A stretch of 64,000 bases of DNA from positions 23,341,501 through 23,405,500 of the forward strand of contig NC_091665.1 in NCBI RefSeq assembly GCF_042453785.1. Direction: 5' to 3'. Each line of letters opens with the position of its first letter. The stretch's first letter is position 1. Under the pieces are notes generated by a model that ran no database searches, was not told the origin of the DNA, and saw only the letters and a list, made by a program, of their open reading frames with translations. The stretch comes from Malus domestica (taxonomy: Eukaryota; Streptophyta; Magnoliopsida; Rosales; Rosaceae). This document shows positions 1-64,000 of this stretch, piece after piece. Position numbers and translations under genes: made by a program.

Positions 1-1578
1 ACTTGCTATCCGAAATAGGATATATGATGCCAATATCTAGAAGTTTGATAACCTCTTTTTTTACGACTTCCATCATGAGTGGCTTTAAACGGCGTTGAGC
101 TTCCCTAGTTGGTTTTGCACCTTCTTCCAGCAGAATCCTATGCATACATGTAGCTGGATTTATACCTTTGATATCTGCAATGCTCCAAGCTATGGCAGTT
201 TTGTGATCCTTCAGTACCCGGATCAGTTTCTCCCCCTCTTCTGCTGTGAGTTATGACGATATGATGACTGGTAATGTTTCATCCTCTCCCAAAAATACAT
301 ACTTCAAATGTTTAGGGATCGGTTTAAGCTCCAATTTAGGTGCCTGAATCACAGAAGGAAGAGTTTTTTCATTAGAAGTAGGAAGAGAAATAAAATAGGA
401 AGAACATTTACCACGAATTGGTGAAAGAGACTCAAGAGAGGCCACTGTTTGGATTAATTCTTCTTCAATGTGCTCTGAATAGTTAAAATTTCCATGTGTA
501 CTGCTATGCACTAATGCCTTCTCTAAATTATCTTGTCCCACACCTTTATTAAAACAATCCTGCACAAAATAGTCAAACACATCAATAGACAAACAAGATT
601 CTAATTCACTAAGATACCTCATAGCATTGAAGATTCTGAACTTGACACTTTCCCCCTCAATTTCCATGGTTAAGGTACCATCGTAGACATCAATCTTCGT
701 CCGTGCTATTCTAAAGAATGGTCTTCCCAATATAAGAGGAAGTGCAGTAGGCATAGGATCATGTTCCATCTCAAGAACAAAAAAGTCAGCGGGAAAAATG
801 AGTTCATTCACTTGCACAAGTACATCCTCCAATAGGCCTTTGGGATATCTATTTGAACGATCTGCTAACTGGATTACTACCTTTGTTTCCTTCAAGTCTC
901 CAAGGTTCAATGACTCATACACTGAATATGGCATCAGATTGATGGATGCCCCCAAATCACACAATGATCTCCCAAACTCTTTGCCTCCAATTACACATGG
1001 AATGGTAAAGTTACCGGCATCTTTCAACTACGGTGGCAGCTTTCTCTGCAAAACAGCTGATACTTCCTCGCTTAATGCCACAGTTTCTTGATCATTGAAT
1101 CTCCTCTTGTTCGTACAAAGCTCTTTAAGGATCTTTGCATACTTGGGCACTTGTTTTATGGCATCTAAAAGAGGTAAGTTCACTTGGACTTTCCGGAAAG
1201 TATCCAATATTTCCTTATCAGTTTGCTCTTTCTTAGACTTCATAAACCTACGAGGAAAAGGAATAGGGACACATGAGTTAAACGAATTTTGAACTTCTTT
1301 ACTTACCTTATCAGAATCTTTTTTGTTAATTCTGTATCTTTATGAGACTTTTCAGTTTCTGTTGAAGCCTCATCTTGCTCAAGATTCTTGGTTTGCAGCT
1401 CCCCTTGTTCAATTGTGTCTTTTCTAGTCCTCTTTTGCATCCTCGGCTGCTCAAAAACTTCTTTTCCACTCCTTAAAGTCACAACATTCATCTGCTCCGC
1501 ATTTGGATTCACCACGGTTTGGATAGGCAACCTTCCTGGTTGGTGTTGTTGCCCCATCAAACTTGCTAACTGACTCAT
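1..1578 (-). pseudogene. Ty3 gag tail, aspartic protease and start of reverse transcriptase, with stops
   Basis: Consecutive minus-strand pieces continue the gag-pol frame. 1303-1578 and 1028-1243 are linker, including the stretch LDAIKQVPKYAKILKELC. 251-1027 is the retropepsin-like protease: FTIPCVIGGKEF, then CDLGASINLMP, where DLGAS takes the place of the usual D-[ST]-G-A active site as is common in this lineage, then LILGRPFF. After a TAA at 251-253, bases 1-250 read on in frame into the N-terminus of reverse transcriptase (EEGAKPTREAQRRLKP, IGIIYPISDSK). In-frame stops at 1028 (TAG) and 251 (TAA) separate the pieces. The product would process gag-pol and copy RNA, but this copy cannot make one polyprotein. 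Confidence 0.8.
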
Positions 1579-1626
1579 TTGGCGCTCAAGGTTTTCAATT
1601 GCTTTGTCTGTTTTCTGTTGATGAGA

Positions 1627-2877
1627 TTAAGTAGAGTTAGCTAAAGAAGCAATTAAATCCTCAAGAGACTTACTTGGAGCTTGTTGTTGTTGAGGCTGAA
1701 ATGGTGCCTGCGGTCTTGCTTGAAAGAAGCCAGGCGGACGATTATAGTTGTTGGGAACAGATTGTTGTCCATTGTTCCACTTTAAGTGTGGATGATCGCG
1801 CCATCCTGCATTATAGTTGTTGGAATATGGATCATACTTTTGCCTTTGTTGCCCTTGAAATCCTCCTAATGCATTAGCTTGCTCAAGACCACCTTGATCC
1901 ATCAACGAAGGGCACATGTCTGTGGCATGTCCCATCATTGAACATACACCACACACCTGTTTTGGAGCCACAATAACCTGTTGCACAAGATTAGTCAAGT
2001 TAGCTAATTGTAATTCAATACTAGAATTAGCACTTACCTCGTTAACTTTCTTAAGAGGTGGCTCATCTCTCCCTCCAAATTGTCGTGTATTGCCAGCAAT
2101 GTTCTTTAACAATGCCTTAGCATTAGTAGGCGTCTTGTCCATGAATGCTCTGCCACTTGCTGCATCAAGCATTACACGATCAGTACCATACAATCCCTCA
2201 TAAAAGTATTGTATTAGTAAATGCTCTGAAATCTGATGGTTAGGACAAGATGCAACCAAATGTGTGAACCGCTCATAGTAATCTCCAAAGGGCTCTCCAT
2301 GTTGTTGTCGGATTGCACATATGTCTTTCCTTATGCTTGCAGCTTTTGTGGCTGGAAAATATTGCTCCAAGAATGCTTGCTTCACCTGGTTCCATGTGTT
2401 CATTGATCCCGAAGGTAAATTGTAAAGCCACTCATTTGCCTTAGCTTCTAATGTAAATGGGAATGCCCTCAACTTGACTTGCTCCTCATCCACATTTGCT
2501 GGTCTCATTCCTGAGCATACCACGTGAAACTCCATGAGATGCTTGTTCGCATCCTCTATTGAGAAGCCATTGAACTTAGGCAAGTAGTGAATCATGCCGG
2601 ACTTAAGCTCAAATCCTCCTTCTGCATTTGGATATGTGATGCACAAGGGTTGTTGATCCGTATTTAGCATTGTCAACTCCCTCAATGTACGGTTATCAGC
2701 CATGCCTTCTTGTGATTCCTCCTCCTCCTCTTCCGAACTTAAATGTGGTGGAGAAGATGATGGTAAAGACACCGATGCACACTTTTGCTTGATTTTTCTC
2801 TGAAGCTTTCGAAGGGTTCGTTCAATCTCTGGATCGTAGGAAGCTAGATCAATGCTCTTAGACTTTCGAGTATGCAT
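1627..2877 (-). pseudogene. Ty3-type gag (capsid/nucleocapsid) reading frame
   Basis: A 416-codon frame starts at an ATG (2877) with MHTRKSKSID. The retrotransposon gag (capsid) region lies at about residues 95-225, with motifs such as KANEWLYNLPSGS and FLEQYFPA. A CCHC-like zinc knuckle (CGVCSMMGHATDMC) follows near residue 310, then a Gln/Pro-rich tail. Gag would form the cytoplasmic virus-like particle that packages element RNA. The frame ends at a TAA just after LIASLANST. More gag/linker sequence (LxSLMGQQ, VVTLRSGKE) continues at 1303-1578, so this stop is probably a mutation (CAA to TAA is the simplest reading). Confidence 0.82.
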
Positions 2878-2966
2878 GTACTACAAAGAGTACCTGAAAT
2901 AAAAACAAAAACACTAATTGGACAAGAAAAGAAAACAATAGAAAAATAAGTAATTTAGAAATAACA

Positions 2967-2987
2967 ATCCCCAGCGGCACGGCGCCA
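2967..2987 (-). other. Primer-binding site of the Athila-type element
   Basis: On the minus strand the bases just inside the LTR read TGGCGCCGTGCCGCTGGG. This is close to the TGGCGCCGTTGCCGGGGA type used by Athila/Tat elements and thought to pair with a tRNA 3' end (tRNA-Asp in the literature I recall). It lies about 5 bp from the LTR edge at 2993 and about 90 bp before the gag ATG. Confidence 0.7.
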
Positions 2988-2992
2988 AAATT

Positions 2993-4641
2993 TGGTAGGC
3001 ATAAAAGCACACCACAAAGTAACACACAACTATCCTATTAATTTTCCTTATTAACACTAGGATTTGTCAATTGTAGCATATGAAAATAAGGGTCTTTCCC
3101 GCAGAAGATTGTTTTATCTAACTACTTAAAATGTCACAAAAACTAGTTGCGGTCCCTACTGACCAGCCACCAAAAAATAATTATTAGACTAACTTACACT
3201 GGTCTAAAGTCTATGAAATTTTACATGCAAATACTAGACACAGAGTACGATAATCTCACAAAATTTTGGAATTTTTGGAGTTGATTTTCTATTTAAATTA
3301 AATCGTACAAAAACAGTACAGAAACAGATTTTGAGTAGATCACAAGTTTGAGAAAAACGAGTTAGGGGAATTGTTATCCACCACCAAATAATCATGCAAA
3401 CATGTTATGTTTCATTCAAATTCCTTTTATTTCCAGATGAAGATGCTCAAGTTGGCTCAATGTTAGAACACAACCTATTACTCTTTCTTAAGTAGTATGT
3501 TAAGAGAAAGGCGTTTTCAACTTAACGTAGTCCCTAGCATGCAATATAGAATGGCGTGTTCATAGATTTAACAAGTAGAAATCATTAAGAATGAAAAGAG
3601 TTTGAGTCATCACAAGGCATGGTAAGTACTGACATTGTCTTACTTATCCTAGAAATTGGTTCACATGTTAATCGCAATTAACAAGTACTACTCTAGAACA
3701 TATGTAGGTCTTCATTCAACAAGGGCAGGCATACATATATTCATAGCATTTGAATCCTAAATATGCTTACTAAGTATGCATCCATAGAAAACATAAAAAG
3801 AATTCATCACTGACATAAGTAGTAAACCAATTTTCATCCATTCATAAAAGCAATTCAACGAAATGTCATAACAAACTTGCAATCATATTCGGGGCTTCAA
3901 AACAGCCCCTAACTACTTAAAATTTAGTTACACATAATTCTCAAATTAAACCAAAAGTAAAATATGGGTTTAAGAAGATAAAACCAAGAAAAATAGAGTG
4001 AAGCCTCTTCTTCTTTCCTTCCTTGCTCTCTGCTTCTGTGCTTCTGCTCCCGCCAGTCTCTGCTTCTCTGTCCTCTGCTTCTGTGTTTTTTCTTTCTCCG
4101 CACACTTCCCTGCGCCTGCTTCACTGCCCTCCACTTCTGTGCTTCTGCTGCGCCTCTTCCTGCGCACTGCCTTCTGTCCGTGTCTCTCTGCGCTGTTTTT
4201 GCTCTCTCTCTATTTTCTGTTTTTATTCTTCTTTTTTTCGTTTCCTTCAGTGCGTGTCCTATCCTCTTGTCAGTCTCCCCACTCCCCACTTATTTCTTTT
4301 CTTTTATTTTCTTTTCAGCCAGCGCACTCCACTTCCTTCCCACTCTTCTCTGTCTGCCGTGTCTCTCCCACTGTCTATTTTTTTTCTTTTGTTTTTTCAC
4401 TCCGTGCTCTCCCCCACTTAAGCCTTAAGATGTAGTGGTATTGTAGTGGTCTGTAACTTTGGATAAAGATAATTGAAATATTCTGGACCCATCTACACAT
4501 AATAACGGACTGGATTAGGTTCAATTATACAAAACACAAAGTGTCATGTCTCTTTCTTTTTATTTTTCTTCACTTTGCTTGAAATTAATCTTAAAGCAAA
4601 TTTAATTGCACACTAACACAAGGTAAGGTAAAATGCCACCA
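2993..4641 (-). repeat. 5' LTR of the Athila-type element
   Basis: The edge next to the primer site is TGGTAGGCAT on the plus strand. The far edge is placed at ATGCCACCA (ending 4641) because it forms a short inverted terminal repeat with the first edge and gives TG...CA ends. Length is about 1.65 kb, fitting Athila-type LTRs. The stretch 3990-4430 is a strongly pyrimidine-rich (CT) tract on the plus strand that yields long spurious Ser/Leu/Phe frames; I see no gene in it. The outer edge is uncertain by some tens of bases because the other LTR is outside the window. Confidence 0.6.
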
Positions 4642-4691
4642 TTTTAACACAAAAACATCACAAAGACTTTAGAAATGGATGGTATAAATGC

Positions 4692-7600
4692 ATGAAATAT
4701 ATGAGTGATCAGTATTCCAACTTGTCCTTTGTTGTCAACTTGTTGCATATCAAGAGTACTGGTACTATGAGCAACAAAGCTTTTGGTGCATTGCTAAAAT
4801 TGTTGAATGATGCCTTTCCTTTCTGTGAAAAGTTACCTACAAGCAACGATGGTGCAAAGAAAATTGTTGCAGAATTAGGTCTTCATTATGAAAAGATCGA
4901 TGCATGCAAGAATGATTGCATTATTTATTATATGGAGCATGCAAATGCAACGCAATGTCCTACATGTAAGCTTTCGAGGTGGAGAACACAAGAAAATGGT
5001 AACAAAAAGAAAGGTAAAAAGGTTCCCTGGAAGATTCTGAGATATTTTCCACTCACGTCAAGGCTTCAGAGATTGTATATGTCATCAAAGACAGCTGCAG
5101 ATATGAGATGGCATTCTAAAGATCGTGTGAAAGATGGTGTATTGAGACATCCAGCAGATTCTGAGCAGTGGAAATCTTTCGATCAAATTCATGAGTCATT
5201 TGGTATTGAACCTCGAAATGTACGACTTGGTTTGGCAACAGATGGATTTAACCCTTTTGGGAAGATGATTCTTCGCCATAGTACTTGGCCAGTTGTCCTA
5301 TTCCCATACAATCTTCCTCCGTGGATGTGTATGAAGGAGCCTTATACTTTCATGTCCTTACTTATACCTGGACTAACAAGTCCAGGTAATGACATAGATG
5401 TAAATTTGAGGCCATTGATTGATGAGTTGCAAACACTATGGGAAAATGGTGTGGAAACGTATAATATATCTACAAGGCAAAATTTTCAAATGAAAGCTGC
5501 ACTTATGTGGACTATCAATGATTATCCGGCATATGCTTACATGTCAGGTTGGAGCACTCAAGGAAAATTGGCATGCCCATATTGTGCCTCTAAGACTTCA
5601 CATCGCAGGTTATCTGATGGGTCAAAAATGTGTTATATGGGTCATAGACGATTTTTACCGTCTAACCACTCATGGCGCAAGCAAAAATGTAAGTTCGACA
5701 ATACAAGAGAGAAAACGGTTGCACCCAGTAGACCATCTGGTGATGATGTTATACAAGAACTGGATGAATTAAGAAAAATAACTCATGGCAAGCAGAACAA
5801 GCAGACAATAACTGGGTTTGGAAGGAGGCATAATTGGAAAAAACATTCTATATTTTTTCAATTACCTTATTGGAAAACACTTTTGGTGCGTCATAACTTA
5901 GATGTTATGCACATCGAGAAAAATGTATTTGAAAGTGTGATTGGCACAATGATGAGCATTGATGGTAAGACAAAGGATTCTTTAAATGCTCACCTTGATC
6001 TTCGTGAAATGGGTATAAGGGAAAGATATCATCCAAAAGTAAGAGAAGATGGTAAGCTTGATTTTCTCCCAGGTGACTATACATTGTCAGACGATGATAA
6101 TAAAGTTTTATGTAAATGGTTATCTGAATTACAAGTTCCAGATGGATATTCTGGAAATTTATCTCGATGTGTGGCTACTGGAGAACGTAGTATTTCTGGT
6201 ATGAAGACCCATGATTGTCACATTTTCTTGGAAAGATTACTTCCCTTTATAGCTCGAGAGTTATTGCCTAAAGACGTTTGTGAGCCCCTTATTCAGCTTT
6301 CTTATTTTTTCAAGGAATTGTGTGCTAAAGTGTTGAGAGAAGAAGATTTGAATGTTCTTGAAAATCAAATTGCTATTACATTATGCAAGATGGAACAAAT
6401 ATTCCCTCCTGCCTTCTTTGACATCATGATTCATCTAACTTGCCATTTAGCATGGGAGGCAAAAACGGTAGGTCCAGTGCAATATAAGTGGATGTATCCT
6501 GTAGAAAGGTATTGTCAATTTTCAAATATTATTATTACATAACATTTTATTTGATATTAAGTTATATTCTGTAATTTCAATTTTTACTATTTGGTTAGGT
6601 ATTTGCATAAACTAAAAGGTTATGTTCGTAATAAGGCTCGTCCAGAAGGATCTATTGCGGAAGGCTACTTGGGAGATGAATGCATAACATTTTGCTCTCT
6701 TTATTTGCATTGAGTTGAAACTAAGTTTAATCAAAGGGATAGAAATGATGATGGAGGTCAATCGTTATCTAATACATCTCGATTACCTATTTTTTCAACA
6801 CCAGGTAAATCTTTTGGGAAAGGTGTACTTGAATCCTATGCATATCAAACTCCTTGAGGCTGCCAAGTTTTATGTCCTACAAAATTGTGATGAATGTTTA
6901 CCTTTTGTTCAGTAAGAAATCTCTCATTACCATACGAACTTTCAACATTCGATCTTTTACTACTTATTTTTAGTATTACAATATTTTAATATATTAATTT
7001 AACTAACTCCTTGTTATATGTGCAGAGAACATAAGAATATTCTAATGCATTCTGGTGTTAGAAATGTGGAGGAGTCACATAGGCTTCAATTTTCAAATTG
7101 GTTTCATAAGAGGGAATGTATACTATATTATGTGAAAACTGTTGATTATTAGATATATTGTTTCTACAATATTTTTCTTTCTATATATGCAGATCAAACA
7201 ACTATACTATGGTAACAAAGTTGATAAGCAAATGCTTTCATTGGCTCTCGGTCCGGAAAGGCGAGTAAAATATTACCCTGGTTACTATATGAGTGGGTTT
7301 CGATTTCATACATTGCAACGTGATGAGAATAAAAAAAACACAAAATTGTGGAGTTATAGTTAAGGGGGAGAATCAGATTGATAGTGTGCCTTGGTATGGA
7401 GTATTAAAAGACGTGGTTGAGCTTCGTTACACAGAAGGCAATAGAGTTGTATTGTTCAATTGTGAGTGGTATGACATTGTGTGAAAAGGAACAAGTTATA
7501 AGATAGATCGTTACAGAATAATTAGTATTAATACAACTCGCAAGTTGAATACTAAAGAGCCATTTGTGCTGGCAAACCAAGCAACCCAAGCTTTTTATGT

Positions 7601-7769
7601 GAGAGAGATTAAAACTAAGGCTTGGAGTTACGTGGTGGAAACGAAGCCTAGAAATGTTTATGAGATGCCTAATGTGGATGATGATGATGAGCCATACCAA
7701 GAAGAAGAGGCGCATGGGGGTACTCAAGCCAACCAAAATGATGACGAAGATGATGAAATTGTGGGATAA
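4692..7769 (+). pseudogene. TNP2-type CACTA transposase, truncated and frameshifted
   Basis: The 616-codon first frame matches the plant Transposase family tnp2 core: LGLHYEKIDACKNDC, a Cys pair (ATQCPTCKLSRW), DMRWH, RNVRLGLATDGFNPFG, LPPWMCMK, ACPYC, and DVMHIEKNVFESVIGTM. A DUF4218-like part (MKTHDCHIFLERLLPFIARELLP) follows. A GT-AG intron fits at 6509-6598 (YPVER joins YLHKLKGYV). Further exons carry FYVLQNCDE, then a DUF4216-like part (VPWYGVLKDVVELRY) and an acidic C-terminus (DDDDEPYQEEE). Damage seen: a TGA at 6711, a frameshift near 6850, a frameshift in the A-run near 7330, and a TGA at 7482. The N-terminal transposase-associated zinc region is missing. Intact proteins of this family bind subterminal repeats and catalyse excision. 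Confidence 0.85.
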
Positions 7770-8089
7770 GCTCTCATTGTGATTGTGTTTTTTTTTTATC
7801 TAAAAATTTAGTTGCGGAAGTGATGTGGTTATACTTTATTCAATGTCAATGACAAATGTTATGATTTAACAAAGGCATGCAAATTATTTATTTATCATAG
7901 AATACTATATTAAGTTATACACTTTTTAGCTCAATGGTTTTATTTTTAATTTAATGGTCCAATTTTCTCCATATGTATTCTAAGTTATATGATCTATTTA
8001 TTGTAGAATTTAAATTAAGCATCAAACTTATTTCAAGAATATTCAAATGACACATGTGACCTTTAGTAAATAATTGATTCCAACAAAAC

Positions 8090-8550
8090 CATATGCCTTA
8101 AAATTTATTCTGACAAAGAAAAAATCTTGTCGAAAAAATATGATTACTTTCGACAACAACTAATTATCCTCGAAAATATAAAAACATTACCGAGAGGACC
8201 TTTTTTTTCCTCAAAATTACAAAAACATTACCAAGAGGTCTTTTTTTCCCTCGAAAATACTAAATCAATTTCGTCAACATGAGTAAACCTTCGGAAATAA
8301 CCATTCTATTTCCGTTAAGAACTTTACTTGTCGTTAATACAACTGGTGCCAATTCTTCCCGCCAAACAAAAGTGCAATTCCGACAAAACTTGAGACTAGT
8401 TCCGAGGATATCATGTGCGTTGGTAATACAAATTTGTTTCATGCCATGTTACCGACGACTCATATTTTATGGTCGCAAAATGTGCTTTTTACGACGGTTT
8501 TTTTTGGCCCTCGAAAAATCTTCGTCGGTAATAACTACTTTTTTTGTAGT
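8090..8550 (+). repeat. 3' subterminal repeat region of the first CACTA element
   Basis: About 460 bp with recurring short motifs in both orientations: CCTCGAAAA, CGACAA, ACCGAGAGG/ACCAAGAGG followed by a T-run and CCTCGAAAAT. Such arrays near CACTA ends are the usual transposase-binding regions. The last 12 bases are the terminal inverted repeat candidate. Confidence 0.6.
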
Positions 8551-8742
8551 TACCAAATCATAATCCTCGGAACTAATGCATATTTTCAAAAGTCCAGTTG
8601 GAACTAACGCTAATCTTTACAGAACTCCAACTGAAACTAACACCTCTTTTCAGAATCTCCAATGACCAAATCTCTTTTTTTGCTTTTAATTTTTTAATTT
8701 TTTATTCTTCCTCTGGTTTTTTTCCTCAAACTTAAAAACAAG
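8551..8742. other. Spacer between two CACTA elements
   Basis: AT-rich DNA of about 190 bp with T-runs. Two similar short phrases occur, CCAGTTGGAACTAACGC and CCAACTGAAACTAACACC. No gene or terminus is visible. Confidence 0.5.
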
Positions 8743-9085
8743 CACTACTAAATTAAACACTTTGCACGACAAGGGAGTCTTTGTCGCGCAAAGCATTTTT
8801 AAGTCGCACAAAACCTATGGTGACGCACAATCGTCGCGCAGAGTTTGTTGCGCAAAGGTCGTGAAAAAAGACCTCGCGCGACGAAGAAGTGCACATTCGT
8901 AGCGCGAAAGGTATACGGACAAAGGCTTTTGTCGCATGATATAAAAGGGTACAAGTGTGCTTTGTGACGAGAATTTCTGGAGACGTCTAAAATTCGTCTC
9001 AAAAATGTTTCCCGACAAAACGTGTAAGACGAGCGTGGTTTTGCGCAACGACATGTTTGCGTCGTGCAAGTGCAATTTTTAATAA
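8743..9085. repeat. Left subterminal repeat region of the second CACTA element
   Basis: About 340 bp packed with 10-12-bp words such as TTTGCGCGACAA, GTCGCGCAAAG and TCGTCGCGC in both orientations. Many sit as adjacent inverted pairs, for example around 8760-8796. The same words recur at the right end of the element. In the family such arrays bind the element's own DNA-binding protein. Confidence 0.75.
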
Positions 9086-9140
9086 AAATAATAATAATAA
9101 ATAGAATAAATGGAATATTATTATAAAAATATATTTCTGT

Positions 9141-9395
9141 TGTAGGCCTATTTGATTGAACGATCTAGGATTTAGAGAGAGAGATGGGTTTGACAATATT
9201 GAGAGAAAATAGGGTTTAGGGTTTAGGGTTTAGAGAGAAGAGAGATTGATTTAATTGTGAGGTCTATCTGATAATGTGTTGTAGGCCTATTTGATTGAAC
9301 GATCTAGGGTTTAGAGAGAGAGAGGGGTTCAGCAATATTGAGAGAGAAGAGATATTGATTTAATTGTGAGGTCTGTTTGATTCACCCCACTGTGC
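9141..9395. repeat. 139-bp tandem duplication with a telomere-like stretch
   Basis: TGTAGGCCTATTTGATTGAA starts at 9141 and recurs at 9280, each followed by GATCTAGG(A/G)TTTAGAGAG and an AATATTGAGAG phrase, so about two copies of a 139-bp unit are present. Within the first copy, 9211-9232 reads as three tandem AGGGTTT units, matching the plant telomere repeat. It lies inside the CACTA element, so it is an interstitial match and not a chromosome end. The 9396-9723 stretch that follows is AT-rich and shows no gene. Confidence 0.7.
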
Positions 9396-9723
9396 CTTTA
9401 TTTATAGTAGTAGGAAGGGTAAAACCTTTCCCTTTAGGATTACGACATTTAATAGGTAATCTAATCCTAATGGGAATATAAGATACATTCCCAGATTCCC
9501 TAAGATTTACACAATCACATTCCTATTCTAAATATGACTGCAACAATTTCATACAATTGACACACAAAAAAAACAAATTAATGAATAAAAAAATTATTTA
9601 TAATATAAATAAAAATGTACATACAAATACAAAGTTTAAAAAGAAAGAGGGAACAAAAACCAGGAAAAAAAATAAGGAATAATCTATAGGCAAGTTGTTT
9701 GGAGGTGCTTGGTAATCTTGCTG

Positions 9724-11769
9724 CTATAAGAGGGTGGGGTTGGGGACGGGGTCGGAGGTCAACGGGCCTGATTGCTGTGTATGCACAGTGTGGAGGGGCT
9801 CTGATGGTGGTGGTGCAGAAAAATTGGGGAGACGGATCCCGGAGGAACTGAGGGCTTGTACAAGCAATGACATTTGAGACTTGTACGATGCGAGCTCACT
9901 CCTCAGGCCAGCGACTTCATGCATCAAAGCCGTAACCTGGCCCTTCTATTGCGAGGATGAAAATGCTCTACTCTCCCGCCACCTGGCATTTCCCATCCCT
10001 CGACAATATGTCCCTAGCCTCCGACCGAAAGTGTGGTCAAACTTCTCTAAAAGGATATGAAACCCCGCATCTTCAGAGGTATCCATAGACTCGATCGGCG
10101 TGTCCAGGGGAAGCTGGGAGGCGGACTCCTGAAGCAACGACTAACCCTTCTCCACCATAGTCGCTTGTGAAAAAAACATATATTATTAATAGAAAACAAT
10201 TTGAAATAATTAGTATAAATCTTTAATGCATAAGAAATTACTTACATGAAGGGACTCGGTCAACTCATCTTATGTCGAACATAAATGTCAGCAAAGACAT
10301 CAATCTCCAGGAATTTTGAACCTTCCTGAAATAGAAAAAGATAAGGAAAATGTTAGTACAAAAACAACAACAAAAATTATTAGCGAAATTTTAAAATTGG
10401 AAATAAAAGCTATAATATATACCTTCCACCACGCCTCCATCCTATATGAGAAAGGCCTTGAACCTGAATGGTAGAGAAGAGTCTTCTTCTCCCGATTTCC
10501 CTTGCTCACCTTCGCCTTCTTCTGTTATACACAAAATAAACGTATTAGTTGTAATATTTAAAGAACATAAAAAAATCATAATAAACATTGGTAAAAATTT
10601 TAAAAAGTAACATGAAAGAAGTCCTAATTAAAAACGCACCACATAGCCCAACTCCTGAAAATGACTGCAAAGCCAAACCCAACTATCTTGTCAGTCTTTA
10701 AGCTCATTCGAGCAACCTTCCTCGAGAGCAACCGGTGGATCACCAAACATCTCGAAATGATGGTGCAGGTCACTCTTCCACTGCTTGTAGCATTTGGAGT
10801 AGAGCCGATTAAGGTACGCCAACATGTCCTCATTGATGTCATCCAAATTGTAGTTTGTCAACAATGTAAAAAATATTATGAAAGTATTAGCAATAAAAGA
10901 CATTAATAAATATAAATATATAAATTTTACATGAAAAGCATTAAAAAGGTAAAATTACTTACCTACAAATGATTGTGCACCGTGTTCTTCAACTTCTCCA
11001 GCATCGCCTTCCAAGACTTCCACCGCATAGGGCAAAAGGTCCGCACAACATGCCCAATGTCATGGGCCAATGCGTTATGCTACTCCACTGTTGGTGATGC
11101 CTGATGTCGCTCATCATATCCGGTTGTGATACGACCGTTGGTCACCCGGAGACCTTCGCCGTCTTCAATTACCGACAAGGTCCCCAGGTGTTTTTCTTGG
11201 CTGCAAAGAAATGAAAAATTAACGTTAACCCAAAACTAATAACAAATCATACTAAAATTTCGGCATATCCTCCCTATAATTAAAACATTTCCCAAAACCC
11301 TGAAAACAACATAAACAATATACGTATCCAACACAATGATCACAACAGTTTAATAATAGGTTCAGAACTATGACAACAATAAACAATATATATATATGAT
11401 AACTTTTTAATCCTTAAATGACATAACTTAATAAACTGAACCTAAAATCACAAAACTAAGTTAACATGGGAATGAGGGAGTAAATTAGGATAGTATACCT
11501 GGCTGTGTACCCGAGGCATCGGTTGTGGATCCCGATGGCGACATCTGGTCTGGAGTGCAGGGGCACCAATGAGCACGTCAAGCGCTAACAGGTAGCACCA
11601 TCGAAGAAGTCTAAGATGTCGGCACCTGTGGGACTGGAGGACCAACTGGGTCAACTGGATTCACCAGCCTATGGTCCATCTCTGCAAAAGTAGCGGCGAT
11701 AGTAGTAGTTGTAGTCGTCGAATGAGGTGTAGAAGTCATCACCTTCCGGGTTCTAAGGAGCTATGACAT
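9724..11769 (-). pseudogene. Transposase_24 (Ptta/En/Spm, PF03004-like) gene of the CACTA element, decayed
   Basis: Minus-strand pieces line up with a protein family often carried by plant CACTA elements. Order: a Thr-rich N-terminus (TSTPHSTTTTTT, near 11739, with a TAG just downstream of an earlier ATG at 11769); GRITTGYDERH and ALAHDIGHVVRTFCP near 11000-11130; NLDDINEDMLAYLNRLY and YKQWKSDLH at 10691-10903; EKKTLLYHSGSRPFSYRMEA near 10440-10500; LGTYCRGMGNARW at 9946-10137; and a C-terminal coiled coil with a Pro-rich tail (LRSELASYKSQMSLLVQAL) at 9724-9927. Introns separate several pieces, and stops occur within them. Its role in the family is probably as the second, DNA-binding protein of the element. 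Confidence 0.7.
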
Positions 11770-12901
11770 CTACAAAATTGGAAATAAATTTGTTAGATTA
11801 CAAAGATTTAAATTACCGTACACATGCATAATAATTTCTACTTGAGTTTAAAACGAAATTTAAAAACCCTAATTCTAAACCCAATTCAAGTTTGGCAAAA
11901 ATAAAACTTTAAATTGATCTACTATACACAAACTAATCAATGTTAGATAGGATATAGACCTAGCAATTATAACTTATAAGAATAAACTAGCACAAAGGAG
12001 TAGTTGGAGGCAAAATCATAGCTCAACAGCTTATCATGAAGAGTGTGCAGTTTAATACTAATTTGAGTACTATAGAAAATGCTGAACTGATACTCTTCAA
12101 TACAATAGAATGTATGCATGTCATATACAATCATAAAATTGTTACAATCATAAAACTGCAATGTCGAGTTGAAAAACAAGCAAAGTTGCACATCTTGAAC
12201 ATTTGAAGACAATCTTCAATGATGGGGAATCTTATGAAGAAATATACAAATTTATGGAACTTACATAGTTCCATATGTCAGAAAATAAAATGCATATATG
12301 CAGGTATCTATATTAGTCCCCAACCAATAGTATAATCGATTGCTCTAAGGCAGCAGCAGCTACTACACTTTTACTTTGTTAAAGAAGTATCAAGTCTGAA
12401 CCATTTAAAATCACAATAGATTTGTTCACTTGCAAAGATAAAATCACAATCTTCTTGGTGATATTATATGTGGATTTGATATATATATATATATATATGA
12501 ATTTCATCTCATATTTGTTCTACCATCTAATATTTATATATATATATGAATTTCATGTATGCTAATTTTGTGTGCGTGTTGTGTATCCATGTACTCCACG
12601 TACTTTGAGTGATGAAATAAACGTACTCATCACGTAAGGGTCTGAAAATTCAATCTTCCCGCATAAAATTAAAACACTTGCGTAACCAAAAATTGTTGTG
12701 TGTCGCGCAATTATGTTTTAAAATGGCTTTTTTATTTTTTTATTTTGATTACAATTTATTATAAAATACGAATAAAACAATTTATTTACAAAGTAATTCA
12801 CATATAACATGGGAATCATTCATACCATTTTTCTTTCATCACTGTATATAATGCATTAACCATTTAATGTGTTTTACAAAAAAAGTTACAAATAAATTGC
12901 A
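11770..12901. other. AT-rich spacer inside the CACTA element
   Basis: No coding signal is visible. It contains two TA dinucleotide runs (around 12480-12500 and 12535-12547) followed by the same phrase ATGAATTTCAT, and near 12620-12710 a few degenerate GCGTAA/GTCGCGCAA words like the subterminal repeats. Confidence 0.5.
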
Positions 12902-15900
12902 TTAATCTTCGTCTGAACTATAATAAATTTCACTTTCGTCGCTATCATCATTTTTAGTGTCCCATTCCTCATCATCAATAGGTACGTCACCATTGTCGTT
13001 TGTACGCACTGGACCATCGTATCGTGGAAGATTACCGAGGTCAATTGTGATCGATTGAATTGGTATTTCGATTGAAGATACTCTTCCTATCTGAAATGGT
13101 TCTTGGATAAGATTAGTATCTCGAAGTGTTTCCACACCAATTTCCATCAAAGATTCTAGACGTTGGTCAGCAACATTGTCAATGTCGTCGTCGGTAGGGT
13201 TTTGTTCTGGTATAGCATACAAGTTCCTAAGATCCATCTTTTGAACAACTTTCCAACCCCTCCCGGCTTTAGGGTCATCTAGATACACAATTTGTTTTGC
13301 CATATTTGCTAAGATGTGAAGGTCGTCATCGTACCAAGTTTTGGTAGTGTTCACTGATAGTAATCCATGATCTCTTTTCACACTTCCCTACCTATTTGGG
13401 TTTGTATCAAACCATCGACACTTAAGTAGGATCACTTGGCACCGGTCTTCGTAACACAATTATCGACACTTGTTAGTTTGCCATAGAATTCAATGTATGT
13501 ACTTTCGCCTCCACTTGGGACATGAACACTGCTATTTTGTGTACACAACTTTTCATCTCGTGCACCCGCTAAGAACTTGACGTCGTTGACATGGCAACCC
13601 CGAGTACAATTCAACATGAATTGGTCATATAATTCTTCACTGTACACTGGGGAATTCGATGCTTTCAATTGATTCACCTAATATTACATAAACATTTAAA
13701 TTTGTTAGTTTGAGAAAAATAATTGGTACTATATATATGCCCAATACAAAACACTTGAAACTTACATATTCAAGAAACCACTGCGGAAACCATTCACGGT
13801 GTTTCATGGCATACAAATGTGAAGGATGTGTCTGCTTCATCATATCTTCATGCTTGTTTATGTATGACAGTGTCTCATCACAATTGTTGAGTACGAACCA
13901 ATGTGATACCCCCATGTCTCGTCACAATTGTCGAGCGATTTGGACAAAAACTAAAAGTTTCTCCTTTCTCACACCCCCATCATTATTGCGAGGAGGATGA
14001 TTGAAAGGTGTCCCAACATCCTAAAATACATTCCACGAAATGTAAGCGCCTCATATGCCACCCAAGCTTGTATAATTGATCCTTCGGGCTTCGCTTTGTT
14101 TCATACACTTTCCTTCAAGTCTCCGAGAAGTCTGCCAAAATAAAACAATACGATACAAATTTTACTAATCGTAAGATATTGATTAATAAATATGACGATG
14201 AATATATATCTTTCTATTGGATACATCTATCGAAAGTTGTCTAGTCCAGCAAGCAATGCCTCATCCAGTAAGTGAACCATCATGTGGATTATACTTGTGA
14301 AGAAAGCTGGAGGAAATATCATCTCAAACTTGCATAGAACTTGCACAATGTCATGGCACAATTGATTAACGTCCGTCTTTCACAAAGTTCTTGACATCAA
14401 TTGTAAAAAAACAAACTAGACAACAATATGATTGGTTTCACTGCATCGGCTGGCAAGAGATGTCGAATACCAACAGGAAATAGGCGTTCCAGAACCACAT
14501 GGCTAATTTACCCCCGTCAACATTCACGCAACGCGCGATATTTGAAGCATACCCATCGAGAAACTTTACAGACGATAAAAACTTTAAAATTTATTCTTTG
14601 TCATTCGGTTTCACGAAAAAAAAATGTGAGACCCCTTCTGGCTTTATCAATGTCCCTATTCATCCATAAACCCCGTCGTATTCCCATTCGTTCCAAATCA
14701 AGAAGAGCTTTGATGGTGTCCTTCATCCTGCCCTCAATATCTAGAATTATGCCGACCAATGTGTCAAATACATTTTTCTTAACATGCATAACATCAAGGT
14801 TGTGTCTCCATTTTAGTTTCGATCAATAGGGGAGCTTAAAAAACATAGACTTGTGCGTCCAGTTCATATGTGTAGAAGGTCTGATCCTACTGACATTGGT
14901 TTCGAACGGAGCAAAATCCAACCAATTAAGCTGTTCCAAAATCTGATCACCAGACCATTCTCTAAGTCTAAGGCGATGCTCTTTTTCCTCGTCAAACTTT
15001 TTATCCTTCTCTCGCCACTCGTGGTCCTATGGTAGCCATCTTCGATGTGCCATCTTCGATGACCAAAGTTGCAAACTTTTCTAGTGTACCAACTAGATGT
15101 TACGTCTTCCTTGCATACAGGGCATGCCATATAACCCCTAGTGCCTCACTCGAAAACCATTGCATATGCAAGGAAATCGTTCACAGTCCACATCACTGCT
15201 GCCCACAAAGTGAACACTTTGCCAGTACACTTATCGTATATGCACACATCGTGTGTCCATAAATCTTTTAGCTCATCCACCAACAACCGTAAGTATACAT
15301 CAAGACTGACCTACCAAGATCCTCAGTTATCAATAGAGTCATCATCATGTATTCTTTTTTCATATATTTCCATGGCGGCAAATTATACGAAAATACAAAA
15401 ATCGGCCAAGTACTGTGGTGTTGGTTTAGAACCCTGAACGGATTGAATCCGTCAGTGGCAAGTCCCAATCTAACATTCCGAGGATTAACACCAAAATCAG
15501 GGAATGTTCGATTGAACTCTTTCCATGCTTCTCCATCTGCAGAATGCCTCAGGACATCGTCATCTACCCGCTTTTCCTTATGCCATCTCATGTTGGTGGC
15601 AATATGCGTTGACATACACAACCGCTGCAACCTAGGCTTCAAAAGTAAATAACGCATGACTTTTTGTGGGATCTTCGTCGATCTATTCTGAGATGTCATT
15701 TTGAACCTCGACTCATTGCATATAAGGCATTTATCTAATGCTTCATTCTCCTTATAGAATAATACACAATTGTTTTTGCAAGCATGAATTTTTTCATAAC
15801 CCAATCCGAGACCATTCAACACCTTTTGAGCATTTCTATGGTCTTTCAGCAAACAATTGTCTTTTAGTAGCATTCTCTTGAAAAACCCCCAAAAAATAAT

Positions 15901-16375
15901 CAAAACACTTGTTCGACATACGATACTTTATTTTCCCGTGCATTAGTTCCACAATAGCTGTGAGAACGGAAAATCCCTCACACCCCAAGTATAACTCTTC
16001 GTTGGCATTTTTTTAATAATTTGTCATATCTTTGAATTCTCCCCTATCCATTGGTGTAGGCACGTCATCTTCCACTTCATGATTGGTATTTGTCAACGCA
16101 AATGGAAAAACGTCATTTAAGATTTCCATGACTTGTTCATTAAGATCCATAGTAGGTTTAACATTGCTCATTGTTGTCACATTTGAAGACGAAGCATTGT
16201 GTAATTGTTCCCCGTGATGGTTCCAAATATTATAGGTCTTCACCATTCCACTCCTTACTAAATGAAATCGAACATTTTTAAAAGTTTCCCTTAACGTGTT
16301 GTTACACCTCCTACAAGGATACCAGATTCTAGTTGCACCCGTGTTGTGTGTACGTGCAAAGAATAAAATCCTCAA
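12902..16375 (-). pseudogene. TNP2-type CACTA transposase of the second element, decayed
   Basis: From the minus-strand 5' side: a transposase-associated zinc region at 16013-16375 (YPCRRCNN, WNHHGE); tnp2 core at 15268-15903 (GLGYEKIHACKNNC, CLICNESRF, NMRWH, NPRNVRLGLATDGFNPF, YNLPPWKYMK); MACPVCKEDVTSSW near 15130; and NLDVMHVKKNVFDTLVG at 14601-14810. A DUF4218-like part follows around 14200-14580, then HWFVLNNCDETLSYIN at 13637-13915, and a DUF4216-like C-terminus at 12902-13677 (VNDVKFLAG, TWYDDDLHILANMAKQIVYL) with an acidic tail (DDSDESEIYYSSDED). Frames shift between pieces and stops occur, for example after 15268 and at 14864. It is longer than the first CACTA transposase because the N-terminal part is kept. 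Confidence 0.83.
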
Positions 16376-17380
16376 TTACGTTCAAGTATTTGTTGGCGCA
16401 TCTGTTCGGGTTATGCATCCACGTTCTGTCCATCATTCCTGCAACCACAATAACAGTGCAACAATCACAACAACTTCTACAGGATTTTCTCACCTAATGC
16501 CTCCGGTAAGGGCCCTATCCTATTCAGGAATGCAAAATTATGTCATGTAATTTACAACTACTTCGGATTAGATTTCGACGTGGAGAAATTTCGGCAACAT
16601 CTCCGTACAATTCTTCAAGTGCATGACATAGATATGAAATACCTATGTGCCACCTGAAGAACGTACGGAGATGACACCAAAATTCCCATGATCGAAACCT
16701 AACCATAAACTACGCAGCATAACTTTGCATTCCCAAACTGTCCAAATAATGGGACAATTCAAGAATCAATTGGACCGCAGTCATGCTTTCGCATCCATGC
16801 GCGACATCCAACTACTCCTCAAACGGGAAACTAAGTTTTACTAAAAAAACAAGTACGAAGTTAATTACAATTAACTTCGTACATCACAACACATATTTGT
16901 ACGTCACGTACAAATTTGTACATATACAATTCAACATTATACATAATTATAACATAAAAAATAATATAATTTAACAACTTAATATAAACAAATTTCACAA
17001 CATAATTTCAATATACTTTAACTAATTCGTTTTTTTTTTAATAAGACGAAGAAAATACCTTCCAAATTGTTATCCACCGAGCGCTAGTCACACACAATAT
17101 CCCTATACACAATGAATTTTACAGTTTTAGTATGAAGTGATATTGATCATTTTAAATGAAAATAAGAAAAAATAAAACCCTTACCAAACACAACGAAATA
17201 CGTCGATCAACCTAGAGATTTAGATGGACGAAGTTTTAGAAGAAGAAATTGAGAGAAAATGGGACTGAAGGATCCCAAATTGAAGAAAAACGAAGGGAAA
17301 ATTGCAGGGGATAAATCTGCATAAAACTGCAGTTTTCTCCCTTTGCAACTAACGTCACGTTATCAAGATTACTTTTGGAA
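16376..17380. other. Upstream part of the CACTA transposase region, no clear gene
   Basis: AT-rich DNA. The missing first exon of the TNP2 gene may lie in the first 200 bp but I could not assign a start. 16783-17040 is A/T-rich with a repeated ACGTACAAATTTGTAC-like palindromic phrase near 16900. Nothing else is recognised. Confidence 0.4.
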
Positions 17381-17560
17381 GAACCACTTTGCACAACGAA
17401 CGCATAATTCGTCGCGCAAGTTTCCTTCTAGCGACGAAACATTATGTTCGTCACGCAAGTATCTTTTTTTTTCCAAAATTCTATTTTTCGTTTTCTTTAT
17501 AATTTAATAATGTAATCTATTTGCGTGACGAACACTATATTCGTCACGCAAGTTTTTTTT
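17380..17560. repeat. Internal cluster of CACTA subterminal-type repeats (plus 18400-18520)
   Basis: TTTGCACAACGAACGC, TTCGTCGCGCAAG, TTCGTCACGCAAG and TGCGTGACGAACAC appear in both orientations here. They recur at 18400-18520 (GCGTGACGAAACCC, TTGTCACGCAAAC). They are the same words as at the element ends but lie 1-2 kb inside, between the small modules, which suggests duplication or nested insertion of end-like sequence. Confidence 0.6.
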
Positions 17561-17679
17561 TTCCGTTTTCTTTCTTAATGTAAATTTGTTTTTACCCATT
17601 TCAAATTATCAAACCAAATTATATATTACCAAAATATTTATTAAAACTAATTTATTAACTAAAATATATATTATAACTA

Positions 17680-18010
17680 ATGTCAACTTGTGCGCCCTCT
17701 GCAACCCGTTATACATCGAACTTCCACTCCCAGGACTTCTTCTTGAAAAGCTCGTCCACATACTTCCGCTGCTTCTCATCGGTTTCATCAACATCCCAAA
17801 CAACCTGTAATGGCAATAAAATAAAATTAAATGTCGCAAAAATATTATTTTTAAATAAAACAATTACACATTCTTTAATATAAACTTATCGATAACTGCT
17901 GCACCATTAAGTTCTTCACGTCCACAGGCACCATTTTCCAAGAGTTGAACTCAATACAACACTTCTCCCGCACCAATCCCCCTATATCGCAAATAAGTTC
18001 GGCGTAAGCT
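17680..18010 (-). pseudogene. Small two-exon module in the CACTA element, copy 2
   Basis: The minus strand reads a first piece with REKCCIEFNSWKMVPVDVKN (about 17900-17975) and a second with VVWDVDETDEKQRKYVDELF then KSWEWKFDV (about 17715-17806). A gap that looks like an intron lies between them. The pattern W-K-x-V-P-x-x-V-K, then D-x-D-x-x-x-E, then W-x-W/R-x-D is shared with the module at 18738-19118 and with the LDDINEDMLAYLNRLY/YKQWKSDL part of the Transposase_24-like gene at 10691-10903. A TAA follows WEWKFDV. Function unknown; probably a DNA-binding-type relic. Confidence 0.45.
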
Positions 18011-18737
18011 TCAGCCGATTTTTGTCAGCAAACGAGGGCAAACGCTTACGTCGGTACCTCTATAATGTCACCACAGCTTTCTTCATTTTTTTTCCTACCA
18101 CAAAATTTTTAAATGTAATAGCCTATTAAAACAATAATTTCAACCATTTCAAATGTAAAACAATTAACTCAACAATAATTTTTTTTTTACCTTTCCCTTC
18201 ACGAGAGCCTTCTCCCTCCCAACCTTTTGTTGACTCTAAAGCCGAATCGGCCATCATTTGATATAAAACATTTGCAAAATAAGGTTCTGAAACTGTGTTT
18301 ATATAAAACTCGACACACTTTGCGCAACGAATCCTTGGTTGTACAAGGTTGTTACAACTGCCCGCTATAAATGCAAGCATTTAATGTGTGATTGACAGTC
18401 TGACCGTGTTAAGAACCCTTTTCGTGATGAATAGTAGTAGTCGTCGCACTAAGTGGTCTTGCGTGACGAAACCCTTAGTCGCTGTCTTGTGTGACGATTA
18501 CAGTTGTTTGTCACGCAAACTAATTAAAACCTTAAGTAATTACAAACAAATATTCAGTTATAATATTTATTCTACAAATAATTAAAACCTTAAATAAATT
18601 GAATTAATCCATTCAGTTATTTAAAAACTCAAACAAGAATTAAAGCCAAATTAAGTCCAAATACATAACTTATAAAAAAATACCCTAAATTTAAATAGTG
18701 TCCTCAAAAACAGAAATCTAAAACTACTATTTCGATG

Positions 18738-19118
18738 GTGCTCCATTCTGCCCGATGTCATAACGCCACCAATTATAACCTCCCTCCAACGCTGCCTTCA
18801 TCAACTTCATCAACTCTTCGTTCGTATCATCATCAAGAGTATACTTACACTGTTACACATATATGAAAATAATTAATTCCAACATATAACAAAAAAATTT
18901 CACAAAATTAATTATTGATCCATCAACAGCATACTTACTAATAATTCATTTATCACCACCTTCTTGACATTGTCGGGCACATATTTCCAAGAAAGCCACT
19001 CAGCAGTAAGACAATTATTCCCCATGGCTACAGCAATCGCATGCGCGAACTCCACATGTTGTCTCAAATCATATGGGTTGGCGGGCATGCTCACATCCCA
19101 GTTTTTATCCTCCATCAC
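18738..19118 (-). pseudogene. Small two-exon module in the CACTA element, copy 1
   Basis: The minus strand reads MMEDKNWDVSMPANPYDLRQ, AEWLSWKYVPDNVKK and VVINELL (18912-19118), then after an intron-like gap KYTLDDDTNEELMKLMKAAL and GGYNWRYDIGQNGAPSK (18738-18850), ending in TAG. It is alignable by eye with copy 2 at 17680-18010 (SWK-(Y/M)-VP-x-x-VK and the acidic D-D-x-x-x-E stretch before W-x-(Y/F)-D). I do not recognise a named family beyond the resemblance to Transposase_24-type proteins. Confidence 0.45.
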
Positions 19119-19174
19119 ATCACGAACATAATTGTGAAGAATAAGGATAGCAAAAGTGCATATTTATAGGAAGG

Positions 19175-19558
19175 TTAGGGACTTTGCGCAACGAATGCTT
19201 TGTCGCGCAAACATCTACACTAAATACAGTATTGATTCCTCTTATTCACATGCACTGAATTGTCGAGGAAAACTGACAATGACTTGCATGACGAATCCTT
19301 CGTCATGTAAAGATTCACCCTTCGTCGAGCATGTTTTTCACACCAAAAAATTACCCGCGGTTTTTCTTACTGACTTTGCGCGACAAGTGTATTGTTTTCA
19401 TCGAGCAAAGTTTGTTTGCGCAACAAAGTTATGCGTCGCGCAAAGCTGACCTTTCTTGTGCGACTAATATCCTCTTCCATCGCACAAAACTATCTTACGC
19501 AACGATTTTTTCATTGTCGCACAAACATTTGTCACGCAAGTAGTTTTTTCTACTAGCG
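19175..19558. repeat. Right subterminal repeat region of the second CACTA element
   Basis: Dense TTTGCGCAACGAA, TTGTCGCGCAAA, TTCGTCATGTAAAG and GTCACGCAAGTAG words in both orientations lead to the terminus TTTTTTCTACTAGCG. They mirror the left array at 8743-9085 and confirm the pair of ends. Confidence 0.75.
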
Positions 19559-20001
19559 AAGTATATTGATGTAGCCATTTCCATCATAACTGCTTACATA
19601 TTTTGTAGCAAACTTTTCTCTCCGTTGTATGTCTCTACAGGTTTTTGATCTACATGCAATTGGCTTGCGACGAGCCTTTTCAACACCAGTCTTCAGAGGG
19701 AACTTAACCTCAAGGTAAAAAGCATGCTGAAAAATGCTTGGATTCGAAAGTTATTTGAACACTTTATATAACTGGTATAGCTTCCAAATCATTTCATTAA
19801 TTTATGATCTATATGAGAGACTGCTGCTACCTACGATAGAGATTTGCATTATCATTATCGCTAATTTCTTTATAATTGATAGACTCACAAATTTATTACA
19901 ATGGGATTCGTAATTCTCCGCGTACACTTCAGGTTGGCAAACTGTCTACTGGTGACTCTAATGTCCCCACAGGATAAAGCATCAATGGTTGCAACGATGC
20001 T

Positions 20002-20214
20002 AGGTAATCTTTTAACTAAACCACGCCGTTGCTTTCTTTGTAGCATATTAGATCTTGGTATCCCTACTTTTTCATGCGAAGGTTAATGGACTGTCACCTA
20101 TTTGCACATTTGAAATCTAATCTATTGTGTAAATAACTTGGTAAATTGGTATGGTGATATGGATAATCATGACAGTGCTCTTGTATTTGGTAGTCGTCGT
20201 TACGTTGGAACATT
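20002..20214 (+). repeat. Direct repeat, copy A (about 0.21 kb)
   Basis: AGGTAATC through GGAACATT is repeated almost unchanged at 20935-21146, including TAAACCACGCCGTTGCTTTC and TGGTGATATGGATAATCATG. The copies flank 20215-20934. The DNA upstream (19640-19990) has gene-like phrases (TTTTTGATCTACATGCAATT) but I could not assign a product. Confidence 0.8.
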
Positions 20215-20934
20215 AAAGAAGGGAGGGACATTGAATTAAGAGACCAATCACAACACAAAACGTGTCAATATCATAATAAAACTCCTAGAGTCCCATATCA
20301 ACCGCGAAAGGGAGCTAAAGACTCTCCTCAACTATAAAAGGAGACTGTTCTCCTACAATTAATTCATAATGCCATTATTGTACTTAAACTCGTCATTAGA
20401 ACTCACTCATAATGATTGTGCTTTGTGAAGCCTAGTTTTAGTGTTTGGCTTCCCTTGTTAAATGTAATCAATTGTACCACACATGTTCTCATTAGATTTA
20501 GGGTTATATTGCAACTTTTGGGATCATGTTGCTGGAAATATAACTTCAAGAGCTTAACTTCTCTCATCAAAGACTTGTTCATTCATATGTATTTCATGTC
20601 ATTATTTACAGTTCATTCTGTCTAGTGGTTCTCTGTCATCAAAACTTCTTGTTGCTATCACGCAAGCTGGGCACATACTTTAAGACAACCCACATGAGTC
20701 ATCTGACTGCTTTTTCCCGAAGGTTTTTCAGCCTTAAATCTTTCCAAATTGCCTTTACACATGACACGTGGTTATTCTTGTCCCCCGTCTTGTCTAAAAC
20801 AAAGCCCACTATAAAAATTTAATCTAGGGTTCTTTTCAACTTGGCTAGGAGATTTATATTTTTTTTGCTTATCCAAATCATTGCATATTAGGGTAGCATT
20901 GTTTTTGTGATTTTGATCTTTGTTAAAGGTATGG
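20215..20934 (+). other. Insertion-like segment between the direct repeats
   Basis: About 720 bp of AT-rich DNA. An ACTATAAAAGGAG TATA-like site lies at about 20328, with LTR-like context (GACCAATCACAACAC, AACTCGTCATTAGAAC). It may be a solo LTR or the remains of an element that duplicated its flanks. No terminal TG...CA pair could be fixed. Confidence 0.35.
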
Positions 20935-21146
20935 AGGTAATCATTTAACTAAACCACGCCGTTGCTTTCTTCGTAGCATATTAGATCTTGGTATCCCTAC
21001 TTTTTCATGCGAAGGTTAATGGACTGTCACCTATTTGCATATTTGAAATCTGATCTATTATGTAAATAAGCTGGTAAATTGGTATGGTGATATGGATAAT
21101 CATGACAGTGCTCTTCTATTTTGCAGTCGTCGTTACGTGGAACATT
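20935..21146 (+). repeat. Direct repeat, copy B
   Basis: Second copy of 20002-20214, with a handful of substitutions and one 1-base difference at ACGT(T)GGAACATT. Downstream (21150-21410) a coding-like remnant reads NKNWISGLRCCQVADMLKL and TALEQAVTQVIDFVIGKCL in different frames. The duplication may therefore be part of a broken gene copy of unknown identity. 21415-21720 shows nothing. Confidence 0.75.
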
Positions 21147-21720
21147 CTTTACCATAACTTTGAAGGAAACAAAAATTGGATTTCAGGGCTTCGCTGTTGC
21201 CAAGTAGCAGATATGTTGAAATTGGCATCAATATTTGTTAAAGCTGTGACTGACATAAAAAATGCTGAAAAACAACTGCAGAAGAGTCCTTGCAACGTGT
21301 GACAGCCCTTGAACAGGCGGTCACCCAAGTTATCGACTTTGTTATTGGAAAGTGCCTCTCTGATCTTTTGACGATTTCATCCAACTCCAAGCCTTTTAGT
21401 TGCTAAATTTTATGGGGTAAAAATGTCCAGATCATTACATTTCTGCAGAGGTTAATAAGTTTTTTATATATTATTGGTGCTGATATAATTACAATTTATC
21501 TCTTTCGATCTTTCGCTCATATCCTTAGTGAATGCTACCTACTCCGAAAGCAATTTGAAGGTTTAATCCTTGTTTAGCTAGATCATTTCTCAGCCAGTGT
21601 GACATGCCAAGTCCATGGATTCAATTTTGTGATTACGTAACAAAAAATGGGGATCTCTGGACCAAAAATGCTGAGAGAATAAGTACATATTTGATTGCTT
21701 CTAGACATATTTGTTTGTAA

Positions 21721-21944
21721 GGTCCCTGCGCTTCAATGAAAATCCCACTTTGCCCCCTAAACTTGCAACTGTGTGACGTTTACCCCTACGCTTTTAATCA
21801 ATTCCGCATCAAATAAGCAAAATAATTTTTCTGACCAAATTGACGAAATAAGGTAAAATAAAGACACGAAACGGAAGCATATGGGGCAAAGTCTCATAAT
21901 TACAAGTTCATGGAGCAAAGTGAGATTTTCATCAAAGCACGGGG
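21721..21944. mobile_element. Foldback MITE-like element upstream of LAP5
   Basis: The left arm (GGTCCCTGCGCTTCAATGAA, then AATCCCACTTTGCCCCC) and the reverse complement of the right arm (CCCCGTGCTTTGATGAA, then AATCTCACTTTGCTCC) match over about 50 bp with some mismatches, leaving a short unpaired centre. It is about 224 bp long and non-coding. No clear target duplication was found. It lies about 350 bp upstream of the polyketide synthase ATG. Confidence 0.55.
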
Positions 21945-22184
21945 CGTGTAAACTAAAAAGCCTTGATTTTAGTGAAAACACCGTACCAGTGCAATGCCCA
22001 AACTCCAAACCAAAGTATTACCTACCACCTTTAAACATAACCTACATGAACACCTTGCTTCTCAACTAAACCACTCTATTTATAACAATTGCACCCTGCA
22101 TGATATCTTACCACCCCAATTGAAAATGTTAATCCCAAAGTTCTCTTTGATTTTAATATAATGTAAAAAATTGGAGAGGAGCTG

Positions 22185-22192
22185 TATATATA
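22185..22192 (+). promoter_or_regulatory. TATA box of the LAP5-type gene
   Basis: TATATATA in the context GCTGTATATATAGGGG, 98 bp before the ATG at 22290. The position suits a transcription start near 22220 and a short 5' UTR. No other TATA-like site is as close to the gene. Confidence 0.6.
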
Positions 22193-22256
22193 GGGGGCAG
22201 CCCCAGTTCCTGCTTTACTGGTAATTTCAGAAGTTATATATATCAGCATCTCTTTA

Positions 22257-22274
22257 GAGAGAGAGAGAGAGAGA
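22257..22274 (+). repeat. GA microsatellite in the 5' UTR
   Basis: (GA)n run of about 18 bp directly before ATCAGAGAACTAGAAAATGG. GA/CT runs are common in plant 5' UTRs and are often length-variable. Confidence 0.8.
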
Positions 22275-22289
22275 TCAGAGAACTAGAAA

Positions 22290-23805
22290 ATGGGGAGTGA
22301 ACATGTTGTTCAAGGAGGTTTCCCAATGAAGGCGAACGCCGGAAATGCCACGATTCTCGCACTCGGCAAGGCTTTCCCTCACCAGCTTGTCATGCAGGAT
22401 TTTCTGGTTGATGGGTATTTCAAAGATACCAACAGTGATGATCCACAGCTTAAGCAGAAGCTGGCTCGACTCTGTAAGTCCGTCAAACTTCTCTCCTCTT
22501 TTTTTCAAATATCAACATTGACACTAATAGTAATGCAAACCCTACACAAAAGACCCCAATTTGGGGATCATAAGAAGTTACTACGCGTATAGACTCTGCA
22601 TGTGAACCATGCGAAAAGAAATGTTCTCTTGCCAGACTTTTCACTTGTACCATTAACTAATCAGGTGATTTTTTGGTTTAAATTTGTAAGTCCGAGTAAC
22701 AATCTGACAACATAACATACCAAATATCTTGTAGGAAAATATGACAGTGTTTTGTTTAAAAGGATAGTGATATCGTATTGTTTTAGTAACTCTTCAATGG
22801 CATTTCACAGGCAAAACAACAACAGTCAAAACTAGGTATGTGGTCATGTCAGAAGAGATTCTGGAAAAGTATCCAGAGCTTACAACTGAGGGCACACCAA
22901 CTATAAAGCAAAGGCTACACATTTGCAATGAAGCTGTAACAAAGATGGCAATTGAAGCTTCACAAGCTTGCATCACGAAATGGGGGAGACCTACTTCAGA
23001 TATAACCCACTTAGTCTATGTCTCGTCCAGTGAAGCTCGCCTCCCGGGTGGTGACCTTTACCTAGCGAAAGGGCTTGGACTCAGTCCCCAGACTAAAAGG
23101 GTCATGCTCTACTTCTCGGGCTGCTCGGGCGGTGTGGCTGGCGTTCGTGTTGCCAAAGACATTGCCGAGAACAATCCAGGAAGTAGAGTCCTGCTCGCTA
23201 CTTCTGAAACCACTATCATTGGGTACAAACCACCAAGTGCAAACAGACCATATGATCTTGTTGGTGTTGCACTTTTTGGGGATGGTGCTGGAGCCATGAT
23301 GATTGGCTCAGACCCCGAATTGGTCTCTGAAAACCCGCTGTTCGAACTTCACACAGCCTTACAAGAGTTCCTGCCTGGTACTGAGAAGACCATTGATGGA
23401 AGGGTCACAGAAGAAGGGATCAGCTTCAAGCTGGAAAGAGAGCTGCCTCAAATAATTGAAGATCACATTGAAGGATTCTGTGGGAGGCTGATGGGAGTTG
23501 TTGGATACGATAACAAGGAGTACAACAAGATGTTTTGGGCTGTCCATCCAGGAGGTCCGGCAATCTTGAACCGAATGGAGAAGCGTCTTGATTTGTCGCC
23601 AGAGAAGCTGAACGCGAGCAGACGAGCTCTGGCGGATTATGGCAACGCTAGCAGTAACACCATAGTGTATGTTCTGGAGTACATCATTGAAGAGAGCAAG
23701 AAGATGAAGAAGGAAGGGGAAGGAGATGGCGGATGGGGAATGATCCTGGCTTTTGGACCTGGAGTTACTTTTGAGGGAATTTTAGCAAGGAACCTTGCTG
23801 TCTAA
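22290..23805 (+). CDS. LAP5: Type III polyketide synthase of the LAP5/PKSB group (sporopollenin biosynthesis)
   Basis: The CDS joins 22290-22473 and 22811-23805 (GT-AG intron, TGC Cys codon split), giving 392 residues, normal for chalcone-synthase-fold enzymes. The single intron in a Cys codon near residue 62 is the family's usual position. The catalytic triad is visible: Cys in YFSGCSGGVAG, His in WAVHPGGPAIL, Asn in YGNASSN; the C-terminal GFGPG-type loop reads AFGPGVTFEG. The N-terminus (NATILALGKAFPHQLVMQ) and SSSEARLPGGDLYLAKGLGL match the anther-specific PKSB/LAP5 branch, not chalcone synthase. These ER-associated tapetal enzymes condense fatty acyl-CoA with malonyl-CoA to alkyl pyrones for pollen-wall sporopollenin. 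The frame is intact. The group assignment rests on remembered similarity to At4g34850. Confidence 0.93.
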
Positions 23806-24122
23806 TTTTTTTTTATATATATACTGTCATTAAATGGATGGCCAATGTTACTTAGTAACTGCCTTTCCACTGCTGTTTCAGTTGATTAATCAAAGTCTTA
23901 TGTTCTTAGTTGATTAATCAAAGTCTTGATTTGTCATCAAAGTCTTATGTTCTTAATCAAAGACTTACCACCTGAGGATATGATAGGAGCACAACGGGAA
24001 TACAACCCCGTGCCAGGCCAAAATTTTATTTGTAACCTAAGCTATATCTCACTTTTTATTTCTCCCGTCACATGTCAAACGATGAGAGAGAGGTGTTATA
24101 CCCTCTTTGCACGATCTAATCT
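23806..24122. other. 3' flank of LAP5 up to the copia element
   Basis: Contains the likely 3' UTR and a short imperfect repeat at about 23878-23965 (GTTGATTAATCAAAGTCTTA repeated with variation). No gene is visible. Confidence 0.5.
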
Positions 24123-24127
24123 CTCCC

Positions 24128-24451
24128 TATTGAAACTGATGGGTGGCCATCACTTTGTGTTAAAGTGTTATTCTTTAATTTTAGGGTTTATGTCTTCTAG
24201 GAGATTTCTTGTGAGTTGTATCTAGGGCTAGCCTTTTATTACTTAATTTTAGGGTTTATATCTTCTAGGAGATTTCTTGTGAGTTGTATCTAGGGGTAGC
24301 CTTTTTCTCTCTAGCTACTACTTTGTAGCTGTTTGCATTTGTTTATTGGGTAGGTTTTTCCTTCCTTGCTTCGTCTCCTTTTTATGAGACCTCTCCCTTG
24401 TAATTCTTTTTCATGAATACATACACACTTTGTTGAACTTAAATCTCAACA
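24128..24451 (+). repeat. 5' LTR of the copia element
   Basis: It runs from TATTGAAACTGATGGG to AAATCTCAACA. Inside, a 68-bp segment (TTAATTTTAGGGTTTATGTC through GGGCTAGCC) is tandemly duplicated at 24175 and 24243. The same duplication is in the 3' LTR, so it predates this insertion. The start is set three bases before TG because the CTCCC duplication and both LTR copies share TATTG. Confidence 0.85.
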
Positions 24452-25561
24452 TGGTATCAGAGCAGGAACCATATGGTCGTCCTGCCTCTGTTGTTCAATC
24501 CATTCTATTCAAAAAAAATTCTTTCTTTCTTGGTGTCTTCTGCTCTTCGTTCATTGTCATAGCAGAAGACCAGACTTTAAGCCGAGAGGCAGCAAGCTCG
24601 TCAAACACTTTATCTTCCAATGTGATTCATGGTGAAATCAATCCAAATCTGCGCCTGTGCTCAGTGTTATTAAACGAGTTTAATTACCTACCATGGTCTC
24701 ACATCATCTTTCTTGCCCTAGGTGGAAGATCGAAGCTAGGGTATGCCAATGGAAGCATTAAAGCACCTAAACCATCCTTTACATCGTATGTTGCATGGCA
24801 TGCAAACGATCAGCTTGTTATGTCCTGGATACTTAACTCTATTGAACCTAAGCTGTTTGAACTATTCAGTTACTCAGAATTCTCTCATGTTTTGTGGGAA
24901 TCTATCAAAGAGATGTATGGCAGCCAAAACAATGCTGCTCGTATATTTCAACTCAAGAATGATCTCACTGGGCTAAGGCAAGGTGATCAATCCTTCGTGC
25001 AACACCTTGGGAGCATGAAGTCCATGTGGAACGAACTTGACATGTATCGTCCACATACAACAGATTTCGCTGCACTCCTCAAAAAAGCCGATGAAGACAA
25101 AGTGTTTCAACTTCTGGCAAGTCTTGGAGCAGAATATGAAGATCTTCGAAGTCACTTGCTGATGACTGCAGATTTGCCCTCGTTTAATAGTGTTTGTCAA
25201 GCTGTCCAACAGGAGGAAACTCGAAGAAAAGTCATGCACATTGAACCCCAAGTCCAACTTTGAGGCAAGGGTTTTCACCAGCAATCATAAACACACTGGT
25301 GAAAAAAAAATTACTAGAAAGAAGGCAGATTGGAAATGTACCTACTGCAACATGAAAGGGCACATAAGGGAAAAATGTTGGATCCTACATCCGAAGTTAA
25401 AGCTAAAGTTTGATAAGGAAGGAAGAATGATCAAAGAAGGCAAGGGAATTTTTCCAAAGCCTCTCCATTCAACTAGCTCGTTGACTGATGGTTTACCAAA
25501 CTTCACTACAAATCCCATAGATTTGATAAATGAATTTGCAAGCTTTTTTCAAAGGAGATGA
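24430..25561 (+). pseudogene. Copia gag with zinc knuckle, frameshifted
   Basis: The first frame (to 25263) matches copia gag: LNEFNYLPWSHIIFLALGGR, WESIKEMYGSQNNAARIFQL, FVQHLGSMKSMWNEL. The frame starts inside the LTR, so a true start is probably downstream, for example near 24457. Near 25248 the sequence shifts frame; the second frame (25190-25561) carries the CCHC knuckle CTYCNMKGHIREKC. It ends in a TGA at 25559 that interrupts the run-on into the protease region. Gag would package element RNA in cytoplasmic particles. Confidence 0.8.
24452..24463 (+). other. Primer-binding site (initiator tRNA-Met type)
   Basis: TGGTATCAGAGC begins directly after the LTR end CAACA. This is the standard plant copia primer site, complementary to the 3' end of initiator tRNA-Met. 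Confidence 0.9.
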
Positions 25562-25582
25562 GGCACCACTGAGGAAGAGGAA

Positions 25583-28500
25583 GTGATCTCTAAGAATCTT
25601 ACTGCCATGCTTGGAAAATTTGCAGGCTTCTTGAATGAGACCACAACCCAAGACAATGTTTCATGTATTATCTCTGCCCTCTCCACTGCTCTCAATGAAA
25701 TTACGCATGATTGTTGGATCATAGACTCAGGTGCCACATATCATATAACAAATAAGTCCTCTTACTTAGATAAGTTTCAAAATATGCATGAGTCTTCACT
25801 TGTGTCTGTAGCAAATGGGAAAGGAGAACCTATTATGGGAAAAGGTAAACTTAAACTGTTAAGTGATGAGATTGAGTCAACAGCCTTGTATGTGCTTTCA
25901 TTTCCCTTCCAGCTTTTGTCCATAGGAAAACTCACAAACACACTAAATTGCCTTGCCATATTCTCTCCTCACAATGTTTTATTTCAGGATCGAGTCACCC
26001 AGAAGAAGATTGGTGAAGGGTTTCTATTGAATGGACTCTACTATCTTTCAAAGAAGCTCAAGCCTGTTAAGCATCCTTTTGCTAACCTAAGTCTTCCTCA
26101 AGAGTACCAACTTTGGCACCTTCGATTGGCCCATCCCTCAGAACCTGTGATGAACAAACTATTTCCAAATTTTTGTAAAGCCACACATGAATGTGAAGTC
26201 TGTCAAATATCAAAAGCTACTAGGCTTCCTTTTGTTTCTTCCAAGTCTAGAACCAGTAAACTGTTTGAGGTTGTTCATTCAGATATTTGGGGTCCTTCCC
26301 GTGTAGAATCATTTAATGGATATAAATATTATGCCACCTTTATTGATGACTATTCTTGTTGCACTTGGATTTTACAGTCAAATAATGGCACTGAGTATAC
26401 ATCCAACAATATGTCTAATTATTTGAGCAATCATGGGATTTTACATCACACCAGCTATGTTGGTACACCACAACAGAATGGTGTAGCCGAGAGAAAAAAT
26501 CGTGACTTATTAGAGAAATCCAAATCTCTTATGCTTCAAATGCATGTTCCTAGAAAGTTTTGGTCTCAGGCTCTCCTCACTGCAGCCTACATCATCAACA
26601 GGTTACCTACACGTGTATTGAATTCAAAATCACCTGATGAAGTAATGAAGGGAAGAACTATTGACATCTCACACCTGAGAACTTTTGGATGCACATGTTA
26701 TGTCCATATTCAAGCTGCACATCGAGACAAGCTCGATCCTAGAGCTGTCAAGAGTGCCTTCATGGGATACTCGAGCACTCAAAAAGGATACAAATATTAC
26801 AATCCTTTTAATGGAAAGATTGGTATCTCAAGGGATGTTTGATTTGATGAGAATGCTCCATTCTTTCACAAAAATAACAGTGAAGACCTCAGGGGGAGAA
26901 CCTACTGGACATTTTTCCTCTGCCCACTCCAGCAAATCTACATGAATTCAATGTTTATCTCGACCACCACTCAGAACAACACGATGATGAGGAAACATCT
27001 CCTGATCAAGGAAGCTCAGGCACTACTCATCAACCTGTCTTGGCACCATGAAGAAACCCTACTCGTGACAGGCATCCTCCTCTAAGGCTACAAGAGTATG
27101 TTACGTACACGACAAGACATCCCATCTCCAAAGCCTTAACCTATCAAAAACTGTCACCATCCCATGCAGCCTTTCTACATCAGTTGTCCACTAGTGATGA
27201 ACCAAGAAATTTTAATGAAGCTGCTCACATTCCAGTATGGCAGAAAGCTATGAGCTTCAAGCACTGAACAACAACCAAACATGGAGTGTGGTTGATCTTC
27301 CAAAAGGAAAAAGGGCAGTAGGGAGTAGGTGGATATACAAGACCAAGTTTCATTCAAATGGCAATATTGAAAGACATAAGGCTCGTTTAGTAGCCCGTGG
27401 CTTTACTCAAACTTATGGCATTGACTACAAGGAGACATTTGCTCATGTAGCCAAAATGAGTATTGTACAAGTGTTGTTATCTGTGGCAGTCAATCTCGAT
27501 TTGTCCGTATTTCAAATGGATGTGAAGAATGCATTTCTTCATGGTGACCTCAAAGAGGACATGTACATGAAGCTTCCTCCCGGACATCCACAAGATCATG
27601 AAACTAACAAAGTTTGCAAGCTCCATAAGGCCATATATGTACTGAAGCAATCTCCCCGAGCATGGTACTCGAAGTTAAGTTCAGTCCTTGAAGCTACAGG
27701 ATTCACAAGGAGCCACTAATTCCTCATTATTTGTTTGCACTGGTATAAGTAGCAAACTAGTTGTTCTTATATATGTTGATGATCTTATTATAACAGGTGA
27801 TAACATAGAAGAAATCAATGCCCTCAAATCCTCTCTTCATTAACAATTTGCCATTAAGGATTTGGGAATCTTAAAGTACTCTCTTGGCATTGAAATGGCT
27901 ACTTCCTCCAAGGGTTTGTTCTTAAATCAAAGGAGGTATGTTCTTGATCTATTGGATGAAGCTGGCATGTTGAATTGCAAGCCCGCTTCTACTCCTCTGG
28001 TGAGTAGACTTCAAGTAGATGCACCCAATGAACCATTACCAAACCCTAGGGTTTATCAACGTGTGGTAGGAAAACTAATCTACCTCACTATCACCAGACC
28101 TGATATTGCTTATTCTGTAAGTTTTGTCAGTCAATTTATGCACTCTCCCTCGATGATTCACTGGGAGAGTGTCAAAAGGATACTCAGATACTTGAAGGGA
28201 TCCATTGGCAAAGGCTTACTCATGCAAAAACATGGTTCAAATCATATCATGGCATACACTGATGCTGACTGGGTGGGTAATGCCCTCGATCGCAAGTCTA
28301 CCACTGGTTTCTGTACTTTTGTTGGTGGCAATCTTGTGACATGGAAAAGTAAAAAACAAACCGTGGTTGCAAGATCAAGTGTTGAGGCTGAATATAGAGC
28401 CATGGCAGCCACGGCTTGTGAATTAATTTGGTTAAAAATTCTCCTAACGGATCTTGGTTGCGTCAACAATGAACATATGTCCTTGTTTTGTGACAACCAA

Positions 28501-28686
28501 GCTGCCATGCATATAGCTTCAAATCCGGTATTCCACGAAGAACAAAGCACATTGAAGTTGATTGCCATTACATCTGAGCACAAGTCCAATCCAAAGTCAT
28601 CAACACCGTGTACACTCGAAGTTATGATCAACTTGCTGACTTGTTTACAAAAGCTCTCGACTCTACACATTTCCAAAGATTGTTGA
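25583..28686 (+). pseudogene. Copia pol: protease, integrase, reverse transcriptase, RNase H, broken
   Basis: 25583-26842: protease (CWIIDSGATYHIT, active site DSGA), GAG-pre-integrase (LWHLRLAHPSEPVMN, CEVCQISKATRLPF) and integrase (HSDIWGPSRVES, YVGTPQQNGVAERKNRD). Between FIDDYSCCTWI and LQSNNGTEY about 40 residues are missing, and the second catalytic Asp reads Asn (SNNGTE where SDNGTE is usual). A TGA ends this frame. 27237-27719: RT fingers and palm (RWIYKTKFHSNG, FQMDVKNAFLHGDL). The YVDD box lies at about 27766-27785 in another frame (LIYVDDLIITG). 27862-28686: rest of RT and RNase H (AYTDADWVG, SSVEAEYRAMA, LFCDNQAAMHI). Several frameshifts; not functional. Confidence 0.88.
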
Positions 28687-28720
28687 GCAAGCTTGGATCA
28701 ATCAACCCCCTTGATCCAGC

Positions 28721-28731
28721 TTGAGGGGGAA
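28721..28731 (+). other. Polypurine tract of the copia element
   Basis: TTGAGGGGGAA immediately precedes the 3' LTR start, the usual position for plus-strand priming. Confidence 0.8.
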
Positions 28732-29058
28732 TATTGAAACTGATGGGTGGCCATCACTTTGTGTTAAAGTGTTATTCCTTAATTTTAGGATTTATGTCTT
28801 CTAGGAGATTTCTTGTGAGTTGTTGTATCTAGGGCTAGCCTTTTATTCCTTAATTTTAGGGTTTATGTCTTGTAGGAAATTTCTTGTGAGTTGTATCTAA
28901 GGCTAGCCTTTTTCTCTCTAGCTACTACTTTGTAGCTGTTTGCATTTGTTTAGTGGGTAGGTTTTTCCTTCCTTGCTTCGTCTCCTTTTTATGAGACCTC
29001 TCCCTTGTAATTCTTTTTCATGAATACATACACACTTTGTTGAACTTAAATCTCAACA
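28732..29058 (+). repeat. 3' LTR of the copia element
   Basis: Same sequence as 24128-24451 apart from about nine substitutions, all in the first 230 bases, and a TTG insertion in GAGTTGTTGTATC. Followed by the CTCCC duplication. Confidence 0.9.
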
Positions 29059-29589
29059 CTCCCCAACCTGGTAAGTTTTCCACACGAGGATGGATTTGGT
29101 GATGTCAATATAAATTCCGTTTTATGCAACAACTTTTCTTTGGTCCGTGATAGAAACAATGTTTATTGGGATGATATTTGCTGAATTAGCACAGGACTAA
29201 AGTAGGACCAGGACCAAGAAGAAAGACCAAAAAGCCGTAGAAACCCAAATACCCGACGACTCGGGCAATTGGCAGAAATGGGATACCGTACAAGATAGTT
29301 TGTTTGCAAGCATCTAGCATCGGCACATATTTGACCCTTGAATTTAATCCAACACATTAATTGAATCACCAAGGACTGATTGGATTAAATTCAACCACCG
29401 CCAAACACTGGTTTGATAGCGGTGGCAAACGTGGCAGTCGTTTGGTCATCAGAAAATCAAAAAATAAGTAGGCAGCAATGAGAATCCACTCAAGTAAACT
29501 TTTGGCAAAATGTTAGCACAGACTAGAAAAAACACGAACGCATTTCTGAAAATTCATGTCAAAAGTCTTTTGAAACTACTTGGGAAGAA

Positions 29590-29961
29590 TATAATCAACG
29601 ACTTAATGAACTGAGCGAGTCGGAACAGAACATAGCTGCACGAGATAAGATATTTGATGGGATTGCAGATGAAGATGGTCATGGATATTGTCGCACCTAT
29701 GGTACTGCAGTGCGCCGACGAGGCTCGTCCTGCTCCAATTCATCCATGCTCGAAGAAATAATCAACCGAAAGGTGTACGAGAGAGGGCATATATTTAAAG
29801 ACAAGATGGGGGAGCTAGTGATTAAGCAATTGGCACTACAAGATGAAATTGCTGTTTTGAAGTCAAATAGGAGTAATTCAACTCATCTACCCAGGTATAG
29901 TGATACGAGGAAGTATAAAAAAGGGGAACTTAAACAACCATTCACCAGCCACATTGCCTAG
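29590..29961 (+). pseudogene. Plant transposase-like (Ptta/En/Spm-type) coding fragment
   Basis: A continuous frame reads NQRLNELSESEQ, ARDKIFDGIADEDGHGYCRT, YGTAVRRRGSS, then a helical stretch (EIINRKVYERGHIFKDKMGE, KQLALQDEIAVLKSN) and ends at TAG in 29961. The G-x-Y-C-R-T-Y-G motif followed by a coiled coil resembles the C-terminal part of plant CACTA-associated proteins. There is no start or partner exon nearby. It overlaps only the distal 3' flank of the ERD2-like gene. 29064-29589 shows no gene. The identity is a guess from pattern. Confidence 0.4.
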
Positions 29962-30020
29962 CTAGGTTAAAAGTCTTTGACGGCAGTGCGCTCGCGGACC
30001 AAAGCAGAACCAGAGCTAAC

Positions 30021-32288
30021 TCATACAACTCCAGAAGGGAGACGCAGGACAAGCTGCCCTCCGAAAACACTGCCAAAACAAAAATGTCCACAGTAAGTAA
30101 AGGTTGAATGAAAGAATCTACACTTGGGAAAAGAAAAGGAAAGGGTACTTGGAAATAACATAATGGATTGAGGCCAACCTTTTAATGTAGTAGTAACAGA
30201 AGTCTGCTAATATGAAAGTCTGGACAATTTCTGAAATAAGAACCATGGAAGGCCATAACCCATAGCCCAAGGCTACAAGCAACTGCCCACGTGTATCTAA
30301 TACCTGTTAGAGCAATAGATTAAGTTTTATTAGTGGTAGAATCCAACAAGCTCATACCCTTTAGCGAAAAAACAAATTATAAAGTATGATTCTTCTAAGA
30401 CTTTGATCAATGCGCTCATACATTTCTATATAACTGGCACAAGTGTCCAAGCACAGACGGGTGAACTACAACTTTGAAAAGCAACTTATGACGCAACAAG
30501 GGTTTCACTCATCAATAAAAAAAAATTACGGTAGGAAAAGTTTGTTAGATATTTATTGTTAGTTTATAATCAATATGCTACTTTAAAATATGAGACTAAA
30601 GCCACCCAACAAGGTGCCTATATGGGAATTGATACAAAGAGCATCAGAAACAGCATTTAGGAATAAATTCAGAAACTCATCTAACATCATGCAAAATAAT
30701 CATTTTCCAAAATGCCGCAAACAAAACAAACTAATACAAAGAAAACATGCATAAAGATCGAACCTGGAGAACCCAATGGGCACAGCTGAGGAACCTTGCG
30801 ACGCCCAGTGCAAACACATAGTGTGCTGTGAATGGCTCAACAATCTGAAAGTAAAAATATAAAATGAATTAGGTCAGCAAGCAGTCAAAGCTGTAAAATC
30901 ATAAACATTCAAGTTTTCCATTCTATGAAATCTGACCTTTGTGTTTTGCATGACCCGCAACTGAGGCAGTACGGAAACAGCTTCCAGATACACACAAAAT
31001 GCCCAGGAAATCCTGTTCAACAAATGATGAGAAGTTGATGGATGAATAAACAGAGCTAGTAGAGCACATGGAACCACCTGCATCAAACCAGAAATTATAT
31101 CACCATAAGAAAGAAGGCAACATAAAAAAGAAAGAAATAGTAAGCAACGTATTGCTTTTATTAAAGAATAAACTTCAAAATGCATCAACACAGAAAGAGG
31201 TAGTCAATCAATTTTTCCCTGTAAACATGTTCCTAAAATAGTCCAAGATGTAACAATACAAATTAACATGACTGCACACATAAGCGAATTTTTAATTACC
31301 TCTTTGATCAGAAACTCAACCGATAAAGAAAATTAATGCTTTTGCTTAATTTTATAATGTGAGAATTCGCCATCACATATAAGTATGTAACACTTCATAG
31401 AAATACAAAAGAAGATAACAATGATTGAGAGAGAAACTTACAACATAATATATTGCGAAGTTGTCCTTGTCCTCCATGTAACTAGACTTTAAGTTGAACC
31501 GGATCATATAAATGACCCAGAGGGTCGTCACCAGCGTAGCTAAATCTAGCAGGGTGTGTATATCATATTCCATAACTACACTACAGTATAATCTCACAGC
31601 TAAAAACATAGCTGTCAGTTCCTGCGATTTGAGTGATAGCCCTGCAAACAATTCCAATTCCAATATTTTCCAATCAGACTTTCACGAGTTTCATAGCCTA
31701 AAAGGAAAAGAAACATTGGTCTTGTTCCTAATTTCTAAACGGATAGAATTATGAAATTATGTTCTAACAATTATATCACCAATCCAATAAAGCCCAGAAC
31801 TTTTTTATTTTGTTAAGTAACAAAATCAGATTTTCCCTCCATTGATAACAATTTTCTCACAAACCCAATTCAGGAAACTTTGCATGCGAAATTCCAGTCA
31901 TCCTTATATCGGAAAATACCGGATTCCCCACAACAGAAAAGCAAGTACCAAAATCGAATCAACCCAAAAAAAACATCATTTGCATCAACAATCCCTAAAA
32001 TCCCAAATTTTGCACCCATTCAAACAAAACAAAACAAAAAAACCCTAAAAAGCTCGAAACTTTACCAGCGCAAGTCTTCTCCTTCATGAGCTTGTAGATA
32101 AGAACGGAGATTCCAATCGAGTGCACAGCCTCAGCTGCAACAAAGAGGTTGTCGTGATCGTGGACGATGAATCGGAGCAGAACCAGCGCCGCCATGCCCG
32201 AAACAACGGCCAGAAAGGCCTGAACTTTGGACGGCTGGCGTCGCGCCCATGTCCATACGGTGTGGATCGGCCTCTTCGGAGCCCTCAT
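30021..32288 (-). CDS. ERD2-like (K/HDEL receptor family) membrane protein
   Basis: Six exons on the minus strand: 32066-32288, 31442-31641, 30937-31077, 30764-30844, 30179-30303 and 30021-30069. All junctions are GT-AG and the frame runs unbroken for 272 residues. The N-terminus MRAPKRPIHTVWTWARR plus an extra leading membrane segment places it in the longer plant ERD2-like branch, not canonical ERD2 (about 215 aa). Seven hydrophobic segments are expected. Visible family motifs: AAEAVHSIGISVLIYK, LKSQELTAMFLAVRLYCS, IRFNLKSSYMEDKDNF, PCALLALFIHPSTSHH, WAFCVYLEAVSVLPQL, EPFTAHYVFALGVARFLSC, TFILADFCYYYIK. Canonical members retrieve HDEL/KDEL-tagged proteins from Golgi to ER; whether this branch binds the signal is not known to me. 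A GA-rich 5' UTR (32430-32475) lies upstream. Confidence 0.9.
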
Positions 32289-33772
32289 GAGGTTTGGTTT
32301 TGCTTTGATTTTTCCTTTTTTTCCCCCTTTTGTGATTCTCTCGGCCCCTTGATTTCCCCGGAAAGTTTGATGTGGTAGAGAGAAAGTGAGGTAAAACTAA
32401 TTATTGTGAGTAGTTGTGGTGCGGAAACAGGATCCCTCAGAATTTAGAGAGAGAAAGAGGGGAGAGGGAGAGATTTCCTTTCTTAATTGGACTGTTCGGT
32501 TCTGGTGATCTTTTCGGGTTTTCGGTACCCGTACCCGGGTAACACAATCTGATCCGGTATTTTATCAAAGATATACGAGCCATTTTATATGTCGTTTCTT
32601 TCAATGTGGCTCCTTGTCAGTGGATTGGATGTCAAGGCACCGTCTTCAGAAACAACTCTGACGCTCGGTTGCTTACCAGAAACCGTAACGTAATCAAACT
32701 ATAGGGAGTAATTAATTAAATTATAAGTCCAAATTTTCACGGTAAGTGAGATATATTTGATTTGATAATCGTCAAAGGTGAATTTGAATTACATTATTAA
32801 TATTTGAGTTCAAGATTTTTAACTCAAAAATGGTTTCTCAATTCACAACTTAAAAACCTGTTTTTTGTTTTGAAAAACATCGTATTTATTTTGTTCTTTT
32901 TATCATCTTATTTCTAATAGATTTGTATATTACATAACATTTGTATTTGAAAGTGATAAGATATCAACCAAGGCAAAATTAGTAATCCAATTTGTTAGTG
33001 TCCATGATCATCTGGTTTCAAAGATATCCAATTTTCACTTTGTTAAACAAAGTCATGAATTAAGATCTCTTAAAAGTCAGTTGACTGAATTAAAGTATTT
33101 AATCAGCTCAATGGTGGTAGAAGTAGCCTAGAGACGGACGCATGATTTGAAACCTCATCCGTAACGAAATTAAAAATTATGGTCTAAGTAAAATCCAATC
33201 CAATCCATAAATCTTAATTACTTAATTGGTTTCTTTTTAAAAATTTTGATAAGTTATGTCCTTTTTAAATCACTAAGTTGACAACAAGAATTACCAAATA
33301 AGCAACAAACATATGTGATTCACCAATCACAACATGCCACCTTGACATTGTGATGGTGTTCACCCGTTATATTCAATGCTGTACAAAATTTGGTGAACCA
33401 AATTCCTACTTCAATTTATGCTCAAAGACTTCCAAATGAAAACTCAAAAGCAGGCTGCAAATTGCTCGATAGTGCTTGTGCTAAAAGTGCTTATGTGGCT
33501 TAAGCATTTGTTTGGGAAAAGTCCTTGGCATCAAATCTCATCTCTTCAAGGAAGTAATGACAAAATATGGGAAGGAATTAGTTAATTAGAATAGAAGGTT
33601 TTGCACTAGGAAAAGACATATTACAAGCATACTACATACAAGTAGCTTATTTAAATAAGCAAGAAGCCACTACTTCATCAAGTTGTTGGTCCTCCATCTA
33701 CTCCCCTAACCCCTGAACCAAACCCTTGTGCCGATTAGGTCATCCTTAGGTCATAGGTTGACCGCGGTTGAA
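32289..33772. other. Intergenic: ERD2-like promoter side and invertase 3' side
   Basis: It begins with the 5' flank of the ERD2-like gene (GA-rich 32395-32475) and continues as AT-rich unique-looking DNA. 33700-33772 probably contains the invertase 3' UTR. No gene or repeat is recognised. Confidence 0.5.
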
Positions 33773-36700
33773 TTAGCAAGTCCACGAATTTGATCTCCTC
33801 ATTGCTGGCTTCATCTGTTTGTCATCCTCGAGCGCTATCATCCCCAAATGAGATGGGTCTTCCAACATCATCTTCGCTACCAAGTACCCCGCAACTGACC
33901 AGGTCTGGAATTTACGGGCTTGCTTCCCAACATAACGACCAAGTTTCCCATCGTAGTACTCAGGCCAGTTGTCTTTCAGCAACCTGCTCTCGGCAAGTTC
34001 AATGGCGCGTCTAGCTATCTGGGGCCTCCCAGTCTTGATGGATGCAGCAGTGAGAAGCCATAAGAGCACTGTACCGAACACAATGGCATGTTACTTGGCA
34101 GGAAAATTAAGATGGCACCAAATATAACTTATCATTACCGCATCATTTAATTATGGGGGTGATAAGTATAGCAGGTGTGTCTGTATATAGAGTAATCACC
34201 CTTTAAGCACAGAAAACAACTACCCTTTTTATCTTAATCCATCGCTAATAACTCATAATCAAAGGAAGGGGGAAGGACGATGGGGAGGAGGGTAGGCGTT
34301 TTTCATTACCACTCTATTATTAAGACCTATTGGAGGGTTTTTGATAAAAAAATCAGCATTAACGCTATGACTTTGTGCAAGGGAGAGTATAGTGTGAAAG
34401 CATACCTGGCCAAGATCCCCCATTGTGGTAGCTCCATCTAGTATTTTTCGGGTCGCAGCCTGTTACAATCTTCCATTCATGATTTTCTATTGCTGGATAA
34501 CAGACCTTTAGTGGCATTTCTCCTGCCAATTCCTCCCATCGTGATTCTATTAGATCCATTATTGCCATAGATTGTTCAGGGGTTGCCAAGGACGAAAGAA
34601 TCGCTACACAATTACCCAAGCAAAACCAACGGAAATCCATTCTGGCAGGACTGACATTCCCTATAAAGTAACCACCACGAGTTGGCATAAAGTCAAAAAC
34701 CCAGTCCGGAAGAGAATCTGGTATCACATTGAACTTGTTGACTGCTGTATGCGAATATTCTTCAGTTTTATAACGATATATGTCATTTAACTGCTTAAAG
34801 TCTAGCCAAAAGTAACTTCTCATGTGATAGCTCAAGGCATGAAGGCGTTTTGATATGCGCTCAATAAACTCCTTCCCCTCATCATCGTGCTTAAGAAGAA
34901 GCAAAGCACATCTTAAAGCCATGAAGAAGAGAGCCTGAATTTCGATGGGATACCCGTAAACACCCTTGAAACACATAACCAATACAGAAGTGAGTTGAAA
35001 GACTTGAAAAGATAGGCAACACATTATCTAAATCTAAATGGAAAAAAAATATGTGCCTCAGAACATAAACGGCAAACAACTCGTAGTGATAAATGATAAA
35101 GATCAAGAAAGATCAAGAAATACCCCTTTATACAAGAAATTGTAAACCAAATAGATTTTATTTATTAAATTTCTGTAGCAATTTCGTTGAGATTTATGCT
35201 CAAAATCTGATGGGCAGATAAATGATTCTCAAAGGCTAAGTGCACCAAGAATTGCTAGGGTATTAGTTGCGTGAATATGCGGGGGCTAGCATGAGCTGCA
35301 TGGCAACTAAGTTACTTAGCTGACAACCCTTTACAAGACACCTAATAGACAATATAAAATGCTGCAGTCAGCTCATGAGCAAGAAAGCAATAACTGGTAG
35401 TTTTTTATTTGTTTTGGAAGGCAAGAGAACATAAACTCGGGTTAGAAAGAGAATTACTCATGAAAGGATGATTTGAATTTACTTTAAAGAATGTTATCAA
35501 CTTTACTTACAAACTCCGAAACTATTAACTTATGCATTTGCTAATATTTCAAGGGCTTGACTTACCATTCATGATATCAGACATATATGGCATATTCTAT
35601 ATATACCAGATGATAAATACAGGACTCAACACGATTATGAAAAACATACCATTCTACGATCAATCATGCAGCATCCATCAGCACAAAGAAGGGTTGGAAA
35701 TGTATCAAACCCCTCCGATAGGCATAAACTTAGAATAAGCCGCATACCCTTCTGGCATTCAGGCAGTTCAGCCAATGAAGAGTCTCCAGTGGATTTTGTG
35801 TATGCTCGAAGCAATATGATCCACCAAAATCCAGAATCAACAGGAGCAACTCTTCCTATCGCACTCTCACCAAAATCTGCTATTAAAGTCTCACTATTCC
35901 GGACAGGATCATGGAGTACTTTGAAACTAGCTGGCATTACTCCTTCTCCTAGATGAAACCTATCAATCTTTTTCTCCCACGACTGAAGACGAAGAGTCTT
36001 CAAGATAAAATTTTTAACTATTTCTGGTTCACCATTCATGAGAAAAGCCAATCCGCTGGGGACGAAGTCTCGAACAAACACCTTCACAGATCGATAAGAA
36101 GATCAAATAAGAACAAAATTTGTGCTCACCAACTTCATGTATTGGAAAGTCTGCCTAGAACTAGCCTGAGTTGAAGAAAAGCACAAAGGGATAGCTGAAT
36201 CTATACCCTTTAGTTCAACAAAAATAAAAGTATGTCCTGCATAAAGCATCTCAAGGGCAACACATAGACAGCACACATCCACAGTTTGAAACATATTATT
36301 GAAACCGTAAAATCAGAATGTTAATATGGAGGTTTAGGATTCAGATTAACAAACGGAAATATGCTAATAATAAAGTTTTGGTTCCCTCTACTATTAGATT
36401 CATTACAGAGTCAATGTTCCAACCATTATGATGCAGTTAATGAATAATTGAATGTAGCTACTAATTTAACAAAAACCAATAATAGCCATATCTAATCGGA
36501 AGAACAAGGATTAAGGGTCTCTACCTGGTCATAGTTAAGATTTTCTTCTGTGGTATCTGAGGCAGCAATTGTCCCAACTGGCTGACCACGGAAAAACACC
36601 AATGAACGCCTCAAAGTAGCCCAAGCTTCACCAATCATTGGATGTGGCTCAAAGCCCATCTGGGACCTAGGGGTACCCATGAGTGACATTCTACTACACG

Positions 36701-36956
36701 GCGAAAATACGTACTCAGGAGGTTCAAAAAATCTGGAAGTGTTCTCAGCATTTCTCGATGAGGGATGTGGGGACACCGCAACAGATAGTTCACTGAGTGA
36801 CCTCTCATCAAATGATCTTTTTCTCTCCATATTCAGAAGGCTTGGTTTGTCTAGTAACTTTGAAAAATCAATTTCATCAATTTCTGCCACAGTACATAGT
36901 GAATCAACATGTCTCATATCTCCATTGTGGGACAAATCCGCATTGGGCGCTGACAT
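33773..36956 (-). CDS. Cytosolic-type alkaline/neutral invertase (GH100)
   Basis: Four coding exons on the minus strand: 36525-36956, 35650-36081, 34406-34964 and 33773-34068. All are GT-AG and give 572 residues without a stop. Motifs: the phospho-site-like [170 protein letters not shown]. It hydrolyses sucrose to glucose and fructose at near-neutral pH. The short N-terminus has no obvious transit peptide, so it is probably cytosolic (beta clade). The start [13 protein letters not shown] and TVAEIDE point to the A/N-InvB type (At4g34860) as I remember it. Confidence 0.94.
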
Positions 36957-38180
36957 TTTGACACTTTAGCAGTGGACAGTAACCCAGTGGCTAGTTTTGT
37001 GCTCAACAGTCAACACCCTGCAATTCAACCACCAGAATTCAGCATTTATTGTATGCAAAATCGCAGTGATCAGCTACTTTCACCCCTCCCAGGTGTGATC
37101 TATGTTACACAGACATGACACGCGACAAGGCAACACGGCAAATCTCAAACAACAAGGACACCGACACGGCTAGGACACGGCAATTAAAATATAATAAATT
37201 TATGATACTTATATCACAAACAATTCCAGAATGTAATCAAAACATGCTTCCTGCGTATCCATAAAAAATAATTAACAAAACAAGAAAATGTTTTACATGC
37301 ATACTCACTCAAGCAATTGGGCAATTATCAAATTCGCAGAGACGACGTACCTGTCTGCCTGATTGGTTGGTTGGATCAAGATACTCACTGATGATTTGAG
37401 GTTATCTGTTAGGGCAAATTTTAGGTATTACAAGTTTCTAAATTTACAAACTGCCCCAAAATGATCAACAAACCATGCAACAGGAAATTTCACACAACAG
37501 ATTACAATCAGTAATACATTTCTTTACAACAATGCTAAAATATAATGTGGTAATCAAATATATCATTATCTTCTCAATCCATCAAATTTCAGCAACTGGG
37601 TCTCTACCAGAAAACTGGGTTTTCGATTTCTAAAAAAAAAAAACAAAATAAGAAGCAATAGTCAATTCATCAATCTGATCATTCACAAGAAAAATACTCA
37701 AAAATTCATTCGCCAGACAGAACATCAATCACCGAAAACCAAAATCCAAAAAATGATTCAAGATCCAATCAAGTCGAAATCAACAATGATCCAAACCCAT
37801 ATAAGCATGCATGCAATGCGGAAATCCTAATTAATTAATCAATTAGGTTTTCAAGAACAGAGAGAAGAACTAACCTCGATGGAGATTTGAAAGGCCGCCA
37901 GAGCTTTCAGTTTCAGATGCATAAAAAATGAAATGAAACGAAAGAAGAAAAGCTCGGTAGTGAGAGTATTCTTATAGAATTAGTTGGGTGCTGCTGCCAT
38001 GAGGCGGTGGTGGGGGCCATGAAGCGGCGGTCGACCGGACGAGCCGGTGAAGGCTTTCGTGTAAATTGGTAGAGGTGACTGGCAGATGAGCTATTGGGGC
38101 TCGAGTTTTTGTCTACACATCTCTCCCTGAATGAAATGAAATGATAGACCTGTCTCTGCCCCTCTCTGTCTATATATATC
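36957..38180 (-). promoter_or_regulatory. 5' UTR with intron and promoter of the invertase gene
   Basis: A leader intron fits at 37018-37874 (minus-strand donor CGAG|GTTAGT, acceptor TTGCAG|GGTG), giving a non-coding first exon from 37875 to about 38140 and 60 bases of leader before the ATG. A TATA-like TATATATAT lies at 38171-38179. 5'-UTR introns are common in plant housekeeping genes. There is no cDNA support. Confidence 0.5.
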
Positions 38181-38357
38181 TCTTGCTTTTGGTATACGGG
38201 GCCCTGCGATGTACGGAAATATTTGGTAACGTGGGTGAGTCTGATTGACTGCGATGGGTAACTCCGTTATGTCCGTCAAATTGGAGATTATTGAATAATG
38301 AGTAATACTAATAATGTTATCCCAGTGTGTTACGTGATGTTACGGTCACAGTTAAAA

Positions 38358-39448
38358 GGCTTAATCGGATAAATGGTCCTTATGGTGACAAGGTAATCGG
38401 AAGATAGCCCTCGTGGTAAAAAAATTAGGATTTAAACCCTCGTGGTGCTAGTCCGTTAGCAAATTTAGTCCGAAAGTAATTTTTCCGTTAAGTGTCTGTT
38501 AATTAAAGGGTAAACATGTAATTCAACTTGTGCACCTTCTTCTTCCTCCGCAATTGCATCCAATTTCAATGTCTCGACTTTCTGTCGACGATTACAACGA
38601 GATTTTCGAAGGCGTCTTCCTAAATCAAACCGTCACGAACCCATCTTCCTCATCTCTTTGCTCCACAGCAAATGCCATTTCCATGTCCGTCGCCAAAACA
38701 TTCATGTTCATATGTTGCTCTGCGTGCAGCGGCCAAGCAATCATCGAAACCCCCGCAACCACTGCTTCCAGGACCAAGTTCCATCCGCAAAGCGTCACGA
38801 ACCCACCAACCAATTCATTCTTCAACACCACCACCTGCGGTGCCCATGACTTCACTACCATCCCCCTGTCTTTGGTCCTCTCCAAGAACCCTTCTGGCAA
38901 AACACCCTCCAAAATCAAAGTCGTCTACTCCAAGGACCTGTTTTGTTAGAACACACCTCACAAATAGTGGTACAAATGGTTGGTATAGCATTTTAAAAAA
39001 TAAATGGAGAGGGAGGGGTCACTTGCGCAGAGTCCCATGTCGGCAGAAGGGGAGAAAAACTAGGATTGGCACTGGCCTGCTCCTTCCCAACGCCCCCAAA
39101 TCGAACCCACTCGTGTCGAAGAAGATCCATCGACATAGCCATCACCGGCCATGGCTGCGATCTTAGCTCGGAACCCACTCCAAGGACCTGCTTTGTTCGA
39201 AAATCTCGCTGTAATCGTCGACAGAAAGTCGAGACATTGAACTTGGATGCAGCTGCGGAGGAAGAAGAAGGTGCACAAGTTAAAGTACATGTTTACCCTT
39301 TAATTAACAGACATTTAACGGAAAAATTACTTTTAGACTAAATTTGCTAACGGACTAGTACCACGAGGGTTTAAATCCTAATTTTTTAACCACAAGGGCT
39401 ATCTTCCGATTACCTTGTCACCACAAGGACCATTTATCCGATTAGGCC
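38358..39448. mobile_element. Pack-MULE (Mutator-like, non-autonomous) with perfect 9-bp TSD
   Basis: The left arm 38358-38610 and the right arm 39196-39448 are inverted copies, each 253 bp, starting GGC(T/C)TAATCGGATAAATGG. CAGTTAAAA lies directly outside both ends (38349-38357 and 39449-39457), a perfect 9-bp duplication as expected for Mutator elements. The 585-bp interior has no transposase but contains a glycosyltransferase fragment and other coding-like pieces. Arms differ by several substitutions and 1-base indels. It lies upstream of the invertase promoter. Confidence 0.92.
38625..38918 (-). pseudogene. UDP-glycosyltransferase (UGT) fragment captured by the MULE
   Basis: The minus-strand frame contains [20 protein letters not shown] then [20 protein letters not shown] and [20 protein letters not shown]. 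This is the sugar-donor-binding PSPG box of plant family-1 glycosyltransferases. The usual HCGWNS reads LCGWNL and GVP reads GVS, so key donor-binding residues are changed. The end [20 protein letters not shown] agrees with the family. Only about 98 of the usual 460-490 residues are present, without a start codon, so no enzyme can be made. Confidence 0.88.
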
Positions 39449-39457
39449 CAGTTAAAA

Positions 39458-41165
39458 TTGTTTTGGGTATTTGTAACTAGTTATATGCTGATTATACGTG
39501 TGTAATTAAATTTGTCTATTATTTGTTATAAAATATTTAAATCACTTCTTAAAAATAAAACATTTGCGAGTGGAACTTCGAGGAAGGGCTTAAGGGGTGG
39601 TTATGAAGTGGAGATACGGATTAAAAAAATATATATATCCTTCATTTTTTATTTTTTAAATAGGATATGCTATGTTTACTTAGCTGTGAGGTTCATGTAA
39701 AAGATTAAAAATTTGAGTGGTATGTAATTACTAAATTGCCATGTCTTTTAATTTTGTTTAGCTTTAATAAGAGGGTTAGAATAGGGTTCCACTAATAAGT
39801 AGCTTAGATAAGTAATGATGAACTATGAATGTGCACTATGATTTGTGTCAAATTATGCATTAAATATCATCTATAGGATAATTATAATTTGTTGAAACTC
39901 ATTAATGCCATGTTGTTGGCATTATATTATGATCGAAGCAAAAATTGTTGTCAAATGTGTAGATGAGAAATTGACATAAAAAACAAAAATGTGTAGATGA
40001 GAAGTGATGTTGGTATCATGATTTGGGTAGATTTTTTTTGGTACAACGATATATTTTACACTAAGAGATAAGAGAGTTCGATTCAATCACTCAATGAGCA
40101 ATCTAATTTAATATCAAATTCGTAATCCACAAGATTTAAATCTAAAACCTCCCACTTACAAGTGAAGAGGAATATCACCCTATTGTAGAATTGAGTGACG
40201 ATTTGCGTAAATTTTTGTATTTATATACATAAAAATATCAGTTATTTTCTGATCTAGTAATATTTTTATACATTTTTATCATATATTTCTTTAGAATTTT
40301 GTACATTCGAACGAGTTATATGCACTAAATCATATTATTTTCATTTCGAGCCATTTAATATCGGAACTACATGATACGTTTGGTGTGGGAGCTGCTTAAT
40401 GGGCTTACGGAGAATTTAATTATTAGTCTTATGATTCATCATTTTTTTTTAATAAGGGATATGTCCATTAGGGTTAGTACACGCTAATTTGATATTGTTG
40501 TACTTAAAGAAAAAAAAAAAACTGTTTATATATTTACTATGAGAATAAACAGTCGTAAATAAATTTGTTAAGTGTTTAGTAAATATATTTTTTATAAAAG
40601 TACTTTTAACGAAAAATAGTGTATGAGTGTTTGGTAAACTTTTATATAAATTGCTATGGATTACATGTCTAAAAAAAATATGGTATTTAATGTAATATAA
40701 TAATTGTCAAAGAGAATAATGTAAGGGCAATAATTGTAATTTTGTAAAATATGTGATGGTATACTGGCCCTTTGAAGATTCATTAGATGAGCATTGATTA
40801 CCATGCTTTGAAAAAAAAAACATTTTTTTTAGAAGAATGGTAGACTCTGGTTCTGCTTTTATATGCTTTTCTACTATCATTGATAGCAGTTTTTTTTTTT
40901 TTTTTTTTTTATCAAACACATTTGATGTTCAAGATTTTTTTTAATAAGCTTTTTTTTTTTTCAAAGCACCACAACTCAAACCAGCCCTGCATATGTTAGT
41001 GGGTATTTTTTTAGTTAGCTAAGTCTTATAATGAACTAGATATAATAATTTGGTTTGAATTCACCTTTGGCGAGAATCGGATCTAAGACCTTTCACTTAC
41101 AAGTGAAAAAAAAATATCACTAAACCCTAGTAACTTTTATCAGCCTTTTGAGGCTTAGTTGTCGT
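39458..41165. other. AT-rich intergenic DNA
   Basis: No gene is visible. Long A and T runs occur (for example 40891-40910). Two degenerate phrases with ACCTCCCACTTACAAGTGAA-like text (about 40150 and 41093) look like fragments of one repeat family. Confidence 0.5.
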
Positions 41166-41170
41166 GAGTT

Positions 41171-42081
41171 TGTAGACATCGAAATTTCGGTAAATAAATG
41201 TTGACCGATAAATCAAAGTTTCAACGCTCATGTATTACATAAATTTTACACGTAGCATGCAACTCAACGAAAATTGAAATGAGTTGGAAAAGTCGTCAAA
41301 TAGGACACGTGTCAACACCTGGCAGAAACAACTTATTTCATCTGGAATATTATATTCAAAACTAGGCCTTGGAAAATTCTATAAATAGAAGGCTAATTCA
41401 TTCATTTAAGGGGGGACCAATTCATATTACACCTTGAAGCTCTGAAGCTCTGAAACTCCGAAGCTCTCAAGCATCCAGGTTCCCCGAAGAATCAAGAAAG
41501 CTCTCTTCGTTCTTCGTTCTTCGTCCATCGCTCTTTCAAGATCAAGCCCCGACGGCCCTTGAAGAAAGCACCATCATTCATCATCTGTTCATCCAAGATC
41601 AAGCCCCAACAGCCCTTTGGATCAACAATCATCCACCTTCAAGATCAAGCCCCGACGGCCCTTGAAGAAAGTGTTCTTCGTCCATCGTTCTTCCAAGATC
41701 AAGCCCCAACGGCCCTTTGGATCAACAAACGTCGACAAATCCACACATCCAACCGTTCTTCAAGATTAAGCCCAAAAGCCCTTGAAGATCTGTTCATCAC
41801 TGTTTCTTCAAGATCAAGCCCAAAAGCCCTTGAAGATCCGCTCAAATCCACCTTCAAAGATCAAGCCCACGACCCTTTGAAGAAACTTCCAACTGTTCAT
41901 CCAAGATCAAGCCTCGACGGCTCTTGGATCAACGAAACACCCACCAATCAACACCTTACGGAGATCGAATCAGATGATAAATTTGAGAGAGATTGTAACC
42001 CAAAAAAACCATCAAAATACAAATATTTGTTTGTGCACGTCGTTCTTGTCTCTTTCGTTTCAGGAATTTTCCGTGTTCACA
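41171..42081 (+). repeat. 5' LTR of the TR-GAG-like element
   Basis: 911 bp, TG...CA. A TATAAATAG box at about 41380 suits the start of the element RNA. 41535-41930 contains eight roughly 30-bp inverted-repeat units (see the array features). It differs from the 3' LTR at three positions I could see: ATCTGTT/ATCCGTT near 41583, GGCTCTTGG/GGCCCTTGG near 41921, and AGATGATAA/AGAGGATAA near 41974. Confidence 0.95.
41535..41930 (+). repeat. Array of hairpin-forming repeats in the 5' LTR
   Basis: Eight units of the form TTCAAGATCAAGCCC, centre, GCCCTTGAAGAA begin at about 41538, 41592, 41638, 41691, 41758, 41808, 41851 and 41900. Arms pair: TTCAAG with CTTGAA, TCCAAG with CTTGGA, TTCAAAG with CTTTGAA. 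Units alternate between the TTCAAG and TCCAAG arm types. The same array is in the 3' LTR at about 50816-51211. Its role is unknown. Confidence 0.8.
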
Positions 42082-42084
42082 AAT

Positions 42085-42102
42085 TGGCACGCCCAGTGGG
42101 AC
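42085..42102 (+). other. Primer-binding site of the TR-GAG-like element
   Basis: TGGCACGCCCAGTGGGAC starts three bases after the LTR end. The leading TGG suits pairing with a tRNA CCA end. I do not name the tRNA. Confidence 0.75.
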
Positions 42103-42160
42103 AATCTCTACCTCTCATCTCTTTCTCCGTTCAAGAAATTCGAGCACACTTCCAAAATTA

Positions 42161-44110
42161 ATGGCTTCAAGGAAGGCTCAAACTGTTCCCGCAACTGGCG
42201 CAAAGAACAAGAGTGCCCTCGTCGCAAGAGGTGTCACTTTAGGCATCACGACTCGAAGCATGGCAAGAGCTACTTCTGCCGCCTCTTTCACCTCTGCATC
42301 AACTCTGTCAAGGGAACAAAAGCACCCAAGGCACAAGCCTTTGATCACCTTAGCCTCACTAAAGGCACCAAGGGGGGAAAGCCCAAGGAAATACTCTGAA
42401 TCCATGCTCTCCGATGCCGATTCAAGCGACAGTTCAGCCATGCAAGTCATGACCATTGGAGCAACTTCAATCGATGAGCAGCTGGCTCAAATGAATGAAG
42501 CAATCGCAAGGCTAACCCGAACTGTGGAAGAAAAAGACTTGCAAATTGCAGCACTAGTCAACCGACTGGAGGCGCAGGACGGCGATAAACCCGACCCAGA
42601 GGATGATCCACTAAAGGGAGGAGCTGGCGGAGACGAAGAACCCCCGGTGAAGAAAATCGATGGGAAGCCGGAGCCAGACCAAGCAGCGGCACTCATGGGA
42701 TCTCTTTCTATCCAGCAGCTGCAGGAGATGATCACCAACACCATCAAGGCACAGTACGAAGGGAGCTCACATACCTCTTTGTTCTACTCGAAGCCCTATT
42801 CCAAGAAGATTGATGCCCTAAGGATGCCAAGGGGTTATCAACCACCAAAGTTCATGCAGTTTGATGGAAAAGGAAACCCAAAGCAGCACGTTGCACATTT
42901 CGTCGAAACTTGCAACAACGCAGGGACAGAGAGAGACTACCTCGCCAAGCAGTTTGTGCGCTCGCTGAAAGGAAATGCCTTTGAGTGGTACACGGACCTA
43001 GAGCCTGAGTCCATCAACAGCTGGGAGCAATTAGAGCGGGAATTCCTCAACCGCTTCTATAGCACCCGCCGCACTGTGAGCATGCTAGAGCTGACGAGCA
43101 CGAAGCAATGGAAGGAAGAACCAGTCATGGACTACATCAACCGATGGCGTAATCTAAGCCTCGACTGTAAGGACAGACTCTCCGAGATTTCTTCAATCGA
43201 GATGTGTATTCAAGGCATGCAATGGGGTTTGCAATACATCCTTCAAGGCATTAAACCGCGGACCTTCGAGGAATTGGCTACTCGCGCCCATGACATGGAG
43301 TTGAGCATCGCCCATCATGGGAAGAAAGAACTGATCGCCGACTACAAGAACGACAAAGTTCTTGGGACAAAGGGGGAAAAGGCTGCATGGAAACCCACCA
43401 AGGAAGCGATGGCGGTCAACACAGCTCCCGTCAAAATATCCACACGAGGCAAGGCGATTCAAACCGAAGCTTTTCGTGATCAAGAGATGCGTAGACGCAC
43501 TTTGAAGGAGCTTGAGGAGAAGACTTATCCATTCCCCGACTCTGATGTGGTTGCCATGCTAGATGACCTGTTGGACAAGAAGGTGATCAGTTTGCCTGAG
43601 TGCAGACGGCCGGAAGAGATGAATCGTACCGACAGTCCAAGATACTGTAAATTCCACCGCTTCATCAGTCATCCGACAGAAAAATGTTTCGTGCTGAAAG
43701 ATCTCATCATGAAGCTGGCTCAGAAAGGAATCATCGAGCTAGATCTTGACGAAGTGGCGAAGTCAAACTATACCACCTTCACTTCTGGCTCTTCCGACTC
43801 AAAGTTTTCACCTCAACCGTTGGGGGCATCCTCCAAGACAAGCAAAATTGAAGGATGGACTCAAGTCACTCCTAAGAAATTGCACAAGAAGCATACGTCT
43901 CCTCCACAAGTCCGCCAATCGGAAAGGGGGCAAAGCAGCTCTTGTCAACCTTCAAAGCAACGTGAACGTGTTGAAGATGATGAAATTGCGACACAAAAAT
44001 CGTCTGTTGCCATCACGATGCGCGACTTCTTGCCCGAAGACTTCTTCAATAACGCGGTCAAAGCTCCTTGCTATGAAAATTGTGAGGAACGCCTCTCCCG
44101 GATTGCTTGA
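42161..44110 (+). CDS. Intact Ty3-type gag protein
   Basis: 649 codons from ATG (42161), 80 bp after the LTR. The N-terminus is basic and Ser/Thr-rich. A short coiled coil follows at about 105-140 (LAQMNEAIARLTRTVEEKDL), then an acidic linker. The gag/capsid domain lies at about 220-330 (GYQPPKFMQFDGKGNPKQHV, NAFEWYTDLEPESINSWEQL, EFLNRFYSTRRTVSMLEL). A Tat-lineage-type YCKFHRF..HPTEKCFVLKDLI motif near residue 510 stands in for a normal zinc knuckle. It would assemble the particle that packages element RNA. The unbroken frame with no pol downstream is the reason for the TR-GAG label. The stop is followed by tandem repeats. Confidence 0.93.
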   Translation: MASRKAQTVPATGAKNKSALVARGVTLGITTRSMARATSAASFTSASTLSREQKHPRHKPLITLASLKAPRGESPRKYSESMLSDADSSDSSAMQVMTIGATSIDEQLAQMNEAIARLTRTVEEKDLQIAALVNRLEAQDGDKPDPEDDPLKGGAGGDEEPPVKKIDGKPEPDQAAALMGSLSIQQLQEMITNTIKAQYEGSSHTSLFYSKPYSKKIDALRMPRGYQPPKFMQFDGKGNPKQHVAHFVETCNNAGTERDYLAKQFVRSLKGNAFEWYTDLEPESINSWEQLEREFLNRFYSTRRTVSMLELTSTKQWKEEPVMDYINRWRNLSLDCKDRLSEISSIEMCIQGMQWGLQYILQGIKPRTFEELATRAHDMELSIAHHGKKELIADYKNDKVLGTKGEKAAWKPTKEAMAVNTAPVKISTRGKAIQTEAFRDQEMRRRTLKELEEKTYPFPDSDVVAMLDDLLDKKVISLPECRRPEEMNRTDSPRYCKFHRFISHPTEKCFVLKDLIMKLAQKGIIELDLDEVAKSNYTTFTSGSSDSKFSPQPLGASSKTSKIEGWTQVTPKKLHKKHTSPPQVRQSERGQSSSCQPSKQRERVEDDEIATQKSSVAITMRDFLPEDFFNNAVKAPCYENCEERLSRIA

Positions 44111-44130
44111 CAAAATTCACAAATTCTCCT

Positions 44131-44352
44131 CGCCCGCACGAGTCTAAACTGCATGGCACAAAGCTCATGGTCTGCACGAGCATAAAAGGCAACACCAACG
44201 CTCCTGGTCTGCACGAGCATAAAAGGCAACACCAACGCTCGTGGTCTGCACGAGCATAAAAGGCGACACCAACGCTCCTTGCCTGCACGAGCTAAAACTG
44301 CAACACGGCACCAACGCTCCTTGCCTGCACGAGTTAAAACTGCAAACGGCAC
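44131..44352 (+). repeat. 37-bp tandem repeat after gag
   Basis: TCTGCACGAGCATAAAAGGC and the following AACACCAACGCTCC recur at 44171, 44208 and 44245, then 44282 and 44324 with more change (the last step is 42 bp), and a degenerate copy near 44131. There are about six units. 44353-44524 is spacer with GGAGGGGTACGTAGGCAGC, a phrase I associate with this retroelement type. Confidence 0.85.
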
Positions 44353-44524
44353 AAAAATGAAAATACCAAGAAAAAAATGTATTTGAACTACGTTACGACT
44401 TGATCTCTTCTTTGGAGGGGTACGTAGGCAGCTCGAATATTCAAAATTTGAGTTCAGTCACACCAAAATAAGGAATAAAGATTTTATTAAAAGTTTTAAT
44501 GCTATTACAATATTTGTTTGTCCA

Positions 44525-44558
44525 AAAAAAAAAATGAGATGTATGTTTTATGTATTTA

Positions 44559-44590
<32 letters not shown>

Positions 44591-44613
44591 ATAACATAAA
44601 AAAAAATAAAAAA
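44525..44613 (+). repeat. A-rich tract upstream of the cargo frame
   Basis: Several A-runs of 8-12 bases separated by G or short words. It marks the left side of the host-derived segment, which begins in the next 150 bp. Confidence 0.7.
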
Positions 44614-44757
44614 TTTGGGCCGCCCCAACCTTGTCCCCATCAAAGGGAATCACAGCCCATGCCTCCCTTCATTTCACAGGCCCATATTGACAACAAGCCC
44701 GTAAAAGGAACATCAGAAATGGAGCTGTGAGAAAGCATCATCAACCAAAACAACTTC

Positions 44758-46683
44758 ATGTTGGGGCTGACAAAGCAACTGCATCAAAACGAAGGTAAAC
44801 AATCAAAGCCGCGTGTACCCGCCGTTGTCCATCCACGTGGTGCTGAGCTTGATCGCGCCCGAGTCAAAAGGTCCGACCCAGGACCAGCTGCTCTCGCTCT
44901 ATCTGTAGCTCCGGAGTACCACCCCACCTGGGCTGAGTTCCAAGATCCGATTGCCTACATTTTCAAGATCGAGAAGGAGGCTTCCCAGTTTGGAATCTGC
45001 AAAATCGTGCCGCCGGTGTCGCCTTCCGCGAAGAAGACCGCAATTGGGAACTTCAACCGGTCTCTGGCTGCTCGGGCGGGGGTTTCGGGTTCTTTGTGCC
45101 CGACATCTGAGCCCACATTCACTACCCGGCAGCAGCAGATCGGGTTCTGCCCTCGGAGGCCACTGCCGGAGCCCTCAGCCACGCGTTATACGACGCCGTT
45201 TGGGGACATCAATGTACGGTCTCCGTCGTTGACTCCACTATCTTCACCGGAGAAAGCTGCTGACGAATACCCATCTGCATCGGACCAAAATGGAGGGTCT
45301 CCGTCGATGTCCTCGTTATCTTCGTCGCCGGAGAAAGGATTAGAGAAGAACCCACATGCATCATCGAAAGTTTCGGTGGTTTCGGGTCAGAGTTCTCCTA
45401 TTTCTTCACCGGAATTAAAATTCGGAAACAACACAGATGGGTTAACAAAAGTTACGGCCTTTCCGGATCGAAATGATCAGTCCCCTTCCCCATTATCACA
45501 TTGTTCATCGTCACCGGAGAGAGAATCAGACGGTTCTGATTCAAAAGCCAAGTCGTTTTCACCTTCTATGTCACCACTGAGAGGTTTGGAGAACTCAGCT
45601 ACCTCGCCAAGAATTTCAAATGCTTCGGATCGAGCATCTATTCATTTGGATCCCAAAATGCAGTCTCTTTCATCATCTTCATCGTCTTCGTTGTCAAACT
45701 CGCCGGAGAGAGGGTTTAGTGTTGATTTAAAGCAGCCTCTTTCGGTTCCGCCGCCACCGCCTTCACCTCATTCCCCACCAACCAAACAGAGAGAAAGCGG
45801 TGCAGGAGAGACCAGACCAGATCGGATGGCGGACGGAACTGCGCACTCGCGGTATGTGAAGCTGACAAAGGATCAAGCGCCGGCCGAGGACATTAAGCCC
45901 GGCGAGCTCAATCAGCTCATCGAAGTTCCCCAGTTGAATGTTCACAGGTGTCATGAATGCGGACAGCCTTTACCCGAGAGCTATCAGCCCCCTGGAGATG
46001 AGCCTTGGACAACCGGAATTTTTGGTTGTGCTGAAGATAGAGAAAGTTGCTTGATAGGGTTATTTTGTCCATGTGTTCTGTTTGGGCGCAATGTTGAGAG
46101 CCTAAGAGACGATACCCCTTGGAACAGACCATGCATTTGTCATGCCGTTTGTATTGAAGGTGGTATGGCTCTGGCAGCATTAACTACAATCTTCCATGAC
46201 ATTGACCCAAGGACTTCATTTCTTATTTGCGAGGGTCTGTTATTTTCTTGGTGGATGTGTGGGGTATATACAGGTCTTGTCCGGCAATCCTTGCAGAAGA
46301 AGTATCATCTACAGAACTCGTCGTGTGACCCATGCTTGACACACTGCTGCTTGCACTGGTGCGCCTTGTGCCAAGAGCACAGGGAGATGAAGGGACGCCT
46401 CTCGGACAATGTTGTGATGCCAATGACCGTCGTCAACCCACCCCAAGTTCAACAGATGAAGTCTGCTGACGACAACCAGGACTCCGCTTCACCACCGACA
46501 AACACCATCCAAGCTTACCTACCGCTCTTCCGCCCTACGACACGTCGCTCAAGCGACTCGAGCACCTCGAAATCGCACCATAGCTGTCTCCCTGCGACTC
46601 AAAGCTGCTCCTTTCCTTCTATCCACCAGCACAACGGCAGCAGCAATTTGAGAGCAGCCCGGACGAGAAGCCGCAGATTCTGA
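44758..46683 (+). CDS. Chimeric host-derived frame: REF6-like JmjN + formin-like Ser/Pro region + PLAC8 protein
   Basis: One open frame of 641 codons from ATG. Residues about 46-137 match the N-terminal JmjN region of REF6-type histone demethylases (APEYHPTWAEFQDPIAYI, KIEKEASQFGICKIVPP, FTTRQQQIGFCPRR); the catalytic JmjC domain is absent. Residues about 150-345 are Ser/Pro-rich with repeated SPE(K/R) boxes, ATSPRISNASDR and a PPPPPSPHSPP run, like the FH1-side region of class I formins. Residue 357 (ATG at 45826) starts an almost complete PLAC8/cell-number-regulator-6-like protein: HSRYVKLTKDQAP, RCHECGQPLPESYQPP, CLIGLFCPCVLFGRNVE, THCCLHWCALCQEHREMKG. There are no introns. The tail after SASPPTNT is unrelated. 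PLAC8 proteins sit in membranes and affect cell number or metal transport; whether this fusion is made is unknown. Confidence 0.88.
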   Translation: MLGLTKQLHQNEGKQSKPRVPAVVHPRGAELDRARVKRSDPGPAALALSVAPEYHPTWAEFQDPIAYIFKIEKEASQFGICKIVPPVSPSAKKTAIGNFNRSLAARAGVSGSLCPTSEPTFTTRQQQIGFCPRRPLPEPSATRYTTPFGDINVRSPSLTPLSSPEKAADEYPSASDQNGGSPSMSSLSSSPEKGLEKNPHASSKVSVVSGQSSPISSPELKFGNNTDGLTKVTAFPDRNDQSPSPLSHCSSSPERESDGSDSKAKSFSPSMSPLRGLENSATSPRISNASDRASIHLDPKMQSLSSSSSSSLSNSPERGFSVDLKQPLSVPPPPPSPHSPPTKQRESGAGETRPDRMADGTAHSRYVKLTKDQAPAEDIKPGELNQLIEVPQLNVHRCHECGQPLPESYQPPGDEPWTTGIFGCAEDRESCLIGLFCPCVLFGRNVESLRDDTPWNRPCICHAVCIEGGMALAALTTIFHDIDPRTSFLICEGLLFSWWMCGVYTGLVRQSLQKKYHLQNSSCDPCLTHCCLHWCALCQEHREMKGRLSDNVVMPMTVVNPPQVQQMKSADDNQDSASPPTNTIQAYLPLFRPTTRRSSDSSTSKSHHSCLPATQSCSFPSIHQHNGSSNLRAARTRSRRF

Positions 46684-47443
46684 ACCCGCAGCTTTTCATG
46701 AGCAACCAGACTCAGCAATCCTTGTTCTCCGCCGTCATCTTCACCGGTCTTTGTGCCGCTCTCTGCTGCCTCACTCCACCAAACCTGGCCTGCTGCACAT
46801 GGTGTGCACACCCAGAGCAAGTGGACCTTCACGTCAGCCCTTATCCTCCGCTCCTCCTCTGTGCAAACCTGCGTCTCCAAACTTACGACCTCGTCGTCGT
46901 TCTGAACCATGGTAGAGCAGCAGCATCCGAGATAGAACATCTTCAACGTGGCACTCATCTGCTCTCTCGTCGCCGGCATTGGAGGACAGGCTCTGTCTCC
47001 GCCACCTCTGACTCTCTCTACTTGCAGCAATGACTTGGCGACTAGATCTCTAGGTGGGTCTTCTGATGGCTGCAGGTTCTCATGTTCTCCTTCCATAGAT
47101 TTGCAGTCTTGTGGAGTCTGCTCAAAGCTTTTAACAGAGAGATCTTCATGGTGCAAGCGGTGGTGATGCAGTACATCATCTACATCATCTAGGCACCCTC
47201 TCCGTTGCGCAACACCTAAGCCCAGCAAAGAACCCAGCTCCAAAGCATTGGCACCGTCTGTCCACACCTACCTCCTCCGTGCACCTCCATCTCCTCCGCC
47301 TCTTGCCTCGCAGCTGCCACCAACTTCAAAGACCGCTGTCAAACGACTAGCCGGCCGAGAAGCTCTTCCTCAAACTCCAGCTCTCCGTCCGTCTTCGTCC
47401 GCTCCCTGCAAATTCCTCTACCCACCACCCAAATTTATACACC
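46684..47443 (+). other. GC-rich cargo of unrecognised origin
   Basis: The 760 bp after the chimeric frame has coding-like composition (many CTC/TCC/CGC words) and open frames on both strands, for example plus 46698-47033 (AALCCLTPPNLACCTWCAHP) and minus 46599-47267 (222 codons). I recognise no family in any frame. It ends in a 29-base A-run, as would a copied mRNA 3' end. It could be a fourth captured gene or the UTR of the third. Confidence 0.4.

Positions 47444-47472
<29 letters not shown>
47444..47472 (+). repeat. Poly(A) run at the end of the cargo
   Basis: 29 uninterrupted A bases directly after ATTTATACACC. A second A-run of 26 lies at 47776-47801. Between them a phrase GGTGGTGCATCTGGCACCA/GGTATGGTGCATCAGGCACC is repeated (about 47475 and 47570). 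The first run could be the tail of a reverse-transcribed host mRNA. Confidence 0.75.
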
Positions 47473-47476
<4 letters not shown>

Positions 47477-47829
47477 GGTGGTGCATCTGGCACCACGTGA
47501 AAAAAGGGAATGGTGCATGGGCACCAACTAAAGAAGCAGAAAATAATACAAAAAAAAAAAAAAAAGGGGGTATGGTGCATCAGGCACCAGAAAAAGAAAA
47601 AAAATATATATATAAAACATAAAGGAAAATTTGGGGATAGTGGACGGCAAAGAGGTGTGGTGACATGTGTACATAATATATATATAGCAAAAAAAAATTT
47701 GCATTGAGAGAAATAAAGTCCATTTTTTATTTATTTTTCTGGAAATTTTGCATAAATTTGCATTATACATACCTTAAAAAAAAAAAAAAAAAAAAAAAAA
47801 ATTCAAATCAAATTTACAAGAGGGGATCT

Positions 47830-48498
47830 TCAAGGACGATCAGGTGCCGCCTCACCACTCGGCAGAGCTCCAGAAATGAGAGGCGCTGGAGGTTGACTGT
47901 TTGAAGCCTCACCACTCGGCGGAACTCCAGGAAGTAGAGGAGCCAAAGGTTGATCATTCGGAGCTTCACTACGCGGTACAACCCCAGAAGACGAAGGTAA
48001 ATGTTGTTGGAACAAACCCACAAACCTCCGATGATCAAGTAAAATCTGACCATCAGATTCCTGCATCTGGTCAATTTTCCTCTTCATGTTTGTGGCATAG
48101 TTGTGTGCGAGCTTGTGCAACTGTTTATTCTCATGCTTGAGCCCCCTAATATCCTGTTTGAGACTCATCACTTCAGCCGCCAACGATTCAACTTGACGGG
48201 TTCGAGCAAATAGGCGTTTGGCCATGTTGGACACAGAACCCGCACACTGCACACTAAGAGCCAAAGACTCCTTAACAGCCAACTCATCAGACCGCCTGGA
48301 AAGTAGTCTGTTATCTTTGGGAGTGACAAGGTTCCGGGCCACCACCGCAGCAGTCATATCATTCTTCATCACCGAATCCCCAACAGTAAGAGGACCAGTA
48401 GGGGATATGAAGGATGGGCGCCATATGTTATCTGGAGAAGACGGGACTACCTCTTCATCAAAGTTCAAATCAAAACGACGGTCAGAGGGTCCAGACAT
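47830..48498 (-). CDS. Antisense coiled-coil protein frame of the retroelement
   Basis: 222 codons from an ATG at 48498 on the minus strand. The start MSGPSDRRFDLNFDEE is followed by VPSSPDNIWRPSFISPTGPL, a helical part with heptad character at about residues 95-165 (RTRQVESLAAEVMSLKQDIR, LKHENKQLHKLAHNYATNMK) and a Pro-rich tail with near-repeats (GVPPSGEASNSQPPAPL, GALPSGEAAPDRP). Similar unnamed proteins are, as I recall, common in rosid retroelement regions. No enzyme motif is seen. It runs against gag and the cargo, so it would need its own promoter or one from the 3' LTR side. Confidence 0.65.
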   Translation of the reverse strand: MSGPSDRRFDLNFDEEVVPSSPDNIWRPSFISPTGPLTVGDSVMKNDMTAAVVARNLVTPKDNRLLSRRSDELAVKESLALSVQCAGSVSNMAKRLFARTRQVESLAAEVMSLKQDIRGLKHENKQLHKLAHNYATNMKRKIDQMQESDGQILLDHRRFVGLFQQHLPSSSGVVPRSEAPNDQPLAPLLPGVPPSGEASNSQPPAPLISGALPSGEAAPDRP

Positions 48499-48699
48499 TT
48501 TCAAAGGTGTTGAAGAAAGAAGAGGTCGGACAAATCAAGATCTTAGAAGTGCAAGAAGGGAGTTTTCACAAGCGAAAATTCAAGTGTGCTTTGAAACGAA
48601 CAGCGTGCCTCTATAAAAAAAATCAGCACTCGATGGGATTTCAGAGATCGAAGAGGCGAGCTCAGAATTCGAAGAGGCCATTCAAAAATCGAAGAGGCA

Positions 48700-49005
48700 A
48701 GCTCAGAAATCGGAGAAGCATCTTGCTTTTCCAGACGCGTCGGCACCCGTCACACGCAAACTCAGCTTTGCGAAAATCACGGGCAATTTGTCGAAGCACC
48801 GATCCCAGATATCGAAGAGGCGCCAATCTTTTTCAACCACGTCATCACCCATCACACGCAAACTCAGCTTTGCGGAAATCACGGGTAATTTGTCGAAGCG
48901 CCGATCCCAGTTATCGAAGAGGCGCAATCCTTTTTCAGCCGCGTCAACACCTGTCACATGCACACTCAGCTTGGCAAAAATCACGGGCAATTTGTCGAAG
49001 ATTTT
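48700..49005 (+). repeat. 102-bp tandem repeat, about three copies
   Basis: ATCACGGGCAATTTGTCGAAG recurs at 48776, 48878 and 48980, exactly 102 bp apart. Units also share AAACTCAGCTTTGCG and ATCGAAGAGGCG. Shorter GAAGAGGC-type repeats lead in from 48640. 49010-49885 that follows has no recognised gene; it includes GTATCTCATATCA repeated at about 49252 and 49287. Confidence 0.85.
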
Positions 49006-49889
49006 CGGTGAAGGAGAAAGCACGTGAAGTATACTGTTCAATCATCCAACGGTTGTCGACACGAGTGAAAGAATAGTACATCTACAGGTGTTAAAGAACT
49101 TCCTATAACTGTCCATCTTCACCCTCCATAGCAAGGCAGACATACAGAACCTTTCTTCATCTCTGAGAATGCCTTCCCAACGAAGCCTCTTGAGTTACCC
49201 AGTGTTCCTTATTCCTTGGGGTACCTCTGCAAGCCAATAACTCCAAAGCAAAAGTATCTCATATCACCAGGGTAGAAAGCAAGAGTATCTCATATCATGC
49301 GTTCTCCCTGTCCTTTCCTTTGTCCTTGTTCTTACCTACGAAGACAAGGATAAAGAAAACAATATGCCGGAACTTCCACTCAAACTCGGGTAAGGAACCG
49401 ACTGCTTGGAACCCTTCCCTGATTGCCTACCTAGCACTGCTCTCGAGTACTCGCCTTCCACTGCTGCTGTACTTTCAAAGAAGCTGCCACATCTGCCTGA
49501 AGAACAGATAAGGCAAGTGAAAATGATACCTTGCAGCATGTGGAGACAAGGTGCAGAAGGAACAAGCAGAGAAGAATGCGGTCTCCACGGTCAACTCAGC
49601 AGAAAGAGTCTGAGATGAAGAACTCGAGAAGATGTCGCATCTGCCTGAGGACAGTGAACTTGTTTTGACCCTCAAATTCTTGGGTCGACTTACTAGGCAT
49701 TGTGGGCTGCACGTGCCGATTCACCACCCTTAAATCAAATCCTTAAAGATCAAGTCACCAACTGGAAGAAGAACCCATCAATCTTGAAGATCATACCGTT
49801 GACCAAACTATTCAGGTGTGAATTAGAAAGATTGAACAAAGCAACAAGTCGTCACCTTCACCGCGTGCCTGCTTGCCATATGTTCGAGT

Positions 49890-50370
49890 CAACCTTCAAG
49901 AATCAAGCCTCAACGGCCCTTGAAGAAGCTTCCAGCCAAATTCAAAATCAAGCCTCGACGGCCCTGGAAGGAATCACAAGTCTGATTCAAGATCAAGTGT
50001 CTACCATCCTTGAATCAAAACCTAGTTCAAGAATAAGCTGTGGAAAATCAACAATTGGAGGAATTCAGAAAATCCTCCAACCCAGTTCAAGATCAAAGCT
50101 GTGGAAAGTCAACAAGCGCAACAAAATACGTGCCGATTCATCCACTACCAAAGCCAAAGATCATCTACCACATGAAGCTCCTTGTGGCCCAATTTCAACC
50201 TTCAAGATCAAGTCTCGACGACCCTTGAAGAAATTTCAAACAAAAGTTCAAGATCAAGCCTCGACGGCCCTTGAAGAAATTTCAAACAAAGTTCAAGATC
50301 AAGCCTCAAACGGCCCTTGAAGAAATCTCCAGCCCAATTCAAGATCAAGCCTCGACGGCCCTTGGATCGA
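49890..50370 (+). repeat. Array of hairpin-forming repeats next to the 3' LTR
   Basis: About nine copies of the TTCAAGATCAAGCC, centre, GGCCCTTGAAGAA unit seen in the LTRs, at about 49894, 49940, 49985, 50027, 50083, 50200, 50245, 50291 and 50336. Some are degenerate. One unit has ATTCAAG paired with CTTGAAT, again arm changes on both sides. Unlike the LTR array it is outside the LTR, so the unit has multiplied separately. Confidence 0.75.
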
Positions 50371-50437
50371 CATCTACAGTAAGGGACTTCAAAACGCATC
50401 TCTTACACGTGACAAGCACATGTATACGACGCGCCTT

Positions 50438-50451
50438 GAAGTGGGGGCATT
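50438..50451 (+). other. Polypurine tract of the TR-GAG-like element
   Basis: GAAGTGGGGGCATT directly before the 3' LTR start TGTAGACATC. Confidence 0.7.
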
Positions 50452-51362
50452 TGTAGACATCGAAATTTCGGTAAATAAATGTTGACCGATAAATCAAAGT
50501 TTCAACGCTCATGTATTACATAAATTTTACACGTAGCATGCAACTCAACGAAAATTGAAATGAGTTGGAAAAGTCGTCAAATAGGACACGTGTCAACACC
50601 TGGCAGAAACAACTTATTTCATCTGGAATATTATATTCAAAACTAGGCCTTGGAAAATTCTATAAATAGAAGGCTAATTCATTCATTTAAGGGGGGACCA
50701 ATTCATATTACACCTTGAAGCTCTGAAGCTCTGAAACTCCGAAGCTCTCAAGCATCCAGGTTCCCCGAAGAATCAAGAAAGCTCTCTTCGTTCTTCGTTC
50801 TTCGTCCATCGCTCTTTCAAGATCAAGCCCCGACGGCCCTTGAAGAAAGCACCATCATTCATCATCCGTTCATCCAAGATCAAGCCCCAACAGCCCTTTG
50901 GATCAACAATCATCCACCTTCAAGATCAAGCCCCGACGGCCCTTGAAGAAAGTGTTCTTCGTCCATCGTTCTTCCAAGATCAAGCCCCAACGGCCCTTTG
51001 GATCAACAAACGTCGACAAATCCACACATCCAACCGTTCTTCAAGATTAAGCCCAAAAGCCCTTGAAGATCTGTTCATCACTGTTTCTTCAAGATCAAGC
51101 CCAAAAGCCCTTGAAGATCCGCTCAAATCCACCTTCAAAGATCAAGCCCACGACCCTTTGAAGAAACTTCCAACTGTTCATCCAAGATCAAGCCTCGACG
51201 GCCCTTGGATCAACGAAACACCCACCAATCAACACCTTACGGAGATCGAATCAGAGGATAAATTTGAGAGAGATTGTAACCCAAAAAAACCATCAAAATA
51301 CAAATATTTGTTTGTGCACGTCGTTCTTGTCTCTTTCGTTTCAGGAATTTTCCGTGTTCACA
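50452..51362 (+). repeat. 3' LTR of the TR-GAG-like element
   Basis: 911 bp, the same as the 5' LTR except for three positions, and followed by the GAGTT duplication. It contains the same eight-unit hairpin array at about 50816-51211 and the TATAAATAG box at about 50661. Confidence 0.95.
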
Positions 51363-51367
51363 GAGTT

Positions 51368-52810
51368 ATATAAGGAGATTATTGCTACTTATTTCTTGAT
51401 TCAGACCAAACATATACACGAAGGTTGCGGCAGAGGGCAAGGAGGAAGAGTAGTTTAGAGTTTCTCTTTGATAGAGCTATGTTGTAGCCTAATTACAAAT
51501 ATTTAATTTTCTTTTGCCATTTATTATCGAGTTTTTATTTTTCATTGAGTATCTTTTGTTATTTATAATGCGCTTGATTTTTATTTAAATGCTTGATAAC
51601 CATCTAGGTTTTAATTAAGTTGATTTGATGTAAGTTATAGTAGATGCCACACTTAACTTGAGTATAGTTTCTTACAATTGATACTGTAAACTCCTATTTG
51701 TAGATGCCATGTTAGGATTTGTGTGATTTCCAACAATTTCCATATAGCTTAATTAGTTCTCGTTTAAATTAGCCTAGATGTCATAGAGAGTTAATATGTA
51801 GAGAAAAATGAATTATTTAGAGAAATGTGATCTTTAATATTGGAGAATTACTTGTTCATAACATAGTAAGGAGATTATGTAGAATTGGCTATGGTGAATT
51901 CGATGCTCTAAGTCTTGTTTTTTTGTGTTTTCAAACTATTATTCCATGCGTTTAATTTCATGCTTAATTTAATTTCCAGTTTAATTCACATTTACTGTGC
52001 TCAAAATCTAAAATCAATAACACACTTTCATATTAGAAAGTTGAAGCAAGTAAAAGTACACAACTGGTTAAGAATGCACTACAGTACGAGATGTATGTAA
52101 GTACTCAAAATCTAAAATCAAGAACACATTTTCATATTAAAAAGTTAAAGCAAGTAAAAAATATACAACTGGTTAAAAATACCTCTACAATATGAGATGT
52201 ATGTAAGTCATTCTCCATCAAATGTGTGTATTTGAAGGTGATGTTTGAGAGGCATGATTGCATGACATGAAAACGTATGACAATGTGGGAGCTTTGGGAC
52301 TGGGACCTTAAAAAACAACATAGAAGAAGGCCAACTGGGTCTATCCTTGCCCTTTGCAATAATTGAAAACAATGAGTAAGGATAGTTGGATTCTTTTTGT
52401 GAAGATTTGAAAGATTTTTAAATTTTATGTGTTCATCATACATTATGTGGTCATAAATTATTGTAAATCTTTTTATTTAAAATTGAATATAAACAATACT
52501 TGATGAAAACTGACCGTACAATATACAATAAACAAATGTAATTGAAGGATTCTCAATATCCTCGCAAATAAAATCCGGAGGAGATCCTCTCTCGAAAATA
52601 ATGCAATTTGCAAAAATGCAGAGAGAGATGTCTTTCAATCTTTGTCTTTGTGCAAAACAAGGAGTCAGCAGAAACAAAGTGGTTGGTGACCCTAAAACGC
52701 CTAAACGGTGCCGTTTGTTGACTCTCTCTCTCTTTTTGGCATCAAGTTAAAAAGTGGAAGCACTCACATGATCAATCAACCCTTGAAAATCTTGTGAATA
52801 ATAAAAACAA
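51368..52810. other. AT-rich intergenic DNA with a 104-bp tandem duplication
   Basis: TCAAAATCTAAAATCAA starts at 52001 and again at 52105, each followed by a TTTCATATTA phrase, AAGCAAGTAAAA and ACTGGTTAA(G/A)AAT, so two copies of a 104-bp unit end near 52208. Elsewhere no gene is visible; a CT run (CTCTCTCTC) lies near 52725. Confidence 0.6.
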
Positions 52811-52963
52811 AGAAACTTTAACGAAAAGCACCCGGTACTGTTCACTTTAACGAAAAACCACATTTTTACACTAAAAAGTCAATCCTGGTACTATTCACTT
52901 TACCCTTTATTTTGTCCTTATCATTAAAACTCAAAGTTTTCAAGCCCTTTTCATTAGTTTTCC
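52811..52963. mobile_element. MITE-like short repeat
   Basis: A roughly 150-bp unit starting AAACTTTAACGAAAAGCACC and ending GGGCTTTTCATTAGTTTTCC in inverted sense (CTTTTCATTAGTTTTCC). It has an internal near-repeat ACTGTTCACTTTAACGAAAA / ACTATTCACTTTACCC. The ends are imperfect inverted repeats (TTAACGAAAAG versus CTAATGAAAAG). It is non-coding. I believe this family is abundant in Rosaceae genomes, from memory. Confidence 0.5.
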
Positions 52964-52974
52964 TTAAAAACAAT

Positions 52975-53742
52975 GGTAAATTACACTTTACTATCTCAAA
53001 TTTGAAATCTATTGCAACCTTATACAATATTTTTTTTTAAATTCACTTTCATATCACACATACTATTTTATTTTAATATTATATTTCCGTTACATTTTTC
53101 ATCTATTGATCCGTTAAAAATTGACGTGGCTGCCACGTTTAATAAAAATAAAAAAACAGAACCCCTCCGTCTTCCACCTCCATCTCCTCCAATCTCCATA
53201 ACCACCAGCGCACCACCCCCTTCCAATCTCTAAAACCCATCTTCCCAATCCCACCTTCTCCCCTCTCCTCCACTCTCTTCACCACCCCTGCCATCCAAAA
53301 AACCCACCCGCAACCAACCCATTCCCCGCAACCCCAGGGCGATGGATTCTGGGACAGGGGGGTCGGCTTCCTCGTCAAAACGCTGGAAGTCGAACTCCCA
53401 GGTGCCGCCGACATCACCACTTTCGTCGAATGGGTTTTAGGGATTGGGTGATGGGAGAAGGGGTGGGTGATGGAGGGTGGGAGGGTGGGCACGGGTGGGG
53501 ATTTCTGGGTTTTTTAATATTTTTTATTTTTATAACTTTTCCTTAAATAATTATTTTAATATTTTAAATTTTTTATTAAGTGGCAGCCGCGTTAACACTT
53601 AACTAACAAATAGATGGAAAATGTAACTGATGTATTATATTGAAATAAAATAATACTTGGGATATGAAAATGAAATATTTTAAAGATATTATAAGGAATT
53701 AAAATTGATCCAAAATATGATGTGGTAAAGTGCGATTTACCC
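52975..53742. mobile_element. TIR element (MULE-like) with GC-rich captured core
   Basis: The left arm from GGTAAATTACACTTTAC (52975 to about 53145) and the right arm ending GTAAAGTGCGATTTACCC (about 53570-53742) are inverted copies of about 165 bp. The arms include GACGTGGCTGCCACGT and GTGGCAGCCGCG in opposite sense. The core 53150-53500 is GC-rich and on the minus strand reads GGTWEFDFQRFDEEADPPVP, a likely host-gene piece of unknown identity. No exact target duplication was found. Confidence 0.65.
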
Positions 53743-55037
53743 TAAAATAAAGTTGCAAAATTCAGCCAAATTTAACTTTATTTAAAAAAAAAAAAAAAAG
53801 AGGTTTAAAATCCGAAAAATTGGTGTCGAAATTCTTATGTGAATTGTTGACCTAGTTGTCATACGTGCGTGGGTTGATGACCACGTGCAAGCTACTTGAC
53901 AAGGTTAAGTAGTACACGCCTACCTCATGCCCGGCATGCTTTATGTGTGAATACACGACTTGAGGCCATGTTTACTTGTTCAGAACGAAATTTAGAAAGG
54001 AATCGATGTAAACTTGAATAAGAACAAGATAGAATTAGAATGACCAAGAATAGTAGTTAGATATTTAAATCAAAGTTTTTATCGCCTGTCATGAGTTATA
54101 GTGAAAATGAAGTTGATTCCTCATTTTCCTTCGGAGTCTAATTATTGATTTGAAGTGAGCTGCACGTATTCTTTTAATCCTCTATTTTTTTTGGTCGGAC
54201 TCTTGAGTAGCGTAGCTGAGGAGGGGTAAATAAAATTTGGGACCTCATTGCTTGAATAGATGTTTTAAACTAACTAAGCTACAAACTCTTGCTAATGTTG
54301 ATAAACAAGGCTCTCAATAATTATCCCCTTTTCATGAAAATTAATATGCCTTAACTGAATCCCTAATGAGTTCATATTTATAGGTAGGTTCATGTTCATT
54401 CTAGAATATTTATACATTGAGCAAGGTTCATCATATTAATTCAGAATCCTAACATTTGGCTTTGCCAAATAAGGGGATATTGAGATGTTATGGAATTTTT
54501 GTAGAATGTGATGAGTAAAAAGTTTAAAGACAGTGCTCACACGTTAGTCGTAAATCTAAGTAAATTCTACAAATTTGCATTAATGATTCACACTCACTGA
54601 CTCTCACAAGAGAAAGATGGGAAATTGGATACATAATTAGAGGTGAAAGACAATACTACACCTAATAAACTAAGTTACAAGTCCCTCCCAGAAGTACTAT
54701 TATATTTACTAAATGTTTTTGGCGATATATTTACATTAAGAGGAGGAAGATTTCGGCTAAGCAACGTAACTGGTCAACCATAACAATTTATCATCAAAGT
54801 CGCCGTGATGCTGTCCACATAAGTTGAACTTAAAACATCACACTTATAATAAATAGAATTCTATTAGACCGTAGTATGGTGTGAAATACTTTCGAACTAG
54901 CAAGTAGTGAATTGTGCTAGTAGATAGAGTCTTCATCTTTACTCCACTGGGTTTCGGTTTCAAATCCTCTCCCTAGAATAGTATTGTCGTTTGTAGTTAA
55001 AGTTACTATTTTACCCTTTGTCATATTTCACGGATGC
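53743..55037. other. AT-rich intergenic DNA, possible SINE trace
   Basis: No gene is visible. At about 54902-54985 GTGCTAGTAGATAGAGT and GGTTTCAAATCC resemble the A and B boxes of tRNA-derived SINEs, but no poly(A) or target duplication was confirmed. 54180-54300 looks like part of another short repeat. Confidence 0.4.
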
Positions 55038-55047
55038 ACTAAATCAG

Positions 55048-56951
55048 GGAAAATTTTGATAACTAGCCATATTTTGCACCACAAAATGATCTTTAGTCTA
55101 CCTTTTATTATTCTTACAAATTTAACCAAAAACTCATGCAAAAGTACTAAATTACCCTCCTCATTTCTTCTTTTGTCTCTTCCCCCTCTCCCCCCAATCC
55201 ACCATACCCCACCCCAACCCAACTCACCCTAGCTTTTCTCCCAAATCCACCACCACCATTGCCACACCCACTACGACCGACACCGCCGCCGACATATCTT
55301 GCTCTGTTACTCAATTTGGAAATCAAATTAAAGTTTAATCTTTCTACACTTGCATTTTGATGGTTGGATGTTGTGTTCATTTTTAACTCTGTTACTCTTT
55401 TGTGGTAGAGTAAACTCTATGAATATCATTTTTCCTCTTCATGTTTGTCATTCTTCTCCGTTTTGTGAATACGCTGTTAGTTTTGTTGGTGATGATGACA
55501 ATTATGATGTTTCTTGCCACTGCTTCTATGGCTTTTGTTGGAATGGTTTACAAAAAATGAGAACTCAAAATATGCATAAATGCTTTAATGGAGGCAAATT
55601 AGAACAACTTATGATTCTTATTTGATCCGTATATTATATAAAATGATAAGATAAAAAATTGCAGATTTAGATGCATTTTTGAAAAATTTCTATCATACGA
55701 AGAGAGCGAGATGTGGTGACAGCGTCGGTCGTAGCGGGTGCGGCGATGGTGGTGATGGATTTGGAAGAAGGGATGGGATTAGGGGTGGGTTCGGTTTAAA
55801 TCGGTTCGGTTTTTTGCCAAAACCGAAACCAAACCGAAATTTCGGTTCGGTTCAAATTTTTTTCGGTTTTTTTCGGTTCGGTTTTTTTTCGGTTCGGTTT
55901 TTTCCGGTTCGGTTTCGGTTTTTTGTTTTTATTTTTTTTCAAAAAATGAAAAACATTGAAATTTTAAATTTTAACATATCCAACACAATCATAACATAAA
56001 CATTCTAACTAGAATCAAAGACAATGAAAATAAATATTTAAAGTTGAACTAAAATCATCAATCAAGTCTTTCAAAGTCCAAACTAACAACCTCACAACAC
56101 AAAAATCACACAAAAATCGTACAAATGACTTAGAAAAGTTAAATTGTATGATGTTGTTCAAAGATCAGTGTTGTTTGCTTGTAACTGCATGTTGACAACT
56201 TGATTAGTAAAGGTAATGCGCGGGTGGATTTATTTAGTGTGTGTTGGATTCTTTTCCATCACAAATTACCCAAGTAATCTACCCGAAATAAATGTTTATG
56301 GATTATGTTACATGTTATATGAGAGTAGATTTGGAAAAGAAAGCTGGCGCAAAAGTAGATAGTGCTATGGAGATGGATGTAGGTACTTCGGGAAGAGGTT
56401 TGGTTCCGGAACCTTATATGGGGGAGAAATAATAGGTTAGAGTTTAGAGTTTTTATAGGCCTTTTTTTAATATTTTGAGCTTAAAGTTTGGCAACACATT
56501 GGGTTAGCACATTTTAACTTACAAATTGGGTTTAGAAAATAATACCCAAAACAAATAATTAAATAAAAAAAATTAATTTAATTAATTCGGTTCGGTTCGG
56601 TTTGGTTCGGTTTCTAGATCACTAAAACCGAACCGAACCAAAAGAATTCGGTTCGGTTCGGTTTTTTCAATTCGGTTCGGTTTTTTCGTTCGGTTCGGTT
56701 TTTTCGATTTCGGTTCGGTTTGGTTTTCGGTTTTTTTCGGTTTTCGATTTTTTGAACCCACCCCTGGATGGGATGGGGTGGGGTGGGGTGGGGTGGACAC
56801 GTGGAGTCGATGAGGAAGGGGAAGAGACAAGGGAGAAGGGGGGGGCATTTTAGAATTTTCGCATGGATTTTTTGTTAAATTTGTAAACAATGCGAAGAGT
56901 AGGCTAAAAATCATTTCGTGCTACAAAATACGGTTATTTGTCAAAATTTCA
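55048..56951. mobile_element. MULE with TSD, split by a nested hAT element
   Basis: The left arm 55048 to about 55305 matches, in inverted sense, 56775-56951 joined to about 55690-55771 once the nested element is set aside. Examples: GGAAAATTTTGATAACTAGC versus TTGAAATTTTGACAAATAACC, and CCAAATCCACCACCACCATT versus CCAAATCCATCACCACCATC. ACTAAATCAG flanks both ends (55038-55047 and 56952-56961), a 9-10-bp duplication. The arms are about 255 bp. The core 55306-55690 has a 91-codon frame (55350-55625) of unknown origin and no transposase. Confidence 0.8.
55780..56766. mobile_element. Nested non-autonomous hAT-like element rich in TTCGG words
   Basis: The ends are TAGGGGTGGGTTCGG (55780) and, inverted, CAGGGGTGGGTTC (56766). 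GATGGGAT flanks both sides (55772-55779 and 56767-56774), the 8-bp duplication expected for hAT. Both inner flanks hold arrays of GGTTCGGTTTTTT in opposite sense (55795-55925 and 56588-56750). No transposase is seen in the 987 bp. The insertion sits in the right arm of the MULE at 55048-56951, so it is younger than that element. Confidence 0.85.
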
Positions 56952-57090
56952 ACTAAATCAGCACGCTGCCGTTTCATCCTTTCCTCAACCCTCCAGCCCG
57001 CCCTGACCGAGTCCATTAAACCCTACAAGTTCAACTTGTTGTATATCCGTTAAACCCTAAAAAACCATAGTGACTGACAGGAGTTCAACA

Positions 57091-60000
57091 ATGGCCGGCT
57101 CCGAAGCCACCCCTAAAGCTCAACGATCGAAGAACAAAAAGAGAAAGCAGAGGAGTCTCGGAGCATCCGAAAGACCTTCCAAAACGCAGCGTATTAATGT
57201 CTCAGAGAAGGAGAGTGAACCGCAAGAAATGATTGAAGTTGGCGCAGATGAAAAGCACGAGGCGAGAGAACCCAGTCACGAGCTCGAAGAAGGCGGTCCA
57301 TGGCGGAACCTGGAGTTGGTTTTGTCAATCCAGAACAAAGAAATTGATCTTGAGAAGTGAGTATGGTTATATTTTCTACCTTTTCGTTGTTTTTATTCGC
57401 TTTAATGTGTTTAGATTGCGAAAAAGTTCGAATTCAATCAATTGATAGTTTCGGAAGTGCAGAAATTTGATTACGTTGAGTTTGATGGATGTGATTTATG
57501 TTCCTACAAGTTTCTCAGCTGACAAAATGGAAAATTTGATTTTGATTTTAATGAGTGAAGTAAACTTAATTTAAAATTTTATGATCAAAGGTTGGTTCTT
57601 GGCTAAAATATTTCGATATTTGAGCGTTTTTGTTTATTTATTTTACGAGTAGGTACCAAGATAAATGAAATGTAAAGTCGATGAAGCTTTGTCTTAGAAG
57701 GGGAATCAAGGAACTTATAATCCCATTTGAACCAAATTGGTTGAATTAGACTTAATCCATCTGATTTCCTTCTGCAATTGAGAGTAGAAACCAAGATTCA
57801 AGTTTCATGTTGTCTTCGTTTCCTCATTAAGTGATCAAAAGGAGGGTTTAGATTTAATTCTGATGAATGTACTTTCTAATCTGAACGAAGATTTAATTCT
57901 GATAACTGAGGAATGAAAATGCAGGAAGGTGGAACTAGCTTATGGTTTTGTGATATCTAGAGTGAAAGAAGAAGGCGGCAAGAGTAACCAGGATACTCAA
58001 GCAGTCAGTATGTCACGTTTAATAATTTTTGTCAATGATTGGATCCAGTCATTGTTGATTTCTTCAGGAAAGAAAATTCAGAGTGGTGGAGAGAAGCATC
58101 AAGCCGAAGTTATTGACACATATTTGGATGTTAGATGCTGGGAAATTTTCAAATTCTGTTTGGAGGAGTCTTTGAAAGTGAATGTTTCTCTAAATTTCTC
58201 ACGGAACCTTTTACGTTCTATTGATTTGATCGCAAGAAATGCACTGTCCTTATTGAACAAAACATCTTCACGCCCAACTTTGTTTTCCAGCAGTGAAGGG
58301 TTACAATTGTACAATACTGTGCTTGATTGCATAGCTTTGGTGTTTTCATCCCATGGAGGCTTATCAAATGAAAATTTAGATCTGTGGGTTTCAACTGTAG
58401 GTGCAGTGCTTGATCTAGTCCACAAATTTTACAGTGAAAATCTTGCCTATGGCAACGGAGGTCACTTTGTTTTCCGATTTGTGAGCTTGGTGTTTGAGCC
58501 ATTTGCCAAGTTTTTGAGGGCCCACCCAGCTCGGAAGAAGGGATTTCGTGATTTTATCGATAAACTCCTTGAGCCTCTGTTGCATCTCTTGGGTCTCTTG
58601 CATCTTCAGATTGAGGGAATTAATCCTGATTGGACAAGAAACTTATTGAAGCTAGTTGAAGAAGTATTATCTCATGGGCTATATCACCCAATCCACATTG
58701 ATGGATTTTTGAGCTTGTGCAGTAGTGAAAAATATGCCACATCCAATTCTGGGAAGTCAAAGGACTCCAAAACAACGCTCAAGAGTTATCACAGACATTT
58801 ATTTGATAAACTGGAAAGAATTTTAGCTGGAAAGAATGCTTTGGCAGTGGAAAGCATAGGAGAACTATTTCGCTTGCTCATCGATCAAGTTAAAAAGCTA
58901 AAAAGGGCTTCAGTGCTGACTGAAAATACCAAAATGATGGGGAAGACTGAAGGTTCAACTAGTACTACACTAGCTGAAAAGAATTACTGCTCAACTAGCT
59001 TCAATGCGGAAACACGAAAGTCACTTCTTGATTTTTTTGTACTGATTATGGAGCCTCTTCTGCTTGAGATTAACGGCTATCTTGAAGCTAAGCTGGAAAT
59101 GGGACCTGTATTGTTGGATGTTCATTGCACACTTAAATCTGTTAATAATTTAGTTTTTGGCTTTATGCATGAAAAGGTTTATGTGAGAACGGAGGATACA
59201 TCTGCTGGAGCTTGCCTTAATTTCTTGAAGAAGGTTTATAATATGATTATATCATTGTCCTCCAATTTAATTCAGTCATCGAAATCTGATGTAGTTAACG
59301 GGACACACGTGGATGCTCTAACTTTAATAGCCAATGAGGTGCTTTCTGCTGTGGGGTATCTATTGGAAATTGAATATGAGGTTATAGAGAATGATTTGGT
59401 AAGCTTGTGGCTTCTGATGCTATCTCACTTAGCCATTGGGCTTTCACTGATGGATGTTCCGGATCGGTGCTCATTATCTTTCAAGATAAACGATATTGGA
59501 TGCCAATTAATTGTTCTCTATAGTCAACTTCGCCAGGTTAGTAGAATGCTCTTTGATTAAGCATTGGCTGCTTTTTAACTTCTGCATGCATATACATATA
59601 CCTGATTATATATGTATTGCCGTTTCCGAAATCAACTATTTTACCAGTTCCACTCACGAATTTTAGGGGGCGGGTCGTGAATTGTCAATTTGTCCCAGAT
59701 CATTTCTAGAACTGAGAGTCTGTTTTGTTCCCTTGAGGTTTTCTGTTGTTTAACCCCATCGTTCTACTATTGTACTGCAGGTGAATAATACTATTTTTGC
59801 ATTGTGTAAAGCAATAAGGCTTCTAAGTTCACATAATGGTGATGGTGAACGAAACTATACTAGATTTGTGATTTCTTTACATGGTGAAGCTTATGCAAAA
59901 TCAGTGGAAATGTTATTATGCTCGCAAGAGTTTAAGATTGCAATCCAACAAGCTATAAATTCCATACCAGAAGGCCAAGCAAGTGGGTGTATTGGGCAGT

Positions 60001-63000
60001 TAACTGTCGATATATCAGAAACTCTAGAGTGGATGAAAATTAGTTGTTCAAAATCTGATGAAAAGGAAGTTGACAAATGGGATGTGCAAAGTAGCTCGCA
60101 TGGTTTTAATCTGGAAGCTGAGCTTTTGGGGAGAGGGTTGTCTGAAATGTATGCACTAGTGCTAGACTCACTATTTGCCACACCTGGAAACTGTAATCTC
60201 CTTGGAGTTTCTATAAAGGACCTTATAGCAGTACTTTTTCCTTGCATGGGCCGTCTGGTTTCACAAAAGCCAGATTCTTTAAACAAGTTCCTTTTTTCTG
60301 TCACAGGAAAAGGTTTTGATAATGAGACAGCTGAGAACAAAACTAATTTGCTGATATTTGGATTGTCCACTCATTGGGTTTTTGTGTTCTTCTTTCGATT
60401 GTATATGTCCTGCCAAAGCTTATATAGGTCAGCAACGAGCCTTATGCCTCCAGATTTATCAAGAAAGATGTCAGCAGCAATGGGAGATTCATTCACATCA
60501 TACTCTGGTAATGATTGGATGGAGATGACTGACTGGACCAGTGGGGGATATTTTTCTTGGATCAAGCAACCTTCAGCTCCTCTTCTTGTTGTTATTCAAT
60601 CCATTTCAAACATCTATTGTAAGAACTGTGCGACAGATTCTTGGTCTTTGACTTATGTAATGCATGCTATGGCTTTTAGAAGGCTTGTTGATTTGAATAG
60701 GCATATAAAGTCTTCTGAATATGTGATGCAACATAACAAAAATCTGGTGCAAGTCAGGTTGTCTGAAGATGCTGGCTTGTCAAGGTGTCGTAAAAGAATC
60801 AAAAAGTTGGAAAGGCACATCTCTGCCTTGAAGGAAGAGGCGGCAGGTCTTGCTGGTTTTCTGATGGAGCACCTATCATTAGTGTCTGAAGATCAACGGC
60901 CAATCTTCACTTCTGATGATACAAGTTGTACTAAAATGGTTGCCCATGAAACTGATGAATGGGATTTCAGTGTTTCTGCTTTGAACAAGAAGTCACTGCC
61001 AACTGCAATTTGGTGGATTCTTTGCCACAATATTGATACCTGGTGCACTCATGCGACTAAAAAGAATTTGAAGACATTCCTTTCTCTTTTAATCCAAACT
61101 TCCCTTCCCTGTGTAAGAAGCAGCTTTGGGGTGGTTAGAGAGCACAATAACCATGTAGCTGACAGGATGAAGAAAGTAACCTTGCATCAAATCTCATCAC
61201 ATTGCTTCATTGACTCCATTCTGTATGAGCAAAGAGTAAGCTTCTATCAAACATCACATGGTGCTTCATTGACTCCATTTTGTGTTAATTCTTGTTTGTT
61301 ACACTTTTTTATTCTCTTATTGGGACATACACTATTCTGTGCCTTTATATAAACACTTTTCTACCCAGGTATTTATTCTATCGCCTCTATTAGTTTGTCT
61401 GCAGGCATTTTGCATCAAGTTTTTGCCGTGCATTGGAGAAATCGACAGTACAATTCATCAGTGACTTTTCATCTGGCGATATTGATTTCAAATCATCACC
61501 AAATTGGCCGAAAGTTTTAAATGACCTGGAGAACTCATCAGTGGTTGTTTCCTCTAATAAACATAACATATTTGACCGTTCCTCTGTAGCAAATCCGGTC
61601 ACTCGTGCTTCTGATAAGCTGCTTACAGGAAGTTGCAAGGAACAAAATGCCCTACCATTGACCATCATGAAATTTACAACTTGCCAGAGTTTACTTAATC
61701 TTTTGTGCCATATGCCAAAAGGTCATTTGAGTTCAAGATCAATTTCACTTTATGTGACTTCTATTCTCAACCTTGAAAGGTACAAACATTATCCCATCAT
61801 CATTTTTTATGGTGTGATGCGGCACCAATGGTCCCCCATAATAGCTCTTGTTGCTTTTTTTCAATAAAAAATAAAATATAAAAATCTTCTGGTGAGCAAT
61901 TATTTCACAAATTTGTATACTCGTTAAGACAGAAATATCCACTAAATTGAGTTAAGTTTTAAGATGGAAACCTATCACAGATAGTATGATATGGTGGTTA
62001 TTCATTTTTCCTTGCAGATAATACAATTGAATACATGTAATAAAAAGTAAAAGAGGCTAAAATGTTTTTTGTTGTAAAACTGTTTCAGAAAGCGTTTTGC
62101 GCAGAACTGCTTGTTACTGACAAACTCTATCAACTTCTGAGCTTTCTTTCTTTAGTCTCATGTGCACCTTTTTTCCCAGCAGCCTAAAGAATTCATTTCT
62201 CATGGAAAACATTTATGTGCTTAACAATTGAAGCTCTCTGATAAGTGTAGTCTTTGTAGTTCAATGAAGATTTTTGTTAATATTATCTGTTCTGTGTTTT
62301 TCAGGCTTCTTGTTGGTGGCTTATTAGATTGTCAGAATGCATTGAACTCACATCATTATCACGAGCTCTTCAGATTGTTTGTGTCTTGCCGGAAGGCCTT
62401 AAAATGCGTAATTCTGGCTTGTGAAGAGAAGATGGCAGCTTGTCAAACCTCACATGCTTCAGTGTTACTTGAGGATGCATTTCCTGTGTCATGGCTTTAC
62501 AAGTCAGTTTATGCGGTTCTTGGGATTCAAGAGTCATTTTCAAAAGATAATCAACTCCCATTTAATGACATGATCTTGTCGCTGATGGATCACACATTTT
62601 ATGTGTTTCTGACATCAAGTAAGTATCAACTTAATCATGTCGATCATCGTCCTAAAGCTGCCAAACTGAATGCTGAAATTGTCCATGAACATAGTAATTC
62701 AAGTGAATCTGATCAGTGCTTGGATCCTTCCAACTCTATTGATGCTAGGAAAAGTGTAGCCATTATTGCTAAGAGTTTGACGGAACAGATGCAAAGCTTA
62801 CTATTGACTTTGAAGAATGGCCCTTATAACAGAAAAGTGGGGATTGATGTTGATGCTCTGAATTTGAACAAGTTTTCATCCTTAGTTTCTTGCTTTAGTG
62901 GGTATTTATGGGGCCTAGTATGTGTTGTGAACCATACAAATGTGAGAAATAGTGATCATGAAGCAAACTCATCAAGGCGGAAACTTGAATCCATCACCGA

Positions 63001-64000
63001 ACTCAACCTCTGTATAAATGTTTTTGCAGAGTTTTCTAGTCTTCTCTTACAAATGTTGCTTTTCGACGATAAACAACAGTCCAGAACTTTATGTGATGCT
63101 CAAAATATTCAAAAGACAAAGGTAGAGTCCAGTGCAGAGGATTTTATACCACAAGGCACTGGTGTTGAGACTAATATTGCTTGTGGTGGACTGCATAATG
63201 AATCTGGAGTTGCAATGACCTGCTCAGCATCACCTGACATCCATGATGACTCAGGATCTGGTAGTGTCCGTAGAAGAAAGTTGCACTTGAAAGGTGCTGT
63301 TTTGGCTGCCAGTGCACTGAGTGATGTTGATTCATTTGAATTGCAATCTTTAAATAAGCCTTTGTTGAGACGCCTGCTAAAAGGTGATTACCCAGACGCA
63401 GCATTTTTGCTCAGGCAGTTGTTTATTGCATCTTCAGCTATTTTGAGGTTGAGTTTGCATATGAATAGTGCTCCCCTGTCCTCAAGCTTGGTGCATACTT
63501 TTACTGGCATCACACAAGTCCTGTTATTGGAATCAGTGGACATGAATCATGTGCCACACTTTTTTTATTTTGTGTGTTTAGACGGTGTTCTGAAGTATCT
63601 GGAAGAATTGGCCAAGCATTTTCCTCTGACTAATCCTACGCTATCCAGAAATTTGTATGACAAGATGATTCGGCTACAGTTAAGGGCTTTGGGGAAATGC
63701 ATAACTTTACAGGGAAAAAGAGCCACCCTAGTATCTCATGAGACAGAGTCAAGCACCAAAATGCTCCATTCTCCTATGGGATTTTCTGAGGCATCTCTGT
63801 CTGGCTGGCCATACTTATTAGATGAACTTAAAGCTAGGTTGAGGTCATCGTTCACAGTGTTCATAGAGAGACCATCAGAGTTGCATCTTTTATCAGCTTT
63901 ACAAGCTATAGAGAGAGCACTAGTTGGTGTGCGGGAAGGGTGCACCATGAGTTATGACATACATACTGGAAGTGCAGATGGGGGAAAGGTTTCTTCAGTT
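57091..64000 (+). CDS. URB2: Urb2/Npa2-family nucleolar ribosome-biogenesis protein, 5' part
   Basis: Exons 57091-57356, 57925-59536, 59781-61235, 61394-61779 and 62305 to beyond 64000 join in one open frame with GT-AG introns. About 1,800 residues are expected for the family and roughly 1,800 nt more should follow. The N-terminus MAGSEATPKAQRSKNKKRKQ has a nuclear-localisation-type basic cluster. The body is alpha-helical and Leu-rich (LRSIDLIARNALSLLNK, FEPFAKFLRAHPARKKGF, KLLEPLLHLLGLLHLQ, HFASSFCRALEKS), with no enzyme motif. Yeast Urb2 works with Urb1 in early 60S (27S pre-rRNA) processing in the nucleolus; the plant role is inferred. The exon 3/4 junction was chosen as 61235|61394 (acceptor TATTAG) because the nearer GCAG acceptor breaks the frame. 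The 5' leader around 56960-57090 is short and lacks a clear TATA. Assignment rests on overall resemblance to At4g30150-type proteins as remembered. Confidence 0.78.

Follow-up and report, generated by a model that had tools for sequence, protein, structure and literature searches.

Apple carries a family of LTR retrotransposons that, in our reading (to which we give a probability of roughly 0.8), recurrently captures spliced host mRNAs in one slot and exchanges them between members by copy-choice; the 641-codon fusion of host sequences found in one of its elements is most likely a passenger. That element lies in the window, the 64,000-nucleotide stretch of Malus domestica DNA that was analysed (NC_091665.1, 23,341,501 to 23,405,500), where it forms a 10.2-kb LTR retrotransposon at 41171-51362, called the C5 copy. 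An initial annotation of the window had described an uninterrupted frame inside an LTR element with an intact gag and no pol, and each part of this description was borne out (Table 1). None of the four ORFs of the element that were scanned with Pfam gave a pol family, and the ORF list contains no frame longer than 234 aa in 44111-50449 besides the fused ORF. The element is recently inserted, non-autonomous and gag-bearing, with no detected pol; the RT-RNaseH-integrase order of a relative described below suggests that it is of the gypsy/Ty3 type. The labels of the PBS-like and PPT-like stretches follow from general knowledge of such elements and are presumptive.

Table 1. Coordinates of the C5 element, its cargo and the domains found in related elements. 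Simple positions are those of the window.
Feature	Location	Strand	Details
5' LTR	41171..42081	+	911 bp, TG...CA; TSD GAGTT before it at 41166-41170
PBS-like stretch	42082..42102	+	adjoins 5' LTR; candidate by position
gag ORF	42161..44110	+	649 aa; Retrotrans_gag, E 1.1e-13 (Pfam)
Tandem-repeat spacer	44126..44465	+	left edge of cargo slot; sequence comparison
Serpin 5' coding fragment	44710..44895	+	85% to C8 serpin gene; Serpin domain verified in donor
Fused ORF	44758..46683	+	641 codons (650 stop to stop); ORF list and element comparison
REF6-like JmjN piece	44899..45161	+	donor C14:25178103-25178371, 97%, native frame
Formin FH1-side piece	45162..45761	+	donor C10:25555048-25555812, native frame
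PLAC8/CNR-like 5'UTR and CDS	45771..46493	+	ATG at 45827; donor C7:32415341-32417313
Piece common to CDK5RAP3-bearing element C6:7.81 Mb	46486..46643	+	97%
Piece common to element C12:2.79 Mb	46633..47275	+	93-98%
Antisense ORF	47830..48504	-	224 aa; only sub-threshold coiled-coil families in Pfam
Purine-rich, PPT-like stretch	50437..50451	+	just before 3' LTR
3' LTR	50452..51362	+	TSD GAGTT directly after
WRKY	C1:32.17 Mb insert		Pfam
PDDEXK_6	C10:2.54 Mb insert		Pfam
F-box and LRRNT_2	C13:25.63 Mb insert	antisense	Pfam
Glyco_transf_28	C12:29.23 Mb insert (L047)		Pfam
Ig_N_CWD1 of glucan water dikinase	C3:23.98 Mb insert		Pfam
WWE_5	C15:12.0 Mb insert		Pfam
CDK5RAP3	C6:7.81 Mb, fetched for shared cargo		Pfam, E 2e-64
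Serpin and NmrA	C7:11.23 Mb, fetched for shared cargo		Pfam
PLAC8	C13:30.84 Mb, fetched for shared cargo		Pfam

Other features of the element and its surroundings were recorded in passing. The LTR and the pre-LTR region (41535-41945 and 49890-50362) contain many short repeats around CAAGATCAAGCC. The antisense ORF, which has no match to Transposase_28 (TRP28, PF04195) at E up to 0.1, recurs in several of the sampled family elements (e.g. L042, L044 and L047), where Pfam likewise returned no family above cut-off. Elsewhere in the window are alkaline/neutral invertase exons (Glyco_hydro_100; 34365-36956, minus strand), upstream of the element, and, on the plus strand, a chalcone/stilbene synthase coding stretch (22840-23805), a retroelement pol piece that is probably copia-type (gag_pre-integrs, Pol_BBD and a retroviral SH3-like domain; 25583-26842) and a Transposase_21 (tnp2) ORF with DUF4218 that is probably CACTA-type (4692-6542).

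The fused frame was said to join REF6-like JmjN, formin-like and PLAC8 segments, and these identities held. Pfam placed JmjN at aa 52-85 (E 4.3e-15) and PLAC8 at aa 417-543 (E 7.1e-26), both above the curated cut-offs, and found no further family in the frame; the formin identity of the middle piece comes from a DNA match to a C10 gene with FH2 exons downstream of the matched part (E 9.2e-60), not from Pfam. A search of solved structures with the fused protein returned JmjN relatives and two chance-level matches. About 80% of the codons follow the native frame of JmjN, formin or PLAC8. The others are the first 47, partly in the serpin frame, the last 62, and 22 ahead of the PLAC8 ATG that correspond to the joint and 5'UTR. 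The fused protein has a JmjN without a JmjC and a formin part without an FH2.

We then searched the whole frame by BLAST against its own genome (651 Mb, 19 contigs; 56 matches listed), as the initial annotation had proposed, and recovered the donors together with three other LTR-to-LTR copies. The JmjN domain was verified in the C14 donor gene, and a likely homoeologue on C6 matches the piece at 91%. The formin piece aligns with its C10 donor in two BLAST pieces (88 and 94%), with 26-28 differences in 600 positions by global alignment, and lacks in-frame repeats of the donor totalling ∼165 bp; the C5 counterpart of the C10 gene is a poorer match. The PLAC8 piece matches its C7 donor in four blocks of 96-99%, and a tandem neighbour and a C1 gene are weaker matches in most of these blocks. 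We take donor pairs on 5/10, 6/14, 1/7 and 13/16 to be apple homoeologues, and the names CNR and REF6 are our interpretation of the sequence, not program assignments. The donors are unrelated, separate genes rather than parts of one normal host gene and, because they lie on C14, C10 and C7, the fusion goes beyond chance.

The PLAC8 piece runs from the 5'UTR to a point within the CDS, at 46493, ∼17 donor residues short, and three donor introns are exactly gone from it, with GT-AG borders read base by base. The piece therefore originates from a spliced mRNA, as the initial annotation had supposed. It has no captured 3' poly(A) tail, which internal template switching does not require. The JmjN and formin pieces are single-exon and uninformative on intron loss, and DNA-level capture is therefore possible for those two.

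The cargo has more parts than the three that were initially recognized: the three unrelated donors stand, but further pieces (serpin, GRAS and others) exist, and the serpin and GRAS pieces were missed, as was the family with different inserts at one site. The N-terminus of the fused ORF derives from a serpin 5' region, in which the serpin-like ATG at 44719 is followed three codons on by TGA and the frame slips near 44808; 44560-44909 is 89% identical to the element at C7:11.23 Mb. Towards the other end, 82 bp (46636-46717) are identical to a gene at C4:13.25 Mb in which the GRAS domain was verified, although the fused ORF reads them in a different frame. The PLAC8 piece and the piece starting at 46486 overlap by TCACC, and the words shared at two cargo junctions are TCACC and GGCAGCAG. 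The serpin-JmjN (J1) and formin-PLAC8 (J3) junctions each contain ∼10 nt of unexplained filler, and the JmjN-formin junction (J2) only two shared bases.

The fusion is carried by four separate LTR-to-LTR insertions, at C5, C7:12.34 Mb, C11:32.95 Mb and C16:5.23 Mb, with perfect 5-bp TSDs (GAGTT, ATAAC, GTTGC and CTAGG respectively). LTR length varies from 852 to 1086 bp across the four, and the LTR pairs differ at 3/911, 3/1086, 1/988 and 0/852 positions respectively. With the substitution rate of 1.3e-8 per site per year used in PMC5664825, the rough ages are 0.13, 0.11, 0.04 and 0 My, an ordering based on just 0 to 3 LTR differences. The fused frame is whole in two of the four, C5 and C7, and is therefore not broken in every other copy. 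In the C11 and C16 copies, a common 2-bp insertion within PLAC8 cuts the open frame to 563 codons, counted stop to stop, and the C16 copy lacks 46496-49716. Because these frame-broken copies have the fewest LTR differences, an intact frame seems not to be needed for mobility. Copies differ by 81 bp in the formin repeats, a length divisible by three, and the formin donors differ by comparable repeat units.

Substitutions within the frame were then compared. Between C5 and C7 there are two synonymous and six non-synonymous changes (dN/dS 0.94), and dN/dS was 0.49-1.20 over the five pairs of copies for which it was calculated, each pair showing 5 to 14 changes; these changes are consistent with an unconstrained element, in counts too few to speak against weak constraint. 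Element-versus-donor ratios were lower, at 0.33-0.99 for JmjN and 0.35-0.37 for formin, which we take to reflect constraint on the donor side, although constraint in the element may contribute. For the 5' portion of the frame, an apparent identity of only 95-96% of C5 to C11/C16 was discarded, as BLAST had aligned across the formin repeats; global alignment gives ∼99%.

Relatives of the element were collected by their LTRs (2594 first-look candidates, of which the best 40 were scored); since only the best candidates were scored in our searches, counts are lower bounds. From roughly 13 LTR pairs besides C5, eight elements (L041-L044 and L047-L050) entered the counts that follow, and a pol-bearing pair (L045) and a part of the C17:8.38 Mb element (L046) were left out. 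All eight carry, between the spacer and the 3' backbone, an insert of 1.5-2.4 kb that does not match the C5 element, and the eight inserts have only six pieces in common with one another, each 30-120 bp long (E up to 1e-8). The spacer itself is present in all family elements whose spacer was fetched, with 76% identity in the pol-bearing relative. A Pfam domain above cut-off was found in six of the eight inserts. The other two, C13:32.3 Mb scanned in six frames and C7:2.73 Mb scanned in one ORF, gave none. L049 was scanned in one ORF, whose Tubby-like look is our impression. Five further elements, at C6, C12:2.79 Mb, C15:28.7 Mb, C7:11.23 Mb and C13:30.84 Mb, were chosen for a match to the C5 cargo and are a biased sample; the cargo of those at C12 and C15 had no Pfam match above cut-off, the GRAS piece of the former being recognized by DNA alone. 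Three candidate domains were below cut-off and were discarded: Flavodoxin (L041, antisense), AAA_lid_7 (L027) and PARP (L050). In the six-frame scans, CDK5RAP3, Serpin, NmrA, WRKY, PDDEXK_6 and WWE_5 are in sense orientation, and two domains, F-box and LRRNT_2, both in one element, are antisense. In L047-L049, chosen sense frames were scanned, and these elements are hence uninformative on orientation.

Donors of the sibling inserts point in the same direction as the PLAC8 piece. The PDDEXK_6 piece matches three blocks in C16:17623469-17624493 (98, 99 and 95%). Another piece from this insert matches two C1 blocks 71 bp apart. The WRKY piece matches three blocks in C13:4172213-4175100 (95, 99 and 95%), two of which directly adjoin in the element. 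In L047, at C12:29.23 Mb, a MurG-like piece corresponds to two blocks of C6:33909113-33909586; one intron is removed, and its GT-AG borders were read. Altogether five donor loci, including that of PLAC8, match in blocks that lie apart in the donor but adjoin in the element, the borders having been read base by base in two of them, and no retained donor intron was noticed in captured pieces among the donors examined. A CDK5RAP3 donor was not among the best candidates scored. L047 also contains a 403-codon frame in which a MurG-like glycosyltransferase N-terminus is followed by a piece from C7:21.70 Mb, TROL-like in our interpretation, both in native frame. Because the MurG and TROL pieces share one frame, an in-frame fusion of host sequences occurs in two sampled elements.

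Identity among the copies is mosaic and shows that cargo has moved between LTR variants. When identity of C5 to other copies was measured in 300-bp windows, C5 and C7 were 99-100% identical in mid gag and most of the cargo, as against 83-97% in the LTRs and 5' gag; with C11/C16 the gag pattern was partly reversed, at 98-99% in 42371-42970 and 92% in 42971-43270. The cargo therefore sits in different LTR and gag backgrounds. The C13:30.84 Mb element has PLAC8 and its downstream joint but other upstream sequence, so that pieces join and part within the family. The pol-bearing pair (C10:29546001-29551500; LTR pair C10:29.54-29.56 Mb) has LTRs and a spacer related to those of the family and contains RVT_1, RNase H and rve in open blocks split by stop codons; pol-bearing relatives therefore exist.

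We propose that the family repeatedly captures fragments of host transcripts in the slot bounded by the post-gag spacer on one side and the antisense ORF on the other. Reverse transcription would take place in particles with pol supplied in trans, presumably by a pol-bearing relative, and the enzyme would switch from element RNA to a co-packaged spliced host mRNA and back. It would also switch between element RNAs, and these switches together would add new pieces and reshuffle old ones. The 641-codon frame would be one product of this, with three host frames staying in phase by chance. The fusion would then be mobile as cargo, and probably not kept for a protein function. Some observations are against this reading. 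The filler at J1 and J3, the two shared bases at J2 and the two inserts of eight with no identified host domain count against it, and the antisense F-box and LRRNT_2 domains in one element do not fit simple mRNA switching.

The initial annotation had held that retention of the frame across two junctions gives coding potential; our results do not support it as a sign of function. The fusion might be a new functional protein of the Bs1 kind, translated and with a selected activity drawn from JmjN, a formin linker and PLAC8. We consider this unlikely. The long frame is whole in two of the LTR-to-LTR copies, all three donors are in native frame, the 81-bp difference is divisible by three, and element-to-donor dN/dS was below 1 in the comparisons made. 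Against this, we estimate the chance of two junctions both staying in frame at ∼1 in 9, such repeat-unit differences are also seen in the formin donors, and the copies with the fewest LTR differences, two of the three others, have the frame broken within PLAC8. Copy-to-copy dN/dS ratios, and the absence of JmjC and FH2, are likewise contrary to it. We conclude that the fused protein is most likely a passenger, without a maintained protein function.

That the host pieces were fused first in DNA, by another transposon or by illegitimate recombination, and the finished block then taken up, is still harder to credit. Although the JmjN and formin pieces have no introns to test, and filler at J1 and J3 would fit end joining, the PLAC8 piece is spliced, and among the 56 matches listed the three pieces are joined only at C5, C7, C11 and C16; the different upstream sequence next to PLAC8 at C13:30.84 Mb, with pieces joining and parting inside the family, also speaks against a finished block. 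Read-through transduction, in which an element near host genes co-transcribed its flanks and later internalised them, is named for plant elements such as Bs1 in a review (PMC13317346), but here we regard it as very improbable: the donors are on at least three chromosomes, the pieces lie between parts of the element backbone, the PLAC8 introns are gone, and sequential entry of many unlinked genes into one slot by this route is unlikely. Recurrent capture of spliced mRNAs with copy-choice exchange is the reading we prefer.

Gene capture by LTR elements has mostly been described as single cases, such as Bs1, or in genome surveys. A young family for which donors are matched, insertions dated and spliced borders identified, and in which cargo is exchanged, would allow the capture rate, the switch sites and the rate of in-frame fusion to be measured, and such measurements bear on how retroelements create new genes. 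We put at about even odds the broader proposal that the family acts as a standing engine of exon shuffling at the RNA level, in which a fixed slot, repeated spliced capture, copy-choice exchange and occasional in-frame fusions maintain a running supply of mobile chimeric frames. The JmjN-formin-PLAC8 fusion itself matters less, because nothing here indicates its use.

Pack-MULEs and Pack-TYPE DNA transposons are likewise families that collect host gene fragments; unlike them, the C5 family is RNA-based, with intron-free cargo, LTRs and a 5-bp TSD. The closest likeness is to maize Bs1, which reportedly has gag without pol. Bs1 is an LTR element with three host gene fragments and one chimeric frame, according to PMC13317346, and the comparison drawn in the initial annotation is apt: the C5 element has an LTR pair, gag, no detected pol and several unrelated host fragments in a single frame. 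It differs in having other donors, more pieces and siblings with other inserts in the slot.

In LTR retroduplication, as described in PMC5664825 and PMC3726574, spliced host mRNA is likewise found in mostly non-autonomous LTR elements. The pepper study, on NLRs, also came across single elements that contained two or three genes, 1398 to 3898 genes were found inside LTR elements in the plant genomes of that study, and a captured 3' poly(A) tail is listed there as a retrogene feature (PMC5664825); genes captured by LTR elements were reported in rice and sorghum (PMC3726574). Those are genome surveys, whereas here short fragments of multiple genes turn over in the slot of one gag-keeping family. 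Retand/Tat elements, as described in PMC11963269 and PMC7264820, share with the C5 element a long 3' region, an antisense ORF, tandem repeats and gag, but the C5 antisense ORF has no TRP28 match and pol is absent; two clusters in PMC11963269 are also without TRP28, and ORFs gained by transduction are described in one or a few copies (PMC7264820, PMC11963269). Recombination among ONSEN family members during transposition bursts, reported for Arabidopsis, resembles the exchange proposed here, but the abstract is without host cargo (PMC5668417). HODOR (KX869746.1) is an abundant apple repeat, for which PMC8558331 gives a length of 9,716 nt. In a literature search that left most subscription journals outside, we recognized no paper describing the C5 family as gene-capturing, and found no family whose LTR-picked members all differ in the insert that they carry at one site. 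Gene capture is thus known in kind from Bs1, and its recurrence and modularity in one slot are apparently new.
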